Below are positions 1-64,000 of a DNA stretch of 64,000 bases, in pieces. Each line of letters starts with the position of its first letter. Within the stretch, counting starts at the first letter, position 1. Below the pieces are notes generated by a model. The model was not told the DNA's origin, did not search any database, and was given only the letters and a program-made list of their open reading frames with translations. The translations under genes were made by a program, and so were the position numbers. Source of the DNA: Klebsiella electrica. GTDB lineage: Bacteria > Pseudomonadota > Gammaproteobacteria > Enterobacterales > Enterobacteriaceae. Where the stretch lies: contig NZ_CP041247.1 of the NCBI RefSeq assembly GCF_006711645.1, positions 5,146,001 to 5,210,000 on the forward strand, given 5' to 3'.

Positions 1-82
1 CAAAGGACACGTTAATCTGGCCCTGTACTTCTGCCAGGCTCTGATTCAGGGCTTCCCGCTGATTGGCGTGAAAAAAGCTCAT
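1..82 (-). CDS. metF: Methylenetetrahydrofolate reductase, N-terminal fragment
   Basis: Only the first 27 codons lie in the window; the gene runs off the left edge. The protein begins MSFFHANQREALNQSL and closely matches the start of enteric MetF. MetF is the cytosolic flavoprotein that reduces 5,10-methylene-THF to 5-methyl-THF, the methyl donor for methionine synthesis. The start codon is the complement of positions 80-82. Three Met boxes lie just upstream. In E. coli metF follows metBL directly; here a LysR gene and a broken gene lie between. Identification is firm although the gene is partial. Confidence 0.93.
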   Translation of the reverse strand, partial: MSFFHANQREALNQSLAEVQGQINVSF

Positions 83-131
83 ACCTTACCTCATCAATCG
101 CATTTTATTGTTTGTTGTGTTGCGAACTTCT

Positions 132-155
132 ATACGTTTAGACGTCCAGATGTAA
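132..155. promoter_or_regulatory. Met boxes (MetJ operator) of metF
   Basis: Three consecutive 8-base units resemble the Met box AGACGTCT: atacgttt, agacgtcc and agatgtaa. They lie about 50-75 bases upstream of the metF start. MetJ dimers bound to S-adenosylmethionine bind such tandem units cooperatively, so metF is probably repressed when methionine is plentiful. The middle unit is the best match. Confidence 0.8.
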
Positions 156-249
156 AAATGACGGAAAAGTGCCCGGGCGTCAATAGAAAAATCAGCGTAA
201 AGAGTGAGGAATATTCAGTGAAGATGAGATGATTTCATCTCACTCCACG

Positions 250-1149
250 CTAAGATAATGATTCCTCAATAAACGGCAGCAACCACGCGCGCAAAGCGTC
301 ATCTTCCGGCCGCGTCACTAATCCCAGCGACAAACGCAAGCGAGTCCCCTCCAGCGGATGAAATACCACCCCCTGGCGCTGTATTGCGGCAAATGACGCT
401 GGCAGCAAAATCATCCCTTCTCCGCGTGCGATGCGCGCCAGCAGAACGTCATGCTCAGCGGGCTCCTCCACATACGCCGGCACGTAGCCAATACGATCAA
501 AAATACGCCGGGTTGCGTCAAAAAAGGCCGGATTACGTTCGCGCCGGAACCAAAACAGCGGTCGGTGATTCAGGGTTTCTAAAGCCAGCCGGGGAATCGT
601 AGATTCCGGCCATGACGCGGGTAGCGCCGCAATCAACGATTCATGACAGGGCAAAGGAGAAAGCGTTAATCCATCGACATTCAGCGGCAGCGCAACCAGC
701 GCGGCGTTTAGCTTGCCTTTGCGCACCTGCTGAGCCAGGGCGGGCGAAGCGCGGCGAAGGAGGGAGAGCGCACTGACCTTGCGGCTCAACGCCGATTCCA
801 GAGATGCAAAGATACCCTGCTCAAAAGCGGTCGTCAGCCCCAGACGTAAAGGCTGCTGGCGATCGTCGGACAGCTGACCTAGCGCGCTCAGCGTCGTCTC
901 CTGCAGCGCCAGAAGCGGACGAATAAGCTCCAGCACCCGCTCACCCTCTGCGGTAAGAATCAGCCCTTTGGTATGACGGACAAAGAGCGTCACGCCCAGC
1001 AGCGTTTCCAGATGGCGGATATGGCGACTCAGCGGCGGCTGCGAGATGAACAACCGCTGCGCCGCCCGACTGATATTATTCTCTTCCGCCACCACGGCAA
1101 AATAGCGCAGCAGGCGGATATCAAGAGTCTGTAAACGTAAATTTGTCAT
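250..1149 (-). CDS. LysR-family transcriptional regulator
   Basis: The 299-residue product has the usual LysR length and layout. The N-terminal winged helix-turn-helix spans about residues 10-68 and includes RLLRYFAVVAEENNISRAAQ and SQPPLSRHIRHLE. It is followed by a periplasmic-binding-protein-like effector domain to the C terminus. The gene is divergent from the carboxymuconolactone-decarboxylase-like pseudogene at 1240, so it probably regulated that gene and possibly itself. A palindrome overlaps its start codon. No homologue sits at this place in E. coli. The effector is unknown, and with its neighbour broken the regulator may be an orphan. Confidence 0.88.
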   Translation of the reverse strand: MTNLRLQTLDIRLLRYFAVVAEENNISRAAQRLFISQPPLSRHIRHLETLLGVTLFVRHTKGLILTAEGERVLELIRPLLALQETTLSALGQLSDDRQQPLRLGLTTAFEQGIFASLESALSRKVSALSLLRRASPALAQQVRKGKLNAALVALPLNVDGLTLSPLPCHESLIAALPASWPESTIPRLALETLNHRPLFWFRRERNPAFFDATRRIFDRIGYVPAYVEEPAEHDVLLARIARGEGMILLPASFAAIQRQGVVFHPLEGTRLRLSLGLVTRPEDDALRAWLLPFIEESLS

Positions 1150-1162
1150 ACCTGAAAGGTAT
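1148..1162. promoter_or_regulatory. Candidate LysR-type operator
   Basis: The palindrome ATACC-N5-GGTAT contains the T-N11-A core typical of LysR regulators. It lies in the divergent control region and overlaps the regulator's own start codon, which would suit autoregulation. Binding is inferred only. Confidence 0.5.
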
Positions 1163-1239
1163 CACGAAAAGGGTATTACTCAAGTCCGGTTAACGCCTCT
1201 AACCTTCCTGCCAATACACCATCATTATGAGGAAAGATC

Positions 1240-1611
1240 ATGACATCAGAGCGTTATACCACCGGCCTCGACATGTTGCAGCGCGTTGACGGCAAAGGCG
1301 GCGATGCCGTCGTTAAAAGCCTGCAGGCCATCGCCCCGGACTTTGCCCGCTACCTGATTGAATTCCCGTTTGGCGATATTTACGCCCGACCGGGGCTCGA
1401 TTTACGCAGCCGTGAAATCGCCACCATTGCCGCCTTAACGGCGCTGGGCAACGCCGCGCCACAGCTAAAAGTGCATATTGCCGCCGGGTTGCACGTCGGC
1501 CTGTCGTAGGAGGAGATTATCGAAGTTATCATGCAGATGGCGGTGTATGCCGGATTCCCGGCGGCCTTAAATGGCCTGTTCGCCGCCAAAGAAGTTTTTG
1601 CGGCGCAGTGA
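1240..1611 (+). pseudogene. Carboxymuconolactone decarboxylase-like protein, amber-interrupted
   Basis: The frame reads from ATG 1240 through a TAG at 1507-1509 to a TGA at 1609-1611, 123 codons plus stop. Both sides of the TAG fit one small CMD/AhpD-like protein: LRSREIATIAALTALGN before it and [20 protein letters not shown] after it. The amber falls between two conserved helices, where a CAG to TAG change would suffice. This all-helical family includes gamma-carboxymuconolactone decarboxylases and peroxiredoxin-like AhpD; the role here is unknown. The normal continuation after the stop suggests a recent lesion. Amber suppression or a sequencing error would be alternatives. Confidence 0.82.
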
Positions 1612-1615
1612 GACT

Positions 1616-1643
1616 CCGAGACCAGACGCCGGTCTGGTCTCGG
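1616..1643. terminator. Hairpin between convergent genes
   Basis: A perfect 12-base-pair stem (CCGAGACCAGAC pairing with its complement) with a 4-base loop lies between the converging broken gene and metL. No run of T follows on either strand, so it is not a classical intrinsic terminator, but the position suits a bidirectional transcript end. Confidence 0.5.
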
Positions 1644-1655
1644 GCAGAGGCAGGG

Positions 1656-4088
1656 TTACAGCAGTTGCGCCAGACGGTTAATATCCGACTGAATGGCGCC
1701 AGCGGTCACATCGCGACCGGCACCCGGTCCACGGATGACCAGCGGGTTATCGCGGTACCAGCGGCTCTCGATGGCAAAAACGTTATCGCACGGCAGCAGG
1801 GCCGCCAGCGGATGCTCCTCGCGGACGGCTTCAACGCCAACCCGCGCTTTTCCGTTGGCATCAAAACGCGCCACATAGCGCAGAACCAGCCCCAGCTCGC
1901 GGGCGGCTTCCAGGCGCTGCAGCATCTGTTCGTTCAGCTCTTCGCCATTCTCAAAGAAGTGATCCACAGAGCCCTCTTCACAGTGCGCAGGCACCAGCGA
2001 TTCCACGCGCACCTGATCGGGCTCGATGTCATAACCGGCTTCGCGCGCAAGGATAACCAGCTTACGCATCACATCTTTTCCCGCCAGATCAACGCGCGGG
2101 TCCGGCTCCGTCAGCCCCTGTTGCCAGGCCTGATCGACCAGATCGGTAAACGGTACGGTGCCGTCAAACTGCAGGAACAGCCAGGAGAGGGTGCCGGAGA
2201 AAATACCGCTCAACGCCAGAATGGTATCGCCGCTGTCAATCAGGTCGCGCACGGTATGGTTCACCGGCAGACCCGCACCAACGGTGGCGTTGTACAGCCA
2301 GTGACGACCCGTTTTCTCGAACGCGTCGTGAATCTGACGGTATTTGTCGCTGCTGCTGGCGCCGGCCAGCTTATTCGCGCTGATGACGTGGAAACCATGG
2401 CTGGCAAAATCGAGGTACTGATCGGCCAGCTGCTCGCTGGCGGTCACGTCCAACACCACCAAATCATCATAGGGATGAGCGCGCATCCACAGGAATAGCG
2501 ACTCTTCATCCTGCTCAACGGCTTCATCGTTGAAGAAGGCCAACGCGCGGCTGGCATCCAGCCCCTCGTAGTTAAGCAGGCTGCGGCGGCTGTCCACCAC
2601 CCCGGCGAGGACAAACTCAAAGCCGGTGCGGGCTGAGAGCGTGCTCTGTTCGCGGGCAAACAGCTCCAGCCAGCGCGAACCGATATTGCCTTTACCAAAA
2701 AGGACCAGGCCAATACGCTTTTCTGCCCGAAACAGGGACTGATGCAGGCCCTGAATCAGGCTTTCCGTCGGCCCTGCGCGCAGCACCGCCACCAGGCTAA
2801 TTCCCTCTTCGGACTGCCAGGTAAATTCCACCGGCTGCCCTTTCAGCTGCTGCCAGAAACGGTGGCAGTGCAGCGGGTTACGGCTGACGCCCGCCCCGAC
2901 CATCGCCACCAGCGCCAGCTTCTGGCGCAGGCGCAGCTCGCCCGGCAGACCGGCTTCATCGAGCAGGCGCAGCGCGCTGTCGGCCACTTCCGAGGTGTAG
3001 CAGAACTGCAGCAGCTTACGGTCAGCATGCACACCCACCGCCAGCGGGCGCAGCTGGGCGCGTTTAAAGATAAGATCCAGTTCCTTGTGCGCCAGCTTGA
3101 AATCCTGCCCGGCGGGCACCTGGAACTCAATCAGGCAGACATCATCATGGCTGGTCACAATACGTGCGCCGGTACCGGACGCCAGCACGCGCTCAATGCG
3201 CGTGGAGCCTTGCTCAGGCGTATAGCTACAGCGGAGCTGCAGATCGATATCGCTACCGGAGACCGGCTGAAGGGTACGGGCGTGCAGAACCGGGGCCGCC
3301 AGACGCGCCAGCTCGCTGGCTTCATCCAGGCGCAGCAGCGGCAGCAGGCACGCATCCTTCACCTTACGCGGGTCCGCGCTGTAAACCCCGGCCACGTCGC
3401 TCCAGATAGTGACGCGAGACGCCCCGGCCAGGGCGCCAATCTGGGTAGCGGAATAGTCAGAACCATTACGCCCCAGCAGGACGGTTTCCCCGGCGTTGTT
3501 GCGCGAGATGAAGCCGGTCACCACCAGACGTTTGTTGGGATGTTGCGCCATCAGCTGTTGCAGCAGCGGATAAGACAGACCTTCATCCACCTGCGGCTGC
3601 GCAGCGCGCTCGGCGCGCAGGAAGCTGCGCGCGTCAAGCCATGCCGCTTCCAGTCCCAGCTGGTTAAGCACTGCGGCCATCAGACGTGCGGACCACACTT
3701 CGCCGTGGCCGACCACTTCAGCGTATACCGCATCGGTCACACCGCTATCCAGCAAGCCGGCGAGACGCTCAAGATCGTGAATAAACGACGCGATCAGCGT
3801 ATCCGCCGCTTCTGCCGACAGCAGGCTGGCGATTAGCTCCTGATGATAACGGCGCAGCGACTGCTGTACCTGATGCGCAGAAAGGCGATCGGTCTGGCTG
3901 AGCTTCAGCCAGCTAATCAGCTGGTTGGTGGTGCTGCCCGCGGCGGAGACAACCATCATGTCGCCGGCCTGCGAGTATTCCGTCATGATCCCCGCGACGC
4001 GCAGGTAACATTTCGCATCCGCTAAACTACTCCCACCAAATTTGTGCAGCTGACGACCCTTCGTCCCTGCCTGCGCATTCACACTCAT
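1656..4088 (-). CDS. metL: Bifunctional aspartate kinase II/homoserine dehydrogenase II
   Basis: The 810-residue length equals that of E. coli MetL. The N-terminal half is an aspartokinase (KFGGSSLADAKCYLRVAG near residue 17, LLGRNGSDYSATQ near 204) and the C-terminal half a homoserine dehydrogenase (LFGKGNIGSRWLELF near 459). The enzyme catalyses the first and third steps from aspartate to homoserine, feeding methionine synthesis. It starts 2 bases after the metB stop codon, so both are surely cotranscribed from the metB promoter under MetJ control. Unlike ThrA, this isozyme is repressed by methionine rather than inhibited by threonine (family knowledge). Confidence 0.97.
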   Translation of the reverse strand: MSVNAQAGTKGRQLHKFGGSSLADAKCYLRVAGIMTEYSQAGDMMVVSAAGSTTNQLISWLKLSQTDRLSAHQVQQSLRRYHQELIASLLSAEAADTLIASFIHDLERLAGLLDSGVTDAVYAEVVGHGEVWSARLMAAVLNQLGLEAAWLDARSFLRAERAAQPQVDEGLSYPLLQQLMAQHPNKRLVVTGFISRNNAGETVLLGRNGSDYSATQIGALAGASRVTIWSDVAGVYSADPRKVKDACLLPLLRLDEASELARLAAPVLHARTLQPVSGSDIDLQLRCSYTPEQGSTRIERVLASGTGARIVTSHDDVCLIEFQVPAGQDFKLAHKELDLIFKRAQLRPLAVGVHADRKLLQFCYTSEVADSALRLLDEAGLPGELRLRQKLALVAMVGAGVSRNPLHCHRFWQQLKGQPVEFTWQSEEGISLVAVLRAGPTESLIQGLHQSLFRAEKRIGLVLFGKGNIGSRWLELFAREQSTLSARTGFEFVLAGVVDSRRSLLNYEGLDASRALAFFNDEAVEQDEESLFLWMRAHPYDDLVVLDVTASEQLADQYLDFASHGFHVISANKLAGASSSDKYRQIHDAFEKTGRHWLYNATVGAGLPVNHTVRDLIDSGDTILALSGIFSGTLSWLFLQFDGTVPFTDLVDQAWQQGLTEPDPRVDLAGKDVMRKLVILAREAGYDIEPDQVRVESLVPAHCEEGSVDHFFENGEELNEQMLQRLEAARELGLVLRYVARFDANGKARVGVEAVREEHPLAALLPCDNVFAIESRWYRDNPLVIRGPGAGRDVTAGAIQSDINRLAQLL

Positions 4089-4090
4089 GT

Positions 4091-5251
4091 TTATTCCTCG
4101 TTTGCCGCCCGGAAGCCATTTTCCAGGTCGGCAATTAAATCTTCACCATCTTCAATACCGGTCGAAATACGCAGAAGCGTTTCTGAAATCCCCGCCGCCG
4201 CGCGCGCCTCAGGCGCCATACCTGCATGGGTCATCGTCGCAGCGTGCGAAATCAGACTTTCTACGCCCCCCAGCGATTCGGCCAGCGTAAACAGCGATAA
4301 TCCGCTCAGAAAACGACGCAACGTCTGCTCATCGCCCTTCAGCTCAAAGCTTAACATCGCGCCAAAACCTTTTTGCTGACGGGCAGCAATCTCATGCCCC
4401 TGATTTTCCGGCAGAGACGGATGATACAGTTTTTTCACCAGCGGCTGGGTTTTCAGATAGTCGACAATCGCCAGCGCATTGCGCTGTGCGACTTCCATAC
4501 GCGGAGAGAGCGTACGTAAACCACGCAGCAGCAGGTAGCTATCAAATGCGCTGCCGGTCACGCCGATATTATTCGCCCACCATGCCAGTTCGGTGACAAG
4601 AGCCGGATCTTTCGCAATCACCACACCGGCCACCACGTCAGAATGTCCGTTCAGGTATTTTGTGCACGAATGCAGCACCAGATCGGCTCCCAACGCCAGC
4701 GGATTTTGCAACGCCGGGCTCAGGAAGGTGTTATCCACCACGCTCACCGCACCCGCTTCACGAGCCAGCGTGCAGATTTTCGCAATATCCACCACGCGCA
4801 GCAATGGATTACTTGGACTTTCGACTAACACCAGCTTCGGTTTTTCTGCCAGGGCCGCGCTCAGCGCCTGCTCATCGTTCTGATCGACAAACAGTACCCG
4901 GTAGCAGCCGCGCTTCGCGAGGCTATCAAACAGGCGATAGCTGCCGCCGTAGCAGTCGTGAGGCGCCACCAGCAGATCGCCAGGCTTCAGGAATACGGTC
5001 GTCACCAGCAGAATCGCCGACATGCCGGTATTGGTCAGAACGGCGCCCGCTCCCCCTTCCAGCTCCGCCAGCGCGCGCTGCACCACATCGCGGGTAGGGT
5101 TACCGCGGCGGGAGTAGTCGTGGGCACGAGGTTCATTAAAGTCGATGAAGTTGTAGGTACTGGAAAGGTGAATCGGCGGGACAACGCAACCGTATTGTTC
5201 GTCGTCATTTAAACCGCTACGCACTGCGATGGTGGCCTGTTTACGCGTCAT
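4091..5251 (-). CDS. metB: Cystathionine gamma-synthase
   Basis: The 386-residue protein belongs to the Cys/Met-metabolism PLP-dependent transsulfuration family. It joins O-succinylhomoserine and cysteine to give cystathionine. The PLP-lysine motif is LVLHSCTKYLNGHSDV near residue 192, and VDNTFLSPALQNPL lies shortly before it. Length and sequence match enteric MetB. It is the first gene of metBL, divergent from metJ, and the shared control region holds a four-unit Met box array. Confidence 0.97.
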   Translation of the reverse strand: MTRKQATIAVRSGLNDDEQYGCVVPPIHLSSTYNFIDFNEPRAHDYSRRGNPTRDVVQRALAELEGGAGAVLTNTGMSAILLVTTVFLKPGDLLVAPHDCYGGSYRLFDSLAKRGCYRVLFVDQNDEQALSAALAEKPKLVLVESPSNPLLRVVDIAKICTLAREAGAVSVVDNTFLSPALQNPLALGADLVLHSCTKYLNGHSDVVAGVVIAKDPALVTELAWWANNIGVTGSAFDSYLLLRGLRTLSPRMEVAQRNALAIVDYLKTQPLVKKLYHPSLPENQGHEIAARQQKGFGAMLSFELKGDEQTLRRFLSGLSLFTLAESLGGVESLISHAATMTHAGMAPEARAAAGISETLLRISTGIEDGEDLIADLENGFRAANEE

Positions 5252-5313
5252 GTTGGGCAGTTCCTGGGCTGAGTCGGTGAAAAGTCAGGCACCAGAGTAA
5301 TCATTGTCACAAT

Positions 5314-5345
5314 AGACGTCAATACATCTGGACATCTAAACTTCT
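5314..5345. promoter_or_regulatory. Met box array between metB and metJ
   Basis: Four head-to-tail 8-base units (agacgtca, atacatct, ggacatct, aaacttct) resemble the Met box. They lie in the divergent metB/metJ control region, nearer metB. Such an array is the classical MetJ operator and would let MetJ repress both metBL and its own gene. The first three units match best. Confidence 0.88.
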
Positions 5346-5518
5346 TTGCGTATAGATTGAGCAAATAGAGAATAGCCGTTAAAATTATATGCATTAGCGC
5401 ATCTCTGCTGGGGCTTATCGGATGTCAGAACGCCCCCGCTACGGTAAACTACGCGCAATTATGGCCTGGACCCAGGGTTCTGGCCCTTAACTTATGACTA
5501 GAGGATTAAAGGTATCTC

Positions 5519-5836
5519 ATGGCTGAATGGAGCGGCGAATATATCAGCCCATACGCTGAGCACGGTAAGAAGAGTGAGCAAGTAAAAAAAATTACGGTAT
5601 CCATTCCTCTGAAGGTGTTGAAGATCCTCACCGATGAACGCACGCGTCGTCAGGTCAACAACCTGCGCCACGCCACCAATAGCGAACTGCTGTGTGAAGC
5701 GTTCCTGCATGCATTTACCGGTCAACCGTTACCCAACGATGAAGACCTGCGTAAAGAGCGCAGCGATGAGATCCCGGAAGCGGCGAAACAGATTATGCGC
5801 GAGATGGGTATCGACCCGGATACGTGGGAATACTGA
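5519..5836 (+). CDS. metJ: Methionine repressor MetJ
   Basis: The 105-residue protein is a ribbon-helix-helix repressor of the expected length. The DNA-contacting beta strand is in [20 protein letters not shown] near residues 22-42. MetJ with S-adenosylmethionine as corepressor binds Met boxes and represses the methionine regulon, including metB, metL and metF in this window. The ATG at 5519 gives the canonical N terminus [21 protein letters not shown] strong terminator follows closely. Confidence 0.98.
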
Positions 5837-5842
5837 GACAAT

Positions 5843-5875
5843 AAAAAAGGCGGAAGCGATGTTCCGCCTTTTTTT
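5843..5875 (+). terminator. metJ intrinsic terminator
   Basis: An A-rich tract, a GGCGGAA/TTCCGCC stem and a run of seven T follow the metJ stop codon within about 10 bases. The symmetrical A and T tracts allow activity in both directions. Confidence 0.88.
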
Positions 5876-5922
5876 CGTCTCTGCCCACCCTGAATCTGCA
5901 TACCGGGCATAACGACAAAAAC

Positions 5923-5951
5923 AAAAAAAGCCGCCCGTGGGCGGCTTTTTC
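5923..5951 (-). terminator. rpmE intrinsic terminator
   Basis: The GCCGCCC/GGGCGGC stem is flanked by A and T tracts just downstream of the rpmE stop. It may also back up metJ termination from the other side. Confidence 0.85.
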
Positions 5952-5961
5952 TTCCGGCAAC

Positions 5962-8614
<2,653 letters not shown>

Positions 8615-8765
8615 GCCTTCTCTTGCGAAACGGATCGAAAAAATTTAACAACCATCACGTTTTTCATGAAAATTCTGTAACTCTCTACATCGACTATCTG
8701 CTAAAAATGTTGCTGATGTCAGTACACAAAGGAAGTGCCTGCGCCAGTGAGCGAGGAGAAAACAG

Positions 8766-9794
8766 GTGAAGCCCAAAAAACAGGTGGTTGCCGCCACAAT
8801 GAAAGATGTCGCCCTGAAGGCTAACGTTTCAACGGCAACCGTGTCCCGAGCGTTAATGAATCCCGATAAGGTTTCTCAGACTACCCGTAACCGGGTGGAG
8901 CAGGCGGCGCTTGAAGTCGGCTATTTGCCGCAGTCGCTCGGACGCAATATGAAACGTAACGAGTCGCGTACAATTCTGGTCATCGTACCGGATATTTGCG
9001 ATCCCTTTTTCAGCGAGATTATCCGCGGCATTGAGATTACCGCTGCGGAACAGGGATATCTGGTGCTGATCGGCGACTGCGCCCACCAGAACCGGCAGGA
9101 AAAGACCTTTATCGACCTGATCATTACCAAGCAGATCGACGGTATGTTGTTGCTGGGCTCCCGCCTGCCGTTTGACGCGGGGGTGGAAGAACAGCGTAAT
9201 CTGCCGCCGATGGTGATGGCGAATGAATTTGCGCCGGAGCTGGAGCTGCCCACGGTGCACATCGATAACCTCACTGCCGCCTTTAATGCCGTGAATTATC
9301 TGCACGAGCTGGGCCACCAGCGTATTGGCTGTATCGCTGGTCCGGAAGAGATGCCGCTCTGCCACTATCGCCTCCAGGGCTACGTGCAGGCGCTGCGCCG
9401 TAGCGGGATCACCATCGATCCGCACTATATCGCTCGCGGTAACTTTACCTATGAAGCGGGGGCCAACGCGCTGGAGCAGCTTCTGGCGCTGCCGGTGCCG
9501 CCGACCGCGGTCTTCTGCCATAGCGATATCATGGCGCTGGGTGCGCTGTCGCTGGCAAAACGCCGGGGCCTGAAGATACCTGACGACCTGTCGATTGTCG
9601 GTTTCGATAATATCTCTTTGTCCGAATTTTGCGATCCGCCATTGACGACCGTTGCGCAACCGCGCTTTGATATTGGCCGCGAAGCAATGCTCCTGCTCTT
9701 GGATCAGCTACATGGTCATAATGTGAACAGCGGTTCACGATTGCTGGACTGCGAACTGATCGTTCGCGGCAGTACACGCAAAATCAGAGCATAA
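8766..9794 (+). CDS. cytR: LacI-family nucleoside-utilisation repressor CytR
   Basis: The 342-residue LacI/GalR protein has an N-terminal helix-turn-helix (TMKDVALKANVSTATVSRAL, residues 11-30) and a periplasmic-binding-protein-like effector domain. Length and position between priA and ftsN match CytR. CytR represses nucleoside transport and catabolism genes together with CRP and is relieved by cytidine. The start at 8766 has a good upstream GGAG ribosome site. Confidence 0.95.
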   Translation: MKPKKQVVAATMKDVALKANVSTATVSRALMNPDKVSQTTRNRVEQAALEVGYLPQSLGRNMKRNESRTILVIVPDICDPFFSEIIRGIEITAAEQGYLVLIGDCAHQNRQEKTFIDLIITKQIDGMLLLGSRLPFDAGVEEQRNLPPMVMANEFAPELELPTVHIDNLTAAFNAVNYLHELGHQRIGCIAGPEEMPLCHYRLQGYVQALRRSGITIDPHYIARGNFTYEAGANALEQLLALPVPPTAVFCHSDIMALGALSLAKRRGLKIPDDLSIVGFDNISLSEFCDPPLTTVAQPRFDIGREAMLLLLDQLHGHNVNSGSRLLDCELIVRGSTRKIRA

Positions 9795-9885
9795 CCATCA
9801 GGCTTTCGGGCCTGCTCTTCTGGTCAAAGGCCCGCCGCTTAAGTAACATGGCGGACTGACGAACGAATAAAACAGCGAAACGATA

Positions 9886-10878
9886 GTGGCACAACGAGAT
9901 TATGTACGCCGCAGCCAACCGGCTTCTTCGCGGCGCAAAAAGGGTAATACCCGAAGCTCAAGGAATAAACAGAGCAGCCTTCCGGCGGTTTCACCCACTA
10001 TGGTTGCGATCGCGGCGGCAGTGCTGGTGGCCTTTATCGGTGGGCTGTACTTCATCACGCACCATAAAAAAGAAGAAGCGGAAGCGCTGCAAAACCGTCA
10101 GGCGGCAGGCAATGGCCTCCCGCCGAAACCGGAAGAACGCTGGCGCTACATTAAAGAGCTGGAAAGTCGCCAGCCAGGTGTACGCGCGCCGACTGAACCG
10201 ACGGCTGGCGGGGAAGTGATGAAACCCGAGCAGTTAACCAATGAACAGCGCCAGCTGCTGGCACAAATGCAGGCGGATATGCGCCAGCAGCCGACCCAGT
10301 TGACCGAGGTGCCGTGGAACGAACAAACCCCGGCTCAGCGCCAGCAAACGCTGCAGCGTCAGCGTCTGGCGCAACAGCAGGTACAACAGCAGCAGGCTCA
10401 ACAACAGTGGGCGCAAACCCAGCAGCAGGCGCCGGTGCAACAACAGCCGCGCGCGCAGCAGCGCGTTGCTGAACAGCCGTCCCCGCAGCCAAAGCCGGTA
10501 CAGCAGCCGAAACAAACCGCCTCGACGCAGCAACCGTACCAGGATCTGCTGCAGACGCCTGCGCACACCGCCGCGCAGCCTAAAGCCCAGGCGGCTGCGC
10601 CGGTCACTCGCGTTGAAGAGGCGCCGAAAGCGGCGGCGGAAAAGAAAGACGATCGTAGCTGGATGATTCAGTGCGGCTCCTTTAAAGGCGCAGAACAGGC
10701 GGAAACCGTGCGGGCCCAGCTGGCGTTTGAAGGGTTCTCCTCACGCATTACCACCAACAATGGCTGGAATCGCGTGGTGATTGGGCCGCTGAAAGGCAAA
10801 GAGAGCGCCAACGATATGATCACTCGCCTGAAGATGGCCGGACACGCAAACTGCATTCGTCTCGCCGCCAGGGGTTGA
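9886..10878 (+). CDS. ftsN: Cell division protein FtsN
   Basis: The GTG at 9886 begins a 330-residue bitopic membrane protein. A basic cytoplasmic tail (about residues 1-37) precedes one transmembrane segment (about 38-57). A long glutamine-rich periplasmic linker (about 120-235) leads to a C-terminal SPOR peptidoglycan-binding domain (about 255-330, starting near SWMIQCGSFKGAEQAETV). FtsN triggers septal peptidoglycan synthesis through FtsA and FtsQLB. The Q-rich linker is simple-sequence DNA and likely varies in length. The stop codon overlaps the -35 of the hslV heat-shock promoter. Confidence 0.95.
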   Translation: MAQRDYVRRSQPASSRRKKGNTRSSRNKQSSLPAVSPTMVAIAAAVLVAFIGGLYFITHHKKEEAEALQNRQAAGNGLPPKPEERWRYIKELESRQPGVRAPTEPTAGGEVMKPEQLTNEQRQLLAQMQADMRQQPTQLTEVPWNEQTPAQRQQTLQRQRLAQQQVQQQQAQQQWAQTQQQAPVQQQPRAQQRVAEQPSPQPKPVQQPKQTASTQQPYQDLLQTPAHTAAQPKAQAAAPVTRVEEAPKAAAEKKDDRSWMIQCGSFKGAEQAETVRAQLAFEGFSSRITTNNGWNRVVIGPLKGKESANDMITRLKMAGHANCIRLAARG

Positions 10879-10902
10879 AACCCTAAAAATCCCCCCCATC
10901 TA
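10874..10902 (+). promoter_or_regulatory. Sigma-32 heat-shock promoter of hslVU
   Basis: GTTGAAA and CCCCATCTA separated by 13 bases match the sigma-32 consensus CTTGAAA/CCCCATnT. The -35 overlaps the ftsN stop codon. A GC-rich hairpin (about 10915-10935) follows in the leader; leader hairpins of this kind are known for hslVU. Confidence 0.85.
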
Positions 10903-10969
10903 TAATTGCATTCTGCCCCGCGTGAAGCGCGGGGCCCCTATTTCGTTTTTGTAACCAAGGGGTCTGCTC

Positions 10970-11500
10970 GTGACAACAATAGTTAGTGTTCGCCGTAACG
11001 GCCATGTGGTTATTGCCGGTGATGGCCAGGCCACGCTTGGCAATACCGTCATGAAAGGTAACGTGAAAAAAGTGCGTCGTCTCTACAACGACAAAGTGAT
11101 CGCGGGCTTCGCCGGCGGCACCGCCGACGCCTTCACGCTGTTTGAACTGTTTGAACGTAAACTGGAAATGCATCAGGGCCACCTGGTCAAAGCTGCCGTG
11201 GAACTGGCGAAGGACTGGCGTACCGATCGTATGCTGCGCAAACTGGAAGCTCTGCTGGCCGTGGCGGACGAAAACGCTTCGCTGATCATCACCGGCAACG
11301 GTGACGTGGTGCAGCCAGAAAACGACCTGATTGCTATTGGCTCCGGTGGTCCCTACGCTCAGGCTGCTGCCCGCGCTCTGCTGGAAAATACCGAGATGAG
11401 CGCACGCGATATCGCAGAGAAGGCGTTGAATATTGCAGGTGATATCTGCATTTATACCAACCATTTCCACACCATCGAAGAATTATCCTCTAAAGCGTAA
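10970..11500 (+). CDS. hslV: ATP-dependent protease peptidase subunit HslV (ClpQ)
   Basis: The GTG start at 10970 gives a 176-residue proteasome-beta-like protein. After removal of Met the N-terminal catalytic threonines ([18 protein letters not shown]) are exposed. HslV dodecamers form the proteolytic chamber that pairs with HslU. The gene lies 9 bases from hslU and is driven by the sigma-32 promoter upstream. Confidence 0.97.
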
Positions 11501-11509
11501 GGATCTCCC

Positions 11510-12844
11510 ATGTCTGAAATGACCCCACGCGAAATTGTCAGCGAACTCGACAAACATATTATCGGTCAGGACGCGGCGAAGCGTTCTGTCGCTATCGCGC
11601 TGCGTAACCGCTGGCGCCGTATGCAGCTGAACGAAGAGCTGCGCCACGAAGTCACGCCGAAAAACATTCTGATGATCGGTCCGACCGGTGTGGGTAAAAC
11701 GGAAATTGCCCGTCGTCTGGCGAAGCTGGCCAACGCGCCGTTCATCAAAGTAGAAGCCACAAAATTCACCGAAGTGGGCTATGTCGGGAAAGAAGTGGAT
11801 TCGATTATCCGCGACCTGACCGATGCGGCGATCAAAATGGTCCGCATGCAGTCGATCGATAAAAATCGCTATCGTGCGGAAGAACTGGCGGAAGAGCGCA
11901 TTCTTGATGTGCTGATCCCGCCGGCAAAAAACAACTGGGGCCAGGCTGAACAGACTCAGGAACCGTCCGCTGCGCGTCAGGCATTCCGCAAAAAATTGCG
12001 TGAAGGCCAGCTCGACGATAAAGAAATCGAGATCGATCTCGCCGCCGCGCCGATGGGCGTGGAAATCATGTCCCCTCCGGGCATGGAAGAGATGACCAGC
12101 CAGCTGCAGTCGATGTTCCAGAACCTGGGCGGCCAGAAGCAAAAACCGCGCAAGTTGAAAATCAAAGACGCAATGAAGCTGCTGATTGAAGAAGAAGCGG
12201 CGAAGCTGGTCAACCCGGAAGAGCTCAAACAAGATGCCATCGACGCCGTAGAACAGCACGGTATCGTGTTTATCGACGAGATCGACAAAATCTGTAAGCG
12301 CGGCGGCAACAGCTCCGGCCCGGATGTCTCTCGCGAAGGCGTACAGCGCGACCTGCTGCCGCTGGTCGAAGGCTGCACGGTGTCGACCAAGCACGGTATG
12401 GTGAAAACCGACCATATTCTGTTTATCGCCTCTGGCGCATTCCAGGTGGCCAGCCCGTCTGACCTGATCCCGGAACTGCAGGGCCGTCTGCCGATTCGCG
12501 TCGAGCTCAAAGCGCTGACGACGGAAGATTTCGAGCGCATCCTGACCGAGCCGAACGCCTCCATCACCGTTCAGTATAAAGCGCTGATGGCGACCGAAGG
12601 CGTCAGCATCGAGTTTACGGAAGATGGCATCAAGCGTATTGCGCAGGCGGCATGGCAGGTTAACGAAACCACCGAAAACATCGGCGCACGTCGCCTGCAC
12701 ACCGTGCTGGAGCGTCTGATTGAAGATATCTCCTACGACGCCAGCGAAATGAACGGTCAGAGCATCACGATTGATGCGGAATATGTTGGTAAACATCTGG
12801 ATGTACTGGTGGCAGATGAAGATCTGAGCCGTTTTATCCTATAA
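11510..12844 (+). CDS. hslU: ATPase subunit HslU (ClpY)
   Basis: The 444-residue AAA+ unfoldase has Walker [15 protein letters not shown] near residue 60 and Walker [11 protein letters not shown] near 252; an intermediate I-domain lies between. It unfolds substrates such as SulA and RpoH for the HslV protease. The C terminus LSRFIL is the conserved tail that inserts into HslV pockets. It is the second gene of hslVU. Confidence 0.97.
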
Positions 12845-12873
12845 TCCGGTCCAATATATTTTCATCACTATAG

Positions 12874-13021
12874 ATGGGGCTATAGATACACAAAATCATT
12901 CACGCTGCGTCGAGGCGGCTAGCCTGAGAATCCCGGGAGCTTATTCCAGTAAGTGACCGGGTTGAGCGGGCGAAGCCAACAAAGGGGCAGTTTGAAGGAT
13001 GACGGGTATAGCCCCATTTTT
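12874..13021 (+). other. Structured intergenic element between hslU and menA
   Basis: Two perfectly complementary 11-base arms, atggggctata (12874-12884) and its reverse complement (13007-13017), enclose about 120 bases. Inside lies another hairpin (about 12932-12961, CCCGG...CCGGG with an inner CTTA/TAAG). The right arm runs into T-rich sequence. The fold resembles a large terminator or a structured RNA at the end of the hslVU message. It could also be a dispersed repeat element. I cannot name its family. Confidence 0.55.
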
Positions 13022-13035
13022 ATTGGCCGGAACCT

Positions 13036-13962
13036 ATGACTGAACAACCGATAAACCGAACCCAGGCCTGGCTGGAAAGCCTGCGGCCAAAAACGCTACC
13101 GCTGGCCTTTTCCGCCATCGTTGTCGGTACGACGCTCGCGTGGCAGCAGGGGAACTTCGATCCCTGGGTTGCGCTACTGGCGCTGATCACCGCCGGCCTG
13201 CTGCAAATATTATCCAACCTGGCCAACGATTATGGCGATGCCGTTAAGGGCAGCGATAAACCTGACCGCATCGGGCCGCTACGCGGCATGCAAAAAGGGG
13301 CCATCACCCAGGCGCAGATGAAGCGCGCGCTGATTGTCACCGTGGTGCTGATTTGCCTCTCCGGACTGGCGCTGTTGTTCTGTGCCTGGCAGACGATGGC
13401 CGATTTTATTGGTTTTATGGTGCTGGGAGGCGTAGCAATTATCGCCGCGATCACCTACACCGTCGGCACCCGGCCTTATGGCTATATCGGCCTCGGCGAT
13501 ATCTCTGTGCTGGCATTCTTTGGCTGGCTCAGCGTCGCAGGGAGCTGGTATCTCCAGGCCCACACGATTGAAGCAACCATTTTCCTGCCCGCCACCGCCT
13601 GTGGTCTGCTAGCCGCCGCGGTGCTGAATATCAATAATCTGCGCGATATCGATAGCGACCGGGAGAACGGCAAGAACACGCTGGCGGTACGTCTGGGGCC
13701 GCTCAACGCCCGCCGCTATCATACCTGCCTGCTCATCGGCGCGCCGCTGTGCCTGGCGCTGTTTACTCTGATTTCTCTGCATAGTCTGTGGGATTGGCTG
13801 TTCCTGCTCGCCACGCCGCTGCTGGTGAAGCAGGCGCGATTTGTGATGCGCGAGCGCGAACCGGTGGCAATGCGCCCGATGCTGGAACGCACGGTAAAAG
13901 CCGCGCTGTTAACCAACCTACTGTTTGTCATTGGGATTATCTGCAGCAAGCTGGTGGGTTAA
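13036..13962 (+). CDS. menA: 1,4-dihydroxy-2-naphthoate polyprenyltransferase
   Basis: The 308-residue polytopic membrane protein belongs to the UbiA prenyltransferase family. It joins an octaprenyl chain to 1,4-dihydroxy-2-naphthoate to make demethylmenaquinone. The two aspartate-rich motifs are visible: NDYGDAVKGSDKPDR near residue 66 and NNLRDIDSDRENGKNTLAVR near 200. It lies upstream of rraA, as in E. coli. Confidence 0.96.
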   Translation: MTEQPINRTQAWLESLRPKTLPLAFSAIVVGTTLAWQQGNFDPWVALLALITAGLLQILSNLANDYGDAVKGSDKPDRIGPLRGMQKGAITQAQMKRALIVTVVLICLSGLALLFCAWQTMADFIGFMVLGGVAIIAAITYTVGTRPYGYIGLGDISVLAFFGWLSVAGSWYLQAHTIEATIFLPATACGLLAAAVLNINNLRDIDSDRENGKNTLAVRLGPLNARRYHTCLLIGAPLCLALFTLISLHSLWDWLFLLATPLLVKQARFVMREREPVAMRPMLERTVKAALLTNLLFVIGIICSKLVG

Positions 13963-14054
13963 CTGACAAATATCAATTAACAACTGATGATTTTGCCAAC
14001 AATACGATTCGCGAGATATACTAAAATCTCTCGCAGCAACTGAACGTTAAGCCT

Positions 14055-14540
14055 ATGAAATACGATACTTCCGAGCTTTGTGACATCTACCAGGAGGATG
14101 TCAACGTAGTGGAACCTCTGTTCTCCAACTTTGGGGGACGGTCGTCGTTTGGTGGACAAATCATCACGGTGAAATGTTTCGAGGATAACGGGTTGCTATA
14201 CGATATGCTCGAACAGAACGGCCGTGGTCACATCTTGCTGATCGATGGCGGGGGTTCCGTCCGACGGGCGTTAATTGACGCTGACCTGGCGCGTCTTGCC
14301 GTACAAAATGAGTGGGAAGGGATAGTGGTCTATGGCGCGGTGCGTCAGGTTGACGATCTTGAAGACCTGGATATCGGCATCCAGGCGCTGGCCGCCATTC
14401 CCGTAGGGGCCGCTGGGGAAGGTATCGGCGAAAGCGACGTACGCGTCAATTTCGGCGGTGTGACCTTCTTCTCCGGCGACCATCTGTATGCCGATAATAC
14501 CGGGATCATCCTCTCCGAGGATGCGCTGGATATCGAATAA
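14055..14540 (+). CDS. rraA: RNase E activity regulator RraA
   Basis: The 161-residue protein begins [20 protein letters not shown] and has the family's length. RraA trimers bind RNase E and dampen mRNA decay. The fold resembles HMG/CHA aldolases, but RraA is a regulator. It is 92 bases from menA. Downstream, E. coli has zapB; here it converges directly on pfkA across a shared terminator. Confidence 0.96.
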
Positions 14541-14553
14541 CCCGCCCGCGCAT

Positions 14554-14584
14554 AAAAAAGGCCTTCTCTCTGAGAAGGCCTTTT
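14554..14584. terminator. Shared terminator between rraA and pfkA
   Basis: An A-tract, an AAAGGCCTTCTC stem with its complement and a T-tract form a symmetrical intrinsic terminator that can serve both convergent genes. Confidence 0.9.
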
Positions 14585-14603
14585 CGTTTGTTTCACGCCA
14601 GAA

Positions 14604-15566
14604 TTAGTACAGTTTCTTCGCGCAATCCAGCCAGTCATTTTTGAACGGACGCTTCATGTTCTCGATAGCGTCGATGATGTCGTGGTGCACCAGCTTCTCG
14701 TTCTGAATACCAACGCAGCGGCCGCCAAAGCCCTGCAGCAACAGTTCAATAGCGTAAGAGCCCATACGGGATGCCAGGATACGGTCATAAGGTACCGGGG
14801 AGCCGCCGCGCTGAATGTGACCCAGAACGGTCGCACGGGTTTCACGGCCGGTTTCTTTCTCAATGTAGTGCGCCAGCTCGTCCACGTCGCACATATGTTC
14901 GGTAATGGCCACGATAGCGTGTTTCTTACCTTTGGCGATGCCGGCTTTGATTTCAGCAACCAGATCGTCACGCGTGTATTCCACTTCCGGCACCATGATA
15001 AACTCACAACCGCCGGCAATCGCCGCGGCCAGAGTCAGGTCACCGCAGTAACGCCCCATCACTTCAACAACAGAAATACGCTGGTGGGAAGAAGAGGTAT
15101 CACGCAGACGGTCAATGGCTTCCACTACGGTGCTCAGCGCGGTAAAGAAACCGATGGTGTAGTCAGTGCCTTTGATATCGTTATCGATGGTGCCTGGCAG
15201 GCCGATGCACGGGAAGCCCATTTCAGTCAGGCGCATCGCCCCCATGTAAGAGCCATCACCGCCGATAACGACCAACGCATCCAGGCCACGCTTTTTCATA
15301 TTTTCAAGCGCAACGGCGCGAATATGCTCTTCACGGAACTCCGGGAAGCGTGCTGACCCCAGGAAAGTGCCGCCACGGTTGATCATGTCGGAAACACTAT
15401 AGCGGTCGAGCTGAACCATACGATCTTCATACAGGCCGAGGTAACCGTCATAGATTCCAAAAACTTCCAGACCTTCCGTTAATGCTGCGCGCACAACGCC
15501 ACGAATTGCTGCGTTCATGCCCGGAGCATCACCGCCACTTGTCAACACACCGATTTTCTTAATCAT
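14604..15566 (-). CDS. pfkA: ATP-dependent 6-phosphofructokinase I
   Basis: The 320-residue protein is the housekeeping glycolytic enzyme that converts fructose 6-phosphate to fructose 1,6-bisphosphate. It has [18 protein letters not shown] near residue 6, GGDGS near 102, catalytic GTIDND near 125 and the substrate-phosphate site VMGRYCGDL near 160. All match E. coli PfkA. In E. coli sbp, cdh and tpiA lie next to it; here rraA does. A divergent PfkA-like gene lies at 36541-37521. Confidence 0.98.
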
Positions 15567-15769
15567 GACTACCTCTGAACTTAGGAAGCAAAAAATAATC
15601 CTGTTGCCTGAAGCGCTCCTTCACCAGGAGTGCACGACGATAATTGCAATAGTATATCAAACGCTTCTGGCTGAATTGATTCAGGTCAGACCAAATGGCG
15701 GTAATTTATACAAAAAATGCCGATCTGCCCCACACTTTTACATCGAGTTTACAGACTATAACCGAAAGC

Positions 15770-16666
15770 TCATAAAACGCCCTGCCGTGCCAGCGGCACC
15801 ACAGAACAGGGATCCTGATGGATAATGACATCAGAACCCGGGAAACGGTGCAGAATCGCCTGCTCCACCTGATCGGCAATAACGTGTGCCTGGACCAGCG
15901 GGAGGTTATCTTCCATTTCCAGATGTATTTGAATAAAGCGAGTCGGCCCTGACTGCCGCGTCCGTAGATCGTGTGCCCCGCTGACGCCTGGCCATTCGGT
16001 CACGATATTGATAATTTCCTGACGTTCCTCGTCAGGAAGCGCGCGGTCTAACAGCGACTGAATAGCGTCATAACCCATACGCAAAGCGCTATATAAAATA
16101 TAGATGCCAATCCCGAGAGCAAACAGCGCGTCGGCACGATGCCAACCATACCAGGCGAGGCCCAGCGCCACCAGAATTGCGCCGTTCATCATAACATCAG
16201 ACTGATAATGAAGCATATCTGCCCGCACCGCCTGACTTTGCGTTTTTCTGACCACCCAACGCTGGAACGTGACCAGCACCAGCGTGCTGACCAGCGCGAT
16301 CAGCGTCACGGCAATACCGACCCCCGCCGCCTGCATCGGCTCCGGGCGCGCCAGGTGCTGAATACCGGTCAGAAACAGAAACAGAGCCGACCCGGAGATA
16401 AACATACTTTGTGCCAGCGCGGCCAGTGATTCTGCCTTACCGTGGCCAAAAGTATGCTCCTCATCAGCAGGCTGGAGGGAATAACGCACAACCAGCAGAT
16501 TCGTTAACGAGGCGGCAATATCCACCAGCGAGTCCACAAGCGCAGCCAGAATACTCACTGACCCGGTGTACCACCACGCAAAAATCTTGATCAAAAGTAA
16601 CGCGGACGCCATCACCGTCGCCGCAATAGCCGCGCGGCTCACCAGCCGCCCATAAGATTGATTCAT
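15770..16666 (-). CDS. fieF: Ferrous-iron/zinc efflux pump FieF (YiiP)
   Basis: The 298-residue cation diffusion facilitator has six predicted membrane helices. The transport-site pattern is seen in [13 protein letters not shown] near residue 42 and [12 protein letters not shown] near 153, and a cytoplasmic C-terminal domain carries metal-binding histidines. FieF is an inner-membrane proton antiporter exporting Zn2+ and Fe2+. It lies downstream of cpxP in the same direction, with CpxQ in between. Confidence 0.95.
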
Positions 16667-16756
16667 ATATGCTCCTTTTCGGCGATGCGCTTAGTATAAC
16701 CTGAACTTTTGTCGCAACGAGGAGCAAGGCGGGAGGCGTTTCGCTGAATGACAGGC

Positions 16757-16814
16757 AAAAAAAACCCCCTCATCATGAGGGGGAAGACAGGGATGGTGTC
16801 TATGGCAAGGAAAA
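16757..16814 (-). ncRNA. cpxQ: CpxQ small RNA from the cpxP 3' end
   Basis: The minus strand from 16814 to 16757 matches enteric CpxQ: it begins TTTTCCTTGCCATAGACACC and ends in a CCCCCTCATGATGAGGGGG hairpin with eight U. CpxQ is released from cpxP mRNA by RNase E and, with Hfq, represses envelope-protein mRNAs. Its 5' end lies about 10 bases beyond the cpxP stop codon. The hairpin also terminates cpxP transcription. Confidence 0.92.
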
Positions 16815-16823
16815 CAGGGTCTA

Positions 16824-17333
16824 CTACTGGGGTTGCACGGTATTGCTACTACTACTACTCGACAGCATGGTTGCTGAACCTTTTTGCATCCTTGCAACCT
16901 CGCGCAACTGATCCATTCGTTGCTGGTGTTTAGCATTAAGAACCGCTTGCTGCTCCGGCGTTAACAGGTGGTACATCTGGTTGCGAACCTTCGCCATTTC
17001 AATCTGGCGAGCAACCTGTTCCTGCGCCATTTTATTAGCCTGAGCGCGCACAGCGTTTTCATCAAAATTTTCTGCGGTGACAAGACGATGCATTGTCTCC
17101 ATTTCGCTAACATTAATGGGTTGCCTGTCATGGCGTGCCCGTTGCATAAGATCTCGTAACTGCTGGCGTTGCTGTTCGGTTAAACTTATGCCGTCAAACA
17201 TATGACTCTGACTGGTGCGCTGCACCCCGTCATCTCCGGGGAGCCAGTTAACGCTGGTGACGACTTCAGCGGCCTGGCTATATGCACTTAGCGCCAGCGT
17301 TGAGGCCATGACGGCAGCAATAACATTGCGCAT
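16824..17333 (-). CDS. cpxP: Periplasmic Cpx-pathway inhibitor CpxP
   Basis: The start at 17333 yields 169 residues beginning with a signal peptide ([20 protein letters not shown], cut after AEA-like AA). The [17 protein letters not shown] and [17 protein letters not shown] motifs are the two LTxxQ repeats. CpxP is a periplasmic chaperone-like dimer that inhibits CpxA in the absence of stress. The C terminus carries an unusual run of serines and ends NTVQPQ. It is divergent from cpxR with a CpxR box between. Confidence 0.95.
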
Positions 17334-17418
17334 CACATACTCCCAATACATTTGTGTCTGTGTAGCGATTCAACGAGATACAGTCTACGATTCGGGCTGC
17401 AAACATGCGTCAGGGGGT

Positions 17419-17433
17419 GTAAAACAACGTAAA
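17419..17433. promoter_or_regulatory. CpxR box in the cpxP/cpxR control region
   Basis: GTAAA-N5-GTAAA matches the CpxR consensus exactly. It lies in the divergent region between cpxP and cpxR and would activate cpxP and, more weakly, autoregulate cpxRA. Confidence 0.88.
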
Positions 17434-17488
17434 GTCATGGATTAGCGAGCCTTGATGACGTAATTTCTGCCTCGGAGGTATTTAAACA

Positions 17489-18187
17489 ATGAATAAAATC
17501 CTGTTAGTTGATGATGACCGGGAGCTCACCTCCCTGTTAAAAGAGCTGCTCGATATGGAAGGATTTAACGTGCTTGTGGCCCATGACGGGGAACAGGCGC
17601 TGACCCTTCTGGACGACAGCATCGATTTACTTTTGCTTGATGTGATGATGCCGAAGAAAAACGGTATCGATACGCTTAAAGAGTTACGTCAGACACACCA
17701 GACCCCGGTTATCATGCTAACTGCCCGCGGCAGCGAGCTGGATCGCGTTCTCGGCCTCGAGCTGGGTGCGGATGATTACTTGCCTAAGCCGTTCAACGAT
17801 CGTGAACTGGTGGCACGTATACGCGCGATTCTGCGCCGTTCTCACTGGAGCGAGCAGCAGCAAACCACCGAAGCCGGTTCCCCGACGCTGGAAGTTGACG
17901 CCTTGAGCCTCAACCCTGGTCGCCAGGAAGCCAATTTCGATGGTCAGACCCTGGAGCTGACCGGCACGGAGTTCACCCTGCTCTACCTGCTGGCGCAGCA
18001 TCTTGGCCAGGTTGTCTCTCGTGAACATCTGAGCCAGGAAGTCCTGGGAAAACGCCTGACGCCGTTCGATCGCGCCATCGACATGCATATTTCCAATCTG
18101 CGTCGTAAGCTGCCGGAACGCAAAGATGGCCATCCGTGGTTTAAAACCCTGCGCGGACGCGGCTACCTGATGGTTTCGGCTTCATGA
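17489..18187 (+). CDS. cpxR: Envelope-stress response regulator CpxR
   Basis: The 232-residue OmpR/PhoB-type regulator has a receiver domain (phosphoaccepting aspartate in LLLLDVMMPKKNG near residue 51) and a C-terminal winged helix (about 130-230). Phosphorylated by CpxA, it controls periplasmic folding and proteolysis genes. A good AGG ribosome site precedes ATG 17489. The stop overlaps the cpxA start by 4 bases. Confidence 0.97.
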   Translation: MNKILLVDDDRELTSLLKELLDMEGFNVLVAHDGEQALTLLDDSIDLLLLDVMMPKKNGIDTLKELRQTHQTPVIMLTARGSELDRVLGLELGADDYLPKPFNDRELVARIRAILRRSHWSEQQQTTEAGSPTLEVDALSLNPGRQEANFDGQTLELTGTEFTLLYLLAQHLGQVVSREHLSQEVLGKRLTPFDRAIDMHISNLRRKLPERKDGHPWFKTLRGRGYLMVSAS

Positions 18188-19557
18188 TAGGGAGTTTAAC
18201 CGCACGCATCTTCGCTATTTTCTGGCTCACGCTGGCGCTAGTGTTGATGCTGGTTCTGATGTTGCCCAAGCTGGACTCGCGCCAGATGACCGAACTGCTG
18301 GAGAGCGAACAGCGGCAGGGCACCATGATAGAACAGCATGTCGAGGCCGAACTGGCGACCGATCCCCCCAATGACCTGATGTGGTGGCGTCGTCTGTTTC
18401 GCGCTATCGATAAGTGGGCTCCGCCGGGGCAGCGTTTATTACTGGTAACCAGCGAAGGCCGCGTGATCGGTGCAGAACGCAACGAGATGCAGATCATTCG
18501 TAACTTTATCGGCCAGGCCGATAATGCCGATCATCCGCAGAAAAAACGCTACGGCCGTCTGGAAATGGTCGGGCCGTTTTCCGTCAGGGATGGGGAAGAT
18601 AATTACCAGCTGTATCTGATCCGCCCTGCCAGCACATCCCAGTCAGACTTTATCAACCTGCTGTTCGATCGCCCGCTGCTCCTGCTTATCGTCACGATGC
18701 TGGTCAGTTCGCCGCTGCTGCTCTGGCTGGCGTGGAGTCTGGCTAAACCGGCTCGCAAGTTGAAAAACGCCGCCGATGAAGTCGCCCAGGGCAACCTGCG
18801 TCAACATCCGGAACTGGAAGCCGGTCCGCAGGAGTTTTTAGCCGCCGGGGCCAGTTTTAACCAGATGGTCACGGCGCTGGAACGCATGATGACCGGTCAG
18901 CAGCGCCTGCTGTCCGATATCTCCCACGAGCTGCGTACGCCGCTCACGCGCCTGCAGCTGGGAACGGCTTTACTGCGCCGTCGCAGCGGCGAGAGTAAAG
19001 AGCTTGAGCGTATTGAGACCGAGGCCCACCGGCTGGACAGCATGATTAACGACCTGCTGGTGATGTCACGCAATCAGGCGAACAACGCGCTGGTCAGCGA
19101 AACGGTGAAAGCCAATCAGCTGTGGGGAGAAGTGCTGGATAACGCGGCGTTTGAAGCCGAACAGGTGGGGAAATCCTTCACCGTCGAGTATCCGCCGGGC
19201 CCCTGGCCGCTGTACGGTAATCCCAATGCGCTGGAAAGCGCGCTGGAAAATATCGTCCGTAACGCGCTGCGCTACTCGCACACCAAAATTTCGGTCAGTT
19301 TTTCGGTGGATAAAGACGGCATCACGGTTAACGTCGATGATGACGGTCCGGGCGTCAGTCCGGAGGATCGCGAGCAAATTTTCCGTCCGTTCTACCGTAC
19401 CGATGAGGCGCGCGATCGTGAGTCCGGCGGGACCGGTCTGGGACTGGCGATTGTTGAGGCCGCGATTCAGCAGCATCGCGGCTGGGTCAAAGCCGACGAC
19501 AGCCCGTTAGGCGGTTTGCGGCTGACCATCTGGCTGCCGCTGTATAAACGTACCTGA
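18184..19557 (+). CDS. cpxA: Envelope-stress sensor kinase CpxA
   Basis: The 457-residue inner-membrane histidine kinase has two transmembrane helices (about 8-28 and 165-187), a periplasmic sensor domain between them, a HAMP linker, the H-box LSDISHELRTPLTRLQL near residue 248 and an HATPase domain with DDDGPGVSPEDRE and GTGLGLAIV. It phosphorylates and dephosphorylates CpxR. It is translationally coupled to cpxR. Confidence 0.97.
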   Translation: MIGSLTARIFAIFWLTLALVLMLVLMLPKLDSRQMTELLESEQRQGTMIEQHVEAELATDPPNDLMWWRRLFRAIDKWAPPGQRLLLVTSEGRVIGAERNEMQIIRNFIGQADNADHPQKKRYGRLEMVGPFSVRDGEDNYQLYLIRPASTSQSDFINLLFDRPLLLLIVTMLVSSPLLLWLAWSLAKPARKLKNAADEVAQGNLRQHPELEAGPQEFLAAGASFNQMVTALERMMTGQQRLLSDISHELRTPLTRLQLGTALLRRRSGESKELERIETEAHRLDSMINDLLVMSRNQANNALVSETVKANQLWGEVLDNAAFEAEQVGKSFTVEYPPGPWPLYGNPNALESALENIVRNALRYSHTKISVSFSVDKDGITVNVDDDGPGVSPEDREQIFRPFYRTDEARDRESGGTGLGLAIVEAAIQQHRGWVKADDSPLGGLRLTIWLPLYKRT

Positions 19558-19566
19558 TGAGCATGT

Positions 19567-19687
19567 CCCGGCTTGCGCTATGCTTAGCCGGGCTACGGAT
19601 GAGTGCAGTCAAGTAGCCCGGATCAGTCGCAACGCGAGGCCATCCGGGAAATCTTCCGGCTTGCGCTTTGCTTAGCCTGGCTACGGT
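19567..19687. repeat. REP (BIME-like) cluster after cpxA
   Basis: Three imperfect palindromic units rich in CCGG (such as cccggcttgcgctatgctta, and a near copy at about 19656) lie in alternating orientation. This is typical of enteric REP/BIME elements in 3' intergenic regions, which can stabilise mRNA or bind gyrase and IHF. Confidence 0.7.
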
Positions 19688-19729
19688 TTAGCAAATTTTA
19701 TGGATATGTCGTTTGCGGCCCGGGGAAAA

Positions 19730-20404
19730 TTATTTCCCCCACAATCTCCGCGAATTGTCTTCTATCTGCCCGCTCAGGCGCCGTTTCTGCAGGGTGCGGC
19801 TCCAGCTCACCGACAGCCCCGCTGCCGAGAGCAGACGATGATATTGTTCGTCATCGAACGGCATATGCCAGGCAATGGCGCCCGCCTCATGGACGCTCAC
19901 ATCGCTGAGCCGGGAAACCAGCTCCAGCGGCGCATCGCCGGACACCCGCCCACCGGCCACAACCCGATACAGCCAGCCGGTTTTACCGCTGTTCTGCATA
20001 AGCTGCGCCATATCGCTGACCGCAAAGTGATAGTTAAGCTTGAAGCACGGTGAGCGCGGCTGCGTCACCTGGATCAGCGCCTCTCCCCAGCGGAAGATAT
20101 CGCCGATACAGACGTCTTTTTCCGTCAGTCCTTCGCTCGAGAGATTCTCGCCAAACGCCGGTGCGCAGAAAAGATCCGCCTGCTGCGAAAGTTCAAGGGC
20201 CCAATGGGCGTAATGTTCACGGGGATAGTGGCACAGCGCGCGATCCGGCCCGCCATGTATTTTCTTCTCCGCCTGTTCATCGCCCTCCAGCCCCAGTTCG
20301 CCGAGGATCAGTTCACCGTCGACCTGAATTTTACCGATGGCGCTTGGACGGCTGCCGTCGTAATCCCTTACCTTGCCCACAAAGACATTCACCGGATAGT
20401 GCAT
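19730..20404 (-). CDS. yiiM: MOSC-domain protein YiiM
   Basis: The start at 20404 gives 224 residues beginning MHYPVNVFVGKVRDYDG, the same length as E. coli YiiM. It contains a MOSC (molybdenum cofactor sulfurase C-terminal) domain with the conserved cysteine in TQPRSPCFKLNYHF near residue 112. E. coli YiiM contributes to 6-N-hydroxylaminopurine detoxification with molybdopterin. It lies between cpxA and sodA, as in E. coli. Confidence 0.92.
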   Translation of the reverse strand: MHYPVNVFVGKVRDYDGSRPSAIGKIQVDGELILGELGLEGDEQAEKKIHGGPDRALCHYPREHYAHWALELSQQADLFCAPAFGENLSSEGLTEKDVCIGDIFRWGEALIQVTQPRSPCFKLNYHFAVSDMAQLMQNSGKTGWLYRVVAGGRVSGDAPLELVSRLSDVSVHEAGAIAWHMPFDDEQYHRLLSAAGLSVSWSRTLQKRRLSGQIEDNSRRLWGK

Positions 20405-20423
20405 CGCCGCTCCTTTGCTGCGG

Positions 20424-20456
20424 ATATAAAAAAAGCGAGTCATCAGACTCGCTTCT
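20424..20456 (-). terminator. sodA intrinsic terminator
   Basis: On the minus strand the stem AAGCGAGTCTGATGACTCGC is followed by seven T, just downstream of the sodA stop codon. Confidence 0.9.
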
Positions 20457-20475
20457 CATTCAGCACAATGCAACC

Positions 20476-21096
20476 TTATTTTTTGGCGGCAAAACGCGCT
20501 GCTGCTTCGTCCCAGTTAACCACGTTCCAGAACTCTTTGATGTAGTCCGGACGACGGTTCTGGAATTTCAGGTAGTAAGCGTGTTCCCAAACGTCCAGGC
20601 CCACAATCGGGAAGCCGGAAGCGCCGGAGACAGCTTCACCCATCAGCGGGGAGTCCTGGTTAGCGGTCGAAACCACGGCCAGTTTGTCGCCCTTCAGCAC
20701 CAGCCATGCCCAGCCAGAACCGAAACGGGTCGCTGCCGCTTTTTCAAACTCAGCTTTGAAGTTATCAACGGAACCGAAATCACGTTCGATAGCGGCTTTC
20801 AGGTCGCCCTGCAGGGTAGTGCCGGTTTTCAGGCCTTTCCAGAACAGGCTGTGGTTAGCGTGGCCGCCCGCGTTGTTACGCAGTACGGTTTTTTTGTCAG
20901 CCGGCAGCTGATCCAGTTTGGCGATCAGTTCTTCTGCAGACAGGTTAGCAAATTCCGGCAGGCTCTCCAGCGCAGCGTTGGCGTTGTTAACGTAGGCCTG
21001 GTGATGTTTAGTGTGATGGATTTCCATCGTCTGCTTATCAAAGTGCGGTTCCAGGGCGTCATAAGCGTACGGCAGGGCTGGCAGTGTATAACTCAT
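20476..21096 (-). CDS. sodA: Manganese superoxide dismutase
   Basis: The start at 21096 gives the 206-residue MnSOD ([20 protein letters not shown]). It has metal ligands in [25 protein letters not shown] and the signature DVWEHAYY near residue 168. The cytosolic enzyme dismutates superoxide. Its promoter region keeps a degenerate Fur box over the -35. In E. coli rhaT lies divergently next to it; only a probable short remnant is seen here. Confidence 0.98.
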
Positions 21097-21155
21097 AATC
21101 ATCTCCATTATTGTCAAGCGGCAGGAAGTGTTAATGCCGCGTAAGCAGTTGGTTC

Positions 21156-21191
21156 ATTATAGTTAATTAAATGATATTGAAAACGCTTATC
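21156..21191 (-). promoter_or_regulatory. sodA promoter with Fur box
   Basis: On the minus strand a perfect -10 TATAAT (21156-21161) lies about 16 bases from a TTTTCA-type -35. The -35 is covered by GATAAGCGTTTTCAATATC (21173-21191), which resembles the Fur box known at sodA. The remembered E. coli form reads GATAATCATTTTCAATATC, so two positions differ. Iron-dependent repression by Fur is therefore likely but perhaps weaker. Confidence 0.7.
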
Positions 21192-21388
21192 AATGCCGTA
21201 TTTTTAATAAGGTTATAACACACAGGTCTACCCGCATTTTTGTGAGCTGGAACAAGTCATTACGTTGTTGGTTGTCAGAGTCCGCCGTCATATGGCAACA
21301 GCCTGAAGGCGAGAAAACTGACCGATTTTTACACTCATCGTGTCGGAAGAAGATTTATCCGATAAAAAAACAGATGAGGATAAAATCA

Positions 21389-21427
21389 ATGAATCACGCG
21401 ATTTTCTGGCATTTGACAGGCGTGGCC
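21389..21427 (+). pseudogene. rhaT: Probable 5' remnant of the rhamnose transporter gene rhaT
   Basis: ATG 21389 is preceded by GAGGA and reads MNHAIFWHLTGVA, then loses similarity. E. coli RhaT begins [20 protein letters not shown], so the fragment matches with a four-codon gap between ATT repeats. RhaT is expected exactly here, divergent from sodA. The remnant ends 11 bases before the 3' end of rafB. No other part of the rhamnose locus is seen before fdhD. The match is short and could be chance, but position, strand and ribosome site all agree. Confidence 0.6.
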
Positions 21428-21437
21428 ACACCGCGAA

Positions 21438-22703
21438 TCAGGTCGTCATCGCCTTACTCTCAACGCGGCCCAGGGCGGCTTTACCTGACAGCGTGAACGC
21501 CGAGATAACCGTCACCACCAGCGCGATGCCACCGAGAATAAGATAGGTGTCCTGGAAGCCAATCCGGTCATACATATTGCCGGCAAACGCGGAGAGGAAA
21601 ATCGCCGCCACCTGTTTGGCAAACTGAAAACCGACCAGGTAGATCGTCGCCGACAGGCGAGTATCGAAGACGCCGGTGATGTATTTAAATGCCCCCACCA
21701 GCAGGAACGGAACCTCGAGCGCATGCAGCATTTTCAGCGCCACCACCTCCAGCGCGGTGGTCGCAAAGGATGAGCCAATCATCCGCGCCGCCATCACCAT
21801 CCCGGCAATCAACAAGGTATTTTTGGCGCCGATGCGGTTAATAATCCACGGTGAGCAGAACATGATAATGGCATTGCAGATCTCCCCGGCGGTGGTGGCA
21901 AAACCAAACGCCCGGGTCCCCGCTTCCGGGGTGGTAAAGAAGGATTTAAAGAAGGTGGCAAACTGCTGATCGAACACGTCATAGACGCAGGCCACACCAA
22001 CCACATACAAAATAAACATCCACATTTTGCGCTGGCGGAACATGCGTACCGCAGTTTTCAAATCTACGGCGGAACGATTGGCCCCCAGGGAGTCCAGCAC
22101 CTGGGTCGCCTGGCTGGCCTGCGGTTTAGCGATAGCCACCAGTACCAGCAGCAGTAAAGCTGCGGCCGATCCCATCCAGAAAACCCATTCCGGGTTGACG
22201 CTAAACAACATGCCTGCCGTAGTCGCGCACAGCGCCCATCCCAGACAGCCAAAGGTGCGCGCTTTACCGTACTCAAACCCGCTATTCCGGCTGACGCGCT
22301 CAATGTACGCCTCCATCGCCCCGGCACCCGCGGAAAACACAAAGCCGATATAGGCGCCGCCGCTTAACGCGCCGACCCAGATATTGGTTTTTAATAACGG
22401 AGCAAACACGTAGAGGAAGAACGGCGCAATCAGCACCAGCAGGACGGAGACGACCCACATCAGATGCTTCTTTAGCCCCAGCTTATCCGAGATGACGCCC
22501 AACACCGGCTGAAAACAAATCGCAAACAGAGACAGGCTGGAAAACACAATGCCGGTCTCGGTTTTGTTCAGCCCGATAACGTCCGATAGCCAGATCGGCA
22601 GAAACGGAAAACAGGTGGCCATGATGAAAAAGTAGAGAAAGAAGAACAGCCCGAAAATCCAGAAGTTAGGGTTGTTTTTATGGGTACAGGCGGTCGGGTT
22701 CAT
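21438..22703 (-). CDS. rafB: Oligosaccharide:H+ symporter, raffinose permease type
   Basis: The start at 22703 gives a 421-residue 12-helix major facilitator of the LacY/RafB/CscB family. LacY-like marks include NFWIFGLFFFLYFFIMATCFPF at the start (helix 1), the loop GLNKTETGIVFSSLSLFAI, and YIERVSRNSGFEYGKARTFG near residue 124, where LacY has its essential Glu126 and Arg144. Being next to a GH36 galactosidase and a RafR-like repressor, it most likely imports raffinose or melibiose with a proton. Confidence 0.86.
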   Translation of the reverse strand: MNPTACTHKNNPNFWIFGLFFFLYFFIMATCFPFLPIWLSDVIGLNKTETGIVFSSLSLFAICFQPVLGVISDKLGLKKHLMWVVSVLLVLIAPFFLYVFAPLLKTNIWVGALSGGAYIGFVFSAGAGAMEAYIERVSRNSGFEYGKARTFGCLGWALCATTAGMLFSVNPEWVFWMGSAAALLLLVLVAIAKPQASQATQVLDSLGANRSAVDLKTAVRMFRQRKMWMFILYVVGVACVYDVFDQQFATFFKSFFTTPEAGTRAFGFATTAGEICNAIIMFCSPWIINRIGAKNTLLIAGMVMAARMIGSSFATTALEVVALKMLHALEVPFLLVGAFKYITGVFDTRLSATIYLVGFQFAKQVAAIFLSAFAGNMYDRIGFQDTYLILGGIALVVTVISAFTLSGKAALGRVESKAMTT

Positions 22704-22744
22704 TTTATATTCCTCAAGAAGGGCCGCCGGGCGGCCCATTGCCA

Positions 22745-24868
22745 TCACACGCGTTGCAGACCAATCAAAATGGCGCTTTCCGGGTCGAGAATCGGCAGCG
22801 CCAGTCCCGCCTGTTGCAACCACTCGCCGCTTGCCGTCTGGGGTGAAGTCATCCACGCCGGCAGCTTGCGCATGGTGTGGCCGCCCTCCCCCGTTACCTG
22901 AATATTGGGGTGGTCAAGAAGCGTAATGTGATATCGCGCCCCCGCCTCCAGACCCGCGAAGCGCAGCGGCGCCATCAGGCTGTAATCCGGCATCGCCAGC
23001 TGGCTGACCAGAAACAGCGCCTGACGCTTATCCGCGCTGACCACGCCGTGCGCAAGGGTGGTGGTGTCCGGCATGTCCAGCCGCCACTGCACGCCATGAT
23101 GAATCACGTCGCGCCACTGCTTATGCAGCGCCGCATACTTGCGGTAGCAGGCGCGCTCCTGTTCATCGGCGCTCACCGGGTCCAGCTCCAGTCCCATATG
23201 GCCAAACAGTGCGGTCAGGCCGCGAAAAGCGATGCTGTGCTGACGGAAGGTGGCGTGGCAGCGACCGTTGCCGATATGTGCCCCCATCACCTCCGGCGGG
23301 AAGAAATAGCTCATGCCGCGCTGGATGGTATTGCGCTCCAGCGCGTCGTTATTATCCGAAGCCCAGAAGCGGTGGCTGCGTTTAAGCACCTCGTAATCAA
23401 TACGGCCGCCGCCGGAAGAACAGGATTCAAACTCGATCTGCGGGAAGCGGGCCACTAAGGTATCCAGCAGGCGATAAAACTGACGGGTTTGCGCATCGGC
23501 CGCCGCTTTGCCGTTATGCGCTGGCTGCACCAGCTCGCGGTTCATATCCCACTTCACGTAATCAACCGCATGCTCGCCCAGCAGCCAGCTCATCCGCTCC
23601 AGCAGATAGTCGAACGCCTGAGGGATATTCAGGTTCAGGACATACTGATGACGTCCGGTCGGCGACGTATAGCCCGGCAGCGCCAGCACCCAGTCAGGAT
23701 GCGCGCGGTATAAATCGGAGTTCGGGTTAATCATTTCCGGTTCAACCCAGATACCAAACTCCATGCCCAGCGACTTCACATGGTCAATCACCGGCGTCAG
23801 GCCATGAGGATATTTCTTCTCATCGAGATACCAGTCGCCGAGCGCCGCCCGGTCGTCGTTGCGCCCTTTAAACCAGCCGTCGTCTATGATAAATCGCTCG
23901 ACGCCCAGCGCTGCCGCCTCATCCGCCATGCGCATGATGTATTGCGGGTCATGGTCGAAGTAAATCCCTTCCCAGGTATTGAGATGCACCGGGCGCGGTT
24001 TATTGCCCGGAAAGCGAATGATCTGCTCACGCAGATAGCGGTGGAACTGCTGGCTCATGCCGTTCAGCCCCTGAGCGGAATAGCTGGCATAGAGGCTGGG
24101 CGTCCACAACGTTTCCCCTTCCGTCAGCGCCATTTCGCCCGGCAGATACAAGGCTTCCGCCTGCAGGTAGCGGCGACCGTCGGTTTTCACCTCCGCGCGC
24201 AGGCGGTGGTTGCCGCTCCAGCCCAGATGCACGCCCCAGACCTCCCCCGCCATTTCGCCAAACGCCGGACTGCCGGTAATCAGCGCCGGGAAATGTTCAT
24301 GAGAGGTGCGGCCACGGCGATTCTCCAGCACAAAACTGTCGTGCTCAAGGGTCAGACGATGCGGCTGAAATTCGCGAATCCAGCGGCCGTGGAACGCCAT
24401 AACGTCGCGGGCGCGTTCGGCAACCGGCAGCGTCACGGCCAGGCGATCGACCTGCCAGGGCTGCGGGTGCAGATTGGTTAACCCGTGGCGGACGCGCAGG
24501 ACGCCGCTGCTATCGAGCTCAATGTCGCTTTCCAGACGCAGACCGGCCTGCTGGTCTTCGCTGGTCAACGTTAAGCGCTGCCCCTCCTGCAAAACCCCGG
24601 TAGTGGCAAAGACCGGCGAACCATCCAGGCCCTGACGATGCCCTTCAATCCCCGGCGCGCCGAACAACCCGTGGCCCAGCTCGGCCATCAAGGTGACCGG
24701 CGAGTCAACATCAAGGCGACCATTGGCAATCGGGCGAGCGAGCGTGTCAGCATCCTGCGGCGAAAAGTGAGCTAAATGCGGCCCCCAGTAGATAATTTCG
24801 GCGAACGGCTGGGTTTTGATCACCACATCAACCGTGGCACTTTGCAGACGTAAAATCGAATCGGACAT
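22745..24868 (-). CDS. rafA: Alpha-galactosidase, GH36 family
   Basis: The start at 24868 yields 707 residues, the length of RafA. The GH36 catalytic signatures are present: FIIDDGWFKGRNDD near residue 327, YVKWDMNRE with the expected nucleophile Asp441, and FWASDNND with the acid/base Asp505. ESCSSGGGRIDYEV lies between. It releases galactose from raffinose and melibiose in the cytoplasm. No signal peptide is seen, which fits uptake by the adjacent permease. It lies 112 bases from rafR, downstream of twin operators. Confidence 0.92.
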   Translation of the reverse strand: MSDSILRLQSATVDVVIKTQPFAEIIYWGPHLAHFSPQDADTLARPIANGRLDVDSPVTLMAELGHGLFGAPGIEGHRQGLDGSPVFATTGVLQEGQRLTLTSEDQQAGLRLESDIELDSSGVLRVRHGLTNLHPQPWQVDRLAVTLPVAERARDVMAFHGRWIREFQPHRLTLEHDSFVLENRRGRTSHEHFPALITGSPAFGEMAGEVWGVHLGWSGNHRLRAEVKTDGRRYLQAEALYLPGEMALTEGETLWTPSLYASYSAQGLNGMSQQFHRYLREQIIRFPGNKPRPVHLNTWEGIYFDHDPQYIMRMADEAAALGVERFIIDDGWFKGRNDDRAALGDWYLDEKKYPHGLTPVIDHVKSLGMEFGIWVEPEMINPNSDLYRAHPDWVLALPGYTSPTGRHQYVLNLNIPQAFDYLLERMSWLLGEHAVDYVKWDMNRELVQPAHNGKAAADAQTRQFYRLLDTLVARFPQIEFESCSSGGGRIDYEVLKRSHRFWASDNNDALERNTIQRGMSYFFPPEVMGAHIGNGRCHATFRQHSIAFRGLTALFGHMGLELDPVSADEQERACYRKYAALHKQWRDVIHHGVQWRLDMPDTTTLAHGVVSADKRQALFLVSQLAMPDYSLMAPLRFAGLEAGARYHITLLDHPNIQVTGEGGHTMRKLPAWMTSPQTASGEWLQQAGLALPILDPESAILIGLQRV

Positions 24869-24903
24869 CAGACATCTCCACAACAAGGAATGTCTTACTG
24901 TTG

Positions 24904-24942
24904 ATCCGAAACGTTTCGGATAACAACCAAAACGTTTCGGAT
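24904..24942. promoter_or_regulatory. Twin raf operators
   Basis: A perfect 18-base palindrome, ATCCGAAACGTTTCGGAT (24904-24921), and a second site with two mismatched bases, CCAAAACGTTTCGGAT (24927-24942), lie between rafR and rafA. Their centres are about 21 bases apart, two helical turns. This matches the twin-operator arrangement known for RafR-controlled rafAB. Confidence 0.88.
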
Positions 24943-24980
24943 CCGTGATCGAGTGCAGAAATTAGCGTTGCGGAAAGAGG

Positions 24981-25976
24981 TCAGGCAGTGGCGCCTGGGA
25001 TGAATTCAGGTTGCCAGAGCACCTGTAAAGAGGAGAGGTCGTCACCGGCGATCAGCCGCCGGACCATCTCAGCAATCTGTCGGCCAACGCCCTGACGGGT
25101 GGACTGAATCACGGCAGCGACCTGGGTATCGATAATACTGTCCTGCGGCAATCCGTCATAAACCACTAATGACACGCGGCTATCGCCGGTCAGGCGCCCC
25201 AGCTGCGAGAGCGCCATTGCCGCGCCGTCGCCGTGGGTATTGCAGTCCGTGACGATCGCCGTCGGCGGCTCCGGCAGGCGCAAAAGTTCCAGCGTAGCCT
25301 GGTATCCGCCGCGACGGGTAGGCGGCACGCTGCGCAGCCAGCTTTCGGACAGACCGGCCTCACGCAAGGCGTCCAGGTAGCCGTTACGCCGCTGAGTGAT
25401 AAACGCCTGGCTGTTGTTTTCCCCCAGCAGAGCGATGCGCCGATGGCCCTGGCCGATCAGGTGGCGGGTCGCGCGATAGGTGCCGGCATAATTATCGAAA
25501 TCAAACCACGCGTAGGGCTGCGGCAGGCGGCTGCGGCCAAGAGCGAGGAAGGGGAATCCGCAGGAGAGCAGTTGCGTCAGACGCGGATCGTCATCCAGCG
25601 TGTGCGCCACGATCAGCGCGTCGACCCGCCGGCTTTGCACCATGCGCATATAGCCATGTTTATCCGCCTGCTCATCATCCGCGATCAGCAGCAAATCAAT
25701 TTCATAACGCGCCAGCTCATGGCTAATCTCCCCGACCATCTCAAGAAACACCGTGTTATTCAGCGGAGCCGGACGCACGGGGAACACCAGACCCACGGCA
25801 TCGATTTTGCCCATTTTAAGACGCCGGGCGAAGGTATTGGGCCGATAGCCGCGGCGTTTTGCCTCCGCCTCAACGCGGGCGCGCGTCTCCTGCGACACGT
25901 CGTCGTAGCCGTTTAATGCCCGACTGACGGTGGTGACCGAGATCCCAAGTTCTTTAGCAATGGCTTTCAGCGACAT
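24981..25976 (-). CDS. rafR: LacI-family raffinose operon repressor
   Basis: The 331-residue LacI/GalR protein has an N-terminal helix-turn-helix (SLKAIAKELGISVTTVSRAL, residues 2-21) and an effector-binding domain. It lies just upstream of rafA, in the same direction, with two palindromic operators between. RafR is inactivated by melibiose, the product of partial raffinose metabolism (family knowledge). The assignment rests on context and length. Confidence 0.87.
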   Translation of the reverse strand: MSLKAIAKELGISVTTVSRALNGYDDVSQETRARVEAEAKRRGYRPNTFARRLKMGKIDAVGLVFPVRPAPLNNTVFLEMVGEISHELARYEIDLLLIADDEQADKHGYMRMVQSRRVDALIVAHTLDDDPRLTQLLSCGFPFLALGRSRLPQPYAWFDFDNYAGTYRATRHLIGQGHRRIALLGENNSQAFITQRRNGYLDALREAGLSESWLRSVPPTRRGGYQATLELLRLPEPPTAIVTDCNTHGDGAAMALSQLGRLTGDSRVSLVVYDGLPQDSIIDTQVAAVIQSTRQGVGRQIAEMVRRLIAGDDLSSLQVLWQPEFIPGATA

Positions 25977-26044
25977 ATGTATCCCTGTCTTCGCGGAGAA
26001 TGCGGCTAGTTTCCCGCAATACGGGGATGGCGTCCAGCAAGAGC

Positions 26045-26070
26045 GACAAAGCGCCGGTCGGCGCTTTGTC
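26045..26070. terminator. Hairpin between the MFS gene and rafR
   Basis: The perfect stem GACAAAGCGCC with its complement and a four-base loop follows the MFS stop codon. There is no long T-run, so termination would be weak. It separates the four-gene operon from rafR. Confidence 0.5.
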
Positions 26071-26081
26071 TGAGGAAAGCA

Positions 26082-27359
26082 CTATTGTGCCAGAGGTTTA
26101 CGCACAAAGAAGCCATAGAGACAGGCGCCAAGGAACAGCAGGCAGCCGCCGAGAATAAAGACATTGGTGAACTGGCCGGTAACATCAAGAATAATCCCGG
26201 TGATCACCGGCGCCAGCGCTGCACCGAGGAAACCGCCAAAGTTCTGGATCGCGCCGAGAGAAGCAACCTGCTCTTTTGGCGCCATATCCGCCGCCAGCGC
26301 CCAGATAGCGCCAGACGGCATTTGCGAGCAGAAATAACCCAGCGTCAGCAGCGTAATCGCGGTACCGCTGTTGCTGACAAACGGAATCGGCATCACGAAA
26401 CAGGCCGCCATTGCCGCACCCAGCACGATAGGTACTTTCCGCGCCGTTACCGCATTAACGCCTCTGCGCACCAGGCGATCAGAGAGCATCCCACCGCACA
26501 GGACGCCAAGAATACCGGCGAAGAACGGAATCGATGCAATAAAGCCCGTCTGCTTCAGGCTGAAGCCGAGGGATGTTTCCAGATAACCCGGTAGCCACGT
26601 CAAATAAACCCAGATAGTAAACATGATGCAGAAGTTGCCGGAAATCATGAACCAGGTTGTTTTATTGCGGAACAGCGCGCCCCAGCTTACCTGCGGTTTA
26701 TCCGCCGTAGTCACCGCGACTTTCCCGGTATGGATCAGCATCGCTTCCCGCGCATCCGGGTCGCGATAAAACTTCAGCCATGCCAGCACTAACGGAATCC
26801 CCAGCAGACCGACCGCGATAAACATCCCGCGCCAGCCTACCCACAGCAGCAGAATGGTCAGCAGCGGCGGCGCAATCGCGTTAGCGATTTGCGAACCGGT
26901 GTTGATTATGGATGTCGGCAGTCCGCGCTCTTTATCGGAAAACCAGCTCTGGGTGATCTTGATACCTGAGGTAAAGAACGGCGACTCAGCAACCCCCAAC
27001 AGCACCCGCAGGCCATAGAAAAAGCTGTAGGTATTAACAAACCCCATCAGGAAAGTCACGGCGGACCACAGGGTCAGCGCGCCGGTGAACATCTTCTTAG
27101 GACCAAAGCGGTCAACCAGCCATCCGGCGGGCAGATTCGCCAGAGCATACGGCCAGAGGAATGCCGACAGCAACAGGCCCATTTCAGTGCCGGAGAAACC
27201 AAACTCCTTCGAAATCGTGGTATTGGCAATACTCAGGTTGGCGCGGTCAAGGTAGTTCACAACCGCAGCCAGCAGCAGAATCAAAATAATCCCCCAGCGG
27301 CGTCGGGAGAGCTTCGGCGGCGCAACTGCCGCGGCGGAAGTCGAATTTACGATGCTCAT
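26082..27359 (-). CDS. MFS transporter, anion:cation symporter family
   Basis: The 425-residue 12-helix protein resembles the ACS family (ExuT, GudP, DgoT), seen in SRRRWGIILILLLAAVVNYLDRANLSIA at the start, GWLVDRFGPKKMF near residue 78 and QSWFSDKERGLPTSIINTG near 136. These carriers import hexuronates, aldarates and aldonates with protons. It is the last gene of a four-gene operon and overlaps its predecessor by 4 bases. This supports a sugar-acid substrate, but the exact one cannot be told. Confidence 0.85.
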   Translation of the reverse strand: MSIVNSTSAAAVAPPKLSRRRWGIILILLLAAVVNYLDRANLSIANTTISKEFGFSGTEMGLLLSAFLWPYALANLPAGWLVDRFGPKKMFTGALTLWSAVTFLMGFVNTYSFFYGLRVLLGVAESPFFTSGIKITQSWFSDKERGLPTSIINTGSQIANAIAPPLLTILLLWVGWRGMFIAVGLLGIPLVLAWLKFYRDPDAREAMLIHTGKVAVTTADKPQVSWGALFRNKTTWFMISGNFCIMFTIWVYLTWLPGYLETSLGFSLKQTGFIASIPFFAGILGVLCGGMLSDRLVRRGVNAVTARKVPIVLGAAMAACFVMPIPFVSNSGTAITLLTLGYFCSQMPSGAIWALAADMAPKEQVASLGAIQNFGGFLGAALAPVITGIILDVTGQFTNVFILGGCLLFLGACLYGFFVRKPLAQ

Positions 27360-27847
27360 ACCGCCTCCTCCAGTAACGCGCGATCGATTTTGATCACCGC
27401 TTTGCGCAGAGGGGTTATCCCGTCACCCTGCGGATGGCAGCACGGGCGATGGATATCTTCCGGGAAGAAAATCACGAACATACCGGGCGTTAGCGTGACC
27501 TGCATCTCTTCTTCTTCAACCTGCCAGAACAGAATGTCCTGCTGCGGCGTACGGTCATCCACAACGGTATGCAGTCCGCTTTCGACACGACTGACCCCCA
27601 TGCGCTCATGACCGGAAATCAGATACTGAATATCGATGAACTGGCGGTGCGACTCCGGGCGCGCCTCTGCAAAAGGTACGCTGTCCATCTCCTGCAACAG
27701 GCAGAATAGCTTGCCGGGGATCAGGTCGATTTTACCCGGCGCGAAATCCTGAAAATCGTTCTGAGCGAGGAAAGCCAGCGCCTGCCGCAGTACCGGATGG
27801 TAGGCCGCTGCCTGCTCTGGCCATGCCTTAAGACTGGTTACGATCAT
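27356..27847 (-). CDS. YhcH/YjgK/YiaL (EbgC-like) family protein
   Basis: The 163-residue product belongs to the DUF386 beta-sandwich family. Its metal-binding and core motifs include ARPESHRQFIDIQYLISGHE near residue 65 and FVIFFPEDIHRPCCHPQGD near 125. Members such as YhcH (NanQ) act as anomerases or mutarotases for sialic acid-type sugars; EbgC is a galactosidase subunit. Here it is 15 bases downstream of a DapA/NanA-like lyase and 4 bases overlapping the MFS gene. A sugar anomerase role is the best inference. Confidence 0.83.
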   Translation of the reverse strand: MIVTSLKAWPEQAAAYHPVLRQALAFLAQNDFQDFAPGKIDLIPGKLFCLLQEMDSVPFAEARPESHRQFIDIQYLISGHERMGVSRVESGLHTVVDDRTPQQDILFWQVEEEEMQVTLTPGMFVIFFPEDIHRPCCHPQGDGITPLRKAVIKIDRALLEEAV

Positions 27848-27862
27848 AATGGCATCCTCTGC

Positions 27863-28786
27863 TTAGCCCGCGATACGCTGACGCCACTGTTCGGTTCCGG
27901 CGCGAATCTGGTCGAGAATCACCGTCAGTCCCCAGAACTTATTCAGCACATCATCCTTGTTAACCCGGCAGTTGATACTGTCAAAAGTCCCCAGGCGCTG
28001 ATGATAGATTTTGGCGTTTTTCGGATAGCCCAGCGTTTCCGTTACAGCCCCCAGAGAGAGGAAAATCGCCAGCTCATCGGCTACCAGGCGTTGGTTTTTC
28101 CCCTCGCGCCACAGCCAGCTGTATAGTTCAGGGTGGAAGTTGGTAAACACGCCGCTAAAGCCCTGTGACCCCGCCAGGATCGCAGGCCAGGCAATCGCCG
28201 CGTTGGCGTTAATGACGTTAAGCGGCGTGCCCTGCGCCAGACGTACGCGACGTTCAACGGTCGGCAGATCGCAGCTCACATCCTTCAGCACAACGAAGCG
28301 GCCGCTGTTAGCGCACCAGGTAAATTCATCATCGCTAAGTAAGCGGCGGTAAGGCGCCGGACACTCGTAAAGACCGAGCGGTAGCGAGGCTGGCAGCGTA
28401 TCTAACAGTGTGTTCAGCGTCGCATAGAAGACTTCGCTACCCTCATTACGCGGATCGAGATGGTTAGTCACCAGTACCAGAGCATCAATACCGGTCTGTG
28501 CCATCGCCAGCAGCTCGGATTTTTGCGCGTCAATGTCATCGCTGATATGGCCAGAGGCGATAACCGGGATACGGCCATTCACGTGCTGTACCACAAAATT
28601 CGCCAGTTCAACGCGTTCTTCTAAGGAAAGGAACTGCATTTCGCTGGACTGACAGACGGCAAACAGCGCATCAACGCCCTTCTCCAGATACCAGTCGATT
28701 AATTTCGCCAGAGCCGGATAATCAATCCGATCGCCAGCTGTAAATGGCGTCAGCATTACCGGAACAATACCGTTGATCGTTTTCAT
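27863..28786 (-). CDS. DapA/NanA-family aldolase or lyase
   Basis: The 307-residue TIM-barrel protein belongs to the dihydrodipicolinate synthase/N-acetylneuraminate lyase family. Visible are VPVMLTPFTAGDRIDYPAL near residue 8, the catalytic-tyrosine region LPLGLYECPAPYRRLL and the Schiff-base lysine in FVVLKDVSCD near 170. Family members cleave or condense 2-keto-3-deoxy acids with pyruvate. The usual E(S/G) motif after the first strand reads CQSSEMQFLSLEER. With a sugar kinase, a YhcH protein and a sugar-acid type transporter, it probably acts on a keto-deoxy sugar acid; the substrate is unknown. Confidence 0.83.
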   Translation of the reverse strand: MKTINGIVPVMLTPFTAGDRIDYPALAKLIDWYLEKGVDALFAVCQSSEMQFLSLEERVELANFVVQHVNGRIPVIASGHISDDIDAQKSELLAMAQTGIDALVLVTNHLDPRNEGSEVFYATLNTLLDTLPASLPLGLYECPAPYRRLLSDDEFTWCANSGRFVVLKDVSCDLPTVERRVRLAQGTPLNVINANAAIAWPAILAGSQGFSGVFTNFHPELYSWLWREGKNQRLVADELAIFLSLGAVTETLGYPKNAKIYHQRLGTFDSINCRVNKDDVLNKFWGLTVILDQIRAGTEQWRQRIAG

Positions 28787-28803
28787 ATTATTTTTTCCCG
28801 AGT

Positions 28804-30015
28804 TCAGAGGGTACGGAGTCGTGCGTTTGCCTGTTCAAAATCAGGCATGTTGGATGCCCCTTCTAGTTCAACAGCCAGAGAGGCGAAGGCGGAGGCCCAG
28901 GTTGCGGCCTGCACCAGACTGTTTCCGGCGGCAAGCGAGGCTGCCAGCGCACCGTTAAAAGCATCGCCAGCACCGGTGGTATCCACGGTGACGGCAGGGA
29001 AAGCGCGTATATGACTGAACTGGCGATTATCCAGCAGCAGCGCGCCGCGCGACCCCATGGTAATCAGCACTTTTTTAGCCCCCAGTCCGGCAATACGTAG
29101 GGCCGCTTCTTTTGCCGTATCAAGATCGTTGATCTCGATACCCGATAATAAAGAGGCCTCCGTTTCGTTTGGCGTAATCACATCAACGAAGGGGATGCTG
29201 GGAATAATTTCGGCAGAATAGGGCGCTGGATTCAGAATGACCCGTTTACCCAGATCGTGAGCTATCTTAATGATCGAATGAGTGGCATCGAAATTATTCT
29301 CCATCTGAACTAATAAAACATCAGATGAAGATAACTCCGGAACGATTGCCTGGATTTCACTATGGGTAATAGTTGTATTAGCCCCAGAATAAATAGCGAT
29401 CATATTTTCGCCATTCTCCTGAGAAACGTAAATAATCGCATTACCAGTTGGCTCACTCTCAGACTGATAAAGCGTGTAAGAGTGAATTGCCGAGCGCGTT
29501 AAATGATCTGCCGCTAAATTACTGAACTGATCTTTACCCACCTTGGCGACAAAATGCACCTGAGCGCCTGCTTTACTGGCAGCCGTTGCCTGGTTTGCCC
29601 CTTTCCCGCCCGGCCCCAGGCTGCTACCAAGCGCCATTATCGACTCGCCGCCCCTTGGGAAGCGCTCAACTTTAGCCACAATATCAACATTGAACGAGCC
29701 AAATACACATACCTTACCCTGCATAAACTTTCCTTTCTTTCGCTCATCACCTGGTGATTTTCGGTGATTAACAGGTTGCAGCAGCACCTCAAAACTATCA
29801 CCGGTTTCAGATATAAGTTCGGCCTGCAAACTACGCCGTAATATAATGGCCCCGCCATAACAGCGCTGCACCAGCCCCATATCTGCAAGAGTATTCAAAT
29901 CACTACGTATCGTTTCTTTAGTGACATTAAAATGAGCCGAGAAATAATTCACATAGCCACGTTCATGCTCATCTAAATATCGCAAAATAGACTTTCTACG
30001 TTCTTCAAGAAACAT
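28804..30015 (-). CDS. DeoR-type HTH domain fused to ribokinase-like kinase
   Basis: From ATG 30015 the protein has 403 residues. Residues 1-60 form a DeoR helix-turn-helix (LEERRKSILRYLDEHERG and VTKETIRSDLNTLADMGLV). A linker of about 35 residues follows, then a PfkB/ribokinase domain with GGKGANQATAASKAGA, NPAPYSAEI, TPNETEA and the catalytic TTGAGDAFNGALAASLAAG. The effector domain of classical DeoR proteins is missing; the kinase takes its place. This suggests a kinase that senses its own substrate and controls the operon. An internal ATG at 29724, with AGGAAAG upstream, would yield a 306-residue kinase alone. DNA here is visibly AT-richer than the flanks. Confidence 0.87.
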   Translation of the reverse strand: MFLEERRKSILRYLDEHERGYVNYFSAHFNVTKETIRSDLNTLADMGLVQRCYGGAIILRRSLQAELISETGDSFEVLLQPVNHRKSPGDERKKGKFMQGKVCVFGSFNVDIVAKVERFPRGGESIMALGSSLGPGGKGANQATAASKAGAQVHFVAKVGKDQFSNLAADHLTRSAIHSYTLYQSESEPTGNAIIYVSQENGENMIAIYSGANTTITHSEIQAIVPELSSSDVLLVQMENNFDATHSIIKIAHDLGKRVILNPAPYSAEIIPSIPFVDVITPNETEASLLSGIEINDLDTAKEAALRIAGLGAKKVLITMGSRGALLLDNRQFSHIRAFPAVTVDTTGAGDAFNGALAASLAAGNSLVQAATWASAFASLAVELEGASNMPDFEQANARLRTL

Positions 30016-30195
30016 AATTAACCCCGATATCACCATTGCAGTATACGAACCACCCAAGGGTGGAAGAGTGACATCAATCCCATGTTTCCAGACAAAACGG
30101 AAGCAAACAAAAATGACAAGAAGGGGTGAACAGAAAGAGAGATTCCGGGTTCTGTAGGGTGTAAAATAATATATGCCATTAATATATTTAACGGC

Positions 30196-30236
30196 ATAAC
30201 ATTCTGCATATTACGAATATATACGCAGAATGTTAT
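30196..30236. repeat. Inverted repeat at the 3' end of the XRE-cupin gene
   Basis: A perfect 12-base inverted repeat (ataacattctgc and its complement) is separated by 17 AT-rich bases. It lies just downstream of the XRE-cupin gene and upstream of the HTH-kinase operon. A second overlapping inverted repeat (tatgcc...ggcata, about 30173-30198) adjoins it. These may be operators for the fusion regulator or a transcript end. No T-run was seen. Confidence 0.6.
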
Positions 30237-30241
30237 TAAGA

Positions 30242-30790
30242 TTAATGATGCTCGGCCACCAACAGCGCCTGGGTATCCGGTTCCAGCGCCTGGAATACAT
30301 GTTCCTGATCCGCCGGATAGCAGATGTAATCGCCCTCCCCCAGCTCCTCCGGCGCTTCGGTCAACCCGACCCGCGCGCGCCCCTGGGTAATAATAATATG
30401 CTCAACCGAACCCGCTGGATGAGGATGAGAAATCCGGTCAGCGCCTGGCTGCGTCAGTAACAGGTAGATATCACGGCGGGCGCCCGGCGGGCAGGTCGCC
30501 AGTAAAATCGCCTGGTAATGGGCCTGTTCGGCCACCACTTTGGTTCCTTCTCCGCGACGCAATACCTGGGTCTTTTGCGCCTGCGGCTCCAGCAGCTGCG
30601 CAAAAGGGATATCGAGCGCGACGCAGAGGGCCCACAGGGTCTCCAGGCTCGGATTACCGTTGCCCGATTCCAGCTGCGATAACGTTGATTTGGCAATACC
30701 TGCCCGGCGCGCCACTTCCGCCAGCGATAGCCCGGTACGGGCCCGTTCACGTACCAGACTTTTGGCAATCAGGCTAATTGGCTGTGTCAT
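30242..30790 (-). CDS. XRE-family regulator with C-terminal cupin domain
   Basis: The start at 30790 yields 182 residues. An N-terminal Cro/CI-type helix-turn-helix (about 10-65: LSLAEVARRAGIAKSTLSQL) is followed by a cupin beta-barrel (about 100-180: RISHPHPAGSVEHIIITQG and LGEGDYICYPADQEH). Such proteins sense small ligands, often amino acids. It is divergent from azlCD and very probably regulates it. An 8+1+8 palindrome lies in the shared region. Stronger upstream starts are lacking. Confidence 0.9.
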   Translation of the reverse strand: MTQPISLIAKSLVRERARTGLSLAEVARRAGIAKSTLSQLESGNGNPSLETLWALCVALDIPFAQLLEPQAQKTQVLRRGEGTKVVAEQAHYQAILLATCPPGARRDIYLLLTQPGADRISHPHPAGSVEHIIITQGRARVGLTEAPEELGEGDYICYPADQEHVFQALEPDTQALLVAEHH

Positions 30791-30812
30791 ACACGGCTCC
30801 ACGTTTTTTATA

Positions 30813-30862
30813 ACGAACGATTCGTTCGTCTTGAAAATCAATACCGATGCGTTCATTATAAT
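30813..30862. promoter_or_regulatory. Candidate operator and promoter of azlCD
   Basis: The 17-base palindrome ACGAACGA-T-TCGTTCGT (30813-30829) lies between the divergent regulator and azlC. A further TTCGTTCGA half-site lies near 30869. A TATAAT -10 (30857-30862) sits between them on the plus strand. Binding by the XRE-cupin protein is inferred from position and symmetry. Confidence 0.65.
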
Positions 30863-30890
30863 GGAAATTCGTTCGATATGGCTAAATAGT

Positions 30891-31550
30891 ATGAAGCAGC
30901 CCTTCTCCTGTCTCAAAGCAGACACCATCAAAGCGATAGCGTTAGTGTGTCTGGCGGTCGGCATCGTCGGCATGTCCTATGGTTCGCTGGCGATGGCCTA
31001 CGGCTTCCCGGTCTGGGTTCCGTTTGCGCTCTCCCTTTCGGTACTGGCAGGCGCCTCCGAATTTATGTTTATCGGCATTATCGCCAGCGGCGGAAACCCG
31101 CTGGCCGCTGCGGCGGCAGGCTTGCTGGTCAACGCCCGCCATATTCCGTTCGGCGTCACGGTGCGCGAGCTGGTCGGCAAACGCGGCGTCAGCCTGCTGG
31201 GTTGTCATATTATGAATGATGAGAGCGTGGTGTTCGGGCTCGCGCAAAAAACGCCGGAACAGCGTAAAGCCGCCTACTGGCTATGCGGCCTGGGCGTAGC
31301 GATTATCTGGCCCGTGGGGGCGATGCTCGGCGCCATGGTCGGCAAGCTGTTGCCTGACCCGGAAACCATTGGTCTGGATGCGGTATTCCCGGCTATTTTG
31401 CTGGCGCTGGTGGTGCCAGCGTTTAAAAATCGCACCACCTTAATCCGCGCCTGCAGCGGCGCGGCGCTCTCTCTTGCCACCGTCCCCTTAGCCCCGGTGG
31501 GTCTGCCGGTGCTGCTCTCTCTGTTTGGTTTGATGGCGAGGAAAAAATAA
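30891..31550 (+). CDS. azlC: AzlC-family branched-chain amino acid exporter subunit
   Basis: ATG 30891 gives a 219-residue membrane protein of the AzlC/YgaZ family with several hydrophobic helices. Family marks include LAMAYGFPVWVPFALSLSVL, AGASEFMFIGI near residue 55 and AGLLVNARHIPFGVTVRE near 78. AzlC with AzlD forms a large/small subunit exporter; the E. coli YgaZH pair exports valine. Its stop codon overlaps the azlD start by one base. It is divergent from its probable regulator. Confidence 0.9.
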   Translation: MKQPFSCLKADTIKAIALVCLAVGIVGMSYGSLAMAYGFPVWVPFALSLSVLAGASEFMFIGIIASGGNPLAAAAAGLLVNARHIPFGVTVRELVGKRGVSLLGCHIMNDESVVFGLAQKTPEQRKAAYWLCGLGVAIIWPVGAMLGAMVGKLLPDPETIGLDAVFPAILLALVVPAFKNRTTLIRACSGAALSLATVPLAPVGLPVLLSLFGLMARKK

Positions 31551-31873
31551 TGGCTGACATCACGCTGTTCATCGTCGGTATGGCGATTTTATCGGCAGGG
31601 ACCTATTTGATGCGTCTGGGCGGGGCAACGCTCGGCAGTCGTTTAGCGCTTTCTGCACGTTCTCAGGCACTACTTTCCGATGCGGCGACGGTGTTGCTGT
31701 TTTCTGTCGCCCTGGCGACCACTTTTTATGAAGGCGAACATTTTGCCGGCATGGCGCGGGTACTGGGCGTCGATTTCGCCGTCTTTCTTGCCTGGCGCAA
31801 AATGCCGCTGATCGTGGTGATTATTTCGGCGGCGGTGGTCACGGCGCTACTGCGTCTGGTCGGGCTTGCGTAG
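31550..31873 (+). CDS. azlD: AzlD-family small exporter subunit
   Basis: The 107-residue protein has about four hydrophobic helices and the family start DITLFIVGMAILSAGTYLMR. It is the small partner of AzlC. Genes overlap by one base (TAATG), so they are translationally coupled. Together they probably export branched-chain amino acids or similar compounds. Confidence 0.9.
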   Translation: MADITLFIVGMAILSAGTYLMRLGGATLGSRLALSARSQALLSDAATVLLFSVALATTFYEGEHFAGMARVLGVDFAVFLAWRKMPLIVVIISAAVVTALLRLVGLA

Positions 31874-31907
31874 GCCGGACAGGCGCAAGCGCTATCCGGC
31901 AATCAGA
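31872..31907. repeat. REP-like palindrome after azlD
   Basis: The unit ggccggacaggcgcaagcgc followed by tatccggc is a typical enteric REP hairpin. It lies between the converging azlD and P-loop kinase genes. Confidence 0.65.
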
Positions 31908-31914
31908 CGCTGCG

Positions 31915-32469
31915 TCAACCTGGCGTCTGCTGAATCCACTCCGACAGCCTGACAATATCCAGCGGCTGCTGTTGATCCACCGTGAAGACCGGGCCGAGTC
32001 GCATCGGCTCAGCCCGTTCAGCCAGCAGGGCAAGCTCCGGCAGATATTCTTCTCCGGGATGGCCCGCCCGACGATCCTGCAGGCGCGTGGCATAGCGTGA
32101 CACCGCCAGTTCAGGAGAGATGTGATTCCAGATCTCAACCACTTTCTCAACCCCCGCCTGATGCAACAACCGTTGCAGGGTCTCCCGAGGCTGGAAACCG
32201 AACCAGGCGTCGATTAACCAGATAACGTTGGCTGGCGAATGGCCGATGATCGACCAGATAGCCTCGTAGGCCGCGCATCCCAGCTGACGGTTAAAAGGCC
32301 GATCGATGTCGGTAAAGCACGCCATAAACGGCTCTTTAATCTCATCAATGGTCAGGAGCGGCAGGCCAAAGGTTTGCGCTAGCGCCTGGGCTATCGTGCT
32401 CTTTCCCGAAGCGGGGACGCCGTTAATTAAGATAACGGTTTTACAACCGGCAGTGAGATGTCTGTTCAT
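31915..32469 (-). CDS. P-loop kinase-like protein of the PTS cluster
   Basis: The 184-residue protein has a Walker A motif, INGVPASGKSTIAQALAQ (GVPASGKST at residues 17-25). It resembles small-molecule P-loop kinases of the AAA_33/zeta-toxin-like group. The only partner information is context: its start overlaps the PTS IIA stop by 4 bases, so it is the last gene of the PTS operon. It could phosphorylate the pathway sugar or an intermediate. Substrate and function are not known. IS1 upstream may reduce its expression. Confidence 0.75.
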   Translation of the reverse strand: MNRHLTAGCKTVILINGVPASGKSTIAQALAQTFGLPLLTIDEIKEPFMACFTDIDRPFNRQLGCAAYEAIWSIIGHSPANVIWLIDAWFGFQPRETLQRLLHQAGVEKVVEIWNHISPELAVSRYATRLQDRRAGHPGEEYLPELALLAERAEPMRLGPVFTVDQQQPLDIVRLSEWIQQTPG

Positions 32470-32903
32470 AACAACGCAATCACCTCTTCTCTGGTACTGG
32501 CGGCGCGGAGCCTGGCCATGGTTTGGTTATTGTCCAGCAGCGCCACAATCGCCCGAATGCCTTCTTCAATATGCGCATTGCTATCCTGCGCGCCGAACAT
32601 AATGACGATATCCGCTCTGTCGCTGCCGGCAAATTGAATCGGTTTATCTAATACCACCAGACTGAAGCAGTTTCGCTTCACGCCGCATTCCGGTCTGGCA
32701 TGTGGAATAGCAATGCCCTCTTCGAATACGTAATAAGCACCATGATTGAGCGTATTATCAATAACCGCTTTACTATAACTCTCAGAGAGATACCCGTTCG
32801 CCACCAGGGGGCTGGCGGCCAGCTCAATCACCCTGCGCCAGTCAGACTCCATCACGCCGACCTGAATGGCATCGGCTTCAATCAGCAAATCTTTTATGGT
32901 CAT
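32466..32903 (-). CDS. PTS IIA component, ascorbate/fructose type
   Basis: The 145-residue protein has the IIA(Man/Fru/Asc) fold pattern. The phosphoacceptor histidine is His68 in FEEGIAIPHARPECGVK. It accepts phosphate from HPr and passes it to IIB. Unusually, it is separated from IIB and IIC by the aldolase and a small gene. IS1 lies about 130 bases upstream in the preceding gene, so transcription from the main promoter is probably disturbed. Confidence 0.9.
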   Translation of the reverse strand: MTIKDLLIEADAIQVGVMESDWRRVIELAASPLVANGYLSESYSKAVIDNTLNHGAYYVFEEGIAIPHARPECGVKRNCFSLVVLDKPIQFAGSDRADIVIMFGAQDSNAHIEEGIRAIVALLDNNQTMARLRAASTREEVIALL

Positions 32904-33024
32904 TACGCCTCCCTAGATATTGCGGCGAATAATATTGCGTAACTCATCAATCCGAATAAATAGCGCGTCGATATCCTGACGATGTATTTTGCTTTTAGCA
33001 TACACCGATAGCGCCCGGTTATAC

Positions 33025-33033
33025 TTCAGCATC
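33025..33033. repeat. IS1 target-site duplication, left copy
   Basis: The 9 bases ttcagcatc stand directly before the IS1 left end and again directly after the right end (33802-33810). A 9-base duplication is typical of IS1 insertion. Confidence 0.97.
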
Positions 33034-33088
33034 GGTGATGCTGCCAACTTACTGATTTAGTGTATGATGGTGTTTTTGAGGTGCTCCA

Positions 33089-33364
33089 GTGGCTTCTGTT
33101 TCTATCAGCTGTCCCTCCTGTTCAGCTACTGACGGGGTGGTGCGTAACGGCAAAAGCACTGCCGGACATCAGCGCTATCTCTGCTCTCACTGCCGTAAAA
33201 CATGGCAACTGCAGTTCACTTACACCGCTTCTCAACCCGGTACGCACCAGAAAATCATTGATATGGCCATGAATGGCGTTGGATGCCGGGCAACCGCCCG
33301 CATTATGGGCGTTGGCCTCAACACGATTTTCCGCCATTTAAAAAACTCAGGCCGCAGTCGGTAA
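33089..33364 (+). CDS. insA: IS1 protein InsA
   Basis: The 91-residue InsA begins [18 protein letters not shown], with a zinc-finger-like cysteine set (CPSC, CSHC) and a helix-turn-helix ([20 protein letters not shown]). Alone it binds the IS1 ends and represses transposition. A -1 frameshift at AAAAAAC joins it to InsB to give the transposase. Confidence 0.97.
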
Positions 33365-33786
33365 CCTCGCGCATACAGCCGGGCAGTGACGTCATCGTCT
33401 GCGCGGAAATGGACGAACAGTGGGGATACGTCGGGGCTAAATCGCGCCAGCGCTGGCTGTTTTACGCGTATGACAGGCTCCGGAAGACGGTTGTTGCGCA
33501 CGTATTCGGTGAACGCACTATGGCGACGCTGGGGCGTCTTATGAGCCTGCTGTCACCCTTTGACGTGGTGATATGGATGACGGATGGCTGGCCGCTGTAT
33601 GAATCCCGCCTGAAGGGAAAGCTGCACGTAATCAGCAAGCGATATACGCAGCGAATTGAGCGGCATAACCTGAATCTGAGGCAGCACCTGGCACGGCTGG
33701 GACGGAAGTCGCTGTCGTTCTCAAAATCGGTGGAGCTGCATGACAAAGTCATCGGGCATTATCTGAACATAAAACACTATCAATAA
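33283..33786 (+). CDS. insB: IS1 protein InsB (transposase C-terminal part)
   Basis: The 167-residue frame contains the DDE-type catalytic domain, with [15 protein letters not shown] and [16 protein letters not shown]. It is normally translated as InsAB' by programmed -1 frameshifting from insA rather than from its own ATG. Both frames appear intact, so the element should be able to transpose. Confidence 0.95.
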
Positions 33787-34025
33787 GTTGGAGTCATTAC
33801 CTTCAGCATCAATGCCTTCTGGATCTCACCATTACCAGGCTCGCCCTGTAGTTCATTTTCCAGCGTTTTTATTTCTTCAGCCAGTTCGCGGGACAGCCGA
33901 TCATAATCCTGCGGCGGATGATGCTCTTTTTTCCACAACGCTTTCAGTGATTGAAACATAATCTTCTCCCGCCCTGACGGGTGCAGGGCTAACCTGGTCA
34001 TGACAATTTATTATTGCGGATTTAA

Positions 34026-34868
34026 CTATTTAAATAATGCCATTTTTTCCATCAGTACCTGGGTGACCGCATTATTGGCGGGAATTAAAAACTTACGCAC
34101 GCTGTCATTCACCTTGCCTTTTTCAAAAGTGGTTTTACATTGGTCAACCCACTGCACATTCATTTCTGTCCCCACATTAACCTTATTAATCCCTTCGCTC
34201 ACCGCTTTACGCATATCCTCATCGCTGACGCCGGTACCGCCGTGCAGCACCAGCGGCACACCCGTAGCCCGGCTAATCTCCTGAAGGCGCTGATGCTGAA
34301 TCTGCGCCTTGCCGGTATAAAGGCCGTGCACGGTGCCGACGGAGACAGCCAGCATGTCAACCTGAGTCTCATTCACGAAGCGCGTGGCGTCCTCGACGGT
34401 GGTAAAACAGATATCTTCTGCGGCAACGGCTTTACCATCTTCTGATCCCCCGATGGCACCCAGCTCGCCTTCAACGGTAATATTCCGTGGCCGCGCCATT
34501 TCCACCACAATCCGCGTATTACCGATATTCTCCTCCAGCCCCAGGTGTGAGCCGTCATACATGACCGATGAAAATCCGGCATTCATGGCCGTTTCAATCG
34601 CGCTGATATCAGAACAGTGATCCAGATGCAGACAGGTTGGCACATTTTCACTTTCCGCCAGAGAGCGAACCGCATCCACCAGTAAACGATAGCCAAGATA
34701 TTCCGCCGTACCGGTCGAGATTTGAATCATTAATGGGCTATGGCTCTTTTGCGCGGCTTTAAAAAAGGCCGGCAGCATTTCGATACAGTGCAGATTAAAT
34801 GAGCCAATAGCTTTGTAATTTCTTTGCCGGGCGATTTTCAGAATATCGTTGAAATTATACAGACTCAT
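34026..34868 (-). CDS. Class II ketose-bisphosphate aldolase
   Basis: The 280-residue zinc-dependent aldolase belongs to the GatY/KbaY/FbaA group. Zinc ligands and catalytic residues are in LHLDHCSD (Asp83, His84), VGTVHGLY (His181) and PLVLHGGTG (His209). The C-terminal NVGTEMNVQW binds substrate phosphate. It cleaves a ketose 1,6-bisphosphate or similar compound to triose phosphates. The start overlaps the IIC stop by 14 bases, so coupling is likely. Substrate may be tagatose, fructose or another ketose bisphosphate. Confidence 0.9.
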   Translation of the reverse strand: MSLYNFNDILKIARQRNYKAIGSFNLHCIEMLPAFFKAAQKSHSPLMIQISTGTAEYLGYRLLVDAVRSLAESENVPTCLHLDHCSDISAIETAMNAGFSSVMYDGSHLGLEENIGNTRIVVEMARPRNITVEGELGAIGGSEDGKAVAAEDICFTTVEDATRFVNETQVDMLAVSVGTVHGLYTGKAQIQHQRLQEISRATGVPLVLHGGTGVSDEDMRKAVSEGINKVNVGTEMNVQWVDQCKTTFEKGKVNDSVRKFLIPANNAVTQVLMEKMALFK

Positions 34869-36222
34869 GAATATTTTCCCCTTTCGACTTAGATGATGTA
34901 CCGTTTACGAACCATGCCAGTGCGGCGACAAAAACAATAAACAAGGCGACAAATAACCAGTTATTCTGCAAGGCATGGCCTAATACCAGACCCGAACTAA
35001 TGACATCGGAATCACTGAATGTGACGCCGGTAAAACCATAGCTTTCAAGCATCGGGACCAGAATGGCGGGCAGGAAAGTAATAAACAGGCCGTGAACCAC
35101 ACCGCCAATCATTGCTCCGCGACGTCCGCCCAGCGCATTACCAAAGACCCCCGCCGTACCGCCGGCAAAGAAGTTGGTTAACAGTCCCGGGAGGATCATC
35201 GCCAGGCCAAACATCGGGAAGACCAGCATGCCGATTATCGAACCCACGGTCGTCGCCAGGAACCCCACGATGACCGCGTTAGGGGCATAAGGGAACAGCA
35301 CGGGGCAGTCCAGCGCCGGTTTCGCATCCGGCACAATACGCATGGCAATACCGCGAAAGGCCGGGACCAGTTCATTCAGCAATAAGCGCACGCCGCTGTA
35401 GAGGACAAAGACCCCTGCCACAAACTGAACAGACTGCATAAAGGCATACATCAGGTAGTTGACGCCGCCGGAAAAGCGGGCGACATACTCCGGTCCGGCC
35501 GCCAGCGCCGGGATCAGGTACATGGGGACCATCACCACCGCCATGGCGAGATAGGTATCCTGCAGAAACTTGAAGTTATCAGGCAGTTCAAGATCTTCGG
35601 TTGAGCGGGAGCCTTTACCCACCACTTTAGCCACCGCCGCCTGGACTAAATATCCGATGGTGCAAAAATGCCCGAGAGCCACATCGTCAGAATCGGTAAT
35701 GCGTCTGACCACCGGCTGCGCCAGCGCCGGCATCAGTACCGCCATAACGCCGCCAAAGACACCGCCGGTCAGGATCAGCGGCAGCCCGGTCAGCCCGGCT
35801 TTGTAGCCAATCACCGTGCCAATCGTCGCCATCCACAGCAGCGCCTGCCCGGTGAGGAAGATATATTTCAGCGGCGTCAGACGGGCGATAATAATGTTAA
35901 CGGCAAAGATAACCATCAGCGTTAACGCTACTTCAGAACCCAGTTCCCGATTCGCCAGACCCGCGATAGCGGCAACATCGGTGATATACCCCTTCATCCC
36001 GAAACCGTGGGTGAAGATATCGTTAAGGAAGCTCAGGGTAGCGACAATAATATTAATGCCGGCCATCATAATTAAGAATCCGAGCAGCGTTTTAAACGTC
36101 CCCTCGACTATTTTACCCACTGACTTCTTCTGTAAGATCAGACCCAGCATGGCAATAAATGCGATTAATATCGAAGCCTGGCCGAGCAAATCTTTAACAA
36201 TAAACTCGATAAAGCTATTCAT
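34855..36222 (-). CDS. PTS IIC component, ascorbate (UlaA/SgaT) family
   Basis: The 455-residue membrane protein has about 11 hydrophobic segments and the UlaA-like pattern: GQASILIAFIAMLGLILQKK near residue 14, ALTLMVIFAVNIIIARLTPL near 99, GHFCTIGYLVQ near 186. UlaA-type IIC proteins translocate the sugar during phosphorylation. The neighbourhood has no ula decarboxylase or epimerases, so ascorbate is an unlikely substrate. The start overlaps IIB by 8 bases. Confidence 0.9.
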   Translation of the reverse strand: MNSFIEFIVKDLLGQASILIAFIAMLGLILQKKSVGKIVEGTFKTLLGFLIMMAGINIIVATLSFLNDIFTHGFGMKGYITDVAAIAGLANRELGSEVALTLMVIFAVNIIIARLTPLKYIFLTGQALLWMATIGTVIGYKAGLTGLPLILTGGVFGGVMAVLMPALAQPVVRRITDSDDVALGHFCTIGYLVQAAVAKVVGKGSRSTEDLELPDNFKFLQDTYLAMAVVMVPMYLIPALAAGPEYVARFSGGVNYLMYAFMQSVQFVAGVFVLYSGVRLLLNELVPAFRGIAMRIVPDAKPALDCPVLFPYAPNAVIVGFLATTVGSIIGMLVFPMFGLAMILPGLLTNFFAGGTAGVFGNALGGRRGAMIGGVVHGLFITFLPAILVPMLESYGFTGVTFSDSDVISSGLVLGHALQNNWLFVALFIVFVAALAWFVNGTSSKSKGENIHESV

Positions 36223-36529
36223 GGTCGGCCACCTTGAGGTTGCGCTCTTTCAGGAATGAGACAATTTTCCGTTCAATTTCATCTTTATCCGTAAGTTTAT
36301 TAAGGACCACCACGCGCTTTATTTCCTCTTCATTAGCGTCAGCGGTTAATATGTCGGCAAATGTTTTTTGCGTCAAAATAATATCGGATTTGAACGCTCC
36401 GGCTTCAGATACAGTTGTGTGTTCAATATGTGCAGGGATTTCCAGTTTCTTTAATACTGCTTTCGCCGTCATTTCGATGGCAAAGCTTGAACCGAGGCCG
36501 CAGCCACATACGCAAAGAATTTTCAGCAT
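36215..36529 (-). CDS. PTS IIB component, ascorbate type
   Basis: The start at 36529 gives 104 residues. The phosphocysteine loop CVCGCGLGSSFAIEM has Cys8 in the place of the UlaB active cysteine (AVCGNGQGSS). IIB takes phosphate from IIA and passes it to the sugar bound to IIC. Two further cysteines flank the site, which is uncommon. It overlaps IIC and follows the PFK-like gene by 11 bases. Confidence 0.9.
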   Translation of the reverse strand: MLKILCVCGCGLGSSFAIEMTAKAVLKKLEIPAHIEHTTVSEAGAFKSDIILTQKTFADILTADANEEEIKRVVVLNKLTDKDEIERKIVSFLKERNLKVADHE

Positions 36530-36540
36530 GTAGGGTCTCC

Positions 36541-37521
36541 TCAAATGATATTGAGTTGTTTGGCAAGTTTATAATGATGTCCTTCGATATCTACCAGACG
36601 TTTTTTCATACTGACTAAATCAATTGGAATAGGTTTATTGCTTGAATTTATAATAATCGCTTTATTTTTCATTCCTGACTGAATACAGCGAACGACTTCA
36701 TTCGCCATGATCGTCCCCTGGTAAATCTCTTCGCAGGTCGGGTCGCCGCTGCGCAGTCCATAGCCGATGATGGTTTTACGGATGCGGACACCGATGCGTG
36801 GCTCAAGCTGCTTGATCATCGTATCGATAGCCCCTTGAAAGCCAGGGGAATACTCCCTGGTATAGCCTTCAGAGCAAAGAATCACTACGCTGTTTTGCTC
36901 GCGAAGCTTACGTCTGACGCGCTCGGCCAGATCGTCTAATGGCATCTGTGCTTCCGGAATCAGCGCAATATCGGCATTACTTTTAATCGCTGACTGCAAC
37001 GTGAGTTCCCCGCAATACCCTCCTAATATTTCAGCCATAAACACCCGCCCAGGTAATGCTCTACCGGTATTTCTTAAACGGGAAACCTCCTTGATAATTT
37101 GTTCGCAGGCTGTCGAAAAACCGATAGTATAATCACTACCATATACATCATTATCGATAGTCATGCCGACACCGAAACAGTTAATGTCAAATTCGCTAAG
37201 TGTATTAAGGAACTGTAGGCTACCATCGCCACCAGCCATAATTAACACATCAAGGCGCAGCGACTTAATTTTCCTGGCTATCGCTTCATACTCATTCCTC
37301 AGCAATTTGCGAGTGGTTCTTCCGGATGTAATAACAGGCAGTGAACAAATAGAGAAATCAACGAGATCCCGCCAGGCGATTTCCTGGTGATTTTTGTCGA
37401 GCAATCCAGGTATACCACCATTAAATATGGTGATTTCCGCGCTCGCCAGTTTCGCAACCTGAAAAATAAAATTATTAATTCCGGACACATCGCCACCGCT
37501 AATAACAATACCGATTTTCAT
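36541..37521 (-). CDS. Divergent PfkA-family sugar-phosphate kinase
   Basis: The start at 37521 gives 326 residues that align along PfkA: VISGGDVSGINNF (residue 6), AGGDGS (96), catalytic TIDND (121-125), ILGGYCGELTLQ (166) and GLRSGDPT (255). ATP-type Gly is kept in GGDG. However, the arginine of GRYCGD that binds the substrate 6-phosphate is Gly168, and the arginine of the PVPYDR stretch is also absent. Arg257 is kept. The enzyme is thus probably a functional kinase with altered substrate. It heads the PTS operon and follows two CRP-like sites. A regulatory, inactive role is the alternative. Confidence 0.87.
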   Translation of the reverse strand: MKIGIVISGGDVSGINNFIFQVAKLASAEITIFNGGIPGLLDKNHQEIAWRDLVDFSICSLPVITSGRTTRKLLRNEYEAIARKIKSLRLDVLIMAGGDGSLQFLNTLSEFDINCFGVGMTIDNDVYGSDYTIGFSTACEQIIKEVSRLRNTGRALPGRVFMAEILGGYCGELTLQSAIKSNADIALIPEAQMPLDDLAERVRRKLREQNSVVILCSEGYTREYSPGFQGAIDTMIKQLEPRIGVRIRKTIIGYGLRSGDPTCEEIYQGTIMANEVVRCIQSGMKNKAIIINSSNKPIPIDLVSMKKRLVDIEGHHYKLAKQLNII

Positions 37522-37879
37522 GATCACCACCGTCATATTTCCTTGCCCACATTTATCCCTAAGTTCAAGACCTGTATTTGCAATGAAGATCACATAATTA
37601 TGATTAATTTATCCGTAGTAACGATTGACAGATATAAATATGAGGTGTTTTTTGTGATCGGAATCTCATTTAAAAGATGAGATCGTCTTAACAGTTATTT
37701 TCAAATAACTTTATTATTCATCAGGTTAAATATTAAGAGGATAGCGCGTCATTTTGCTTACCGGGGGTTTAATGGCGGCGCGAAAAACAAAGAAGAGAAA
37801 CGTGATAAATACCACATTTTTTTACGCAGAAGTGGCGAAGTCGGGCGGAGAGATCTGATGGCCGAAGCAGAAAAACAAA
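37522..37879. promoter_or_regulatory. Control region of the PTS operon with two CRP-like sites
   Basis: This stretch of about 360 bases holds no gene I can support. Two CRP-like sites are visible: on the minus strand TGTGA-N6-TTGCA (37579-37594), and TGTGA-N6-TCTCA (37653-37668). A hairpin ATCTCAT/ATGAGAT (about 37663-37681) adjoins the second. The DNA is AT-rich. Catabolite control of the operon starting at 37521 is a reasonable inference. No regulator gene is adjacent. Confidence 0.55.
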
Positions 37880-37906
37880 AAAAGCGCCCGCAGGCGCTCT
37901 TTCGAC
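37880..37906 (-). terminator. Terminator of the DUF1471 gene
   Basis: On the minus strand the stem GAGCGCCTGCGGGCGC is followed by a T-run, about 15 bases after the stop of the 70-residue gene. Confidence 0.8.
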
Positions 37907-37919
37907 GGTAATGCCAGAT

Positions 37920-38132
37920 TTATTTGTTCAGTTCCGCCGTCATGTGCACGCGGTTACCGGTAAAGGCTTCGGTAATTTTATAAGACGATGCGCCAGCGGC
38001 CTGTGCCTGAGCGGCAATTTTCGCTTCAGCTCCGTCGATGGTTGCGGCGGTGGCGGTCACGCTTTCAGCGGCGAAAGCACCAAAAGAAACGGTAAGAGCG
38101 ATAACTGCAGCAAAAGTTTTGATGCTTTTCAT
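37920..38132 (-). CDS. Small periplasmic YdgH/BhsA/McbA-like protein
   Basis: The 70-residue product has a signal peptide (MKSIKTFAAVIALTVSFGAF, cut after AFA) and a short DUF1471-type domain ending HMTAELNK. Proteins of this family (BhsA, McbA, YjfY) are periplasmic or outer-membrane stress proteins. Possible role: stress or biofilm response. It lies alone with its own terminator between the PTS operon and fdhD. Confidence 0.85.
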   Translation of the reverse strand: MKSIKTFAAVIALTVSFGAFAAESVTATAATIDGAEAKIAAQAQAAGASSYKITEAFTGNRVHMTAELNK

Positions 38133-38259
38133 GATGTAAATCCTTCATTAAGTTGTTTGGATAAGGCGATGTGCCTTGATGTGATAAATACTAGACCTCA
38201 CAACCCACAACTAAAAGCGGAAGGATTTGCTCTCATCATTCAAAAAAACTGACTTAATT

Positions 38260-39096
38260 TTAACCTGCGATCAACCGCTGCGGATGGGTGTAAATCGTCG
38301 CCCTGCCCGGGCGGCAAAAGCCCACCAGCGTCAGGTTGCAACGTTCCGCGACCGCCACCGCCAGCGCGGTGGCGGCGGAAACCGCAAACAGAATTTCCAC
38401 GCCGCACATTGCCGCCTTCTGCACCATCTCGTAGCTGGCGCGGCTGGAGACTAACGCCGCCCCGCATTGCCAGTCATCGCCCTCTTCTACGCGCCGCCCC
38501 AGCAGTTTATCCAGCGCGACATGACGCCCGACATCCTCGTGTCCGCCCACCAGTTCTCCGGACGGACACAGCCACGCCGCCGCATGGGTGCAGCCGGTGA
38601 TATGACCAATCGGCTGCACACCACGAAGCTGCTCCAGCGCGCGATCGAGATTCTCCAGCCTGAAGGTTTGGGTGAATGGTAAAGGTTGCACCGGCTTGCC
38701 GATATCGTTGAGCTGCTCAACGCCGCAAACGCCGCAGCCGGTTCGCCCGGCCAGCGCGCGACGGCGCTCTTTCAGCCCCATAAAACGACGGCTGGAAAGC
38801 TCAATCTGAACTTCCAGACCGTTGCAGGCCTGCACTACCTCCATCCCGTAGATCTCGCGCCGGTGTTCAATAATCCCTTCTGATAATGAAAAACCGACGG
38901 CAAAACGTTGCAGATCCTTAGGAGAGACCATCATGACAACGTGTGAGATACCGTTATAGACCAGCGCCACCGGTACTTCTTCGGCTAATTCGTCAGACTG
39001 CGGATGTTGCAAATCATCGCGCTTCCAGAGCACGACCTGACGACATCCTGTGATGCTTGTCACATTTTCAATTTGTTCGGGAGGGTTCTTGTTCAC
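38260..39096 (-). CDS. fdhD: Formate dehydrogenase accessory sulfurtransferase FdhD
   Basis: The 278-residue protein has the conserved cysteine loop [14 protein letters not shown] near residue 117 and matches E. coli FdhD in length. It transfers sulfur from IscS to the bis-MGD molybdenum cofactor of formate dehydrogenases. It is divergent from fdoG, as in E. coli. Confidence 0.96.
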
Positions 39097-39252
39097 TTTG
39101 TTTTAACCGTATTGGAACAGGCATACACACAATGTGGTATTCTTTGCATACCCCTTCAAGTGAAAGGGGGATCACCCCTAATTCTGAACCTTTGCGGCGC
39201 TTACCGCAAAGTAAATAACTACATGTGACAATGTCGATACAAGGAGTGAACC

Positions 39253-42200
39253 ATGCAGGTCAGCAGAAGGCAGTTCTTTAAGATCTGCGCTGGCGGTATG
39301 GCAGGCACAACGGCAGCGGCGCTGGGTTTTGCCCCAGGCGCCGCGCTCGCGGAAACCCGGCAATATAAACTGCTGCGTACCCGCGAAACCCGTAACACCT
39401 GTACGTACTGTTCCGTCGGTTGCGGGCTGTTAATGTATAGCCTCGGCGACGGTGCGAAAAACGCCAAAGCATCCATCTTTCATATCGAAGGAGATCCTGA
39501 TCACCCGGTCAACCGTGGTGCGCTCTGTCCGAAAGGGGCAGGTCTGGTCGACTTTATTCATTCCGAAAGCCGTCTGAAATTCCCGGAATATCGTGCGCCA
39601 GGCTCCGACAAGTGGCAGCAAATCAGCTGGGACGACGCGTTCGATCGTATCGCGAAGCTGATGAAAGAAGACCGCGATGCCAACTTTATCGCCAAAAACG
39701 ACGCTGGCGCCACCGTCAACCGTTGGTTGACCACCGGCATGCTGTGCGCTTCAGCCTCCAGTAACGAAACCGGCTATTTAACGCAGAAATTCACCCGCGC
39801 GCTCGGTATGCTCGCGGTCGACAATCAGGCGCGCGTCTGACACGGACCAACGGTAGCAAGTCTTGCTCCAACATTTGGTCGCGGTGCGATGACCAACCAC
39901 TGGGTTGACATCAAAAACGCCAACCTGATCGTGGTGATGGGCGGTAATGCCGCTGAAGCGCACCCGGTAGGGTTCCGCTGGGCGATGGAAGCCAAAATCC
40001 ACAACGGCGCGAAGCTGATTGTTATCGACCCCCGCTTTACGCGTACTGCGTCGGTAGCCGACTTCTATACCCCGATTCGTTCCGGTACTGACATCACCTT
40101 CTTGTCAGGCGTCATCCTGTACCTGCTGAATAACGAAAAATTCAACCGCGAGTACACCGAAGCCTATACCAACGCCAGCCTGATCGTACGTGAGGATTAC
40201 AGCTTCGATGACGGGTTGTTCAGCGGCTATGACGCGGCAAGCCGCAAATACGATAAGACCAGCTGGAACTATGAGCTGGACGAAAACGGCTTCGCGAAAC
40301 GCGACACGACGCTGCAACATCCGCGCTGCGTATGGAACCTGCTGAAGCAGCACGTTTCTCGCTATACCCCAGAAGTGGTGGAAAATATCTGCGGTACGCC
40401 GAAAGCGGACTTCCTGAAAGTCTGTGAGTACATCGCTGAAACCAGCGCGCATGATAAAACCGCGTCATTCCTCTATGCGCTCGGCTGGACGCAGCACTCT
40501 ATCGGTGCGCAGAACATCCGTACCATGGCGATGATCCAGCTGCTGCTTGGCAACATGGGTATGGCTGGCGGCGGCGTGAACGCCTTGCGCGGTCACTCCA
40601 ACATTCAGGGGCTGACCGACCTGGGGCTGCTGTCGCAGAGCCTGCCGGGTTATATGACGCTGCCGAGTGAGAAGCAGACCGACCTGCAAACCTACCTGTC
40701 CGCCAACACGCCGAAGCCGCTGTTGAAAGATCAGGTGAACTACTGGGGCAACTACCCGAAATTCTTCGTCTCAATGATGAAGGCCTTCTTTGGCGATAAA
40801 GCCACGGCGGAAAACAGTTGGGGCTTTGACTGGCTGCCGAAGTGGGATAAGGGCTACGACGTCCTGCAGTACTTCGAGATGATGTATCAGGGCAAGGTCA
40901 ATGGCTATATTTGCCAGGGCTTTAACCCGGTGGCCTCGTTCCCGAACAAAAACAAAGTGGTCGCCTCGCTGTCGAAACTGAAGTTCCTGGTGACCATCGA
41001 CCCGCTCAACACCGAAACGTCTACCTTCTGGCAAAACCACGGTGAGTCGAACGATGTCGATCCGGCGAAAATACAGACCGAAGTGTTCCGCCTGCCCTCT
41101 ACCTGCTTTGCCGAGGAGAATGGTTCCATCGTTAACTCCGGACGCTGGCTGCAGTGGCACTGGAAAGGCGCGGATGCCCCAGGGATTGCGACCACCGATG
41201 GCGAAATCCTCGCCGGCATCTTCTTACGTCTGCGGAAAATGTACGCGGAAACCGGCGGTCCGGCGCCTGAGCCGGTGCTGAACATGACCTGGGACTACTC
41301 CACGCCGCACGAACCCGCTTCGGAAGAGGTGGCGATGGAGAGCAACGGCAAGGCGCTGGCAGATATTACCGATCCGGCCACCGGCGCGGTGATTGTGAAG
41401 AAAGGCCAGCAGCTCAGCTCCTTCGCGCAGCTGCGCGATGATGGCACCACCGCCAGCGGTTGCTGGATCTTCGCCGGCAGCTGGACGCCGGAAGGCAACC
41501 AGATGGCGCGTCGCGATAACGCCGATCCATCCGGCCTCGGCAATACGCTGGGCTGGGCCTGGGCATGGCCGCTCAACCGTCGCATTCTGTACAACCGTGC
41601 TTCCGCTGACCCGCAGGGCAACCCGTGGGATCCCAAACGCCAAATCCTGAAATGGGACGGCGCAAAATGGGGCGGAGTGGACATTCCGGACTACAGTGCC
41701 GCCGCACCAGGCAGCGATGTCGGGCCGTTCATCATGCAGCCCGAAGGCATGGGCCGCCTGTTTGCTCTTGATAAGATGGCGGAAGGTCCGTTCCCGGAAC
41801 ACTACGAGCCGTTTGAAACGCCGCTGGGCACCAACCCGCTGCACCCGAATGTGGTCTCTAACCCGGCCGCCCGCGTCTTTAGCGGCGACCTGGAACAGAT
41901 GGGTAAAGCGGATAAGTTCCCGTACGTCGGCACCACCTACCGTCTCACCGAGCACTTCCACTACTGGACCAAGCATGCGCTGCTCAACGCCATCGCCCAG
42001 CCGGAACAATTTGTGGAAATCGGCGAGAAGCTGGCGAACAAGCTCGGCATCGCGCATGGCGATACCGTTCGCGTCTCCTCCAACCGCGGCTATATCAAGG
42101 CCAAGGCGGTGGTGACCAAGCGTATTCGCACGCTGAAAGTGGACGGTAAGGATATTGATACCATCGGTATTCCTATCCACTGGGGCTATGAAGGGGTGGC

Positions 42201-42303
42201 GAAGAAAGGCTTTATCGCCAACACGCTGACGCCGTTCGTCGGCGATGCGAACACGCAAACGCCGGAGTTTAAAGCCTTCCTCGTGAACGTGGAAAAGGTG
42301 TAA
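39253..42303 (+). CDS. fdoG: Formate dehydrogenase-O, selenocysteine-containing major subunit
   Basis: The full frame is 1016 residues when the TGA at 39838-39840 is read as selenocysteine at position 196, as in E. coli FdoG. A Tat signal (RRQFFKICAGGMAGTTAAAL) starts the protein, and a 4Fe-4S site follows (CTYCSVGCGLLMYS, near residue 54). The rest binds the bis-MGD cofactor. The enzyme oxidises formate in the periplasm and passes electrons through FdoH and FdoI to quinone. Sequence after the TGA continues directly in homology (HGPTVASLAPTFGRGAMTNH). Confidence 0.97.
39838..39880 (+). promoter_or_regulatory. SECIS element and selenocysteine UGA of fdoG
   Basis: The in-frame TGA is followed by TGACACGGACCAACGGTAGC and then by the complementary TTGGTCG tract, forming the bacterial SECIS hairpin recognised by SelB. 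It directs selenocysteine insertion at codon 196. Confidence 0.88.
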
Positions 42304-42315
42304 CGGAGACGACTT

Positions 42316-43218
42316 ATGGCTTATCAATCGCAAGACATTATTCGTCGTTCCGCGACTAACGGTTTCACTCCCGCGCCTCAGGCGCGGGACCACCAGCAGG
42401 AAGTCGCGAAGCTTATCGACGTCACCACCTGTATTGGCTGTAAAGCCTGTCAGGTCGCCTGTTCAGAATGGAACGATATCCGCGATGAAGTCGGTCACAA
42501 CGTCGGGGTGTACGACAACCCCGCGGATCTGACCGCCAAATCCTGGACGGTGATGCGCTTCTCCGAAGTGGAGCAGAACGACAAACTGGAGTGGCTTATC
42601 CGTAAGGATGGCTGCATGCACTGCGCCGACCCCGGCTGCCTGAAGGCCTGCCCGTCGGAAGGGGCTATCATTCAGTATGCCAACGGTATCGTGGATTTTC
42701 AGTCCGAGCAGTGCATCGGCTGCGGCTACTGTATCGCCGGCTGCCCGTTCAATGTGCCGCGCCTGAACCCGGAAGACAACCGCGTCTACAAATGTACGCT
42801 GTGCGTCGACCGCGTCACCGTGGGTCAGGAGCCTGCCTGTGTGAAGACCTGCCCGACCGGGGCGATTCACTTTGGCTCCAAAGAGGATATGAAAACGCTG
42901 GCAGGTGAGCGCGTCGCTGAACTGAAAACCCGTGGTTACGACAACGCGGGCCTGTACGATCCGGCCGGCGTCGGCGGCACGCACGTGATGTACGTGCTGC
43001 ACCACGCCGACAAACCGAATTTGTATCACGGCCTGCCGGAGAACCCGGAAATCAGCGCCACCGTGAAGTTCTGGAAAGGTATCTGGAAACCGCTCGCGGC
43101 GGTAGGATTTGCCGCGACTTTCGCCGCCAGCGTCTTCCACTATGTCGGGGTCGGTCCGAACCGTGCGGAAGAGGAAGAGGACAACCTGCATGAAGAGAAT
43201 GACGAGGTGCGCAAATGA
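42316..43218 (+). CDS. fdoH: Formate dehydrogenase-O iron-sulfur subunit
   Basis: The 300-residue subunit carries four 4Fe-4S clusters: [44 protein letters not shown] and [20 protein letters not shown]. One transmembrane helix near the C terminus (about 258-280) anchors it to the periplasmic face. It relays electrons from FdoG to FdoI. It lies 12 bases after fdoG and overlaps fdoI by 4. Confidence 0.98.
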
Positions 43219-43850
43219 AAAGACGTGACACCATCGTGCGCTACACGGCGCCGGAACGCATCAACCACTGGGTCACCGCCTTCTGCTTCGTGCTGGCGGC
43301 GCTGAGCGGACTGGGCTTTTTCTTCCCGTCCTTCAACTGGCTGATGCAGATCATGGGGACACCGCAGCTGGCGCGTATACTGCACCCGTTTGTCGGCGTT
43401 ATCATGTTCGCGTCGTTCATCATCATGTTTTTCCGCTACTGGCACCATAACCTCATCAACCGGGATGATATCTTCTGGGCGAAGAATATTCGTAAGATCG
43501 TCGTCAACGAGGAAGTGGGTGATACCGGGCGCTATAACTTCGGCCAGAAGTGCGTATTCTGGGCGGCGATTATCTTGCTGGTGCTGCTGCTGGCGAGCGG
43601 CGTGATCATCTGGCGTCCGTATTTTGCGCCGGCGTTCTCAATCCCGGTGATCCGCTTCGCGCTGATGCTGCATTCATTTGCCGCCGTTGCCCTGATTGTG
43701 GTTATTATGGTGCATATTTACGCCGCCCTGTGGGTGAAAGGCACCATTACCGCGATGGTGGAGGGCTGGGTGACCAAAACATGGGCGAAGAAACATCATC
43801 CCCGCTGGTACCGGGAAGTTCGCCAGAAACAGGAAAAGAAGACTGAATGA
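43215..43850 (+). CDS. fdoI: Formate dehydrogenase-O cytochrome b556 subunit
   Basis: The 211-residue membrane protein has four transmembrane helices and heme-ligand histidines ([30 protein letters not shown]). It passes electrons to the quinone pool. Length equals E. coli FdoI. It overlaps both neighbours by 4 bases. Confidence 0.97.
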
Positions 43851-44776
43851 GTATTCGCATAATCCCGCAAGATGAGCTGGGTTCGAGCGAGAAACGTACG
43901 GCGGAGTACATTCCGCCGTTACTGTTTCCCAGGCTGAAAAATCTTTATAACCGTCGGGCCGATCGTCTGCGCGAACTGGCACAGAACAACCCGCTGGGCG
44001 ACTACCTGCGCTTTGCTGCGCTCATTGCACACGCCCAGGAAGTGGTGCTCTACGACCATCCGCTACAGATGGATCTGACCGCCCGCCTCAAAGAAGCGAA
44101 CGAGCAGGGCAAACCGCCGCTGGATATTCACGTGCTGCCGCGCGACAAGCACTGGCACAAGCTCCTGCATTCGCTGATTGCCGAGCTCAAGCCAGAGATG
44201 AGTGGCCCGGCGCTGGCGGTCATCGAAAACCTCGAAAAAGCCTCTGAGCAGGAGCTGGAGCTGATGGCAAGCGCCCTGTTCGCTTCCGACTTTGCCTCGG
44301 TCAGTAGCGACAAAGCGCCGTTTATCTGGGCTGCGCTGTCGCTCTACTGGGCGCAGATGGCCAGCCTGATCCCTGGCAAGGCGCGCGCCGAGTATGGCGA
44401 ACAGCGTCAGTATTGCCCGGTCTGCGGTTCAATGCCGGTATCCAGCATGGTGCAAATTGGCACCACGCAGGGCTTGCGCTACCTGCACTGCAACCTGTGC
44501 GAAACCGAATGGCACGTCGTGCGCGTGAAGTGCAGCAACTGCGAGCAGAGCCGGGATTTACATTACTGGTCTCTGGACAACGAGCAGGCGGCCATTAAGG
44601 CCGAAAGCTGCGGTGACTGCGGGACTTACCTGAAGATTTTGTACCAGGAAAAAGATCCGCAAGTGGAAGCCGTAGCCGACGATCTCGCCTCGCTGGTGCT
44701 GGATGCCCGCATGGAGCAGGAAGGCTTCGCCAGAAGTTCAATTAACCCGTTTATGTTCCCGGGTGAAGGGGAGTAA
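43847..44776 (+). CDS. fdhE: Formate dehydrogenase formation protein FdhE
   Basis: The 309-residue cytosolic protein has four CxxC motifs in a rubredoxin-like region ([33 protein letters not shown]). It binds FdoG before export as a redox-type maturation chaperone. It overlaps fdoI by 4 bases and ends the operon; a GCCGGGTAA hairpin (44790-44813) follows. Confidence 0.97.
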
Positions 44777-44973
44777 ATCCCCCCATATTGCCGGGTAATC
44801 CACGTTGCCCGGCACTCGCCAAAACCTGATACGCGCGCACCTCAGCAGAGGAAGGCCTTCGCTTTAGCATGCCCTTCTCCCGTCCCCGATGCTCATTTTC
44901 TACAAAAAAACCTTTTCTATCGACGGCAACCCAGGCTATAACACTGTATATCCATACAGACTGAAGGAATATA

Positions 44974-45900
44974 ATGATGGCACTGGAACACGGTATTGCC
45001 CGGCTGGTTGAGGAGTTTATCGCCGCAGGGCGCCCCTCTTCGCGAGAGCGAAATATTGATGACCGGAGGGCAGGTTATGTTGCCAGTGCGGTACTGGCAG
45101 GAGAAACCGAAACGCGAGTGCAGGTGGATGATGTCATGCTGGAGGGGATGCATTTTCGCGTGGTATCGCCGCAGAATGCGGCCGGTCCGCTGCCCACCGT
45201 TATCTACTATCACGGCGGCTGTTTTATCAGCGGCGGTTTCGCCACCCACGATAAACAATTGCGCCAGCTGGCGTATGAAAGCGGCTGCCGGGTCATTGCC
45301 GTGCAATACCGGCTGGCGCCCGAGCAGACGTTTCCTGCCGCGCACGATGACGCGGAACAGGGAGCGCAGATTATCCGCCGCCACGCGGAGCCGCTCGGGG
45401 TCGATGCCTCGCAAATCACCCTTGCGGGCGATAGCGCGGGGGGGCATCTGGCTCTCGTCACCGCGCTCCGGCTGAAAGCCGCGGGTGGCTGGCAGCCCGC
45501 ACAGCTGATTCTGATTTACCCCATGCTGGACGCCACCGCGGCTTCGGCAAGCTACGTCAGCAACGGAGAGGATTACATCATCACCCGGGATACGCTGCTG
45601 AGCGGCTACGAAATGTACCTGCCCGCAACGGAATCGGCACACCCGGAGGCCAGCCCGCTGTGGCGAGACGACTTCAGCGGCCTACCGCCGGTGCATATCC
45701 TCACCGCCGAATATGACCCGCTGCGTGATGAGGGTGAAGCGCTGTATCAGCGAATGATCGAGCAAAGCGTGGTCTGTACCTGCCAGCGCTATGCTGGCGT
45801 GATTCACGGTTTCTTTCAGCTGGGTGGCATCAGTCTGGCGGCGCGCCATGCCATGGGCGATATCGCCTGGCGAATCCGTTCACCAGGTCGGTCGATATAA
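44974..45900 (+). CDS. Alpha/beta hydrolase, HSL (Aes-like) esterase family
   Basis: The 308-residue protein has the hormone-sensitive-lipase marks: oxyanion motif YYHGGCFISGGF near residue 76, nucleophile LAGDSAGGHLAL near 152, YDPLRDEGEALY near 248 and His in GVIHGFFQ near 276. These are the usual Ser-Asp-His triad positions. It probably hydrolyses short-chain esters in the cytosol. ATG 44974, with GAAGGA upstream, is preferred over the adjacent second ATG. It is absent from this place in E. coli K-12. Confidence 0.85.
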   Translation: MMALEHGIARLVEEFIAAGRPSSRERNIDDRRAGYVASAVLAGETETRVQVDDVMLEGMHFRVVSPQNAAGPLPTVIYYHGGCFISGGFATHDKQLRQLAYESGCRVIAVQYRLAPEQTFPAAHDDAEQGAQIIRRHAEPLGVDASQITLAGDSAGGHLALVTALRLKAAGGWQPAQLILIYPMLDATAASASYVSNGEDYIITRDTLLSGYEMYLPATESAHPEASPLWRDDFSGLPPVHILTAEYDPLRDEGEALYQRMIEQSVVCTCQRYAGVIHGFFQLGGISLAARHAMGDIAWRIRSPGRSI

Positions 45901-45915
45901 TCAGCGCACCGGGAA

Positions 45916-46905
45916 TTACTCTTCTTCGTTCCCGCCCTCTTCATACGAACCAAACGGCTTCGCGGGCAGAACGATGTAAATGCCTTCAAAAATGGCGCCC
46001 AGACTCTCGCCGCCAAACAACTCAACCTGCAGCTGTACGCGGGCTTTGCGCCCGCGTGCCAGGCGGTCGAGATCGCCGCTGAGCGAGCCCAGATCGGCCA
46101 CCGCGCTCGGGCGGCCGCTAATCGGCTGGCTGTAACGGATATGGGCATCGGCGAGAATAATCGTGCCGCCCAGATGCTGCTCGCGCAGCATCAGCCAGAT
46201 AAGCCCCCAGCCGGTCAGCGTCGCCAGGGAAAACAGACTTCCGGCAAACAGCGTATGGTGCGGATTCTGGTTACCGGCTTCAGGCATGGTGGTGATGAAG
46301 TTTTTGCCGGTGTACTGCTGAATACGCACACCCATTTTTTCGCTGAGCGGAATATGCTGATACCAGGCCTGCTGCAGCTGCCCGCACCAGTCGCCGCGAT
46401 GCAGAATATCGTCCAGCGAGGCGATTGGTTTAATCATCAGGAAGTGGCGGATCGGCGTGGTGGTCGGCGTGGTAATCTCGCCCTGGTTAACAAAACCGAG
46501 CTTGGCAAAGAAATCCATCGCGTCTTCGCGAGCGCTACAGGTTACGCGCTTAACGCCCTCCTGACGGGCGACGGACTCCAGCGTCATCGCCATCAGCGTC
46601 CCCAAGCCTTTATCCTGCACCGAGGGATGTACGGCCATAAAGCGAATAGAGGCTTCGTTCTCCGCGTTTATATACAGCCGCCCGACGGCAACCAGGTTGC
46701 CTTCTTCATCCACGACCATCTGGTGATGCGCCATCGCATCCCAGGCGTCACGCTCCGATCCTTTGGGCTGATGGAGCGGCTTGCGCAACATCTCCCAGCG
46801 GAACTGATAGTAGCTCTCGAGTTCGTCTTCTGTTTGCGGTACACGAAGGTGATACATAGCCGTACTCTCTTTTGTTACCCGCAGCCGGCCCGGAAGCTGG
46901 CTCAT
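45916..46905 (-). CDS. fabY: Acetyltransferase/thioesterase FabY (YiiD)
   Basis: The start at 46905 gives 329 residues beginning [10 protein letters not shown], as in E. coli. It has an N-terminal GNAT domain ([20 protein letters not shown], about residue 91) and a C-terminal hot-dog thioesterase-like domain ([20 protein letters not shown]). FabY-type proteins can start fatty acid synthesis. The start overlaps dtd by 4 bases. Identification is by close sequence and length. Confidence 0.93.
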
Positions 46906-47339
46906 ACCTGCAACCAAAAGGTCACAGGACCATCATTCACCAGTGAGACCTGCATATCCGCAGCGAATCTCCCGGTTTGGGTGTTCATCTCCTGCTGGCG
47001 ACAGCGACCGACAAAATAGTCATACAGCGCTTCCGCTCTGTCAGGGGCGGCCCCTCTGGAAAAACCCGGCCGCATGCCCCGTTCGGTATCCGCCGCCAGC
47101 GTGAACTGTGAGACCACCAGGACGCTGCCGCCGGACTGCCGCACATTGAGGTTCATTTTTCCTTCGCTATCGCTGAAAATACGATAGCCAAGTACGCGCT
47201 CGCACAGGCGATTCGCTTTTTGCTCATCATCGTCTTTCTCAACGCCCAACAACACCAGAAGCCCCGGGCCGATTTCACCCGTCACTTCGCCCTCCACGGT
47301 TACGCTTGCACGGGATACGCGCTGAATTAATGCAATCAT
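46902..47339 (-). CDS. dtd: D-aminoacyl-tRNA deacylase
   Basis: The 145-residue protein begins [18 protein letters not shown]. Active-site marks are [15 protein letters not shown] near residue 71 and the Gly-cisPro region [11 protein letters not shown] near the end. It hydrolyses D-amino acids and glycine from mischarged tRNA. It lies between yihY (2 bases apart) and fabY. Confidence 0.97.
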
Positions 47340-47341
47340 AG

Positions 47342-48196
47342 TTATTCTGGTTCTTCTTTTTTAAGTTTGCGGTATTCCTCGAGAGTGACAGTAATTTCTG
47401 CCCCAAGCAAGACGATACACCACGTCCAGTACACCCAGACAAACAAAATAGGCACCACGGCTATCACGCCGTAAATCAGCTGGTACGACGGGAAGGTCGT
47501 GATATATAAAGCAAACGCTTTTTTGCCCGCCTCAAACAACAGCGCCGCCACCAGCGATCCGATAATTGCATCGCGATTGCGTACCTGGGTCGTCGGTACA
47601 ATGCTGTAGAGCAGCCAAAATGCCGTCCACGATAACATCAGCGGGAAGAGACGCAGCACATCATCAATCACGCTGTTCAGTTCGCTCGCCCAGCGCAACG
47701 ACAGCAGATAAGAGCTGATGGCTAGACTCGCCCCCGCCAGCAGCGGCCCCAGCGTCAGAATCATCCAGTAAACGGCAAATGAGTAAATTTTGGGCCGGGT
47801 ACGCGTGCTGCGCCAGATGGTGTTCAGCGCGCTATCAATCGAATACATCAGCAGCAGCGAGGTCATGATCAGCCCAAAGGCGCCGACGGCGGTCATCCGG
47901 CTGGAGTTCGCGACAAACTGTTCGATGTATCCCTGAATAACGTCCCCCGTCGCCGGGATGAAGTTAGCGAAGATAAAGTGGCGAAGCTGACCGCTAACCT
48001 CGGCAAACATCGGAAATGCCGAGAACAGCGCAAAGACGACTGCGATCAGCGGCACCAGGGAGAGTAACGACACGTAGGCGAGATTCCCCGCCAGTGTCGT
48101 CATATGGTCTTCATCAATACGCCGCCAGAGCAGTTTTATCCAGGCAATCAGGGGCCGGACGCGGCGCTTTGCTTTTTGATGAACGGTTTTGAGCAT
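47342..48196 (-). CDS. yihY: YihY/BrkB-family inner membrane protein
   Basis: The 284-residue polytopic protein has about six transmembrane helices and the family stretch [20 protein letters not shown] near residue 29. In E. coli it was once called RNase BN, which is wrong. The function remains unclear. It lies between yihX and dtd in a tight cluster. Confidence 0.93.
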
Positions 48197-48198
48197 AG

Positions 48199-48789
48199 TT
48201 ATTTCGCAAAGTAGGCGGGGATGGTCTCCTTTCCGGTTACCAGAATACTGGTTATCCCCAACAGCTTAGCCCCTGCTATATTATCGGCGTTATCGTCAAA
48301 AAAGACCGTCTCCTCGGCAGAAAAACCTTCCGACTGCAGGACGCTTTGATAGATTCGCGCCTCGGGTTTACGCATCCCCATCTCCTGGGAAAGATAGATA
48401 CGATCGGCGGCGGCCCTCACCTGCGGATATTCATCCGGCCAGAAAGTGGTATGCAGACGGTTGGTATTCGACAGAACAACCACGCGGTGCCCCTGCTCGC
48501 GCAGCTTTTGCATAATAGCGATGACTTCCGGGCGCAGAGAGACAAAAACGGCCTGCCAGCCGTGGGAAAACTGCTCATAGCTCAGCGGCATATTCATTTC
48601 ATGGCACATCGCGTGCGCAAAGTCCTCATCGCTAATTTCACCGCGCTCGTGCTGATGGAACGCCTCGCCCATGGTGAAATGCTGCTTGAGCGTCGCGAGC
48701 GGGATACGGCTCAAATCGCTCCATGTCCCGAGAACCCGGTTGAAGTCGATGTCGACAATCACATTACCTAAATCAAAGATATAGAGCAT
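48199..48789 (-). CDS. yihX: Alpha-D-glucose-1-phosphate phosphatase YihX
   Basis: The start at 48789 gives 196 residues ([20 protein letters not shown]). HAD motifs are [10 protein letters not shown] (1), [14 protein letters not shown] (2) and [12 protein letters not shown] (4). E. coli YihX dephosphorylates glucose 1-phosphate. In E. coli K-12 the sulfoquinovose genes lie between yihX and typA; here they are absent. Confidence 0.93.
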
Positions 48790-48985
48790 TTTTGTCTCCT
48801 TGCGCGCCATGAAAGATTAACTGTAGCGGGAAAGGCGGTATTTGACTATGTATGGTTTTTAAACCGGCGTTCAGAACGATTTAGGCTGCCCGATAACGGC
48901 TCGTCCCTGGAGAGCCACGCTGCTCACTTTTCCCTTCAGATATCCCGCCACACTCATCACTGACCCTGAGCGCAAAGCGTTACGG

Positions 48986-49047
48986 AGCCCCCAACCGGTG
49001 AACCGCGGCCAAAAAGTCAGACGGGGCTGTTCACCGGTTGGGGGGCT
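48986..49047. repeat. Large near-perfect inverted repeat between yihX and typA
   Basis: Arms agcccccaaccggtgaac (48986-49003) and its complement with one extra G (49029-49047) enclose 25 bases. The fold would be a very stable hairpin. It adjoins the typA terminator. It might be a REP-like unit or the scar of a lost mobile element. Confidence 0.65.
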
Positions 49048-49058
49048 ACAGACAAAAA

Positions 49059-49085
49059 AACCCCGCCATAAAGGCGGGGTTCGGT
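49059..49085 (-). terminator. typA intrinsic terminator
   Basis: On the minus strand the stem CCCCGCCTTTATGGCGGGG is followed by seven T. It lies shortly after the typA stop. Confidence 0.92.
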
Positions 49086-49103
49086 ATCGACAAGAAGCGA
49101 GAA

Positions 49104-50927
49104 TTAATCTTCTTTCGCACCGCGCATTGCGCGTTTACGGTCGTTCTCAGTCAGGTGACGTTTACGGATACGAACGGAAGTTGGGGTCACTTCTACCAGT
49201 TCGTCGTCATCGATGAACTCCAGAGCTTGCTCCAGGGTCATCTTAACCGGCGGAACCAGAACCGTTGCTTCGTCAGTACCGGAAGCACGCATGTTGGTCA
49301 GTTTCTTACCGGTCAGGCAGTTTACGGTCAGGTCGTTAGAACGACTGTGAATACCGATGATCTGGCCTTCGTAAACTTCAGCACCGTGGCCGAGGAACAG
49401 CTTACCGCGGTCCTGCAGGCTGAACAGTGCAAACGCAACCGCTTTACCCTGACCGTTGGAGATCAGTACGCCGTTCTGACGCTGGCCCACATCGCCCGCA
49501 CGAACGTCGTCGTAGTGGCTGAAAGTGGAGTACAGCAGACCAGTACCGGAGGTCATGGTCATGAACTCAGAACGGAAGCCGATCAGGCCACGGCTTGGGA
49601 TCACGTAGTCGAGACGTACGCGGCCTTTGCCATCTGGATTCATGTTTTTCAGGTCGCCTTTACGCTCACCCAGAGCCTGCATGACAGAACCCTGATGCTG
49701 CTCTTCAACGTCCAGCGTGACGTTTTCGAACGGCTCTTGTTTACGGCCGTCGATTTCGCGGAAGATAACTTTCGGACGGGAAACCGCCATTTCGAAACCT
49801 TCACGACGCATATTTTCGATCAGCACAGACAGGTGCAGCTCACCACGACCGGAAACGCGGAATGCATCCGCATCCGGAGTTTCTTCGACGCGCAGCGCCA
49901 CGTTATGCACCAGCTCTTTATTCAGACGGTCAAGAATCTGACGAGAGGTAACGTACTTACCTTCTTTACCGCAGAACGGAGAGGTGTTAACGCAGAAGAA
50001 CATGGATACGGTTGGCTCATCGACTGACAGCGCCGGCAGCGCTTCAACATTCTGCGGATCGCAGATGGTATCAGAGATGTTCAGTTCGCCCAGACCGGTG
50101 ATCGCGATGATATCGCCCGCTTCAGCAATATCGCTGTCGATACGCTCAAGGCCCAGGTGGGTCAGAACTTTACCCACTTTACCGTTACGGGTTTTGCCTT
50201 CGCTATCAATGATAGTGACCTGCTGGTTTGGCTTCACTTTACCGCGTTTGATGCGGCCGATGCCAATGACGCCAACGTAGTTGTTGTAGTCCAGCTGGGA
50301 GATCTGCATCAGCAGCGGGCCATCAAGGTCAACGTTCGGCGCCGGAACACGATCGACGATAGTCTGATACAGCGGAGTCATATCTTCAGCCATATCTTCG
50401 TGATCCAGACCCGCAATACCGTTCAGCGCAGAAGCGTAAACGATCGGGAAGTCCAGCTGTTCGTCGGTAGCGTCGAGGTTAACGAACAGGTCGAATACCT
50501 GATCGACAACCCAGTCAGGGCGCGCGCCAGGACGGTCAACTTTGTTGATAACGACAATCGGCTTCAGGCCATGAGCAAAGGCTTTTTTGGTCACGAAGCG
50601 CGTCTGCGGCATCGGGCCGTCAAATGCGTCAACCACCAGCAGCACAGAGTCAACCATGGACATGACACGCTCAACCTCACCTCCGAAGTCGGCGTGCCCA
50701 GGGGTATCAACGATGTTGATACGGTAGTCATTCCATTTGATGGCGGTGTTTTTCGCGAGGATAGTAATCCCACGCTCTTTCTCCAAATCGTTGGAGTCCA
50801 TCACTCGTTCTTGAGTTTCGGCACGCGCATCGAACGTACCGGATTGCTGCAGCAGCTTATCAACCAGGGTAGTTTTACCATGGTCAACGTGCGCGATGAT
50901 GGCGATATTACGCAAATTTTCGATCAC
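49104..50927 (-). CDS. typA: Ribosome-dependent GTPase BipA/TypA
   Basis: The 607-residue translational GTPase has G1 [15 protein letters not shown] near residue 12, G2 RGITI, G3 [14 protein letters not shown] and G4 [13 protein letters not shown]-like domains and a BipA-specific C-terminal domain follow. It assists 50S assembly and stress or cold adaptation. It is divergent from glnA, as in E. coli. Confidence 0.98.
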
Positions 50928-51305
50928 AACTTTGCCTCAGGCATTAGAAATAGCGCGTTATTGTACACGGATTAATCGCAGTACAAAACAGGATCACAAA
51001 CATCCTCCGCAAACAAGTATTGCAGAGTTTCTTTGTGATCGCTTTCACGGAGCGTTAAAAGGGTTATTCAAGGTCAATTGCACCAAATTAGTGCCCAACG
51101 TTCACGCAATTGCACTATATTGGTGCAATGCATTCATAATGGTGCAGCCCTTTTGCACGATGGAGTGCATGATAACGCCTTTTGGGGGCAATTTAAAAGT
51201 TGGCACAGATTTCGCTTTATATTTTTTAAGGCAACAACGCCACTTTTCGTAGTTAAAAAGTTTTCGTTTCCACGACGACAATGACCAATCCGGGAGAGTT
51301 TAAGT
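50928..51305 (+). promoter_or_regulatory. glnA control region: NtrC sites and sigma-54 promoter
   Basis: The 378-base region holds two strong NtrC sites, TGCACCAAATTAGTGC (51079-51094) and TGCACTATATTGGTGCA (51111-51127), a weaker TGCA-rich site (about 51140-51158) and a sigma-54 promoter TGGCAC-N5-TCGCT (51201-51216). The two strong sites lie about 140 and 108 bases before the predicted start of transcription, as in E. coli glnAp2. The glnAp1 sigma-70 promoter and typA promoter are expected here but not pinpointed. Confidence 0.9.
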
Positions 51306-52715
51306 ATGTCCGCTGAACACGTTTTGACGATGCTGAACGAGCACGAAGTGAAGTTTGTCGATCTGCGCTTCACCGATACCAAAGGTAAAGAACAGCACGT
51401 CACAATTCCTTCTCATCAGGTAAATGCCGAATTCTTCGAAGAAGGCAAAATGTTTGATGGCTCCTCGATTGGTGGCTGGAAAGGTATTAACGAATCTGAC
51501 ATGGTTCTGATGCCGGATGCGACCACTGCGCTGATCGACCCGTTCTATGAAGAACCGACTCTGATCATCCGCTGCGATATCCTGGAACCAGGCACGCTGC
51601 AGGGCTACGACCGTGACCCGCGCTCCATCGCAAAACGCGCTGAAGAATACCTGCGCTCTACTGGCATCGCAGACACCGTTCTGTTTGGGCCAGAACCAGA
51701 ATTCTTCCTGTTCGACGATATCCGTTTCGGCGCCTCTATCTCTGGCTCCCACGTGGCTATCGACGACATCGAAGGCGCATGGAACTCCTCCACCAAATAC
51801 GAAGGTGGTAACAAAGGTCACCGCCCAGGCGTGAAAGGGGGTTACTTCCCGGTTCCGCCGGTTGACTCCTCTCAGGACATCCGTTCTACCATGTGTATGA
51901 TCCTGGAAGAAATGGGCCTGGTTGTTGAAGCTCACCACCACGAAGTGGCTACCGCGGGTCAGAACGAAATCGCGACCCGTTTCAACACCATGACCAAAAA
52001 AGCGGACGAAATTCAGATCTACAAATACGTTGTGCACAACGTTGCACACCGTTTCGGTAAAACCGCGACCTTCATGCCGAAACCAATGTTCGGTGACAAC
52101 GGTTCCGGTATGCACTGCCACATGTCTCTGTCCAAGAACGGCGTTAACCTGTTCTCTGGCGACAAGTATGCAGGTCTGTCTGAACAAGCGCTGTACTACA
52201 TCGGCGGCGTTATCAAGCACGCTAAAGCGATCAACGCCCTGGCAAACCCGACCACCAACTCCTACAAGCGTCTGGTCCCGGGTTATGAAGCACCGGTCAT
52301 GCTGGCTTACTCCGCCCGTAACCGTTCCGCTTCCATCCGTATTCCGGTAGTCACCTCGCCGAAAGCACGCCGTATTGAAGTGCGCTTCCCGGACCCGGCG
52401 GCTAACCCGTACCTGTGCTTCGCAGCACTGCTGATGGCTGGCCTTGACGGTATTAAGAACAAAATCCATCCGGGCGAAGCGATGGACAAAAACCTGTACG
52501 ACCTGCCGCCGGAAGAAGCGAAAGAGATCCCACAGGTTGCGGGTTCTCTGGAAGAAGCACTGAACGCGCTGGATGCTGACCGTGAGTTCCTGACGGCTGG
52601 CGGCGTGTTCACCAACGACGCTATCGATGCCTACATCGCCCTGCGTATTGAAGAAAACGACCGCGTACGTATGACTCCGCACCCGGTTGAATTCGAACTG
52701 TACTACAGCGTCTGA
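51306..52715 (+). CDS. glnA: Glutamine synthetase
   Basis: The 469-residue type I enzyme has the signatures [19 protein letters not shown] near residue 50, [10 protein letters not shown] near 265 and the adenylylation tyrosine in [10 protein letters not shown] near 398. It assimilates ammonia into glutamine and is controlled by GlnE adenylylation and by NtrC. A terminator precedes glnL. Confidence 0.99.
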
Positions 52716-52790
52716 TTTTGCTGTAAATCCCCGGTATTCCGTGTTGTGGCGTGGGGTACCGTGGATATTTTGTTGCCGTGGAAACTTTCA

Positions 52791-52816
52791 GCCCATCTCA
52801 GGATGGGCTTTTTTCT
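52791..52816 (+). terminator. glnA terminator
   Basis: The stem AGCCCATCTCAGGATGGGCT followed by six T lies about 75 bases after the glnA stop. It limits readthrough into glnLG. Confidence 0.88.
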
Positions 52817-52864
52817 CCACCAACACTCTGATCTCATACGCTTTTTACCTATAAAAAGCTATAC

Positions 52865-52881
52865 TGCACTAAAATAGTGCA
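52865..52881. promoter_or_regulatory. NtrC site at the glnL promoter
   Basis: The perfect palindrome TGCAC-TAAAATA-GTGCA lies about 20 bases before glnL. In E. coli NtrC represses glnL from such a site, lowering its own synthesis. Confidence 0.85.
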
Positions 52882-52902
52882 CTCTTTTCAGGAGACTGTC
52901 GG

Positions 52903-53952
52903 ATGGCAACAGGCACTCAGCCCGATGCTGGGCAGATCCTTAACTCTTTAATCAACAGTATTTTACTGGTCGATGACGACCTGGCGGTGCATTACGCGAA
53001 CCCGGCCGCGCAGCAGCTGCTGGCGCAAAGTTCACGTAAGCTCTTTGGCACGCCGCTCCCGGAACTGTTGAGTTATTTTTCCCTGAATATTGACCTGATG
53101 CAGGAAAGCCTGCTGGCGGGCCAGGGTTTTACCGACAACGAAGTGACGCTGGTTATCGATGGCCGCTCGCATATCCTGTCTCTGACGGCACAGCGCCTGC
53201 CTGAAGGCTATATCCTGCTGGAGATGGCCCCGATGGATAACCAGCGGCGCCTGAGCCAGGAGCAGCTGCAGCACGCCCAGCAAATTGCGGCGCGGGATTT
53301 GGTTCGCGGGTTGGCCCATGAGATCAAAAATCCGTTAGGCGGTCTGAGAGGCGCTGCGCAATTGCTGAGTAAAGCGCTGCCTGACCCGGCGTTGATGGAA
53401 TACACCAACGTGATTATTGAACAGGCCGATCGCTTAAGAAATCTGGTCGATCGCCTGCTGGGGCCGCAGCATCCAGGGATGCACGTGACCGAAAGCATCC
53501 ATAAGGTTGCCGAACGGGTTGTGAAGCTGGTCTCGATGGAACTGCCGGATAACGTCAGACTGGTCCGCGATTACGACCCGAGCCTGCCGGAGCTCCCTCA
53601 TGACCCGGACCAGATCGAGCAGGTTCTGCTGAATGTCGTTCGCAACGCGCTACAGGCGCTGGGGCCAGAAGGCGGCGAGATCATCCTGCGCACCCGTACC
53701 GCCTTTCAGTTGACGCTGCACGGCGTTCGTTACCGCCTCACCGCGCGTATTGACGTCGAGGACAACGGCCCGGGAATTCCGTCTCATTTACAGGATACGC
53801 TGTTCTATCCCATGGTTAGCGGTCGCGAAGGCGGTACCGGTCTGGGGCTCTCCATTGCCCGCAGTCTTATCGATCAGCACTCCGGCAAAATTGAATTTAC
53901 CAGTTGGCCAGGGCATACCGAATTCTCGGTATACCTGCCTATTCGGAAGTAG
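52903..53952 (+). CDS. glnL: Nitrogen regulation sensor kinase NtrB
   Basis: The 349-residue cytosolic kinase has a PAS domain (about 8-110), the H-box [20 protein letters not shown] (His near 139) and an HATPase domain with VEDNGPGIP and [10 protein letters not shown]. GlnB-controlled NtrB phosphorylates or dephosphorylates NtrC. It lies 8 bases upstream of glnG. Confidence 0.97.
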
Positions 53953-53960
53953 AGGTGTTT

Positions 53961-55370
<1,410 letters not shown>

Positions 55371-55375
55371 ACGTC

Positions 55376-55446
55376 ATGCCCGGTGGCGCTATGCTTACCG
55401 GGCCTGCAGAATCCGTCGGCCGGGCAAACGAAGTGCCGCCCGGCAT
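55376..55446. repeat. REP pair between glnG and hemN
   Basis: Two inverted REP-type hairpins, gcccggtggcgctatgctta and its mirror ending in gccgcccggc, lie between the converging genes. This is a typical BIME position. Confidence 0.7.
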
Positions 55447-55453
55447 GACAGAG

Positions 55454-56827
55454 TTAAATCACCCGGGAGAACTGCTGCATCCGCGCTTTCTGACGCAGAT
55501 AGGCATCAAAACACATGCAGATGTTGCGAATCAGCAGACGGCCTTTTGCCGTCACCTGAATGCCCTTATCATCCACATCCACCAGCCCATCTTTTGCCAG
55601 CGGTGCCAGCAGCGCCAGATCGTCGGCAAAATAACGCTGGAAATCCAGTTGCCACCGCGTTTCTACCGCAGAAAAATCGAGATGGAACTGGCAAATCAGC
55701 GCCTTAATAACGTCACGGCGAATACAGTCATCGCGGGTCAGCGCAATGCCGCGCCACAGCGCATCTCCGGTTTGATCAACCTGTTGATAGTAAAGCTTCA
55801 GCTCTTTCTGGTTCTGCGCGTAGCAGTCGCCAATCATGCTGATCGCCGACACCCCCATCCCCAGCAGATCGGTATCGCCCTGGGTGGTGTATCCCTGGAA
55901 ATTGCGGTGCAGGACGCCGTCGCGCTGAGCAATGGCCAGCTCATCATCCGGGCGGGCAAAATGATCCATACCGATAAACTGATAGCCGGCGTTGGTGAGT
56001 GAGGCAATGGTCTCTTGCAGAATATCCAGCTTCTGTTCTGCCGAAGGCAGGTCGGCATCTTTGATTTTACGCTGAGCGGCGAAGAGCGTCGGCAGATGCG
56101 CATAGTTAAATACGCTCAGGCGATCGGGGTTGAGCTCGGCTACTTTTTGCAGCGTAAACGCAAAACTCTCCGGCGTTTGTTTCGGCAGACCGTAAATCAA
56201 ATCGATATTCGTCGAGGTAAAACCAATCTCACGAGCATGGTTGAGCAGGGCAAAGATAAACGCCTCATCCTGCTCGCGGTTAACCAGCCGCTGAACCTCT
56301 TTATTGAAATCCTGCACCCCCATACTCAGCCGGTTGAAGCCTTCCGATCGGAGATGATCCAGGACATCCAGCTCAATTTCACGCGGATCGACTTCAATCG
56401 AGATCTCTGCATCGGCGTTAAAATTGAAATGGCTGCGCAGCAAATGCATTAAGCGGCTGATTTGCGCTTTATTCAGGTAAGTGGGGGTACCGCCGCCCCA
56501 GTGCAGCTGGTTCACCTGACGCCCGGCAAAGAGCGGCGCGCGATGAATAATTTCCTGCTGCAGAACATCCAGATACTGGTCGGCTTTATGCTGCTGGCGA
56601 GTCACAATTTTGTTGCAGCCACAGAAATAACAGAGCTTGTGACAAAACGGAATATGCACATACAGCGATAGCGGACGCTGCGGGTAGCGAGCTACCGCCT
56701 CGTCAAATTCTGCCGCACCGAACTCAGGAGAAAACTCCAGCGCGGTGGGGTATGAGGTATAACGTGGCCCCGAATAATTATATTTCTGGATCAGGGCCAG
56801 ATCCCAGTCGATTAACTGCACAGACAT
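55454..56827 (-). CDS. hemN: Oxygen-independent coproporphyrinogen III dehydrogenase
   Basis: The start at 56827 gives 457 residues (MSVQLIDWDLALIQKYNYSG), the E. coli length. The radical-SAM cysteines are in FCHKLCYFCGCNK near residue 62, followed by LHWGGGTPTYL. It makes protoporphyrinogen IX for heme without oxygen. A small frame lies immediately upstream and fills the gap to yihI. Confidence 0.97.
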   Translation of the reverse strand: MSVQLIDWDLALIQKYNYSGPRYTSYPTALEFSPEFGAAEFDEAVARYPQRPLSLYVHIPFCHKLCYFCGCNKIVTRQQHKADQYLDVLQQEIIHRAPLFAGRQVNQLHWGGGTPTYLNKAQISRLMHLLRSHFNFNADAEISIEVDPREIELDVLDHLRSEGFNRLSMGVQDFNKEVQRLVNREQDEAFIFALLNHAREIGFTSTNIDLIYGLPKQTPESFAFTLQKVAELNPDRLSVFNYAHLPTLFAAQRKIKDADLPSAEQKLDILQETIASLTNAGYQFIGMDHFARPDDELAIAQRDGVLHRNFQGYTTQGDTDLLGMGVSAISMIGDCYAQNQKELKLYYQQVDQTGDALWRGIALTRDDCIRRDVIKALICQFHLDFSAVETRWQLDFQRYFADDLALLAPLAKDGLVDVDDKGIQVTAKGRLLIRNICMCFDAYLRQKARMQQFSRVI

Positions 56828-56829
56828 GC

Positions 56830-57012
56830 TCACTCCTTCCGATGGTGCCGTCGGCGGGTACGCCGCCCCGGCCCAACCGCACCTCGGGTAATGAGCCGGT
56901 TGCGCAGCCATTTCTGACGCCGCGACAACCGTCGTAGTTTAACGAATAACCACAGCATATAACATACAACCAAAAGGGTTATAAGCAGGACCGGGAATCC
57001 GATTGAGTGCAA
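56830..57012 (-). CDS. Putative small membrane protein between yihI and hemN
   Basis: A 60-codon frame from TTG 57012 fills the gap between the yihI stop (57016-57018) and the hemN start (56827). The product has one strong hydrophobic helix (SIGFPVLLITLLVVCYMLWL and a few more residues) and a long basic tail rich in Arg, His and Lys. A GGTGGA ribosome site lies 9 bases before the TTG. The frame continues that of yihI past its TAA, so chance openness or stop readthrough must be considered. Vibrio has a small DUF2489 membrane protein at this position (from memory), which supports a real gene. I do not recognise the protein. Confidence 0.5.
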   Translation of the reverse strand: MHSIGFPVLLITLLVVCYMLWLFVKLRRLSRRQKWLRNRLITRGAVGPGRRTRRRHHRKE

Positions 57013-57015
57013 ACG

Positions 57016-57519
57016 TTAGTTTCCACCCTTCAGCAGACGCATCATATCTTCCTGGCGCTCTTCTTCCTCGTCCTCGTCATCATCGTAGGACAGGCCAAGC
57101 TGCTGCATCAGCTCATCAATACGATCGAGTTTGGCATCGACCCATGACTGCTCTTCAGCATTCAGGGTGCCCCCCTCTTCCAGACGTTCCAGCAGCGCGT
57201 CCAGGCGCTCATCATTTTCCAGCAAATCCAGCTCAGCCTGTGGTGAAAGCATAGGTTTCTCGCTCTTCGGTTTGTGCTGCTTAGTAGCCGGGGTGCTTTC
57301 AGTCACGCCCAGCGGAATCGGTTTTTTACTCCCAATACGCGGATCTTGCTGTTGGCTCTGTTTTTTGCCGGATGATGCGGCATCACCGCCGTTTGCGCGA
57401 CTTCCTGCCGCGTGACCACGATGTTTCTTCTGGCGTTTGCGATCGCGGGATTCCTGGTTCATTTCTTCACGTGTCTTGCGATGCGTTTTGCCACGGGGTA
57501 CGGATGTCGGTTTTTTCAT
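57016..57519 (-). CDS. yihI: Der GTPase-activating protein YihI
   Basis: The start at 57519 gives 167 residues. The N terminus is basic ([20 protein letters not shown]) and disordered. The conserved block [20 protein letters not shown] is followed by an acidic C-terminal region ([18 protein letters not shown]). YihI activates the Der GTPase and tunes 50S ribosome assembly. It is close to csrC on the same strand, which reads towards it. Confidence 0.93.
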
Positions 57520-57587
57520 ATAAGTAATCTTCAGATTCGTTTTCTTCAGTATAGAATTGAGGCGGAATCTAGCAGAAAGCAAGCAAA

Positions 57588-57838
57588 GAAAAAAGGCGAC
57601 AGATTACTCTGCCGCCTTTTTCCTCACTGACAACCCTTAGCGGGTTCTACTTTCCCTGTTAGCTTACGACGTACCCTGTCTTTCCTTTAGCAAATAACGG
57701 TCCCTGTTACATCCCTTTCCTTGTCAAAACGTCTCCAGACGTTTGTCATCCTGACATCACTCCCGGGTCTTCGCCTCCTGGCGCTCCTGACAACTCATCC
57801 TGAGTCACTGTCCTGTTGGCTTCCTCGCCTTGCCCATT
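57588..57838 (-). ncRNA. csrC: CsrC small RNA, CsrA antagonist
   Basis: The minus strand between engB and yihI carries many GGA motifs, such as CAGGA, AAGGA and GGAGGCGAAG, in loops and between stems. It ends in an intrinsic terminator (GGCGGCAGAGTAATCTGTCG then T-run, about 57591-57620). This position and design match E. coli CsrC, which sequesters CsrA. The 5' end near 57838 is estimated by comparison with the remembered E. coli start; the exact base is uncertain. Confidence 0.9.
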
Positions 57839-58102
57839 ACTCTACCGTTTTCATCAAATCCTACAACTAACCACAGAATAAAAATGGTTATTCAGGATTG
57901 TTCTCTAAATTTAATTGTATGATTTTTAATGTGTTAACACTGCCAGTGCCCTTCATTTCTCATCGATTGCCTCACCATTGAATGGACAATATCTCACAAA
58001 GTGAAGGGCTTTTACTTACGCCGGAGGATGCGGTAAGAACAGCCTTTTTCTGCTGTTCAGGTATAATCCCCGCCATAGCCTTATTTAACGGAGACGACAG
58101 TC

Positions 58103-58735
58103 TTGACTAACTGGAACTATCAACAGACGCATTTTGTCACCAGCGCACCCGATATCCGCCATCTTCCATCCGATACCGGGATCGAAGTTGCTTTTGCTGG
58201 TCGCTCAAATGCGGGGAAATCCAGCGCCCTGAATACGCTCACCAACCAGAAAAGCCTGGCGCGTACTTCTAAGACTCCTGGCCGCACCCAGCTAATCAAC
58301 CTGTTCGAAGTCGCTGAAGGCAAACGCCTGGTCGACCTGCCAGGTTACGGCTACGCTCAGGTGCCGGAGGAGATGAAGATCAAATGGCAGCGCGCGCTGG
58401 GTGAATACCTGGAGAAACGCCTGTGCCTGAAAGGACTGGTGGTGCTGATGGATATCCGTCATCCGCTGAAAGACCTCGATCAGCAAATGATCGAATGGGC
58501 CGTAGAAAGCGATATCCAGGTTCTGGTTCTGCTCACCAAAGCCGATAAGCTGGCCAGCGGCGCACGTAAAGCGCAGGTGAATATGGTGCGTGAAGCGGTT
58601 CTTGCCTTTAACGGCGATGTGCAGGTTGAACCCTTCTCTTCGCTGAAAAAATCAGGCGTGGATAAGCTGCGTCAGAAGCTCGACAGCTGGTTTAATGAGA
58701 TCCCTCCTCAGGAAGAGATCGCCGACGGAGAGTAA
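58103..58735 (+). CDS. engB: Ribosome biogenesis GTPase EngB (YihA/YsxC)
   Basis: The TTG start at 58103 gives 210 residues ([20 protein letters not shown]), as in E. coli. GTPase motifs are [16 protein letters not shown] (G1, near residue 31), TPGRTQ (G2), [12 protein letters not shown] (G3) and LTKADKL (G4). It is needed for 50S subunit assembly. GGAGAC precedes the start. Confidence 0.97.
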
Positions 58736-58748
58736 TCGCCGTTGTTTT

Positions 58749-58780
58749 CCCGGATAGCGGCGCCTGACGCCTTATCCGGG
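58749..58780. repeat. REP palindrome after engB
   Basis: cccggatagcggcgcctgac continuing to gccttatccggg is a classical REP unit at the 3' end of engB. Confidence 0.75.
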
Positions 58781-58829
58781 CCGCATCATCAGCCCATCGC
58801 GGCTGGCAAAAAATTTTCTTTCGCGCAAT

Positions 58830-58937
58830 AAAAAACGCCCCGGTCATAAATGACCGGGGCGGCTAAAATATTCAGCCAAATCCGATTACGTGAAGTAAAA
58901 GGTCTGAAAGATAGAACATCTTACCTCTGTACCCTAC
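58830..58937 (-). ncRNA. spf: Spot 42 small RNA
   Basis: The minus strand from 58937 begins GTAGGGTACAGAGGTAAGAT and ends in a CCGCCCCGGTCATTTATGAC-type terminator with six U. It is almost identical to E. coli Spot 42 (about 109 nt) and lies downstream of polA as expected. Spot 42 with Hfq represses galK and secondary carbon genes; CRP-cAMP represses spf. Targets in this genome may include the accessory sugar operons, but that is not shown. Confidence 0.97.
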
Positions 58938-59084
58938 GTCGTTAACTCTACTCTTCTTTTGGTTACGGAGAAAGCACTTTTTGTAGTTTTTTTTCACTCT
59001 TTACATAGCAAATTCAAATGATCATCACAAAACTCTATAAGTTATGTTGCTTACTTACAGAAAATCACCTTATCCACTGAATAC

Positions 59085-61871
59085 TTAGTGCGCTTGATCC
59101 CAGTTTTCTCCGCTTCCCACTTCCACCAGCAGCGGTACCGCCAGCGTCGTGCTGTTTTCCATCAGTTCGTGCACCTTCTTCGCCACGGCATCAAGATCTT
59201 CTTTGTGCACTTCAAAGACCAGTTCATCGTGCACCTGCATGATCATCCGCACCCGCGGCTTCTCGGCCAGCAGCCATTCATCAACGGCGATCATCGCGCG
59301 CTTGATAATGTCTGCCGCCGTACCCTGCATCGGGGCATTGATCGCCGCACGTTCGGCGCCAGCGCGCCGGGCGCCGTTGCTGGATTTGATGTCCGGAAGG
59401 TAGAGGCGACGGCCATCCAGCGTTTCGACATAACCCTGCTCTTTTGCCTGTGCCCGGGTACGCTCCATGTAATCAAGAACGCCTGGATAGCGCTCAAAAT
59501 AGAGGTCCATATATTTCTGTGCCTCTTTGCGCGGAATGTTGAGCTGCCGTGCGAGACCGAATGCGCTCATGCCATAGATCAAACCAAAGTTAATCGCCTT
59601 GGCACTTCGACGCTGCTCGCCGCTAACGCTTTCCAGCGGCAGGCCAAAGACCTCTGCCGCCGTCGCGCGGTGGATATCTTTACCTTCCGCAAACGCGGTC
59701 AGCAGGCCTTTATCACGCGACAGATGCGCCATAATGCGCAACTCAATTTGCGAGTAGTCGGCAGAGACGATGAGGTAATCCGGCGGCGCGATAAATGCCT
59801 GACGAATACGACGCCCTTCTTCGTTACGCACCGGAATGTTCTGCAGGTTAGGATCGGTGGAGGAGAGACGCCCCGTCGCCGTTACCGCCTGGTGATAAGA
59901 GGTGTGCACCCGGCCGGTTTTAGGGTTAATCATCAGCGGCAGCTTGTCGGTATATGTCGACTTCAGCTTCGCCAGCCCGCGATATTCCAGAATAACTTTT
60001 GGCAGCGGATAATCCAGCGCCAGTTCTTCGAGCACTTCCTCGGAAGTAGAAGGCGCGCCGCCCGGCGTTTTCTTCAGCGGCTTAATACCTTGTTTTTCAA
60101 ACAAGATAGTCTGCAGCTGCTTGGGGGAAGAGAGATTGAACTCTTCACCCGCGATCTCGTAGGCTTTCTGTTCCAGTTCAAGCAGGCGTTTGGCTATCTC
60201 CTGCGAATGGGCATGCAGCACCGCCGGATCGATTTTAACGCCGTTGCGTTCCACGCGAGAAAGCACCGGTACCAGCGGCATCTCTATATGCGTAAAGATG
60301 TTCCGCGGACCTTCATGCTGCTGCAACTTCGGCCACATCTTCAGGTGCAGCTGCAGGGTGACATCCGCATCTTCCGCCGCGTAGCGCCCGGCTTCTTCCA
60401 GCGCTATCTGGTTAAAGGTGAGCTGATTTTTACCTTTCCCGGCGATCTCTTCAAAAGTAATCGTTTTATGCTTCAGCCAGCGGTCAGCAAGGCTGTCCAT
60501 ATCATGGCGGCCCGCCACGCTATCAAGAATGTAGGACTCCAGCATGGTGTCAAAAGCGATGCCGCGTAGCTCAATGTCATAGTTCGCCAGAATTCCGCGG
60601 TCATATTTCAGGTTTTGCCCAACTTTCAGCAGTTTCTCGTCTTCCAGCAGGGGCTTCAGCAACGTCAGTACGCGTTCACGGGGAATCTGATCCGGTGCAT
60701 CGAGATAATCATGGGCGACCGGTACATAGGCTGCGACGCCGGGCTCAATGGCAAACGACAGGCCGACCATATTGGCGGAGATGTTATCCAGGCTGTCCGT
60801 TTCCGTATCAAACGCCACCAGCGGCGCTTTTTTCAGCTTCTCGATCCATTCGATCAGCGTCTGTTCATCAAGAATAGTGACGTAGTTTTCCGCGGACAGC
60901 GTCGCGGCCACCTCGACCTCTTCTTCCGCTACAGCCGATGCTTCTGCCGGTTTTGCGGCTGGCTTAACGCCTTTAGACTGCATCCATTTGCCAGATTCAA
61001 CATCGGTGATCCAGCGTTTAAATTCATATTTTTTGAACAGCGCCAACAGATCGTCCGCTGCCGGCGGCAGCACGTGCAGCTCTTCACAGCTCAGATCCAG
61101 CTCGACGTCGGTTTTAATCGTAGCCAGCTGATACGAGAGGTAGGCTACCTCTTTATTCTGTTCCAGTTTCGCCGCCATCGTTTTGGCGCCGCGGAAGGTC
61201 AAACCGGCAATTTTTTCTGGCTCCGCGTACAGCGCATCCAGCCCCCCCAGTCCCTGCAGCAGCGCCTGGGCTGTTTTCTCGCCCACGCCGGGTACGCCTG
61301 GAATGTTATCGGAGGAGTCGCCCATCAGCGCCAGGAAGTCAATAATCAGCTCCGGCGGAACGCCGTACTTCGTCACCACTTCATCCGGGCCAAGAATGGT
61401 ATTGGTCATGGTATTAATCAGGGTAATACCCGGCGTGACCAGCTGCGCCATGTCTTTATCACCGGTACTGATAAGCACCGGACGGCCCGCTTTTTCTGCT
61501 TCGCGCGCCAGAGTTCCGATCACATCGTCCGCTTCGACGCCAGGCACAGCCATCAGCGGCAGCCCCATCGCCTTCACCATGGTATGCAACGGTTCGATCT
61601 GCGCCCGCAGATCGTCCGGCATCGGCGGACGATGGGATTTGTAATGCTCAAACAGTTCGTCACGGAAAGTTTTCCCTTTGGCATCAAAAACCACAACGGC
61701 ATGAGTGGGTTGATACTGGAGGATCAGGCTGCGCAGCATATTCAGCACGCCATACATAGCGCCTGTCGGTTCGCCGGCGCTGTTAGTCAGCGGCGGGAAA
61801 GCGTGATACGCCCGGTAGAGGTAAGAGGAGCCGTCAACGAGGATAAGTGGGTTTTCTGGGATCTGAACCAT
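59085..61871 (-). CDS. polA: DNA polymerase I
   Basis: The 928 residues equal E. coli Pol I. The N-terminal 5' nuclease (about 1-320) has [12 protein letters not shown] and [18 protein letters not shown]. The proofreading domain (about 325-517) has [10 protein letters not shown]. The polymerase domain has [36 protein letters not shown] and [10 protein letters not shown]. It fills Okazaki gaps and repair patches. Confidence 0.98.
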
Positions 61872-62267
61872 AATTTCCGTGCCTGTTTATCAGATTATGG
61901 CTAAAGGATGCCACAGACAGACCTGAAAACCTGAATTTTTCCCGCATTTCACCAAAAAGATTCGTTGATCCGGTCGATCGTGCGGCAATAATATCTGTGG
62001 ATAACTTTGTGCATAGTTTTATAAGGATAGCTGTCTGGTCTGAAATAAAATAGCAAAAAACATAATTTAATTTTATTTATCATGAAGTTAATTATCGATC
62101 CTGGCTTTTAATACCCTTCTAATGACTCAATGTTCCATGTGGATATAAGATCCGCTGTTTTTTCTGTTCTGGTAAGACCCGTCATTTGCTGCGTTTTCTG
62201 GTAAAATCAGCCTCTTGCACGGTTTAACTGCGCTCTTTATCAGCCTAACTTTCTGAATAAACTAACT
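61872..62267. promoter_or_regulatory. Divergent polA/yihG control region with a DnaA box
   Basis: About 395 bases hold no gene I can support. A perfect DnaA box (TTATCCACA on the minus strand, 61996-62004) lies about 125-135 bases before polA. The middle is AT-rich (62030-62100). Promoters of polA and yihG must lie here, but I cannot assign -35/-10 elements firmly. Confidence 0.55.
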
Positions 62268-63176
62268 ATGTCGAGATTACTCGCTGCGATAACACTTCCG
62301 CTGAGTATCGCCCTTACCATCTTAGTCACCATTATCTGTTCCGTACCGATAATCATCGCCGGGCTGATTAAACTTCTTGTGCCCATCCCTGCGGTATGGC
62401 GTGCGATTTCCCGTTTCTGCAATTTCATGATGTATTGCTGGTGCGAAGGGTTGGCACTGCTGCTCTACCTGAATCCCAGGCTGACGTGGGACGTGCAAGG
62501 TCTTGAGGGACTGAACAAGAAAAACTGGTATCTGCTCATCAGCAATCATCATAGCTGGGCGGATATCGTGGTGCTCTGCGTGTTGTTCCGCAAGCATATT
62601 CCGATGAATAAATACTTCCTTAAGCAACAGCTGGCGTGGGTACCTTTTATCGGGCTTGCCTGCTGGGCGCTGGATATGCCCTTTATGCGTCGCTATTCAC
62701 GAGGCTATTTAATTCGCCATCCTGAGCGTCGCGGTAAAGATGTTGAAACGACTCGCCGCTCCTGCGAGAAATTTCGCGCGCATCCGACCACCATCGTCAA
62801 TTTTGTCGAAGGTTCGCGTTTTACCGAAGACAAGCAGCGGCAAACCCGTTCACCTTATCGCAATTTATTGCCACCGAAGGCCGCAGGTATCGCGATGGCG
62901 TTGAACGTGCTTGGTGCGCAGTTCGATAAGCTGTTGAACGTCACGCTTTGCTATCCGGAGAACAACAGGCGGCCATTTTACGATATGTTAAGCGGCCGAC
63001 TGACGCGCATTGTTGTTCACGTTAATCTCGTTCCCGTGGCGGAAGATCTGCACGGCGACTACGTGAATGACAAAAACTTTAAGCGCCGTTTCCAGCGTTG
63101 GTTGAATGAACTGTGGGAAGAGAAAGACAGTCAGCTGACGGAAATTATGCGGACAAAAGGACGCGAAGAGCGTTGA
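62268..63176 (+). CDS. yihG: PlsC-family acyltransferase YihG
   Basis: The 302-residue membrane protein has N-terminal hydrophobic helices ([20 protein letters not shown]) and a PlsC domain with the HX4D motif [13 protein letters not shown] near residue 92 and [11 protein letters not shown] near 179. E. coli YihG acts as an alternative 1-acylglycerol-3-phosphate acyltransferase. It is divergent from polA and converges on dsbA. Confidence 0.93.
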
Positions 63177-63221
63177 ACCTGAGAAGTATGCCACCTTCAC
63201 AGGTTATTTAAGAGGGATATT

Positions 63222-63251
63222 AAAAAGCCGGTCAGTGACCGGCTTTTTTTT
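63222..63251. terminator. Terminator between yihG and dsbA
   Basis: AAAAAGCCGGTCA and its complement, flanked by A and T tracts, lie between converging yihG and dsbA and can serve both. The T-run touches the dsbA stop codon. Confidence 0.9.
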
Positions 63252-63873
63252 ACTTCTTCTCAACCAACTGCTTAACGCTATCCGCATACTGGGCGACAAA
63301 GGCGTCCATATTGCTGGTATCCATCCCCTGCGGGTTCAGCTGATATTTACCGTCGACATACATGGCCGGTACGCCCTGCAACTGGAAGTCAGCGGCCGCT
63401 TTTTCCTGCTGAGCAACCAGAGATTTCACCACAAAGCTGTTCCATGCCGCATCGTAGTCTTCGCCTTTTACGCCAGCGTCAACGAAGACTTTACGAATAT
63501 CAGCCACTGTCTGCACGGTCTGGGTTTTCTGCACCGCTTCAAACATCGGCACAGTGATCTTATCTTCAACGCCCAGCGCCATCGCAACGGCCCATGCCTG
63601 AGTTAAGTCTTTACCCAAAGGCCCGAGGAATTCAACGTGGTACTTGGTCATTTTGACGCCTTCCGGCAGCTTTTTCTTCACGTTATCAGAAACGTGCAGC
63701 ACTTCTTCAAACTGATAGCAGTGCGGGCAGTAGAACGAGAAGAACTCAAGAACCTGAGGCGCGCCGGCGACGGGCTTATCGAGGGTGATGTACTGCTTAC
63801 CGTCGGCTATCTGGGCAGCAGAAGCACTAAAAGCCAGAATCATACCAGCCAGCGCCAGCCAAATTTTTTTCAT
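63250..63873 (-). CDS. dsbA: Periplasmic thiol:disulfide oxidase DsbA
   Basis: The 207-residue thioredoxin-fold protein has a signal peptide ([20 protein letters not shown]) and the active site [13 protein letters not shown] with CPHC. The cis-proline is in [12 protein letters not shown]. It introduces disulfides into exported proteins and is reoxidised by DsbB. It follows srkA in the same direction; in E. coli the upstream promoter, partly Cpx-controlled, serves both. Confidence 0.97.
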
Positions 63874-63900
63874 GTTTACGTCTCTCCTGGAAATATCTAA

Positions 63901-64000
63901 TTAATACATTGGCGTTAACTGAAGAGGGGGTTCTTGCAGAACCTTCACCTGCTCAAGAAAAGTTGCTGTCTGCCCCCGCCAGTAATCTTCCCCGGTAAGC
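63901..64000 (-). CDS. srkA: Stress response kinase SrkA (RdoA/YihE), C-terminal fragment
   Basis: The minus strand from the window edge reads LTGEDYWRGQTATFLEQVKV and ends QLTPMY, matching the C terminus of enteric SrkA. SrkA is a cytosolic Ser/Thr protein kinase linked to the Cpx response. Only the last 32 codons and the stop are present. It lies 27 bases before dsbA. Confidence 0.9.
   Translation of the reverse strand, partial: LTGEDYWRGQTATFLEQVKVLQEPPLQLTPMY

Follow-up and report, generated by a model that had tools for sequence, protein, structure and literature searches.

A conserved PTS-kinase-aldolase operon of Klebsiella electrica, interrupted by IS1 and predicted to break down a ketose-like sugar

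A total of seven genes in Klebsiella electrica form a real, conserved, catabolic-looking operon, which, judging from sequence, would break down a ketose-like sugar via a PTS, a kinase and a class II aldolase under cAMP-CRP control, a reading to which we assign a probability of roughly 55%. A preliminary description of the window, the whole 64,000-nucleotide stretch of DNA analysed here, had placed a single-strand set at 31915-37521, and all seven genes were found there on the minus strand, overlapping or closely spaced (Table 1). IIB and IIC overlap by 8 bp, IIC and the aldolase by 14 bp and IIA and the final kinase by 4 bp, while the remaining intergenic gaps are 11, 66 and 9 bp.

Table 1 Features of the operon and its upstream region, with positions in the window
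Feature	Position	Strand	Basis or remark
Upstream CRP-like site, -147 from first start codon	37653..37668	-	1 of 10 positions mismatched in the window
Box CTGTCAAT midway between the CRP-like sites	37624..37631	-	Noted by eye, without counting, in the majority of the Enterobacterales upstream regions inspected
Downstream CRP-like element, TGTGA-N6-TTGCAAAT, at 74 bp from the upstream site	37576..37594	-	
Candidate -10 hexamer, spaced as in class II CRP promoters	37552..37557	-	Computed position
PfkA-family (PF00365) protein, probable phosphosugar kinase, 326 aa, gene 1	36541..37521	-	Pfam E 3.2e-60
PTS IIB	36215..36529	-	PF02302 E 1.6e-9; motif C[GC].G.GSS in 40/40 listed relatives
PTS IIC, EIIC-GAT family (SgaT/UlaA-like)	34855..36222	-	PF03611 E 1.4e-122; NF009551
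Class II ketose-bisphosphate aldolase	34026..34868	-	PF01116 E 1.8e-90; TIGR00167 above cut-off
Small helical protein gene, 5' part up to IS1	33802..33959	-	Homology to intact L006 gene
IS1 element, 768 bp, within the small gene	33034..33801	+	Sequence matches and 9-bp direct repeats
Small gene, 3' part including one 9-bp repeat copy	32913..33033	-	Position and stop codon compared with L006
PTS IIA (EIIA_2 family)	32466..32903	-	PF00359 E 4.8e-28; PHA motif in 40/40 listed relatives
P-loop small-molecule kinase (AAA_33-like), final gene	31915..32469	-	

A search for the same gene order in other genomes had been proposed with the preliminary description. Related loci (L006-L045) were gathered through the aldolase alone, among the best 80 aldolase loci, and the other six genes were present in the same order and on the same strand in all 40, despite varying flanks, with the small gene uninterrupted in every case; this contradicts the possibility, raised at the outset, that the genes are scattered in relatives. 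The listed relatives with the full operon belong to Enterobacterales, Vibrio and Celerinatantimonas, and some frames of genes other than the small gene are split in three of them (L030, L038 and L040). Motifs for PTS phosphorylation, the P-loop, PFK and the aldolase are all kept in the 40 listed relatives. Carriers span gut, plant and marine bacteria.

The small gene (33959-32913, minus strand) is interrupted in the window by an element annotated as IS1A/IS1B, with 97.9-99.6% identity among the 20 matches listed. The element ends in imperfect terminal inverted repeats and is flanked on either side by a 9-bp direct repeat (33025-33033 and 33802-33810). The 40 listed gammaproteobacterial loci have an intact frame of 87-103 codons at this position (89 in R. 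ornithinolytica). No Pfam model matched the L006 protein at E 0.001, TPR models were reached only below cut-off by the seven lactobacillalean homologues scanned, and fold matches are weak. This small three-helix protein may play an accessory role, perhaps by associating with the aldolase or the kinase, and its disruption by IS1 in this strain would probably lower expression of the downstream IIA and kinase genes.

The absence of an adjacent regulator, as previously noted, holds for the window itself. In Lactobacillales, however, IIA is fused to a PRD regulator, and the gammaproteobacterial promoter contains two conserved CRP-like sites. An adjacent isomerase is likewise missing, none lying directly beside the operon within the window. 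The upstream CRP-like site has at most one mismatch in 31 of the 41 listed loci when searched from -170 to -130. The best such site of the whole 250 bp falls at -142 to -155 in 39 of the 41 and at -172 in L007 and L011, and in 10 of the 41 it did not score above shuffled (Markov-sampled) sequence at P<0.05. The second element has no more than one mismatch over 12 positions in 34 of the 41 listed loci, none of them among the six Vibrio/Celerinatantimonas loci, where the match is poor; the two sites are spaced 74 bp apart in 36 of the 41, and the degenerate pattern of the second is matched exactly in this genome only at the operon. The candidate -10 hexamer shares 3-4 of six consensus positions in 35 of the 41 loci, a weak match scored without a control. 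We infer from these sequence features that the operon is regulated by cAMP-CRP.

According to the proposed pathway, the Ula-type PTS (IIA-IIB-IIC) would import a ketose-like sugar while phosphorylating a terminal hydroxyl, yielding a ketose monophosphate, a kinase would place a second phosphate at the opposite end, and the class II aldolase would cleave the resulting ketose bisphosphate, so that two triose phosphates feed into glycolysis. The class II assignment of the aldolase is based on PF01116 (303.7 bits against a cut-off of 25.5) and TIGR00167 (267.2 against 215.6), and the metal and catalytic positions (three His and one Asp in alignment with FbaA) are kept in all 37 gammaproteobacterial aldolases of the tree set drawn from the listed loci. 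Identification as a GatY, KbaY or FBA equivalog was rejected, every equivalog or subfamily cut-off being missed (TIGR01858, 225.1 against 443.55; NF009374, 255.8 against 383; NF009375, 181 against 542; TIGR01859, 294.2 against 343.05). Ser61 and Arg331 of E. coli FbaA, which we take to be the C6-phosphate contacts, have counterparts in 37 of 37 gammaproteobacterial (listed loci) and 31 of 31 lactobacillalean aldolases in the alignment, which suits a bisphosphate substrate; as these equivalents are also retained by the majority of the 32 other aldolases compared (25 and 26, respectively), they are not specific. The FbaA Asp288 position is Gly in all 73 operon-type aldolases among the matches listed, as well as in 3 of the 32 aldolases labelled as lacking the kinase, and the sugar part is therefore probably read differently than in FBP aldolase.

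The preliminary description knew of no characterised pathway with exactly this composition, and this agrees with our search, in which no characterised operon of the same composition was found in open-licence PubMed Central full texts, a corpus mostly outside the subscription literature. Galactitol (gat) and N-acetylgalactosamine (aga) pathways include a dehydrogenase, a deacetylase, an isomerase or a GatZ/KbaZ subunit, none of which is among the seven genes; gat shares an EIIC-GAT superfamily transporter with the operon, and both systems have an aldolase (GatY/KbaY) of the same broad class II family. In the D-tagatose pathway the kinase is PfkB-type, whereas the window encodes a PfkA-type protein, a P-loop kinase, a small helical protein and a Ula-type PTS different from the tagatose one, and its aldolase falls below the GatY/KbaY model cut-offs. 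The substrate could nonetheless be an ordinary ketose (D-tagatose, L-sorbose, D-allulose or D-fructose), the operon being an extra isofunctional route, a reading that overlaps the main explanation and names the sugar. PTS uptake, a phosphosugar kinase and a class II bisphosphate aldolase follow the known tagatose logic of Klebsiella oxytoca and Bacillus licheniformis, where tagKTH operates with gatY (PMC10101011). Considering that the equivalog cut-offs are missed and that psicose/allulose in K. pneumoniae depends on a different permease locus (PMC6020474), we regard an ordinary ketose as somewhat unlikely.

The first gene product belongs to the PFK superfamily (PF00365, 204.3 bits against a cut-off of 30.9), with GGDGS and T[IV]DND kept in 40 of 40 listed relatives, and scored under all listed NCBIfam PFK cut-offs (TIGR02482, 160.5 against 371.35; NF002872, 203.3 against 253). 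The window copy and 12 relatives have GMT, LG[GA] and G[YF].LR[SN]G in place of the host PfkA pocket segments PGT, MGR and GHIQRGG. A standard 6-phosphofructokinase was rejected, given the missed cut-offs and the altered fructose-6-phosphate pocket; differing from host PfkA at three pocket segments, the protein could have another role. Among the systems compared, its gene was found only in gammaproteobacterial operons, and the sole PFKs of lactobacillalean carrier genomes are 25-28% identical to it (20 of 20 searched, of 32 known carriers).

A sister operon in Lactobacillales comprises a PRD regulator/IIA, IIB, IIC, a TPR-like protein, the aldolase and the P-loop kinase, and has no PfkA-like gene. 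Its order is identical in all 32 loci read, with the six genes complete in 30 and two truncated by contig ends. The example on Enterococcus raffinosus plasmid pCX012922 (K5P74_RS14140-14115) shares IIA, IIB, IIC, a small TPR-like protein, a class II aldolase and a P-loop kinase with the window operon, and differs in its order, a longer small protein, the fusion of IIA to a PRD/Mga regulator and the lack of a PfkA-like gene. In loci of Oceanobacillus and clostridia, an aldolase of this clade and the kinase occur with other importers. In a tree that included all distant loci and had FbaA as outgroup, all operon aldolases used form a clade with those of Oceanobacillus and clostridia at support 1.0 (0.33 for Gammaproteobacteria alone); an earlier midpoint-rooted tree gave 0.306 for a clade of Gammaproteobacteria, Firmicutes and three distant loci. 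The tree comprised 37 gammaproteobacterial rows, drawn from the listed loci and the window after removal of any translation that failed and of L030, L038 and L040 due to their split frames, and 31 of 32 lactobacillalean aldolases because the L188 contig carries none; the kinase alignment omits L034.

The kinase encoded by the last gene has a P-loop and an NMP-kinase-like fold (AAA_33 type); the closest structure solved is also a putative kinase, and proteins of this fold act on many substrates. Among the best 80 loci, its family adjoins five of the 37 distant aldolase loci, all five within the clade, and a sixth distant clade member (L060) has just 2.2 kb of downstream sequence. Outside the clade the kinase lies beside 0 of 31 aldolase loci, several of which (including L052, L075, L076, L077 and L083) are on short contigs, where absence says little. 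Wherever the flanking DNA was long enough, the systems compared had this kinase together with an aldolase of the clade. The view that the PfkA-like protein performs the second phosphorylation is not established, given its absence from the Lactobacillales sister operons and the association of the P-loop kinase with the aldolase clade. The P-loop kinase would be the better candidate for a general second kinase, and the PfkA-like kinase may be a gammaproteobacterial addition acting on the same or a related phosphosugar. Since Lactobacillales lack the PfkA-like gene and Oceanobacillus and clostridia use other importers, the aldolase and P-loop kinase form the constant core. We tentatively propose, at less than even odds, that the aldolase clade and its dedicated kinase family make up the two-enzyme core, so far undescribed, of a route for sugar degradation, in which the kinase would be a phosphosugar kinase and the aldolase would have a specificity of its own (with Gly at the position of FbaA Asp288). 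The pair would be coupled to three kinds of importer in Gammaproteobacteria and Firmicutes, namely a Ula-type PTS, a mannose-type PTS and an ABC system accompanied by a GmhA-like isomerase, and the Ula-type versions would include a new small helical accessory protein. To our knowledge, the P-loop kinase fold has no precedent at the phosphosugar kinase step of ketose catabolism.

The P-loop kinase may instead phosphorylate the aldehyde released by the aldolase, or be non-metabolic. The former suits a route in which the PTS would produce a ketose 1-phosphate, the aldolase would yield DHAP and an unphosphorylated aldehyde, the kinase would act on that aldehyde in a triokinase-like manner, and the PfkA-like protein would represent an alternative branch. 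Such a route accounts for the kinase-aldolase pairing without the PfkA-like gene and is favoured by the invariant Gly at the Asp288 position. We nevertheless consider it improbable, as a monophosphate substrate would not need the presumed C6-phosphate contacts, which are fully kept, and a PfkA-family protein in 40 of 40 listed gammaproteobacterial operons suggests a phosphosugar substrate.

That the operon is a second system for ascorbate or a close derivative is very unlikely because the genome has a separate ula operon, with lactonase, IIA, IIB, IIC, both epimerases and UlaR, and the earlier doubt about ascorbate is thus upheld. IIC is an EIIC-GAT (SgaT/UlaA-like) permease (PF03611, 410 bits against 24.2) that lies above the cut-off of the ascorbate IIC model NF006919, and ascorbate models rank best for IIA and IIB, though far under their cut-offs. 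IIC scores much higher, however, on the separate family NF009551 (827.7 against 657). The operon resembles ulaABCDEF in its IIA, IIB and IIC families, and differs in having an aldolase and kinases and in lacking UlaG lactonase, UlaD decarboxylase and UlaE/F epimerases, none of which profile searches detected among the seven genes; we know of no place for an FBP-type aldolase in the ascorbate route. Least probable of all are accidental adjacency or a decaying remnant, consistent with the IS1 interruption and with absence, by aldolase match, from 8 of 20 genomes of the genus and 271 of 295 of the family, but contradicted by the common order amid different flanks in the 40 listed loci and by the conserved motifs and upstream sites.

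Databases label the parts 6-phosphofructokinase, fructose-bisphosphate aldolase and AAA family ATPase, names that hide the cassette, which is self-contained and widely shared among Klebsiella, Raoultella, Serratia, Pantoea and Vibrio, with a sister form in enterococci. The pairing of aldolase and kinase, together with the small protein, offers concrete testable functions for three uncharacterised families at once, and the operon may mark a nutrient of gut and plant niches not yet drawn in pathway maps.

Relatives of the seven-gene PTS-kinase-aldolase operon were found by searching genome contigs with the aldolase alone, and the best 80 loci were kept. In the best 40 of these (L006-L045, gammaproteobacterial; aldolase identity 59-98%) the other six genes flank the aldolase in identical order and strand, with a few split frames (L030, L038 and L040). 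The gene order that the preliminary description had proposed to seek in other genomes is thus present in 40/40 loci, and the IS1 insertion that it placed within the small gene was likewise borne out, direct repeats bounding the element. The insertion probably impairs the operon in this strain, which has a 5.79-Mb genome; intact copies are present in relatives. Three gene pairs of the operon overlap, by 8, 14 and 4 bp, and the remaining intergenic gaps are 11, 66 and 9 bp.

Coordinates of the operon and of other features described in the text
Feature	Position	Strand	Description
Seven-gene operon	window 31915-37521	minus	PfkA-like, PTS IIB, PTS IIC, class II aldolase, small protein, PTS IIA, P-loop kinase
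IS1 element	window 33034-33801		768 bp; splits small gene; 9-bp direct repeat at each side
CTGTCAAT box	window 37624-37631		midway between two CRP-like sites in most Enterobacterales upstream sequences (by eye)
417-codon frame	window 28804-30057	minus	N-terminal DeoR-like helix-turn-helix region and ribokinase-like PfkB domain
Second IIA-IIB-IIC set	L045:1324-3278		Celerinatantimonas; same families, ~2.8 kb upstream of operon
Further EIIC-GAT permease	L238 (G000:C1:3494500-3506500)		additional Ula-type cluster of this genome

The nearest named relative among the best 80 loci is Raoultella ornithinolytica (aldolase 98% identical), and carriers among the best 40 comprise Raoultella, Klebsiella, Kluyvera, Mangrovibacter, Phytobacter, Serratia, Buttiauxella, Citrobacter, Superficieibacter, Cedecea, Pantoea, Chimaeribacter, Vibrio, Celerinatantimonas and another Enterobacterales bacterium. 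Judged by aldolase match, the operon occurs in 12 of 20 genomes of the same genus, its own included, and in 24 of 295 of the family. Across 5,426 complete E. coli genomes, searched at megablast sensitivity, no place reached 80% query coverage; the best-ranked places cover 14% of the query, and the 20 matches listed are IS1, with 9,541 more records beyond the listing. Because the bordering genes vary from genus to genus, the operon behaves as a cassette. In one Klebsiella pneumoniae record of 5.37 Mb, catalogued as a plasmid (CP125156.1), the operon lies downstream of fdnG, with no listed CDS for the PfkA-like and aldolase genes in a gene table known to be incomplete there.

Phosphorylation motifs of IIB and IIA, the P-loop motif, the PFK motifs GGDGS and T[IV]DND, and the aldolase motifs HLDH and HGGTG are each present in all 40 relatives' loci. 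The PfkA-like protein retains the TIDND-type motif and the basic residues with which E. coli PfkA contacts the phosphate of its substrate. The PGT, MGR and GHIQRGG motifs of the genome's own PfkA are replaced by GMT, LG[GA] and G[YF].LR[SN]G (window and 12 relatives), and the protein falls below every NCBIfam PFK cut-off listed. We infer that it is active as a phosphosugar kinase but differs in specificity.

The aldolase does not reach the equivalog cut-offs for GatY, KbaY or FBA. The residues equivalent to E. coli FbaA Ser61 and Arg331, which contact the C6 phosphate, are retained in 68/68 gammaproteobacterial and lactobacillalean aldolases; they are also common in other aldolases (25/32 and 26/32, respectively) and therefore point to a bisphosphate, not to which one. 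At the FbaA Asp288 position, all 73 operon-type aldolases have Gly, as against Asp in 20, Gly in three and other residues in nine of 32 other aldolases. Together these residues favour a bisphosphate substrate whose stereochemistry or size departs from that of fructose bisphosphate.

The aldolase goes with the P-loop kinase. Of the 37 more distant loci among the 80 kept (L049-L085), five carry a kinase of the same family close to the aldolase (two Oceanobacillus, two clostridial MAGs and one Trichococcus), and these five form one clade of the aldolase tree (support 1.0) with all 37 gammaproteobacterial rows, all 31 lactobacillalean rows and L060, whose contig stops 2.2 kb past the aldolase. No P-loop kinase was seen at the 31 distant loci that fall outside this clade, a number of which lie on short contigs. 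The pair is accompanied by a mannose-type PTS, two dehydrogenases and a PfkB kinase in Oceanobacillus (L049), and by an ABC transporter and a GmhA-like SIS isomerase in a clostridial MAG (L054); thus the importer varies while aldolase and kinase are constant.

A profile built on the small protein gave 603 matches, of which 120 were listed, and homologues occur in 31/295 genomes of Lactobacillales. All 32 sister-operon loci read there (L046-L048 and 29 fetched regions) share the order PRD regulator/IIA fusion, IIB, IIC, TPR-like protein (~135 residues), aldolase and P-loop kinase, with all six genes in 30 and the other two cut by contig ends. Carriers include megaplasmids of Enterococcus raffinosus and E. 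gilvus, where the annotations include tetratricopeptide repeat protein, class II fructose-bisphosphate aldolase and ATP-binding protein. No PfkA-like gene lies at any sister-operon locus read, and a search of 20 of the 32 known carrier genomes gave only PFKs 25-28% identical to the PfkA-like protein (20/20). One contig, L047, is titled Sedimentibacter, yet its genome is placed in the same taxonomic order as an Enterococcus genome, and its IIB, IIC and aldolase share 87-92% identity with the L046 proteins; its label or binning may be wrong. In the phylum sample around that genome, small-protein homologues number 2/398, the genome itself and one weak match.

Upstream regions of the window and 40 relatives were compared, with a CRP-like site sought within 250 bp. 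In 39/41 the best site falls between -142 and -155 relative to the first start codon, and in L007 and L011 it is at -172; it is better than Markov-sampled shuffled sequence at P<0.05 in 31/41, and not in 10/41. Between -170 and -130, 31/41 loci have a site with at most one mismatch of ten. A second element, TGTGA-N6-TTGCAAAT, follows 74 bp downstream of the first in 36/41 and 75 bp in two, with 0-1 mismatch in 34/41; L043 has two mismatches and the remaining five Vibrio/Celerinatantimonas loci have 4-7. This fixed spacing suggests a putative CRP-controlled catabolic promoter, and the CTGTCAAT box may be the site of another, candidate regulator. Elsewhere in the window, the 417-codon frame scores slightly below the TIGR02152 cut-off; its DeoR-like part, recognised by eye, is without a sensor domain.

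Ascorbate is an unlikely substrate, as previously proposed, since a ula locus elsewhere in the genome encodes a lactonase, IIA-IIB-IIC, two epimerases and UlaR. The further Ula-type cluster (L238) contains two frames resembling split transketolase halves and a downstream IIA (transketolase and IIA by eye). The earlier view that no characterised pathway has exactly this composition also held, no description of the operon being found in open-licence full-text literature. The tagatose pathway is the closest in logic, on the available portion of PMC10101011, and psicose in Klebsiella pneumoniae is handled by another locus, according to the accessible part of PMC6020474. The substrate of the operon and three protein families are directly testable.
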